20,718 nt of DNA from a virus. How positions within the stretch are numbered: position 1 is the stretch's first letter; the number at the start of each line of letters is the position of its first letter. Both the position numbers and the translations under genes were made by a program. The DNA lies in the IMG/VR virus record IMGVR_UViG_3300023284_000304, positions 1 through 20,718 of that record; one strand, given 5' to 3'. Positions 1 through 20,718 of the stretch are shown in pieces. Under the pieces are notes generated by a model. The model was given only the letters and a program-made list of their open reading frames with translations. It searched no databases and had not been told where the DNA came from.

Positions 1-93
1 TCTCACTCTGTACAGGTATTCCGTAGTGAAGACTTCGGCGCAACCCGTATGGAAGAAGATAAAGTTGTCGAAATCGCTTGCGTAGAAGTATAG
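1..93 (+). CDS. Probable major capsid protein, C-terminal 30 residues (5' truncated)
   Basis: Frame 1 is open from the first base to a TAG at 91-93. The end of the product includes VQVFRSEDFGATRMEEDK and ends in VEIACVEV. The start lies before the window. It is called a coat protein from position: it directly precedes a small structural-type gene and the tail tubular genes, where T7-like and related podoviruses place the major capsid gene. Only 30 residues are visible, so the family cannot be proven. The next gene starts 10 bases downstream behind a GGAGATAAA ribosome site, so the two are probably co-transcribed. Confidence 0.6.
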   Translation, partial: SHSVQVFRSEDFGATRMEEDKVVEIACVEV

Positions 94-103
94 GAGATAA
101 ATC

Positions 104-607
104 ATGGCTATTGTAAATCTTAACGGCTCACTGATTATGACTGGTTTGGCAGCTGATCCAGTCGTACTTGGCGGTCCTGGTATTGGTAACGGTGCCGTGC
201 GCTCATGGGTTGAGACTGTCGAGGTTGGCGCTGCTGACTCTGACACATCAACTTACTTAGTGGCGCGGCTTCCTTCTAACGCCCGCATCTTAGGTACATC
301 TCGAATCAAGACTGATGATCTGGCTTCGGCTGGCGCACCTACTGTAGATATCGGTGTGTTTAACCGCTCTGGCAAGACCGACATTACTGATGATCCCGAT
401 GCTATCAATGATGGTATTGATGTTGCTACGGTAACGGATGTTGCAGTGATCAAAGACATTTCCAATTATGGTATTCGTCTTTGGGAGCATGTGGCTGGCT
501 TAACTGAAGACCCTGATGTTGATTTAGACATCAAGCTCTCTCTAGTTGATGCCGATGTTAATGTCGGTGGCACAATGACTATCGAGCTTTACTACACGCT
601 CGACTAA
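104..607 (+). CDS. Putative small virion protein (head decoration or completion type)
   Basis: This 167-residue protein is acidic and rich in Gly, Asp, Val and Thr. It has no signal peptide, membrane helix or Cys, and its pattern suggests an all-beta fold. A TAGGAGATAAATC ribosome site precedes the ATG. I do not recognise a named family. Its place between the capsid end and the tail tubular genes, and a composition like phage beta-sandwich structural proteins, suggest a decoration (cement) or other head-associated protein. That role is inferred from synteny only. The gene is followed by a 50-base cluster of hairpins that could reduce read-through from the highly expressed capsid genes. Confidence 0.7.
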   Translation: MAIVNLNGSLIMTGLAADPVVLGGPGIGNGAVRSWVETVEVGAADSDTSTYLVARLPSNARILGTSRIKTDDLASAGAPTVDIGVFNRSGKTDITDDPDAINDGIDVATVTDVAVIKDISNYGIRLWEHVAGLTEDPDVDLDIKLSLVDADVNVGGTMTIELYYTLD

Positions 608-609
608 GG

Positions 610-660
610 TTCTCGGCCCTTCCCGAGGAATGCGGCAACGCATGGGGGCTTCGGCCCCCG
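610..660 (+). terminator. Three tandem hairpins, probable attenuator or mRNA-stabilising element
   Basis: Three hairpins follow one another within about 50 bases after the stop at 607. The first has a CTCGG/CCGAG stem (612-616 with 623-627). The second has an ATGCG/CGCAT stem closed by a GCAA (GNRA) tetraloop (630-643). The third has a GGGGGC/GCCCCC stem closed by a TTCG tetraloop (644-659). Both tetraloops are unusually stable types. The last stem is followed by AATTTAGG rather than a long T-run, so partial termination, RNase blocking or mRNA stabilisation fits better than a full stop. The next gene starts at 676 in the same direction. Confidence 0.6.
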
Positions 661-675
661 AATTTAGGTGATCTT

Positions 676-1233
676 ATGGCTTCAGAAGTTGATATATGTA
701 ATATTGGGTTAGCGGAGATTGGCGAAAATACCATTATCTCGTTAACTGAAGATTCCAAAGCCGGTAGACTCTGTAATCTTATCTTTGATGATACAAGAGA
801 TGCTGTATTAAGAGAGCATCCTTGGAATTTCGCTATTAAGCGTGTTGAACTTGCACTACTTAAGACCACGCCTGAATTTGAATTTGATTTCGAACACCAA
901 TTACCCGCTGATAATTTGCGAGTAATGAAGACGGACGATGATTTAACACCTTTCCGCATAGAAGGTAAAAAACTATTAAGCAATAACGACACAGTGATGA
1001 TTGAGTACATTGCTCGCATTACCGACACCACCCAATTTGATTCTCTTTTCGTGGAAACCTTCGCCGTTCGTATTGGTGCCAAACTGTCCTTGAATCTGTC
1101 TGATAACAATACTTTGACTCAGCTAATGGAGCAGAAGTATAGAGATAGGCTTAAGCAGGCTAAATCAATGGACGGCCAAGAAGGAACGCCGCGTAGTATT
1201 GAGGCTGATACTTGGCTAAATGTGAGGCTTTAA
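676..1233 (+). CDS. Tail tubular protein A-like (T7 gp11-type adaptor/gatekeeper)
   Basis: The 185-residue product is close in length to T7 gp11 (196). The N-terminal region resembles this family: an amphipathic start with NIGLAEIGE, then SKAGRLCNLIFDDTRDAVLR and a HPWNFA motif near residue 50. In T7, gp11 forms the ring joining the portal to the tail nozzle. The ATG follows an AGGTGA ribosome site at 665-670. The gene sits just before the tail tubular protein B-like gene, the classic gp11-gp12 order. The family call rests on recognised motifs plus synteny. Confidence 0.85.
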   Translation: MASEVDICNIGLAEIGENTIISLTEDSKAGRLCNLIFDDTRDAVLREHPWNFAIKRVELALLKTTPEFEFDFEHQLPADNLRVMKTDDDLTPFRIEGKKLLSNNDTVMIEYIARITDTTQFDSLFVETFAVRIGAKLSLNLSDNNTLTQLMEQKYRDRLKQAKSMDGQEGTPRSIEADTWLNVRL

Positions 1234-1236
1234 TCA

Positions 1237-3279
1237 ATGCCTAAAGCTGCATTTATACAAACTAATTTTACTGCTGGGGAATTATCTCCGCGTCTTGAGG
1301 GGCGTGTTGATATTTCTAAATATTTCAACGGTGTTCTCACTCTAAAAAATATGATCATCCACCCTCATGGCGGGACTACTCGCCGTGGCGGAACAAAACA
1401 TATAGCCAATGCTAAAACCGGTACCAAGAAAGTCCGTTTAATTCCTTTCCAGTTCTCCGTAACACAAGCTTACATGCTGGAGTTTGGTGAAAATTACATT
1501 AGATTTTATCGTGATGACCAGCGTATAGGTGGTGGTGGATTTGGTTCTGGGTTCTCTTCTGGGTTCGCTAGCTCCGCTTCTATTGTTGAGGTAACGACCA
1601 CTTATTTAGAGTCGGAGTTATTCGAAATACAGTTCGCGCAAACTGCAGACATTCTTTATATAGTCCATCCAAACCATAAGCCAGCGAAACTATCACGTAC
1701 TGCGGTAGATGTATTCTCTTTGGCTGATGAAGTATTTGTTAATGGTCCTTATCAAGATGTAAATTTAACTCCTAAGACTATCACTCCAAGCGCGGTAACT
1801 GGCACAGTTACTTTGACCGCATCAGGCGGTTTGTTTGCTTCTAGCGATGTGGGCCGAACTGTTAGGATAAATGAAGGTGGTGATTTTGGTTGGGCTGAAA
1901 TTACAATATTCACTTCTGTAACAGTAGTTACTGCATTAGTAAAAGATGATTTTGTCTCAATTAATGCTCGAAACACTTGGAGACTAGGTGCATTTAGTGA
2001 CACAACAGGGTTTCCCTCTACTGTAGCTTTCTTCGAAGATCGGTTAATGTATGCTGCTACAACTTTACAGCCTCAAACAATATGGGGATCACAGTCAAAT
2101 ATTTATAATGACTTCAGCCCTGGAGTCAATGATTCAGACGCGGTGACTTACACGATTGCATCTGATCAAGTCAATGTTATTCGTTGGTTATCTCCTGGCA
2201 AGTCCTTAACTATCGGCACGGTGGGTGGCGAGTTCCTAATGTCGGCCTCTACTAGGGATGAGGCTATTACTCCGGCTAACATCAAGATTATTAGACAATC
2301 CGAATATGGCGGGGCTTATATCATGCCCGTCCGGTCTAATGGCGTAGTCCTGTTTGTTCAAAGGTCTACTAAGAAGATAAGACAATTCATTTATCAATTT
2401 GAATCTGACGCCTATATTGCGCCTGATTTAACGCTTTTATCAGAACATATAACTGACGAAGGCATTATTGAGATGGATTATCAGAGAGAACCTGACTCTA
2501 TAATCTGGAGCATTAGGAAAGACGGCACCCTGCTGGGCATGACGTTTGAAAGAGATCAAGAGGTTGTCGGATGGCATAGGCATGTATTAGGTGGTGTATC
2601 TGATGTATCGGGAACACAGGCCCAGGCTGAGAGTGTAGGCGTTATTCCCAATGGCGGGCGCGATGAAGTATGGATATCTGTCAAACGATTTATCAATGGT
2701 GTTGAAGTAAGGCAGATCGAGGTTATCACAGAAGGCCGCAAATCGGTAAATGCGCTTGATGGTGATGATTTCTTTGTGGATGCTGGCGAGTTATTCAGCG
2801 GAGCGCCTACGCTTCAGATTAGCAACCTCGACCATCTTGAAGGTGAAACAGTGCAGATTCTTGCTGATGGGGCTGTAGTTCCTGATCAAGTTGTTGTTAA
2901 TGGTACTATTACACTAGAAAAAGCGGCGAGCAAAATTAACGCTGGGTTAGGGTATGTGTCTGATGTTGAGACTATGAGGATAGAAGCTGGGTCAGCTAAT
3001 GGATCATCGCAAGGCAAGATTAAACGAATTAACAAAGTTGATTTCAGATTCTTTGAAACACTTGGTGCGAAATTCGGACCTAATGCTAACAATTTAGATA
3101 CAATATTCTTTAGATCAACATCTGATCCAATGGATTCAGCTCCTCCACGTTTTACGGGCGACAAAGAAGAATCATTCCCGTCAGGGTTTGAAACTGAAGG
3201 ACGTATATTTATTAGGCAAGACCAACCTTTACCAATGACTATTCTGGCAATAATGCCTAGAGTGAGGACTAACGACTAA
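1237..3279 (+). CDS. Tail tubular protein B-like (T7 gp12-type nozzle/stabilisation protein)
   Basis: This 680-residue protein has the family's signature N-terminus. Around residues 9-50 it carries FTAGELSPRLEGR, then KYFNG, then an HPHGGTTRRGGTKHI block, matching the GELSPR...GG..RR.GT pattern of podoviral nozzle and stabilisation proteins. T7 gp12 is 794 residues. The protein should form the tail nozzle through which DNA leaves. It starts 3 bases after the previous stop, using TGAGG (1223-1227) inside the end of the upstream gene as ribosome site. Its TAA shares a base with the next ATG (TAATG), so translation is probably coupled. A Gly/Phe/Ser-rich loop lies near residues 98-113. Confidence 0.88.
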   Translation: MPKAAFIQTNFTAGELSPRLEGRVDISKYFNGVLTLKNMIIHPHGGTTRRGGTKHIANAKTGTKKVRLIPFQFSVTQAYMLEFGENYIRFYRDDQRIGGGGFGSGFSSGFASSASIVEVTTTYLESELFEIQFAQTADILYIVHPNHKPAKLSRTAVDVFSLADEVFVNGPYQDVNLTPKTITPSAVTGTVTLTASGGLFASSDVGRTVRINEGGDFGWAEITIFTSVTVVTALVKDDFVSINARNTWRLGAFSDTTGFPSTVAFFEDRLMYAATTLQPQTIWGSQSNIYNDFSPGVNDSDAVTYTIASDQVNVIRWLSPGKSLTIGTVGGEFLMSASTRDEAITPANIKIIRQSEYGGAYIMPVRSNGVVLFVQRSTKKIRQFIYQFESDAYIAPDLTLLSEHITDEGIIEMDYQREPDSIIWSIRKDGTLLGMTFERDQEVVGWHRHVLGGVSDVSGTQAQAESVGVIPNGGRDEVWISVKRFINGVEVRQIEVITEGRKSVNALDGDDFFVDAGELFSGAPTLQISNLDHLEGETVQILADGAVVPDQVVVNGTITLEKAASKINAGLGYVSDVETMRIEAGSANGSSQGKIKRINKVDFRFFETLGAKFGPNANNLDTIFFRSTSDPMDSAPPRFTGDKEESFPSGFETEGRIFIRQDQPLPMTILAIMPRVRTND

Positions 3280-3761
3280 TGTGTACAGGATTAGAGCCTT
3301 TATTGTTCGGAACAGCAGCCACGGGCACAGCAGCGGCCACTGGGGGCCTGTTAGGAACTGCGGGAGCCTTTGGTGCCACTCAGGCAGCTTTAACTGCTGG
3401 TACGGCGTTAACGGCTGTTAGTGGAATATCTGGAGCCAGAACTCAAAGCAAGGTACTTGAAAGAGAAGCTGAGCTTGGCAGACGCGAAGCACAATTTGAA
3501 GAGGCACGATTAAGAGAAGGCGCTGAAGCATTAAGAGGCAGACAGCGAGTAGCAGCGGCTAAGGCTGGTGTTGCTCCATCCGGTAGTGTTTTAGAAGTCA
3601 TGCGTAAATCTGCTGAAGAAGCTGAACTTGAAGCATTAAATATTCAATTTGGTGCTGAAGCAGGTACGCAAGCTAGATTATTTGAAGCTCGACAGATCAC
3701 AGGAGCGGCTCCTGTTCGAGCTGCAGGCACACTATTAACTGGCTTTGGAGCGCGTAGATAA
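3279..3761 (+). CDS. Internal virion protein, T7 gp14-like position
   Basis: The 160-residue protein begins MCTGLEP, recalling the Met-Cys start of T7 gp14 (196 residues). A long Ala/Gly-rich hydrophobic stretch at about residues 8-50 is suited to membrane insertion. A charged helical segment (about 57-100, RQ/E/A-rich) follows, then a SGSVLEVM motif. In T7, gp14 is ejected first and forms a pore in the outer membrane. The gene overlaps its neighbours by one base on both sides (TAATG), lies directly after the nozzle gene and precedes the two large internal proteins, which supports the gp14 role. The similarity is structural and positional, not proven homology. Confidence 0.75.
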   Translation: MCTGLEPLLFGTAATGTAAATGGLLGTAGAFGATQAALTAGTALTAVSGISGARTQSKVLEREAELGRREAQFEEARLREGAEALRGRQRVAAAKAGVAPSGSVLEVMRKSAEEAELEALNIQFGAEAGTQARLFEARQITGAAPVRAAGTLLTGFGARR

Positions 3762-5782
3762 TGCCAGAAATACCACAGTTCCGAGCAGGCGCACAACTAA
3801 GAACAGGCGCGGCACGTATCAGCCCTGCAGCTGCTGGTGCTGTAGCTGAAGCCGTTGGCGGATTAGGACAAGTAATTTCCAGGCAGGCTGGAGCTGCAAT
3901 TCAACGGCAGAGAGATGCTGATGACGCAGCGTTTGTCACTGAGAGAACCAATAAGCTTTTACGCCAAGAGACTGAATTATTAGCCGAAGCTGAAACAACA
4001 GGCTCAGATGTTGATCTAGAAAATCTTCAGCCAAATTATCAATCAAGAGTTGAGGCTCTTTCTGGAGGCGCGCCAAGTCCTGAAGCGTTAGCTGAATTTA
4101 ATCTACAGGCTGATAACGCATTTACTCGCAAATTCTTTCCTAGTTATTCAAGGCATCAATCAGGGTTGAACGTACAGAAGCGTGTTAGCTCCACTACTAC
4201 GGCATTGGATGATATCTCATCTGAAGTGTTAACGGGTCGCACAGCTGTTCCTGAAGCCGTAGCGCGAATGAATGCGGCTATTACTGGCCTTCAAGAGACA
4301 GCAGGCGGTGTTGTTGATATAGACAAGTTAAGACAGAGAGGATTGAGCAGCATTGGTGTGAACGCTATTACAGCTAAAATAAATAGTGGGTTAGGACAAG
4401 AAGTAATAGATGAAATTCAGGAAGGCAAATGGGATCAATTCACAACCACCAGTGAGTTAAGCGCATTGCAGCGACAAGCTATTAAAGCTGTCTCTGAGGC
4501 AGAGTCAAGGCAACAAGCACAAACAGATAGTAAAAATGCCGTTATCGCTTCAGATTTAGAAATTAATATTTTCCGTAATGAGGCAACTTACAGAGATGTA
4601 GATAATGCTATGGATGCGGGAATTATTACTCCTTCAAAAAGAACCCAGTTATATAAGCAACTAGATAATAATGCGGAAGAGGCGGCCAAGGCGGCAAACA
4701 ATCTGACAAGGGTGCAGACTTCTATCTTTATGGGAATTCCGCTTGACCCAACATCTAAAGAAGATCGTGAAGGCGTTGAACAGATGTGGCAATCAGTATT
4801 GCCTGATATTGATACGCAAGATCCCAATGCATTTGCAAACTTTGCTGTGTCATTCATCCAAAGCACAGGAATTTTACCGCAATCATTAAAGGGATCATTG
4901 TCTGCGTTCTCTCGATCAGGAAATCCACAGCAAGCATCACAAGCTGCCGACATTATTGGACGTATGCAAGATGTTAATAGCCCTGCGTTGAATGATTTAA
5001 CCAGAGAATCTTACGCGTTCGGATTATCTGTACAGTCCTTAGTTCTCGGAGGCGTAGACCCAACAAGAGCCGTTGAGATTGCTAGAGAGAACGCCTTTGG
5101 CCAAACAGCCCAGGATAAACGAACTACTAGCCTCATCTTAAAAGGCGCATCTTCTGAGAACGTATTATTTTTGAATGATAAGCTTGATGAATTTGATCCA
5201 GGTATTTTCTCTGCTCAACCAGAAATAACGCCTGTTATGCAAGCGGAGTTTGAAGTATTGCTAGGTGAGATGGTTCCTTTCACTAATGGCAATATAGATC
5301 AGGCTCGGTTGATGGCTTGGACTTCTATGAGGAATGTGTGGGGAGCGACTACTGTCAACGGGGGTATCCAGGTGATGAAATATGCGCCAGAAGCTATTTA
5401 TGGTAAAGGCGGGAATACTGAGTGGATAGCAACCCAGTTTAATGATGAGATGGCTGCAGCGGGAGCAGACCCTGAGACTACCTTTATTGCAGTCGATACT
5501 AATACGGCTCGAACCGATCAGCCATCCTATCCGGTATTTATTACGAGAAAGGACGGCATGGTAGCCCCTATGCTGGACGATAATAATATTCCTCTGAGAT
5601 GGAAGCCAGAATTTAGCTCAAGCTCAGCATACCAGGAGCTTAAAAAAGAACAAGATGAGAGAATCAATCGCGCTAAGTTTAAACGTGGGCTTCAGGATGT
5701 GGCGGTTAAAAGAAGACAGGAAAGACATGTTAGGATGGAAAGAGAATTGGAAGCAATCGCTAAGGCTAGGGAAGAACAATAA
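3761..5782 (+). CDS. Internal virion protein, T7 gp15-like position
   Basis: This 673-residue protein is close in length to T7 gp15 (747), and its gene sits between those of the gp14-like and gp16-like proteins. It has an Ala/Gly-rich N-terminus (MPEIPQFRAGAQ), a predominantly helical Gln/Ala/Glu-rich body and a strongly charged C-terminal helix from about residue 620 (Lys/Arg/Glu repeats). There is no signal peptide. In T7, gp15 lines the periplasmic part of the ejection channel. I see no enzymatic motif, including no lytic transglycosylase signature. One-base overlaps (TAATG) with both neighbours suggest coupled synthesis in fixed ratio. Confidence 0.75.
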   Translation: MPEIPQFRAGAQLRTGAARISPAAAGAVAEAVGGLGQVISRQAGAAIQRQRDADDAAFVTERTNKLLRQETELLAEAETTGSDVDLENLQPNYQSRVEALSGGAPSPEALAEFNLQADNAFTRKFFPSYSRHQSGLNVQKRVSSTTTALDDISSEVLTGRTAVPEAVARMNAAITGLQETAGGVVDIDKLRQRGLSSIGVNAITAKINSGLGQEVIDEIQEGKWDQFTTTSELSALQRQAIKAVSEAESRQQAQTDSKNAVIASDLEINIFRNEATYRDVDNAMDAGIITPSKRTQLYKQLDNNAEEAAKAANNLTRVQTSIFMGIPLDPTSKEDREGVEQMWQSVLPDIDTQDPNAFANFAVSFIQSTGILPQSLKGSLSAFSRSGNPQQASQAADIIGRMQDVNSPALNDLTRESYAFGLSVQSLVLGGVDPTRAVEIARENAFGQTAQDKRTTSLILKGASSENVLFLNDKLDEFDPGIFSAQPEITPVMQAEFEVLLGEMVPFTNGNIDQARLMAWTSMRNVWGATTVNGGIQVMKYAPEAIYGKGGNTEWIATQFNDEMAAAGADPETTFIAVDTNTARTDQPSYPVFITRKDGMVAPMLDDNNIPLRWKPEFSSSSAYQELKKEQDERINRAKFKRGLQDVAVKRRQERHVRMERELEAIAKAREEQ

Positions 5783-8700
5783 TGCCTATTATTAAAGAAA
5801 CCGGCAAAGTCCAGGAAGTTCAGCGAATAGCTCAAGATCAGCCTATTGAGGTGCCTGATGCCTCGGAAGCTTTCGGGGCTGCGTTTCGTGTTGAGAACTC
5901 TTTGGTATCAGCAGCGGCCAATGGATTTGGATTTGGTCCTACGTTCGAGGCGCAAGAGGGATATGATCCTTACATAGAGAAAGATGATGGCTCATTAGAT
6001 ATTGATGGGTATGAGATGTTTGCAGAGTCATTTGTTGAATCCCGTTCTGCTGCTGAAACTAGCTGGATTAAAACAGGTTTAGATCGAGAACTTGAAGATA
6101 GAAAGACAACAGCAGCCGCTGGGGGTATTGGAGTAGCCGCACAGTTTGTAGCTGCAGGTTTAGATCCTTTATTTCTGATTCCTTTTTCAAAACCTATTCA
6201 GACCGCGAGACTCACTAGGGCGGGCAGTATTGGTACATTTGCTGCTGTTGGTGGCGTATCTGAATTAGTTGCTGAAATGGCTAAACATCAAAGTCAACAA
6301 GTAAGAACGGTTGACGAATCGGCTATTAATATAGGAGGTGCTGCTTTCTTATCTGGCATTATTGGAGGATTTGCAGTGGGTTTCAGTCGTACAGAGATTG
6401 ACTCTCTATCAGGACGAGTGGATGAAATTACTGATCCAAATATTGATGCAGCCGATCTTAAAGACCCTATCACTGACGGCTCAGGGTTATCTGTAGGCGC
6501 AGCAAAAGTTAGAGAAATCACATTAGAAGAAGAAACTTTGGTCTCTGCTGCGGGATTAGAGAAGCTTCCTTTGAGTCCTTTGGCGCGAGTTTTAAATTCT
6601 CCCTCCTTATCTGCCAGAACAACTATGGAAATCCTGGCTGAAAACCCTATGCTGTTTAAGAAGAATCTTTCAGGCATAGCAACAGGGCCGATAGGCGGCA
6701 GTGTAGAAACACGAAACAAAGGATGGGATGCGGGATTAGCTACGGTATTGGTTGATCTTGATAAATCATATCTTGCTTATCGTGGTGTCAAATCAAAAGC
6801 AGGCGCGATGGTTGACACGATGCTGGGAGGACGAAAAGGGAAGTTATCTTTTGATGATTTCAGAACTGAAGTCGGTAAAGCTATGTTTCGGGGTGATAAG
6901 AGTGAAATCCCAGAGGTCACTCAATCCGCACAAAGTATGCGTAAAAATTTATTTGATCCTTTAAAGAACGAGGCTATTAAATTAAAAATGCTTCCTGCTG
7001 ATGTTGATGTATCCACAGCTACCTCATATCTTATGCGTTTATATAATACACAAAAGATAATTGCGGAACGTGGCGCATGGGATAAGAAGCTTTTTGATTG
7101 GCTTGGTGTGATGAGGCGATCAAACGCTCAAAGACTTGACAAACTAAAAGAAGAGTTAGTGTTGGCACGTAAAGCTGAAAAAGTTGACGAAAAAGCTATT
7201 TCGACTTTACAAAAGAAAATCTCTTCGGCTGCTGGCCTAGGGGGAGCTTCAGATATAGAACTACAAGATATCGTTAATCAAATCACTGATCAAATAATTG
7301 GCAATAGTGCAGGGCGTGGAATGTATGAAGCAATTCCTCTAACACGCGGCCCATTAAAAGAAAGAACATTAAATATTCCAGACGAACAAATCAAAGAATT
7401 CCTAGAACTCGATATTGATCTAGTTGCAAGACAATATAAGCGCACTATGGCCATTGATATTGAGCTTACTAGGGCTTTTGGTCGGGCAGATATGCTTGAT
7501 GAGTTTGACGCTTTGAAGGCTGATTATGCAAAATTAAGAGAATCAGCAAAAAAGAAAGGCGATACCAAAACATTAAGAGAGCTAGATAAAAAAGAACGCC
7601 AAGACATAATCGACCTAGAAGCTGTCCGAGATAGATTGCGTGGTACATTCAGGACACCAGATAATCCAGATTCTTTTTTTATTCGTGCTGGTCGAGTACT
7701 GAGAGATGCTAATTTTGTTCGTATGTTAGGTGGTATGACTTTATCAGCTATTCCTGATATGTCACGACTAATAGCAGTTAATGGGTTAAAGCCTGTAGGA
7801 CGATCTCTGAAGGCATTAATAACTTCCCCTGCTGCTGTGAAGATGTCCAGAGAAGAAGCCAAGCGCGCAGCGGTAGGACTTGATATGGTTTTGAATAGCC
7901 GCGCCTCTTCGCTTGCCGAATTAACTGATATCTATGCAAGCACTACAAGATTTGAGAGAGGACTTCGCGGGTTATCTGACGGGTTTTCAAAAATAACGTT
8001 AATGGCCCCGTGGAATGCCTCAATGAAGCAATTCAGCGGGGTTATTACTGCTGATCGGATATTGGCCGAATCTATCAACCTAACAAGAGGCAAAGCTACA
8101 AAATCTGCGATTACACGATTAGCTGCTTCAGGTATAGATAAAGAACTTGCGGAACGTATAGCGGGGCAATTTAAAAAGCACGGTGATAAGGGAGATATTA
8201 ACTTATCAAAGGCGCATCTTTGGGAAGATGTAGAAGCAATGCAGGCTTTTAGGGCTGCTGTATTGAAAGATGTGGATCGCGCCATTATTACCCCTGGAGT
8301 AGCGGAGAAACCTTTATGGACTTCCTCTGAAACCGGGAAACTGATATTTCAATTTAAAACTTTTGCAGCAGCTTCTCATGCCAAAATATTGGTAACAGAC
8401 TTACAATATAGAGATGCAGCGGCTTTAAACGGATTTTTAATGGCGGTTGCTCTAGGAGGCGCTGCTTACGGGGCTAAACAATTGGTTGCCGGGCGTGAAT
8501 TATCGAGCGATCCTGAGAAGCTTATAGTCGAATCGTTGGATAGATCAGGGGCTTTTGGTTATTTTTGGGATGTAAACAATATACTGGAAAAAGTAACGCG
8601 TGGGACAGTTGGCGTTAATGCCGCTATTGGACAAGCACCTATGAGCAGGTATGCAACGAGAAACGTTACAGGGGCGTTATTGGGGCCATCGCTAGGCACT

Positions 8701-8868
8701 GTACAAGATTTATCTCAAGTAATCGGCGCAGTTAGTACGGGCGATTTATCTAAATCCGACATAAGAGCAATGAGAAAAATGTTACCATATCAGAACTTAT
8801 TTTATATGCGCCAGTTATTAAACCAGCTTGAAGAAAAAGCAGCCGAAAAAGTGGGAGCCAATCAATGA
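5782..8868 (+). CDS. Large internal virion protein, T7 gp16-like position, no visible transglycosylase domain
   Basis: The 1028-residue protein is the largest in the window and the third of the gp14-15-16 set (T7 gp16 is 1318). Hydrophobic Gly/Ala-rich segments lie near residues 111-134, 149-160 and 183-200, with another near the C-terminus (MAVALGGAAYGA). A charged coiled-coil-like stretch lies around residues 450-480. T7 gp16 spans the inner membrane and carries an N-terminal soluble lytic transglycosylase domain. I do not see that domain's ES...A.S.GA.GLMQ-type motif here, which fits the shorter length. The TGA overlaps the fibre gene's ATG (ATGA). Confidence 0.75.
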   Translation: MPIIKETGKVQEVQRIAQDQPIEVPDASEAFGAAFRVENSLVSAAANGFGFGPTFEAQEGYDPYIEKDDGSLDIDGYEMFAESFVESRSAAETSWIKTGLDRELEDRKTTAAAGGIGVAAQFVAAGLDPLFLIPFSKPIQTARLTRAGSIGTFAAVGGVSELVAEMAKHQSQQVRTVDESAINIGGAAFLSGIIGGFAVGFSRTEIDSLSGRVDEITDPNIDAADLKDPITDGSGLSVGAAKVREITLEEETLVSAAGLEKLPLSPLARVLNSPSLSARTTMEILAENPMLFKKNLSGIATGPIGGSVETRNKGWDAGLATVLVDLDKSYLAYRGVKSKAGAMVDTMLGGRKGKLSFDDFRTEVGKAMFRGDKSEIPEVTQSAQSMRKNLFDPLKNEAIKLKMLPADVDVSTATSYLMRLYNTQKIIAERGAWDKKLFDWLGVMRRSNAQRLDKLKEELVLARKAEKVDEKAISTLQKKISSAAGLGGASDIELQDIVNQITDQIIGNSAGRGMYEAIPLTRGPLKERTLNIPDEQIKEFLELDIDLVARQYKRTMAIDIELTRAFGRADMLDEFDALKADYAKLRESAKKKGDTKTLRELDKKERQDIIDLEAVRDRLRGTFRTPDNPDSFFIRAGRVLRDANFVRMLGGMTLSAIPDMSRLIAVNGLKPVGRSLKALITSPAAVKMSREEAKRAAVGLDMVLNSRASSLAELTDIYASTTRFERGLRGLSDGFSKITLMAPWNASMKQFSGVITADRILAESINLTRGKATKSAITRLAASGIDKELAERIAGQFKKHGDKGDINLSKAHLWEDVEAMQAFRAAVLKDVDRAIITPGVAEKPLWTSSETGKLIFQFKTFAAASHAKILVTDLQYRDAAALNGFLMAVALGGAAYGAKQLVAGRELSSDPEKLIVESLDRSGAFGYFWDVNNILEKVTRGTVGVNAAIGQAPMSRYATRNVTGALLGPSLGTVQDLSQVIGAVSTGDLSKSDIRAMRKMLPYQNLFYMRQLLNQLEEKAAEKVGANQ

Positions 8869-10214
8869 CAGTTTCTTCAGAAGTAAAACGCAGTGATTTT
8901 GCTGGGAATGGAAGCACTACAGCATTTGCAACAGGTTTTAGATTTCTTCAAAACTCAGATATTAAAGTAATTCAAACAGTAGATTCTACCGGCGTGGAAA
9001 CTGTTCAAGTTGAGATTACTAATTACACTCTAACAGGTGCTGGATTTGATGCTGGCGGCACAGTAACAATGCTTATTGCTCCTCCTACAGGCACTACACT
9101 TACCATTAAGCGTGATGTTCCTCTAACCCAAGGGACTGATTATATAGAAAATGATGATTTCCCCGCTGAATCGCATGAAGAGGCACTTGATAAGCTGACG
9201 ATGATAACTCAGCAAATTCAAGAAGAAGTAGATAGGGCATTGAAATTATCTGAAGCACAGCAATCATCTGGATTAACTTTGCCTATCCCTGTTACAGACA
9301 GATTCCTTCAATGGGATGTGAATGGAGATTTGCAGAATGTTGACATTTTATTACAAGGTGCGCTGGCTGTTTCAGATTTTGCAAAAACTTATCTTGACGA
9401 TTTGACAGCGGCAGCAACCCGTACAACTTTAAGTGCCGCATCAATAGCATCTGTAGTGGCGGCATCATCTGCAACTACAAACACTATTAGTGGGCTCATA
9501 CCATCTACCGCTGCTGATGCAGACCACGACATAACAATTTCAACAGGCAGTGCAAGAGACAGCGGTGATACTAAAATACTAAAACTTACGTCTGCTATCA
9601 CTAAACAGCTCGACGCTGCTTTTACTGAGGGTAATAACGCCGGTGCATTATTCAGTGGAACGATTGCTGCCGCTACTACTTATCATTGGTTTATTATTCA
9701 AAAAGATAGTGACGGGTCTATAGATGCTGGCGCAAGCACTAGCTTGACTGCATCAGATATTCCCACAGGATTCACAGCTTTTCGTCGTGTTTTTTCATTC
9801 GATACAGATTCATCAGCTAATATTAGATCATTCACTGCTTTTGAAGCAGGGGGGGGCGAATTATATGTAGATCTTACAAACAGGGTTCAAGATCTATCTA
9901 CTACCACCCCTAGTATAGGAGGAGCTACTATTGTATTAAGCGTTCCAACAGGAATAAGAGTATTAGCAATCTTCCAATCGGCTTTGGCTGAAACAGTGAC
10001 AGATGCTTTTATTATATTTACCGGAATTCACCAATTTAATGTAACTCCTACGGTAACGAATTCTGATTTAATAACAAGCGCGGGATCTACTCGCGCCTCT
10101 GGAAATTTTGAACGGATAACTGATACAAGCGGCAGCATTAGGCACAGATCAACTAATAATGCTGTTCTTTCATTTTCTGTAAATATAATTGGTTGGGTAG
10201 ATTTCAGGAGATAA
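8865..10214 (+). CDS. Tail fibre with T7 gp17-like N-terminal attachment domain
   Basis: The 449-residue protein has the podoviral fibre N-terminus at about residues 1-135. It includes NGSTTAFATGFRFL, a beta-rich middle, TLTIKRDVPLTQ and an EEALDKLTMITQQIQEEVD helix, as in the T7 tail-fibre N-terminal domain that docks on the tail. The rest is Thr/Ser/Ala-rich, beta-prone and presumably trimeric, forming the shaft and receptor-binding tip. It is shorter than T7 gp17 (553). An eight-G run at 9849-9856 encodes three glycines and is a potential slippage site. The gene overlaps the upstream gene by 4 bases (ATGA). Confidence 0.85.
   Translation: MTVSSEVKRSDFAGNGSTTAFATGFRFLQNSDIKVIQTVDSTGVETVQVEITNYTLTGAGFDAGGTVTMLIAPPTGTTLTIKRDVPLTQGTDYIENDDFPAESHEEALDKLTMITQQIQEEVDRALKLSEAQQSSGLTLPIPVTDRFLQWDVNGDLQNVDILLQGALAVSDFAKTYLDDLTAAATRTTLSAASIASVVAASSATTNTISGLIPSTAADADHDITISTGSARDSGDTKILKLTSAITKQLDAAFTEGNNAGALFSGTIAAATTYHWFIIQKDSDGSIDAGASTSLTASDIPTGFTAFRRVFSFDTDSSANIRSFTAFEAGGGELYVDLTNRVQDLSTTTPSIGGATIVLSVPTGIRVLAIFQSALAETVTDAFIIFTGIHQFNVTPTVTNSDLITSAGSTRASGNFERITDTSGSIRHRSTNNAVLSFSVNIIGWVDFRR
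9849..9856 (+). repeat. G8 homopolymer inside the tail fibre gene
   Basis: Eight consecutive G bases fall in the codons GCA GGG GGG GGC of the fibre gene, about residues 328-331. Homopolymeric G tracts of this size can slip during replication and shift the frame. As written, the frame is intact. Confidence 0.95.
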
Positions 10215-10216
10215 AA

Positions 10217-10477
10217 ATGCCTTATGTAAAGAGAGACGATTTAGGTAACATTGTAGGAATATTAAGCCATCCAAATGATGAAGCTAATGAGCTTGTTGAG
10301 GACGCTGTTCTTTATAAAAGCCCCGCCGATATTTTTGATGATGCGCGCCGCCAGGAATATGAAAAAGAAGGTGTAACAATAGATAAAATGATTGTTGCGC
10401 TTTGGGAAAATGACCAGGTAGCAATCAATGCGTTGGAAGCCAAACGCCAAGCGGTTAAATTACGAGTTCCTAAATAA
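10217..10477 (+). CDS. Small fibre-adjacent protein, unknown function
   Basis: This is an 86-residue acidic protein starting MPYVKRDDLGNIVG. The start at 10217 is preferred over an in-frame ATG at 10193 because AGGAG (10206-10210) lies 6 bases before it and because the earlier start would overlap the fibre gene more deeply. The N-terminal pattern (YVKRD..G.IVG) is of a kind I associate with small genes behind phage tail fibres. A chaperone or fibre-associated role is possible but unproven. The C-terminal half is helical and charged. No Cys or membrane segment is present. Confidence 0.75.
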   Translation: MPYVKRDDLGNIVGILSHPNDEANELVEDAVLYKSPADIFDDARRQEYEKEGVTIDKMIVALWENDQVAINALEAKRQAVKLRVPK

Positions 10478-10492
10478 TCTTGGAGATAAATA

Positions 10493-10591
10493 ATGGCTGT
10501 TCATAAAGGAAATCCGAAGAAAAAGAAGAAAACAAAAAAACGTAAAGTTGCATCAGGTGGCAGAGCTAAGAAAAGAACTAGAACTGCATGA
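10493..10591 (+). CDS. Very basic 32-residue peptide
   Basis: The translated product begins MAVHKGNPKKKKK and ends RAKKRTRTA. It has 15 Lys/Arg in 32 residues and no acidic residue. A TGGAGATAAATA ribosome site precedes the ATG, the same GGAGATAAA leader as at 95-103 and 10208-10216, which strongly supports real expression. The TGA overlaps the next ATG (ATGATG, 10588-10593). Function is unknown. Its charge suggests nucleic-acid binding, for example as a DNA-condensing virion component or RNA binder. That is inference from composition. Confidence 0.7.
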   Translation: MAVHKGNPKKKKKTKKRKVASGGRAKKRTRTA

Positions 10592-11040
10592 TGGTTGATT
10601 CATTATTAACAATCACGATATATATTATGTGTGGGCTGTGCTTATTGCAGCCTAATCTTAATCGTGGTGTTATCTCTGGGCTGTTTGGCTTATTCATACT
10701 TATACAAGATGTGATATTTATTAACGTTGATGGTATGGCTTATTTTTTATCAGCGGGGATATGTGACTTAATAATCATAGCGATCATATCAAAAGTTACT
10801 CCCACATCCATCCTATGTTACAGATTGCAAGTGATTTGCCTAGCTTCTATTGTATTAAATTTAATCGGACTTCTTATGTGGTATTCTTATATGGAGCCAT
10901 ATTTTTATAACTGGAGCTTTGTTGTATTAAACTCGTATGCGATTTACTGCCTAACAAGGAGAGAACCAGGCTATGGAGGACGCGCTTCAGATAATAACGG
11001 CAATTTTATCGTTTTCCGTCATAATTACTTTAGCCGTTAA
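10588..11040 (+). CDS. Polytopic membrane protein in lysis region
   Basis: The 150-residue protein has four, perhaps five, hydrophobic helices (about residues 4-20, 28-47, 50-68, 77-98 and possibly 107-122), followed by a polar tail. No strong ribosome site is visible. The ATG (10588, or 10591 directly after it) overlaps the stop of the basic peptide, so translation is probably coupled. Its place before the holin candidate and endolysin suggests an accessory lysis or membrane role, such as a pinholin or antiholin, but four or more helices is unusual for a holin. No named family is recognised. Its last 68 bases overlap the next gene in another frame. Confidence 0.7.
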   Translation: MMVDSLLTITIYIMCGLCLLQPNLNRGVISGLFGLFILIQDVIFINVDGMAYFLSAGICDLIIIAIISKVTPTSILCYRLQVICLASIVLNLIGLLMWYSYMEPYFYNWSFVVLNSYAIYCLTRREPGYGGRASDNNGNFIVFRHNYFSR

Positions 11041-11164
11041 CTATCTACTGGACTATAGACAACGTTATGACTTTAAAACACGTAGTAACAGAATATGCCC
11101 CCACTGTTCTGCAAAGCCCAAAAGTTGCCCTGAGTGTCAGCGGCGGGACAATAGCAACGGGTAG
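10973..11164 (+). CDS. One-helix membrane protein with C-terminal zinc-ribbon motif
   Basis: The 63-residue product has a hydrophobic helix at about residues 7-26, a basic linker (DYRQRYDFKTR), then CPHC and CPEC pairs (ICPHCSAKPKSCPEC), a likely zinc ribbon. The topology predicts the Cys motif in the cytoplasm. AAGGAG lies about 11 bases before the ATG. The gene overlaps the upstream membrane-protein gene by 68 bases and the downstream holin candidate by 98 bases, leaving only 26 bases of its own. The paired CxxC motifs and ribosome site argue that it is real. It does not look like a spanin. Function is unknown. Confidence 0.6.
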   Translation: MEDALQIITAILSFSVIITLAVNYLLDYRQRYDFKTRSNRICPHCSAKPKSCPECQRRDNSNG

Positions 11165-11369
11165 CGCTACTTGGTTGGCATGGATACCTCAAGACATTGG
11201 TTTTTATGCTTCAATATTTGGGTGGGCATTGTCTGCGGTTCTTATTTATACAAATATTATAGGCAGTAGATCAAGGCGAAAATTAAATGATATACAATTT
11301 GATGTGGCAATGATGGAAAAAGAGAAGTTACGCGCTGAATTAGATGAAATCAGAGAAAAGAATGGGTGA
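11067..11369 (+). CDS. Putative holin (two transmembrane helices, class II-like)
   Basis: The 100-residue product has two hydrophobic helices (about residues 20-40 and 44-66) joined by a short turn, then a basic patch (GSRSRRKL) and a highly charged coiled-coil tail (EKEKLRAELDEIREKNG). This is the usual plan of small phage holins, which let the endolysin reach the cell wall. The endolysin gene follows and overlaps it. The ATG has no clear ribosome site and lies within the upstream zinc-ribbon gene, so translation is probably coupled. The holin call is from topology and context. Confidence 0.7.
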   Translation: MTLKHVVTEYAPTVLQSPKVALSVSGGTIATGSATWLAWIPQDIGFYASIFGWALSAVLIYTNIIGSRSRRKLNDIQFDVAMMEKEKLRAELDEIREKNG

Positions 11370-11712
11370 CATATCAGAGCATTTCAATAGATCAGAATTC
11401 GCCTGTAAATGTGGATGCGGATTTGACACTGTAGACGCTGCCACATTAGATATTCTTGAGGATATCCGTACCCACTTTAAATCACCAGTTAAAGTAACAT
11501 CCGGTTGTAGGTGTGAGACTTACAATAAGACGGTAGGAGGCAAGAAGTCCAGCCAGCATTTAAAAGGTCGTGCTGCTGATATCCAAGTGGAGGGACATTC
11601 TCCTATTGCTGTTGCTGAATATGCTCAATATTTAATGCCTGATTGGGGCGGTATTGGGTGTTATAATACATTCACGCATATTGATACTCGAACGGGTAAA
11701 GGGAGATGGTGA
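11362..11712 (+). CDS. Endolysin, peptidase M15 family (zinc D,D- or L,D-type peptidase)
   Basis: The 116-residue protein matches the M15_3 type. It starts ISEHFNRSEFACKCGCG and has SSQHLKGRAAD (S-x-H-x-x-G-x-A-x-D), giving His66 and Asp73 as zinc ligands, with the third ligand at His106 in HIDTRTG. Such enzymes cut peptide cross-links in peptidoglycan and occur widely as phage endolysins. No signal peptide is seen, so release depends on the holin. The start at 11362 (overlapping the holin stop at 11367-11369) follows a purine-rich AGAGAAAAG. An in-frame ATG at 11344 would add six residues and lacks a ribosome site. Confidence 0.9.
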   Translation: MGDISEHFNRSEFACKCGCGFDTVDAATLDILEDIRTHFKSPVKVTSGCRCETYNKTVGGKKSSQHLKGRAADIQVEGHSPIAVAEYAQYLMPDWGGIGCYNTFTHIDTRTGKGRW

Positions 11713-11714
11713 TT

Positions 11715-11846
11715 ATGATTAAAGTAACAACTTGTAAAGTTAGTAATAATCGTATTGGCAGCGGCAGCGGTGATAAAACTCCTTCCCCTGATTGGGACGT
11801 AAAGTGGCCTGATGGTGATGCCAAGGGTAGCACGGAAGGCTTCTAA
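11715..11846 (+). CDS. 43-residue protein of unknown function
   Basis: The product begins MIKVTTCKVSNNRIG, has a Gly/Ser run and ends in a Trp/Asp/Gly-rich stretch (DWDVKWPDGD). It is preceded by GGGAG (11701-11705) 9 bases before the ATG and fits exactly between the endolysin and lipase genes. Good spacing and a ribosome site support expression. There is no membrane segment and no lipobox. No family is recognised. Confidence 0.6.
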   Translation: MIKVTTCKVSNNRIGSGSGDKTPSPDWDVKWPDGDAKGSTEGF

Positions 11847-11849
11847 TTA

Positions 11850-12467
11850 ATGAGTCATACGGATTTAGCCAAGATATGCCAGCTCGGCTATAAGGAACAC
11901 ACCGCTCGGCTTAAGGGCGATATTGAATACCTAATCACTGAATACAGAGGTTATACGGTTATTGTCCCACGCGGCACTGAAGTTAAGAAATGGTGGAAGA
12001 GCGGCGGTTGGATGGACATCATTCGAGATATCCGCTTGGTTCCCTGGTATGACTACCGCGTAGGGTGGGCGCATTCGGGGTTTCTAAAAGCTGCACAGAA
12101 GATCGCTAATGACATTCTGGAGTATCACTTGCCGGGGCCTATGTATATTACAGGCCATAGTCTGGGTGCGGGTATTGCAATCCCCTTAAGCATGATCTTG
12201 AAAGCCAATGGCTTAGATGTTCGAGGGGTAGTGTTATTCGGCTCCCCGCGTTCGTTAAAAAAATCGGCAGCCAAACGGTTTGATGTTCCCTGCACCTCTT
12301 ATCGCAACGGCTATGATTTTGTAACAACTGTTCCTGCGAGGTTTTGGGGTTATCGGCATCCAGTCGAACTAACCCAATTAGGCATCAAAGGCAATAAAAG
12401 GACATGGGGCGATCATTGGATACCGCTTTATATTGAGGCACTGGACGAGAGGACATCTGCAGATTAA
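11850..12467 (+). CDS. Class 3 lipase-like alpha/beta hydrolase
   Basis: This 205-residue protein carries the GxSxG nucleophile elbow as GHSLGAG, with Ser104, preceded by the hydrophobic strand MYIT. Candidate triad partners are Asp156 (NGYDFVTTVP) and His189 (GDHWIPLY), spaced as in the Lipase_3 family. The substrate is probably an ester lipid. There is no signal peptide. The gene ends the lysis cassette, behind holin and endolysin, so it may act on membrane lipids at lysis. A virion or entry role is also possible. GAAGG lies about 10 bases before the ATG. Confidence 0.85.
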   Translation: MSHTDLAKICQLGYKEHTARLKGDIEYLITEYRGYTVIVPRGTEVKKWWKSGGWMDIIRDIRLVPWYDYRVGWAHSGFLKAAQKIANDILEYHLPGPMYITGHSLGAGIAIPLSMILKANGLDVRGVVLFGSPRSLKKSAAKRFDVPCTSYRNGYDFVTTVPARFWGYRHPVELTQLGIKGNKRTWGDHWIPLYIEALDERTSAD

Positions 12468-12482
12468 GACAGAGCATAGAAA

Positions 12483-12527
12483 CAGACTTGATGCCGCCAA
12501 TGGATCTACTACCAGCGGCATTGTCTG
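12483..12527 (-). terminator. Large hairpin between convergent operons, probable leftward terminator
   Basis: Outer arms CAGAC/GTCTG (12483-12487 with 12523-12527) and inner arms ATGCCGC/GCGGCAT (12491-12497 with 12515-12521) are perfectly complementary. TGG/CCA (12501-12503 with 12512-12514) can extend the stem towards the loop. Read leftward, the stem is followed by TTTCT, so it fits best as the end of the leftward operon, whose last stop is at 12559. It may also slow rightward transcripts after the lipase gene. Confidence 0.5.
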
Positions 12528-12558
12528 GCTTATCTCATCTTTCATTAAGCGTTAATAC

Positions 12559-12753
12559 TCATTCCTTCTCGTTTTGGGGCGCTTGCTTGCATTTTGCTAG
12601 TTTCTTTTTTGCCCTCTTTATAAGCGCGGCGTCAGCGTCTAAGCAATATTTCGGTAGATGCCCATACATTGCTAATGTTTCGTAAAGGCCGCACACAGCA
12701 TCAAGCGCTGCTTCGTTGGCGACTAATAAATTTCGTAGCTCAGCCTCGCTCAT
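12559..12753 (-). CDS. Small helical protein, unknown function
   Basis: The 64-residue product starts MSEAELRNLLVANEAALD and ends in a Lys-rich stretch (KRAKKKLAKCKQ). It is the last gene of the leftward cluster. Its ATG overlaps the TGA of the preceding gene (ATGA, 12750-12753), and an AACGAGGTGAAAGA ribosome site precedes it. The opposite-strand frame here is open only as a shadow. The charged helical profile suggests a soluble protein. No family is recognised. Confidence 0.7.
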   Translation of the reverse strand: MSEAELRNLLVANEAALDAVCGLYETLAMYGHLPKYCLDADAALIKRAKKKLAKCKQAPQNEKE

Positions 12754-12947
12754 TCTTTCACCTCGTTATTGTTGTAGCAGAACTTAACATCGTGAATGTC
12801 GTTAACTTCATCGCCATCAATTTCGCCTGCTTTCACCTCGAACCAGCATTCATCCGGGTCAATGTCTGTAATCGCGTGATCAATTTTCTTAGAAAGCGCT
12901 TCGGCCAAGGCTTCTCGTATTTCGTCGTCGCTTAGTCTTAATTCCAT
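12750..12947 (-). CDS. Small acidic protein, unknown function
   Basis: The 65-residue protein is strongly acidic. It begins MELRLSDDEIREALAEAL and has a beta-prone second half with Trp and two Cys (ECWFEVKAGE, VKFCYNN). A TGGAGAGAAAA ribosome site precedes the ATG. It is coupled by a 4-base overlap to the downstream gene. Acidic phage proteins of this size are often inhibitors or DNA mimics, but nothing specific shows that here. Confidence 0.7.
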   Translation of the reverse strand: MELRLSDDEIREALAEALSKKIDHAITDIDPDECWFEVKAGEIDGDEVNDIHDVKFCYNNNEVKE

Positions 12948-12981
12948 TTTTCTCTCCAGTTAAATCACATAACCAATCATT

Positions 12982-12998
12982 CGTAGCGAACTGCTACG
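12982..12998 (-). other. Hairpin overlapping the stop codon of the zinc-finger gene
   Basis: CGTAGC (12982-12987) and GCTACG (12993-12998) form a perfect 6-bp stem with loop GAACT, spanning the leftward TAG at 12994-12996. No T-run follows, so RNA processing, stability or weak attenuation within the operon is more likely than termination. Confidence 0.4.
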
Positions 12999-13392
12999 CA
13001 GCCCCATTCACTTGCGCATCCTTCGGCTTGTGATAGCACACTTTGCAAATATGCCGAAGTCCATCAGCGTTCCTCTTGTCGGCATAGAAATATTCTTTAT
13101 TGGCAGGATGGTTGCTCCAGCAACGATGGCAAAATTTCATACCCGATTCTGCATGAAGGCGGATTTGCTCTAGCTCATACTGAACCGCGTCGAGTTCTTT
13201 CCTGTAATGATGCAATTTCTCGGTGACCTTTACGCACTGGCTATCAAGTTTGTTTATCGTATATTGTGCCTTTAACCGTGTGTGTATTTGGAGCAGATTG
13301 CCTCTAGAGACAAGACCATTGAGCGTTAGCATCTCGGCCTTGATCTCCTGCTCTCTTTCGTATAAATCGACTTTGTGCTGCTGTTCAATCAT
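12994..13392 (-). CDS. Coiled-coil protein with C-terminal zinc-finger-like module
   Basis: The ATG at 13392 is chosen because GGAGAGAAGG lies just before it. A TTG at 13407 in the same frame sits inside that ribosome site. The 132-residue product is a long helical, coiled-coil-like region (about residues 1-82, including KELDAVQYELEQIRLHAE). It is followed by a four-Cys module: CHRC (Cys88, Cys91) and CKVC (Cys116, Cys119), separated by FYADKRNADGLRHI. Such treble-clef-like modules are common in phage nuclease-related and DNA-binding proteins. No catalytic HNH histidines are evident, so binding rather than cleavage is more likely. Confidence 0.75.
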   Translation of the reverse strand: MIEQQHKVDLYEREQEIKAEMLTLNGLVSRGNLLQIHTRLKAQYTINKLDSQCVKVTEKLHHYRKELDAVQYELEQIRLHAESGMKFCHRCWSNHPANKEYFYADKRNADGLRHICKVCYHKPKDAQVNGAA

Positions 13393-13409
13393 TGCCCTTC
13401 TCTCCAATA

Positions 13410-13658
13410 TTACACGCTATCAATCTTCAACCCATTGCTTTTTAAATAATTTACGACTGCCCTAGAAATAAGCTCTCTTGAGCACTGGTGCTGAGTGACC
13501 GGCGCAACAGCATCCCTAACAGCGTTCACTAGCTCAGATATTTCATGGTCTTTTAAGCCTCTAGCCGGTGAACGGGACGATTGCTCTGCAAGCCTTTTTG
13601 CTATAGTCATAGCTTTTAGAGTCCGCTCTCGTGCTGATTCAAATGCTGTTTTAGTCAT
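13410..13658 (-). CDS. Small helical protein, unknown function
   Basis: The 82-residue product starts MTKTAFESARERTLKAM and appears all-helical (EISELVNAVRDAV, SRELISRAVVNYL). A perfect GGAGGT ribosome site lies 8 bases before the ATG, inside an ATAACGCTGGAGGTAAC leader that is nearly identical to the leader of the next upstream gene. One Cys is present and there is no membrane helix. It sits between the zinc-finger gene and a membrane-protein gene in the leftward operon. Function is not recognised. Confidence 0.75.
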   Translation of the reverse strand: MTKTAFESARERTLKAMTIAKRLAEQSSRSPARGLKDHEISELVNAVRDAVAPVTQHQCSRELISRAVVNYLKSNGLKIDSV

Positions 13659-13676
13659 CGCCCGTTACCTCCAGCG

Positions 13677-13871
13677 TTATGCCATTATTTGGTTAAGTGC
13701 CCAAAACAAACAGAACCCCATAACCCAAAGAATCAGAGCTATAATATGGAACGCAAAACCCACCAAGAAACTTTTGATATAAGATTGATGAGGTGTAACC
13801 GCTCCTCCCAAAAAGGGAACAATAGCGCCCATGTACAATATTGCTAGTACCGACCAAGCTAATATATCCAT
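13677..13871 (-). CDS. Small membrane protein, two transmembrane helices
   Basis: The frame is open further upstream, but the ATG at 13871 follows a perfect GGAGGT (13878-13883 on the plus strand), so it is the preferred start. The 64-residue product MDILAWSVLAILYMG... has two hydrophobic helices (about residues 3-25 and 38-60) around a short polar segment (TPHQSYIK). It could be a leftward-expressed membrane modifier such as a superinfection-exclusion or host-takeover protein, or an antiholin. None of these is shown by sequence. Confidence 0.7.
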   Translation of the reverse strand: MDILAWSVLAILYMGAIVPFLGGAVTPHQSYIKSFLVGFAFHIIALILWVMGFCLFWALNQIMA

Positions 13872-13887
13872 CGTGTTACCTCCAACG

Positions 13888-14049
13888 TTATTCGTCAGTA
13901 TCTTTAAGATCACCATCAGCATCACAATGTTCAGGAGGCCAACCATGTTTTCTAATATTCATATGGCGCAGAAGCCTGTTGATGATAAATTTAACGGCTG
14001 TCGCAATGATCAATACCAAAAGAAATGTAAGGAATGGGTGGTTGCCCAT
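13888..14049 (-). CDS. 53-residue membrane-anchored protein with HGWPPEHCDADGD tail
   Basis: The product has an N-terminal hydrophobic helix (about residues 5-22, FLTFLLVLIIATAVKFI), a basic stretch (NRLLRHMNIRK) and a conserved-looking tail HGWPPEHCDADGDLKD. I have seen similar GWPP.HCDADGD tails in small phage and prophage proteins of unknown function, which supports that the gene is real. No strong ribosome site lies just before the ATG at 14049. AAGGAG is about 25 bases upstream, inside the preceding gene's end, so translation may be coupled. A role at the membrane is inferred. Confidence 0.65.
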   Translation of the reverse strand: MGNHPFLTFLLVLIIATAVKFIINRLLRHMNIRKHGWPPEHCDADGDLKDTDE

Positions 14050-14069
14050 AAAGTCATAGATTGTCTATT

Positions 14070-14213
14070 TTATTGCTCCTTCTTATTTATCTTGTCCTGA
14101 ATAAGATTTCTAACTAGCACAGCAAATGTGTTACCTGTTCTCTTCTTTTCTTCTTCAAGCCATTTCCGCTGATGAGCCGTAATAGTGATAGGTGCTAATG
14201 GTTTTACTGTCAT
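14070..14213 (-). CDS. Small ribbon-helix-helix (Arc/CopG-like) candidate repressor
   Basis: The 47-residue product has a short beta-like segment LAPITITAHQ (residues 6-15), a first helix RKWLEEEKKRTG, then NTFAVLVRNLIQDKI. This is the strand-helix-turn-helix pattern of Arc/CopG/MetJ-type DNA-binding dimers. AACGAGGCAGAT precedes the ATG. It is the first gene of the leftward operon and faces the divergent control region, as expected for an autoregulator or a switch between leftward and rightward early transcription. The call is by pattern. At this length chance resemblance is possible. Confidence 0.65.
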   Translation of the reverse strand: MTVKPLAPITITAHQRKWLEEEKKRTGNTFAVLVRNLIQDKINKKEQ

Positions 14214-14244
14214 ATCTGCCTCGTTATTAATTAGTGATAACTGA

Positions 14245-14273
14245 ATCGTAACGCATTGTTAATATAAATTCAA
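14245..14273 (-). promoter_or_regulatory. Candidate leftward sigma70-type promoter
   Basis: Read leftward, TTGAAT (plus strand 14268-14273) and TACGAT (14245-14250) are 17 bases apart. Transcription would begin near 14238, about 25 bases before the ATG at 14213. Both boxes match 4 of 6 consensus bases. The inverted repeat at 14249-14261 overlaps the -10 box and spacer, and the one at 14223-14241 covers the start, a layout suited to repression. Confidence 0.4.
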
Positions 14274-14285
14274 TAGCTAAATATA

Positions 14286-14314
14286 TTGATTTCATAAGAT
14301 TTATATATTAAGAT
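14286..14314 (+). promoter_or_regulatory. Candidate rightward sigma70-type promoter
   Basis: TTGATT (14286-14291) and TAAGAT (14309-14314) are 17 bases apart, each with 4 of 6 consensus matches, in very AT-rich DNA. A start near 14321 would give a short leader containing AGGA (14334-14337) before the ATG at 14346. This also argues against the earlier ATG at 14313, which would not be transcribed. Confidence 0.35.
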
Positions 14315-14345
14315 GTCTGTACGAACTGAGAACAGGAATATAAAA

Positions 14346-14540
14346 ATGGACAAATGCAGAATAGACGCAGACCTTAATCAGCACCAAGAAGGACAAGAAT
14401 GGCGCGAGTGTAAAATCTGTAAACTACCTGGTCGTGATAGCTTCTTTAATCTTGTAGAAATATGCACTACATGCGAATCGCTGGGAACAATGAAAGACGG
14501 CGTATTTATAGATGAATTTGATGAACCTCACAGCATTTAA
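14346..14540 (+). CDS. Small zinc-ribbon-like protein, unknown function
   Basis: The ATG at 14346 is preferred to one at 14313 because AGGA lies 8 bases before it. The 64-residue product carries two CxxC pairs (CKIC, Cys22/25 and CTTC, Cys40/43) around GRDSFFNLVEI, a zinc-ribbon or treble-clef pattern, and ends in an acidic tail (FIDEFDEPHSI). As the first rightward gene after the control region it is probably expressed early. It could be a transcription- or host-interacting factor, which is inference only. Confidence 0.7.
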   Translation: MDKCRIDADLNQHQEGQEWRECKICKLPGRDSFFNLVEICTTCESLGTMKDGVFIDEFDEPHSI

Positions 14541-14552
14541 GGAGTAAATAAA

Positions 14553-14807
14553 GTGAGCAGCTACGATTTTAAAACAGTTGTCGGTGAGAACTTAGAAGTG
14601 AAGGTTTGTTTTGATTATCAGCCTTATGAACCGCCAGAACCTACTTATCCAGGATGCGAAGCAGAAGTAACTATAACCTGTGTGCTTGCTGGAAAATTGG
14701 AATGGGGCGGCTTCGATATTTCAGAAGACCTAAATTATAACTGCCTTGAACGACTCAAATATGAGTGCTTCGAACAAATCGAATTATCATATGAGCAGGG
14801 AGAATAG
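14553..14807 (+). CDS. Small phage protein with YPGCEAEV motif, unknown function
   Basis: The 84-residue product starts at GTG 14553, with GGAG (14541-14544) 8 bases before it. It is acidic and beta-rich, with LEVKVCFDYQPYEPPEP and YPGCEAEVTITCV. Small phage proteins with a Y-P-G-x-x-A-E-V block near early genes are familiar to me but have no assigned function. It has five Cys. No membrane segment is present. Confidence 0.7.
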   Translation: MSSYDFKTVVGENLEVKVCFDYQPYEPPEPTYPGCEAEVTITCVLAGKLEWGGFDISEDLNYNCLERLKYECFEQIELSYEQGE

Positions 14808-14809
14808 AA

Positions 14810-15049
14810 ATGACTAAATTAAATTTGTGGGCTTATAAGTGTGTACTTAATGGATATGATTTTGGTGTAACACTGGCTTCATCAGGAACGGATATGACTC
14901 CCAGAGGATGGGTTTTTATTAAAGAGCTAGAAGAAGATATTGATAACGAAGATGTAGCTAAAAAAATAGCTGCAGCGGAAAATTCTACAAAAGCAGCAAA
15001 GCGTGAACTACTAATGAAAGCGCTTGAAGACCTGGAAGATGAATTATGA
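14810..15049 (+). CDS. Small acidic protein, unknown function
   Basis: The 79-residue product has a beta-like first half (NLWAYKCVLNGYDFGVTLASSG) and a charged helical second half (KKIAAAENSTKAAKRELLMK, then ALEDLEDEL). AGGGAGAA lies about 8 bases before the ATG. The TGA overlaps the next ATG (ATGA), implying coupling to the membrane peptide that follows. No family is recognised. Confidence 0.7.
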   Translation: MTKLNLWAYKCVLNGYDFGVTLASSGTDMTPRGWVFIKELEEDIDNEDVAKKIAAAENSTKAAKRELLMKALEDLEDEL

Positions 15050-15150
15050 GACGTAAAACTAAGGAATATCTATCACTGCTGGGGTGCTGTCTTATCTTCT
15101 CAGTAGGGACAATAGCTTTCTTAATTCTATTTATTGATAGCCTGGAGTAA
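15046..15150 (+). CDS. 34-residue single-helix membrane peptide
   Basis: The product begins MRRKTKEYLSLLG, followed by a long hydrophobic helix (CCLIFSVGTIAFLILFI) and a short DSLE end. The positive N-terminus predicts an inside N-terminus. The ATGA overlap with the upstream gene and the fit before the next ribosome site (GGAG inside its own end) support expression. Function is unknown. Confidence 0.6.
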   Translation: MRRKTKEYLSLLGCCLIFSVGTIAFLILFIDSLE

Positions 15151-15152
15151 TT

Positions 15153-15335
15153 ATGAGCAATATAGGATTGGAAGATCGTATGCTTGAATTATTATTATTT
15201 GAAATGGGTGAAAGACACTGCGAAAAAGGAATTCCGCAACAATGTAATGATAAAGAATATCTTGACGGTTATCGCCGACAATATGCTAAAGAACAGCAAC
15301 TAACAGCACAAGGAGAAAGCAATGGACCTAGATGA
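15153..15335 (+). CDS. Small protein with YLDGYRRQYAKEQQ motif, unknown function
   Basis: The 60-residue product follows GGAG (15143-15146) in the end of the membrane peptide gene. It has a helical start (LEDRMLELLLFEMG), then HCEKGIPQQCND and EYLDGYRRQYAKEQQ. The G-x-P...Y-x-x-G-Y...Y pattern recurs in small phage proteins without a known role. It overlaps the start of the Rad52-family gene by 14 bases, and its last codons contain that gene's ribosome site. Confidence 0.7.
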   Translation: MSNIGLEDRMLELLLFEMGERHCEKGIPQQCNDKEYLDGYRRQYAKEQQLTAQGESNGPR

Positions 15336-15909
15336 TCCACTAACGATAGACCAAATTGATTTCCGTATTCAATCAATAAACAAAGGCGGTTATGCAACAA
15401 TTCTGGCTTATAAAGATGCCAGGGTAGATATGAATCGCTTAAACAAGGTGTACGGTGTAGGTAGATGGCAGCGTAAACATGAACTTATAAACGGCAATCT
15501 TTTCTGCTCTGTTGGTATCTGGAATGAAGACATTAAAGAATGGTGCTGGGTCCAAGATGTTGGCACTGAATCCAACACAGAGAAGCAGAAAGGACAAGCA
15601 AGTGATTCATTCAAGCGCGCTTGTTTTAATCTTGGCATAGGTATTGAGCTTTATGACTATCCGATAATCGAGGCAAAGCTAAACGGCGGAGGAAATGAAA
15701 ACGGATCTGGTGTGGAGTGGTTTCTAGACGAGTCCAAAAAAGACAAGTGGGGTAAGCCGTCAGTGAGAGCCGGATGGGGGCTAAAACTTAAAGAGTGGAA
15801 ATGGGTTAACCAGTTCCAAGACGGCTTATTAACCTGTTTGGCCGCACAAGATCAAAACGGAAAGATTAGATTTCAATTCGGAAAATATAACAAGGAGTTA
15901 GGCAAATGA
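15322..15909 (+). CDS. Rad52/22-family single-strand annealing protein
   Basis: The 195-residue protein has the Rad52-like annealing core. ATILAYKDARVDMNRLN and GRWQRKH (about residues 25-52) lead into the hallmark DVGTESNTEKQKGQASDSFK, RACFNLGIGIELYDYP (about 79-113). Such proteins anneal complementary single strands during phage recombination and concatemer formation, like ERF or Red-beta. A Lys/Trp-rich C-terminal part follows. AGGAG (15311-15315) lies 6 bases before the ATG. Its end overlaps the start of the coiled-coil gene (ATGA), its probable partner. Confidence 0.9.
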   Translation: MDLDDPLTIDQIDFRIQSINKGGYATILAYKDARVDMNRLNKVYGVGRWQRKHELINGNLFCSVGIWNEDIKEWCWVQDVGTESNTEKQKGQASDSFKRACFNLGIGIELYDYPIIEAKLNGGGNENGSGVEWFLDESKKDKWGKPSVRAGWGLKLKEWKWVNQFQDGLLTCLAAQDQNGKIRFQFGKYNKELGK

Positions 15910-16865
15910 GCGAATCAGAATTAGAAGTTTTAGAAATGGTTGTGATTGAACCAAGCACTGTATTGGCAGCATACACTAACGGCGAAGGGTTGGATGATGC
16001 TATAGATCAGGTAAAGACCGTTGTTCAGTGTTTTGAACATGACTTATCAACTAAAACAGGAAGAGCTAAGACTGCATCACTTGCTCACAAAGTAGCTAAA
16101 GTTAAAACAAAACTTGATTCAATGGGTAAAGAGTTAGTAGCTGGATGGAAGGATCAAGCAAGAAAAGTAGATTCAAGTCGCAAGTCTATGCGTGAAGCTT
16201 TGGATGAACTCAAGATTGAGGCAAGAAAGCCTCTTACTGAATGGGAGATGGAACAGGCAGAAATAGAAGCCGAGCGACTAGCTCGAGCAGAGGCTGAAGC
16301 GCTGGCGAACCAAATAGAGTCGGATCACGAAATAGCAATTCTGATGAACGATAAAATTGAGCGCGACGCAGCTGACGCTAGAGCTGAAGAAGAGCGTCAA
16401 GCCAAAGCCGCAGCAGAGCAAGCCGAACGTGATCGCAAAATCCGCGAAGCACGAATTGCCACTGAAGCCGCTGAACGCGCGACACGTAAAGCAAACGAAC
16501 AGGCAGCACAGAAGGAAGCAGAAGCAGCACAGGCGATCAAGGAAGCACAGGAAGCCGGGCAGCGCGCTAGGTGGGAACATGAAGAATCTCTAAAGCAGGC
16601 AGAAGCCCAAAAAATCCAAGCCGTCAAAGACGCTGAAGCAAAAGCTGAACGTGAAGCCCAAGCGAAGGAAGAGGATCGTTTAGATGAAGAAGCTCGCATT
16701 GCTGAAGAGCAGGCAAAACGAGAAGCAAACAAAAACCATCGCCGGAAAATAAACAACGCTGTACTGACTGACCTCGTGAAAGCTGGGCTAGATGAAACAA
16801 CTGGCAAGCACTTGATCAGGATGATCATTGCCGGGCAAATCGCACATACGAGTATTAGTTATTAA
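15906..16865 (+). CDS. Coiled-coil recombination-associated phage protein
   Basis: The 319-residue protein has a helical N-terminal domain (about residues 1-110, with DDAIDQVKTVVQCFEHDL and KPLTEWEMEQ) and a very long Ala/Glu/Lys/Arg/Gln coiled coil (about 110-275). A compact C-terminal domain ends in HLIRMIIAGQIAHTSISY. This layout is common in phage genes beside single-strand annealing proteins, sometimes annotated DUF1351-like or simply coil-containing. The compact C-terminus may bind partner or DNA. TolA-like annotation would reflect low complexity only. It is coupled to the Rad52-family gene by ATGA. Confidence 0.8.
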   Translation: MSESELEVLEMVVIEPSTVLAAYTNGEGLDDAIDQVKTVVQCFEHDLSTKTGRAKTASLAHKVAKVKTKLDSMGKELVAGWKDQARKVDSSRKSMREALDELKIEARKPLTEWEMEQAEIEAERLARAEAEALANQIESDHEIAILMNDKIERDAADARAEEERQAKAAAEQAERDRKIREARIATEAAERATRKANEQAAQKEAEAAQAIKEAQEAGQRARWEHEESLKQAEAQKIQAVKDAEAKAEREAQAKEEDRLDEEARIAEEQAKREANKNHRRKINNAVLTDLVKAGLDETTGKHLIRMIIAGQIAHTSISY

Positions 16866-16873
16866 GTAACGCT

Positions 16874-17092
16874 ATGAGAGAAGTGATGATTACTAAAGAA
16901 GGAATGATAATTATAGAAAATGGGAAGATCTTCTTACATGGATTTCATTTTAAAGCAACCAATAATTTTGATGATAACCCTAAAGCCATAATCTCGTACA
17001 TAGAGAACATCTTAAAAGAAGAGAACTTTGTCCCTATCAACTGTGTATATGTTTCTGGTGAATATCAGGAGCCAGGAAAGGAGAATAAATAA
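16874..17092 (+). CDS. Small protein, unknown function (first of a probable paralogous pair)
   Basis: The 72-residue product contains GMIIIENGKIFLHGFHFKA followed by a helix (KAIISYIENILKEE) and ends GKENK. It resembles the next gene product in layout: G-x-I-x-I, then F-x-F, then a helix, ending ENK. This suggests duplication. The start is uncertain. ATG 16874 has no clear ribosome site, while ATG 16886 has GAGAAG just before it. The stop overlaps the next ATG (TAATG) behind the sequence AGGAGAATAAATAATGA. Confidence 0.65.
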   Translation: MREVMITKEGMIIIENGKIFLHGFHFKATNNFDDNPKAIISYIENILKEENFVPINCVYVSGEYQEPGKENK

Positions 17093-17095
17093 TGA
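17079..17095 (+). repeat. 17-bp coupling leader, copy 1
   Basis: AGGAGAATAAATAATGA occurs here and, identically, at 17270-17286. Each copy carries the ribosome site, the stop of one gene and the start of the next, so the repeat moves with the gene boundary. Confidence 0.9.
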
Positions 17096-17283
17096 TTGAG
17101 AAAACAGGCCAGATAACAATTAATGATGATGAAGTGTTAGTTAGTGACTTTGTATTTCATTATGCCGCCAATGGATCTATGGAATTAATTAAACAGGATT
17201 TAAAAGAATATGTTTGCAACCTTATAGATAGTGCTGAAGGTTACGAGGATTTATTCGGAGTTATTAGTCAGGAGAATAAATAA
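17092..17283 (+). CDS. Small acidic protein, unknown function (second of a probable paralogous pair)
   Basis: The 63-residue product contains GQITINDDEVLVSDFVFHY, a helix (ELIKQDLKEYVCNLID) and ends SQENK. It aligns in plan with the upstream 72-residue protein, including the shared ENK end. It starts and ends in the 17-bp coupling leader, sharing one base with each neighbour. A short beta-sheet plus helix fold is likely. Function is not recognised. Confidence 0.7.
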   Translation: MIEKTGQITINDDEVLVSDFVFHYAANGSMELIKQDLKEYVCNLIDSAEGYEDLFGVISQENK

Positions 17284-17286
17284 TGA
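17270..17286 (+). repeat. 17-bp coupling leader, copy 2
   Basis: This is an exact copy of 17079-17095, placed at the next gene junction 191 bases downstream. It supports a tandem gene duplication that kept the translation-coupling signal. Confidence 0.9.
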
Positions 17287-17525
17287 GCATGAAAATTTTA
17301 TATGATCAATTCATAGAAAAATTAGTAGAGGTTAACGACGAAACAAAAACAGAACAGGAACATAACAGGCTTGTTACATATTTCAACGGATGGAAACAAG
17401 GCATCCAGGATGCAACAGGCTATAGATTTAACGGAGATTATCACTATATTAATTTAGAAGAAAAAGGAGAATTTGAAGAACGTCCTATGTGTTGTGGTGA
17501 ATTTTTAGATTGGGATGCAAAATAA
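17283..17525 (+). CDS. Small phage protein, unknown function
   Basis: The 80-residue product is acidic and aromatic-rich: YDQFIEKLVEVNDETKTEQ, FNGWKQGIQDATGYRF, then a Cys pair (PMCCGEFLDW). It starts within the 17-bp leader (TAATG) and ends by overlapping the next ATG (TAATG). The helical N-terminus and Cys pair give no clear family. Confidence 0.7.
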   Translation: MSMKILYDQFIEKLVEVNDETKTEQEHNRLVTYFNGWKQGIQDATGYRFNGDYHYINLEEKGEFEERPMCCGEFLDWDAK

Positions 17526-17767
17526 TGTGTGAATGGACAACTTGTGAACAGTCAGGACAGCAGTGGTTAGATGCTCTAGGCGGCAGATTCTGGCTATCAG
17601 GTGGCATAGGGGTTATTTGGATCCTGGTCAAGGTCACAGTAGACGCAGCAGGGCCAAATGAATCAAACCCCGTTAGGTTTGCTACAGAGTTACGGGCTAA
17701 AGATTGGGTAAAATATCTGCAAGAAAAACAGACTAAAAGCCCAAGAGTCGTCAGTGAGTTATTTTAA
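17525..17767 (+). CDS. Small protein with a hydrophobic segment, unknown function
   Basis: The ATG at 17525 (sharing a base with the upstream TAA) is preferred to an in-frame TTG at 17510, because TAATG coupling is the rule in this operon. The 80-residue product begins MCEWTTCEQSGQQW and has a Trp/Gly/Val-rich hydrophobic stretch (FWLSGGIGVIWILVKVTV, about residues 22-39) that may cross the membrane. A charged helical end (ELRAKDWVKYLQEKQTK) follows. It is the last gene before the C4-like RNA promoter. Confidence 0.65.
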   Translation: MCEWTTCEQSGQQWLDALGGRFWLSGGIGVIWILVKVTVDAAGPNESNPVRFATELRAKDWVKYLQEKQTKSPRVVSELF

Positions 17768-17790
17768 TTATGTTATAGGACTGTTATAAT
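17762..17790 (+). promoter_or_regulatory. Extended -10 promoter for the C4-like RNA and replication gene
   Basis: A perfect TATAAT (17785-17790) is preceded by TGT, forming an extended -10 (TGTTATAAT). A weak -35 (TTTTAA, 17762-17767) lies 17 bases upstream. Transcription would begin about 17797, at the base of the structured RNA. Confidence 0.7.
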
Positions 17791-17794
17791 GCTT

Positions 17795-17858
17795 ATGCGG
17801 CGCAAGGGAGTAGCTATCCTTGTTCACGCCTACCCCTTTCGGGCAAGCCGCATTCCAA
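17795..17858 (+). ncRNA. C4-like antisense RNA (phage P1/P7 C4, P4 CI RNA type)
   Basis: Directly behind the promoter, ATGCGGC (17795-17801) pairs with GCCGCAT (17847-17853). This encloses a CAAGG/CCTTG hairpin (17803-17807 with 17818-17822) and a C-rich stretch CCCCTTTCGGGC (17833-17844). CCCCTTTC is complementary to GAAAGGGG at 17880-17887, the ribosome site of the replication gene, and in part to GAAAGGG at 17865-17871. G-U pairs extend both duplexes. C4-type RNAs of P1, P7 and P4 work this way, with a single-stranded stretch complementary to leader sequences just downstream. Translation control of the downstream gene is inferred. Family membership is recalled from memory and not searched. 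Confidence 0.65.
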
Positions 17859-17863
17859 CCAGC

Positions 17864-17887
17864 TGAAAGGGCGCAATTTGAAAGGGG
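17864..17887 (+). promoter_or_regulatory. Paired antisense target sites overlapping the ribosome site
   Basis: TGAAAGGG occurs twice, at 17864-17871 and 17879-17886, 15 bases apart. The second copy is the Shine-Dalgarno of the DUF1376 gene (AAAGGGG, 6 bases before ATG 17893). Both are complementary to CCCCTTTC in the C4-like RNA, so pairing would cover the ribosome site. Confidence 0.6.
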
Positions 17888-17892
17888 ACTCC

Positions 17893-18687
17893 ATGCACTA
17901 CTACCAATTCAATATTGGTGACTATCATAGCCATACCGGTTATTTGTCACTGATGGAAGATCTAGCCTATAGAAGGCTTCTAGATCAATACTACCTTCAA
18001 GAAATTCCACTACCTTCAGACGCTAAAGAAATAGCCCGCAAGATTGGCATGAGCGACTATTTAGAAGAAGTTGAACAAATATTAGCTGACTTCTTCACTC
18101 TTAACGATGCTGGCGAACACATAAACAAGAGAGTAGATGAAGAAATCTCTCAATATCGCGCAAAGGCAGACACAGCAAGGGTTAACGGGAAGAAAGGCGG
18201 AAGACCTAAGAAACCGGATAGCAACCCAGAAGAAACCCAACAGGAACCCAGAAAAACCCAGCCGGTTATTTTAGCTAACCCAGAAGAAACCGGATTGAAA
18301 GCTAACCAAGAACCAATAACCAATAACCAAGAACCAATAACCAAAGAAAAGATTAAAGACATGTCTCCGCTAGAAGCGGATACGAAGTCAAAGGTTCCAT
18401 ATTCTAAAATTTTAGATCTATATCATTCAACACTCCCAGGCCATCCACAGATAAAAGTCCTCTCTGAAAAACGAAAAGCTCACATCAGACAGACCTGGAA
18501 AAACTACCTAAACACATTGGAGGATTGGGAAGAGTATTTTAGGATTGGAGTAGCTACTAATAATTTTCTATCTGGCAAAGCTGTTCCTGTGAACGGGCGT
18601 AAACCTTGGATAGCTGATTTTGATTGGCTGATTAACCAAAACAACGCGATCAAAGTAAGTGAGGGGAAATACAATGAGCAAGTTTAA
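17893..18687 (+). CDS. DUF1376 replication-initiation-type protein
   Basis: The start at ATG 17893 is behind AAAGGGG. An in-frame TTG at 17878 lies inside the leader. Of 264 residues, 1-85 match DUF1376: MHYYQFNIGDYHSHTGYLSL, EDLAYRRLLDQYYLQE and DFFTLNDAGEHINKR. A basic patch NGKKGGRPKK follows. Residues 109-150 form a Pro/Glu/Gln linker encoded by iteron-like repeats. The C-terminus (from about 168) contains KILDLYHSTLPGHPQIKVL and ends near WIADFDWLINQ, like primosome-type replication proteins. The role is probably origin binding and helicase loading, analogous to lambda O. Expression is probably limited by the upstream C4-like RNA. Confidence 0.82.
   Translation: MHYYQFNIGDYHSHTGYLSLMEDLAYRRLLDQYYLQEIPLPSDAKEIARKIGMSDYLEEVEQILADFFTLNDAGEHINKRVDEEISQYRAKADTARVNGKKGGRPKKPDSNPEETQQEPRKTQPVILANPEETGLKANQEPITNNQEPITKEKIKDMSPLEADTKSKVPYSKILDLYHSTLPGHPQIKVLSEKRKAHIRQTWKNYLNTLEDWEEYFRIGVATNNFLSGKAVPVNGRKPWIADFDWLINQNNAIKVSEGKYNEQV
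18223..18344 (+). repeat. Iteron-like repeats inside the replication gene, candidate origin
   Basis: AACCCAGAAGAAACC occurs exactly at 18223-18237 and 18277-18291. The variant AACCCAGAAAAACCC lies between them at 18245-18259. A 21-bp unit is then repeated perfectly in tandem (18303-18323, 18324-18344), built of AACCAAGAACC and AATAACC. All copies lie in the linker of the DUF1376 gene on an A/C-rich strand, as the lambda origin iterons lie inside the O gene. Confidence 0.55.
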
Positions 18688-19009
18688 TGCGTCAAAACAA
18701 TTTGAACCTGAAAAGCATTCTCAGAAGTGTAAGGCCAATGGATGCCCTCTTGTATGGGTTAAAGATGGGTTATGTACAGTTCACTCCAATCAGCCCGCCA
18801 GCAGGTGGACAGGCATCACAACACGCATTATAGAGAGCAGACAGACGTATGATGCTTATGTAAGAGTTTTACACATGGGTCCAGGAGCATTTGACAATAA
18901 TAGAAATATGTTTGAACACTTCTCTATCCCTCCTAATGAAAATGAAAACGGCCTTTCTTATCACGCGAGGCTTTTAGCTGATTTTCGAAAGAGGGTTACA
19001 GATTTCTAG
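18674..19009 (+). CDS. Small putative zinc-binding protein next to the replication gene
   Basis: ATG 18674 follows GAGGGG (18661-18666) and overlaps the end of the DUF1376 gene by 14 bases. An in-frame GTG at 18659 lies before the ribosome site. The 111-residue product has CKANGCPLVWVKDGLCTVHS near residues 19-38, a Cys-x4-Cys...Cys-x2-His pattern that could bind zinc. A helical remainder (ITTRIIESRQTYDAYVRVLH, LADFRKRVTDF) follows. Overlap with the replication gene suggests a replication-accessory role, which is inference. Confidence 0.7.
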   Translation: MSKFNASKQFEPEKHSQKCKANGCPLVWVKDGLCTVHSNQPASRWTGITTRIIESRQTYDAYVRVLHMGPGAFDNNRNMFEHFSIPPNENENGLSYHARLLADFRKRVTDF

Positions 19010-19058
19010 CCAAAAGTAGATCGGCAGAACTAATGAAGATGATGAAAGGAGAAGAGAC

Positions 19059-19313
19059 ATGAGGCTGCCAACATTTAGAAAAACGGTAAAGATACGCTTT
19101 TGGTCGTTGCGCGATGGTCTTGGCCAATCACTTGGTGTTGTTCACGACATTGACACACAGGTAGAACGTGAATGCTACCGGGTAAAAGACGGTGATGATT
19201 GGAGATGGCAGATTAAGGCGCTTAATACTATTGGTAAATGGGATTGGGCAGCTTATACCGATCAAGAAACGCTTGATAATTATGGTAGTGAGTTAGAATT
19301 TGAGTATAAATAA
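19059..19313 (+). CDS. Small basic-aromatic protein, unknown function
   Basis: The 84-residue product begins MRLPTFRKTVKIRFWSLRDG and is rich in Trp (DDWRWQIKALNTIGKWDW), with an acidic end. AAGGAGAAGAGAC precedes the ATG, and a similar GGAAGAGACATGA leader stands before the next gene. A beta-strand start is likely. No family, membrane helix or metal motif is recognised. Confidence 0.7.
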   Translation: MRLPTFRKTVKIRFWSLRDGLGQSLGVVHDIDTQVERECYRVKDGDDWRWQIKALNTIGKWDWAAYTDQETLDNYGSELEFEYK

Positions 19314-19355
19314 TAGTAACCCCCTGCGCCAAGCCCCACTTAACGAGGAAGAGAC

Positions 19356-19571
19356 ATGAGTGAAAAACTAGATTCTCATCAAGCGTGGACACCAGGAGAA
19401 ATGCTTTTAGACGATATTGAATATGTCTTTATGAATCTTGACCATGTTGTTAGGTTCAGCACTCGCCCAGGGTGGGGCAATCATTACCCTTCAGAGATGG
19501 CACAAAACAGTGTTAAAGAGGCAGATGAAGCAATACTAAAAGCTATGGGCGCTAATAAAAGTGAGAAATAG
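19356..19571 (+). CDS. Small protein, unknown function
   Basis: The 71-residue product (MSEKLDSHQAWTPGEML...) has an acidic segment, a loop with WGNHYPSEM and a helical end (KEADEAILKAMGANK). GAGGAAGAGAC precedes the ATG. Its layout is typical of small phage accessory proteins, but no family is recognised. It is the last gene before a new AT-rich promoter-like region. Confidence 0.7.
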   Translation: MSEKLDSHQAWTPGEMLLDDIEYVFMNLDHVVRFSTRPGWGNHYPSEMAQNSVKEADEAILKAMGANKSEK

Positions 19572-19583
19572 CGTAAATAAATA

Positions 19584-19612
19584 TTGTGATAATTGAAATA
19601 ATGTGAAATAAT
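19584..19612 (+). promoter_or_regulatory. Candidate promoter with helically phased ATAAT repeats
   Basis: TTGTGA (19584-19589) and AATAAT (19607-19612) are 17 bases apart. Inside and around them, GTGATAAT, TTGAAATAAT and GTGAAATAAT recur at about 10-base spacing (from 19586 to 19612). The repeats could be bent DNA or repeated operator half-sites, perhaps for the HTH protein encoded just downstream. Confidence 0.4.
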
Positions 19613-19644
19613 TGACCCATAAATTAATACAACGTGTAGGCAAT

Positions 19645-19851
19645 ATGACGGCATCTAAGAAAGCAAAAGGAATGGGAATGAAATCTCTGAGAGAGGTATC
19701 GATAATTACGGGGGTTTGTGGTCGCACACTGATTAACTGGTATCACAATAAACCGGATCTATTCCACGTTGTATGCGTAGGATGCTTGCAGATTAAAGAA
19801 TCAAATAAGAGGAGTGAATGGTATGAGCCAGGAAATAGATCAAGAAACTAA
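19645..19851 (+). CDS. Small helix-turn-helix DNA-binding protein
   Basis: A 68-residue protein from ATG 19645. A TTG at 19612 would lie in the promoter, and the ribosome site (TAGG) is weak and close. It has a basic start and then SLREVSIITGVCGRTLINWY (residues 14-33), a clear helix-turn-helix, followed by HNKPDLFHVVCVGC. Small phage HTH proteins of this pattern are common near regulatory genes, and an early or late switch or replication control is plausible. The last 29 bases overlap the next gene in another frame. Confidence 0.75.
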   Translation: MTASKKAKGMGMKSLREVSIITGVCGRTLINWYHNKPDLFHVVCVGCLQIKESNKRSEWYEPGNRSRN

Positions 19852-20044
19852 ATTTATAGCGTTGACTGGCGAACTTACATACACGGGAGAAGGAGGTTCT
19901 TTTCAGACTGGTGATGGCGACTTCACTTTAAACGGAGAGCCGATGGATAAACAAACTACATATTATTTAAAAGACGGCGATATTATTGACGATCTGGGAT
20001 TTAAATCTCCTACGCCTGAAGATTTAAGATGGAAGTTTAACTAA
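19823..20044 (+). CDS. Small acidic protein, unknown function
   Basis: ATG 19823 follows AGGAG (19810-19814) at 8 bases. A GTG at 19814 lies inside that site. The 73-residue product is acidic and beta-rich: KFIALTGELTYTGEGGSF, GDFTLNGEPMD, TYYLKDGDIIDD. It overlaps the HTH gene by 29 bases. A small beta-barrel or sheet fold is likely. No family is recognised. Confidence 0.7.
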   Translation: MSQEIDQETKFIALTGELTYTGEGGSFQTGDGDFTLNGEPMDKQTTYYLKDGDIIDDLGFKSPTPEDLRWKFN

Positions 20045-20098
20045 CCGATTAACAATAATAAATAATGTTTTATTACCCGGGGTGACGGGAGAGAAGAC

Positions 20099-20533
20099 AT
20101 GAATGAAGTAGAGACTGTAGAAGTTGACGGCCTGGAATGCAGATTCATCTGGTTCTATGGAAAGAAAAGAGTATTTTATAAAGTTCTTGGTGAGTGGCAT
20201 CGCAGCACAAAATCAGTCCGTGTCGTAGAGGCAGCGTTTAAGGCCCGAGAAAATGAAAAACTCAAGGCAGCGGAAAGAAAAGCTCTTAGCAGAAAGAAAT
20301 ACGATAGCCGTAAATTAAAAGCCAGCGAAAAAACAGGCCAAAAATTACTAACTGCTCTCGCAGAAGCCGAGAAGCCTCTGACAATTGCAGAGCTTATGTT
20401 TAAGACACGCCTAACTAAAAAAGCTATTTATAACGCGAAGGCCCGCCTTGGATCGGATGTCATTAAACGAGCTAAATCCAGGATATGCGATGTTAGCGAA
20501 CGGCAGTGCATGACTTGGGAGCTGGCAGCATGA
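20099..20533 (+). CDS. Putative DNA-binding protein with C-terminal winged-helix-like domain
   Basis: The 144-residue product has a beta-rich start (ECRFIWFYGKKRVFYKVLG), a basic linker (KLKAAERKALSRKKYDSRKL) and a winged-helix-like end. That end comprises KLLTALAEAEKPLTIAELM, then KTRLTKKAIYNAKARLG, then VIKRAKSRIC (about residues 79-130). GGGAGAGAAGAC precedes the ATG. It overlaps the nuclease gene by ATGA, so the two are probably made together. A role as a regulator or nuclease partner is possible. The domain call is by pattern. Confidence 0.65.
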   Translation: MNEVETVEVDGLECRFIWFYGKKRVFYKVLGEWHRSTKSVRVVEAAFKARENEKLKAAERKALSRKKYDSRKLKASEKTGQKLLTALAEAEKPLTIAELMFKTRLTKKAIYNAKARLGSDVIKRAKSRICDVSERQCMTWELAA

Positions 20534-20718
20534 ACGATACCAAGTGGCAACTGAAGTCCAGAGAAGTCCCAGGATTTCGTAGCAAGTTATTAAAGCGCCA
20601 AGGTGGAAAGTGTGGACTGTGTTATCAGCCTGTAGATCGCGATCAAGCATCGCTAGACCACGACCACACCACAGGTCAAGTCCGAGCAGTTCTACATGAC
20701 TACTGCGACACTATTGAA
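20530..20718 (+). CDS. Endonuclease VII/HNH-type nuclease, N-terminal 63 residues (runs off window)
   Basis: The visible part has CGLC (residues 29-32), the first zinc pair, then LDHDHTTGQVRAVLH, the hallmark His/Asp cluster of recombination endonuclease VII and related HNH nucleases, and a further Cys (HDYC). Endonuclease VII resolves branched DNA such as recombination intermediates before packaging, fitting the Rad52-family gene in the same region. The usual motif has CN after the cluster, where this one reads CD. The 3' part is outside the window. Confidence 0.85.
   Translation, partial: MNDTKWQLKSREVPGFRSKLLKRQGGKCGLCYQPVDRDQASLDHDHTTGQVRAVLHDYCDTIE

Follow-up and report, generated by a model that had tools for sequence, protein, structure and literature searches.

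The window analysed here, a stretch of 20,718 nt (20.7 kb) from IMG/VR virus record IMGVR_UViG_3300023284_000304 (record class 'linear'), raises the question of how its phage controls a replication gene. An initial annotation had placed a C4-like antisense RNA in front of this gene, with its ribosome site as one of two pairing targets, and had assigned the phage a T7-like virion; the latter agrees with the T7-like tail and internal virion proteins that we identified in the window. Elsewhere in the window, a gene for a class 3 lipase-like protein (PF01764; 11850-12467) lies just 3' of an M15 peptidase gene (11344-11712).

The regulatory segment extends from the end of an 85-codon ORF at 17767 to the ATG at 17893, the most likely start of the DUF1376 gene (17893-18687, plus strand, 264 aa from this ATG). 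An alternative start, the TTG at 17878 chosen by the ORF lister, falls within the second of the target sites described below. The protein matched PF07120 (E 8e-21), and its PHROG assignment was primosomal protein and replication initiation O-like; both matches agree with the earlier view that the controlled gene encodes a replication initiator.

Promoter, folded RNA and target sites in the window

Reading the plus strand directly, we found an extended -10 promoter, TGTTATAAT, at 17782-17790; a good -35 was looked for and none was found. The predicted start of transcription, at about 17795-17797, coincides with the first bases of a 59-nt structured RNA element (17795-17853) that was defined by its fold and by covariation among relatives. 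The element consists of three helices: the 7-bp closing stem P1 (ATGCGGC at 17795-17801 with GCCGCAT at 17847-17853), the hairpin P2 (CAAGG at 17803-17807 with CCTTG at 17818-17822, loop 17808-17817) and the hairpin P3 (GCC(U) at 17828-17831 with (G)GGC at 17841-17844). The apical region of P2, GGGAGTAGCTATCC (17806-17819), is a signature loop common to int-alpA-like elements, and the P3 loop, ACCCCTTTC (17832-17840), forms an antisense segment complementary to two sites downstream. No terminator follows P1, that is, none lies between the element and the DUF1376 gene. On re-reading, every statement of the initial annotation about the sequence itself (extended -10, 7-bp closing stem, internal hairpin) held.

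Target 1 (T1), CTGAAAGGG, occupies 17863-17871 and was predicted to form a 9-bp pairing with the P3 loop, G-U included, at -14.4 kcal/mol. Target 2 (T2), TTTGAAAGGGG, occupies 17877-17887, contains the Shine-Dalgarno sequence of the DUF1376 gene and ends 5 nt before the ATG; its 11-bp pairing of 17833-17843 with 17877-17887, described previously, is exact when terminal G-U pairs are counted, at -15.7 kcal/mol. The fold prediction that had been proposed alongside these duplexes returned P1, P2 and P3 together as the minimum free energy structure of the element (-21.0 kcal/mol). The stability of this fold is unexceptional when the element is taken alone (z -1.2), so the comparative evidence weighs more.

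Each target holds one of the two GAAAGGG sites downstream of the element, in keeping with the two complementary copies reported earlier. The exact 8-mer TGAAAGGG occurred only twice in the 20.7 kb window (17864-17871 and 17879-17886), a count that is weak evidence alone, as at least two copies were present in 16 of 100 shuffles. A chance origin of the complementarity, in an ordinary leader, could be argued from that non-significant count and from the readiness with which purine-rich Shine-Dalgarno sequences pair with pyrimidine loops. We also scored the P3 loop, as one unit, against the 41 nt that lead to the start codon. The resulting two-site score of 44 was matched by 2 of 20,000 shuffled targets and 14 of 20,000 shuffled loops, and was reached by 4 of 5,908 other 41-nt stretches of the window.

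Conservation of the design and matching of loops to targets

A protein search with the DUF1376 protein yielded 80 loci, in most of which the DUF1376 start codon is directly preceded by a P1-P2-P3 element that has a promoter of its own and targets downstream. The placement had been called unusual by the initial annotation; this was mistaken, since dozens of DUF1376 phages share it. Both targets lie downstream at near-constant distance in most elements. Across 15 relatives, the 18-bp structure was paired in 99.6% of cells, compared with 40-52% when it was slid, and 38 double changes showed covariation in P1, P2 and P3; among 62 matches, 12 of 16 pairs had compensatory changes. In four loci (L026, L034, L035 and L079), a distance of about 270 nt or 1 kb separates the element from the DUF1376 gene downstream, and the element there probably controls an intervening gene. 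In three others (L003, L023 and L073), the DUF1376 ATG is immediately preceded by a different element, a long hairpin that resembles a terminator and has a T-run. A more distant upstream segment (e.g. TTGGCGG) is the complement of the inner loop of this hairpin (e.g. CCGCCAA). This leader looks like a second, attenuator-type control of the DUF1376 gene family.

BLAST of the window element against phages, plasmids and E. coli returned chance matches only, and a pattern search for its own subtype found one true relative, L002; the other matches to the pattern lacked the helices or the targets and were rejected. L002 shares 83% DNA identity with the window over 17785-17923 and retains the RNA and both targets, the changes in its T1 preserving the pairing through G-U. 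The protein encoded behind this conserved RNA is only 39% identical to the DUF1376 protein of the window.

In most DUF1376 leaders, the P3 loop varies from phage to phage and the targets vary with it, so that loop and targets of the same phage stay matched. The loop CAGACCC stands opposite GGGTCTG and GGGTCT in one leader (L008), TTCCCACTT opposite AAGTGGGAA and AAGTGGG in another (L030), CACCTTT opposite AAAGGTG and AAGGTG in a third (L010), and TCGTTAC opposite GTAACGA in a fourth (L021). A few elements, such as L012 and L040, have a single convincing target, and in a subgroup including L016 and L036 the T2 pairing is just 4-5 bp. For nine group representatives of the 41 distinct DUF1376 leaders, loops paired with their own targets gave a summed score of 270.5, compared with 199 ± 19 when targets were swapped, and none of 20,000 permutations reached the observed value; stricter subsets of the leaders gave z of 3.6-5.2. 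An absence of conserved complementarity in related phages had been named as grounds for abandoning the antisense proposal, and this result strongly favours it. The two-site pairing of the window was the strongest among the 41 leaders.

An unbiased set was assembled by a motif search that disregarded the downstream gene, giving 164 distinct elements with helices. They were grouped by greedy non-redundant sets, as single linkage merged nearly all loops, and in ten non-redundant subsets own targets exceeded swapped ones with z of 5.5-7.8. About a third of these elements precede DUF1376-like genes; among the proteins encoded after the remaining ones, O-like or primosomal replication proteins and HNH, AP2 and GIY-YIG endonucleases are frequent, and a tail chaperone and other genes also occur. 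Of 161 elements, 56 had a TANNNT positioned 17 nt before CGGCTAG, where 1.3 would be expected, and the -10 abuts P1.

T1 and T2 are direct repeats adjoining a replication initiator, so they could serve as binding sites for a protein or as replication-origin iterons, their complementarity to the loop being incidental. We consider this very improbable: across phages, the repeats and the loop vary in concert, and elements of this kind also stand before homing endonucleases, a tail chaperone and other genes, for which reason the origin idea was dropped. Chance complementarity appears less credible still in view of the permutation results, the conserved architecture, the placement of the promoter and the common P2 signature loop.

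Relation to int-alpA, C4 and CI RNAs

At E<=10, Rfam scans gave no match, whether run on the entire window or on 17700-17960 alone. The C4 model (RF01695), whose use had been suggested as a check, likewise detected nothing in 17700-17960 at E<=10, nor was any match obtained in 40 related records, whereas its positive controls P1 and P4 scored 68.8 and 74.9 bits. The proposed C4-like character stands as regards the C4/CI layout, with a closing stem, a hairpin and a second hairpin bearing the antisense loop, but does not extend to membership of RF01695. As in C4, P1 of the window element encloses two hairpins, the second of which carries the antisense segment in its loop. As in C4 and CI, this loop is complementary to a downstream Shine-Dalgarno sequence and to a second site, and the RNA forms part of the leader of an operon for phage immunity or replication. 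In P4 CI, read directly, the P3 loop AUCCUGUGAA is complementary to TTCACAGGAGG, the Shine-Dalgarno just downstream, and to ATTCACAGG upstream. The P4 CI RNA is processed from a longer transcript and pairs with seqA and seqC, stopping expression of the replication genes (PMC4825925), and c4 RNA pairs around the ant ribosome-binding site (PMC12197685). The window element differs in that its P1 has 7 bp, compared with about 17 bp in C4/CI, in that both targets lie downstream, whereas P4 and P1 have one target upstream of the RNA (a1b1 or seqA), and in that the target is the replication initiator itself. Two target or leader elements accompany C4/CI in P1 and P4, namely c4-a1b1 (RF03163) and isrK (RF01394); the Rfam scan found no copies of either in the window.

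The nearest Rfam family is int-alpA (RF02996) rather than C4, and it matches the relatives, not the window element. Of the 40 related records, 12 scored above the cut-off and 28 matched at E<=1, nearly every match coinciding exactly with the element that precedes DUF1376; the window had no match at E<=1 or E<=10, and the L002 element had none. A covariance model of the int-alpA-like relatives (R1), trained with the window left out, gave no match to either element; with filters off, only P2 of the window aligned, at 4.5 bits. Since both elements miss the int-alpA model and R1, we do not file them as int-alpA members. They share with int-alpA the three-helix architecture, the characteristic types of P2 loop and matched targets, whereas their junctions are TTCAC and AAGCC, compared with GAAAA and CCTGCC in int-alpA. 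In 3.13 Mb of loci, which were fetched for holding such elements and the bulk of whose sequence serves as background, GGAGTAGCTAYCC occurred 12 times, always in P2 of such elements, and the P2 loops of the window (GGAGTAGCTATCC) and L002 (GGATTGATCCCC) were otherwise found only in such elements. Our reading of these sequences is that the two represent a divergent subtype of int-alpA-like elements.

The int-alpA family reportedly originates from Weinberg et al. 2017. The literature searched gave no function for it and lists it in STEC genomes without more. Matched targets also accompany int-alpA members that the Rfam model, rather than the motif, detected above the cut-off in bacterial genomes, though not all of them: in L390 the loop TCACTCA goes with TGAGTGA and GAGTGA, and in L406 CGCCTTAC goes with GTAAGGCG and GTAAGGC. 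At L083:2320-2386 on the reverse strand (record 641509472), an int-alpA RNA over the cut-off lies just before a 165-aa gene for a putative HNH-type endonuclease, and the DUF1376 gene of that phage has no int-alpA element. Two E. coli prophages (L418 and L419) carry an int-alpA-like RNA directly before small late-region genes, a DUF551 gene or a hypothetical one; similar DNA was present in 50 of 5,426 E. coli genomes, and these prophages would be convenient for laboratory work.

We surveyed the P2 loops of the elements in loci L089-L296 and at 17808-17817 of the window. Apical loops with 6-nt palindromes (UAGCUA, UAAUUA, UCAUGA, UGAUCA) made up 26 of 55 distinct loops, compared with 6.4 in shuffles (maximum 15 in 1000 shuffles). 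Speculatively, such loops would allow kissing dimers.

Proposed antisense control of the replication initiator and its meaning

The segment would be the 5' leader of the replication-initiator transcript and would also encode a small antisense-type RNA. Transcription would start at P1; P1, P2 and P3 would fold, as the comparative folding of relatives supports, and present the P3 loop, which would pair with T1 and T2, a step supported by the co-changing loops and targets. T2 covers the Shine-Dalgarno sequence, so pairing of the loop with it would keep ribosomes off the DUF1376 gene and limit phage replication. The element is very probably a real off-switch, because many phages have the same design with different matched loop-target pairs. 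With no terminator between element and gene, the RNA would probably be cut from the leader, as in C4 and P4 CI, and may act on other transcripts too; such action in trans would provide dosage feedback as well as immunity to phages that share its loop. We assign a probability of about 0.68 to this reading, in which an antisense RNA of the C4/CI type would block translation of the replication initiator and, probably after being cut from the leader, act also on other transcripts.

Alternatively, the leader may be a switch acting purely in cis, its P3 loop pairing with T1 or T2 of the same mRNA by a pseudoknot or refolding, so that the Shine-Dalgarno is hidden or exposed, perhaps in response to ribosomes, a protein or temperature, and no separate small RNA is made. 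The near-constant downstream distances of both targets in most elements fit such a switch, as does the lack of a terminator after P1, and for the window leader the minimum predicted in cis is the one with the loop-T2 helix (-31.6 kcal/mol, compared with -24.4 for P1+P2+P3). However, that helix would break P1, which is conserved and covarying, and a simple cis lock needs no two targets per loop. The known C4/CI RNAs of the same architecture act as antisense RNAs, CI being cut from a longer transcript; this P4 parallel, the two targets and the promoter abutting P1 favour a separate RNA. We regard the cis switch as rather unlikely.

These results suggest a testable function for int-alpA, and indicate that control of the C4/CI type, known from P1, P7 and P4, has a far commoner cousin directly on replication-initiator and homing-endonuclease genes. 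As a tentative and wider idea, which we think has a lesser chance of being right, int-alpA and its relatives, the window subtype included, may form a single large class of phage antisense RNA cassettes whose P3 loops can be exchanged. Each loop would be matched to its own target pair, and the replication initiators and homing endonucleases would thereby fall into groups of incompatibility or immunity; palindromic P2 loops would let two RNAs kiss and sit on tandem sites, like a dimeric RNA repressor. If the RNAs act in trans, copy-number feedback and superinfection immunity of the phages would be governed by the varying loop-target pairs, as incompatibility is by plasmid antisense RNAs, and immunity groups would be readable from sequence alone.
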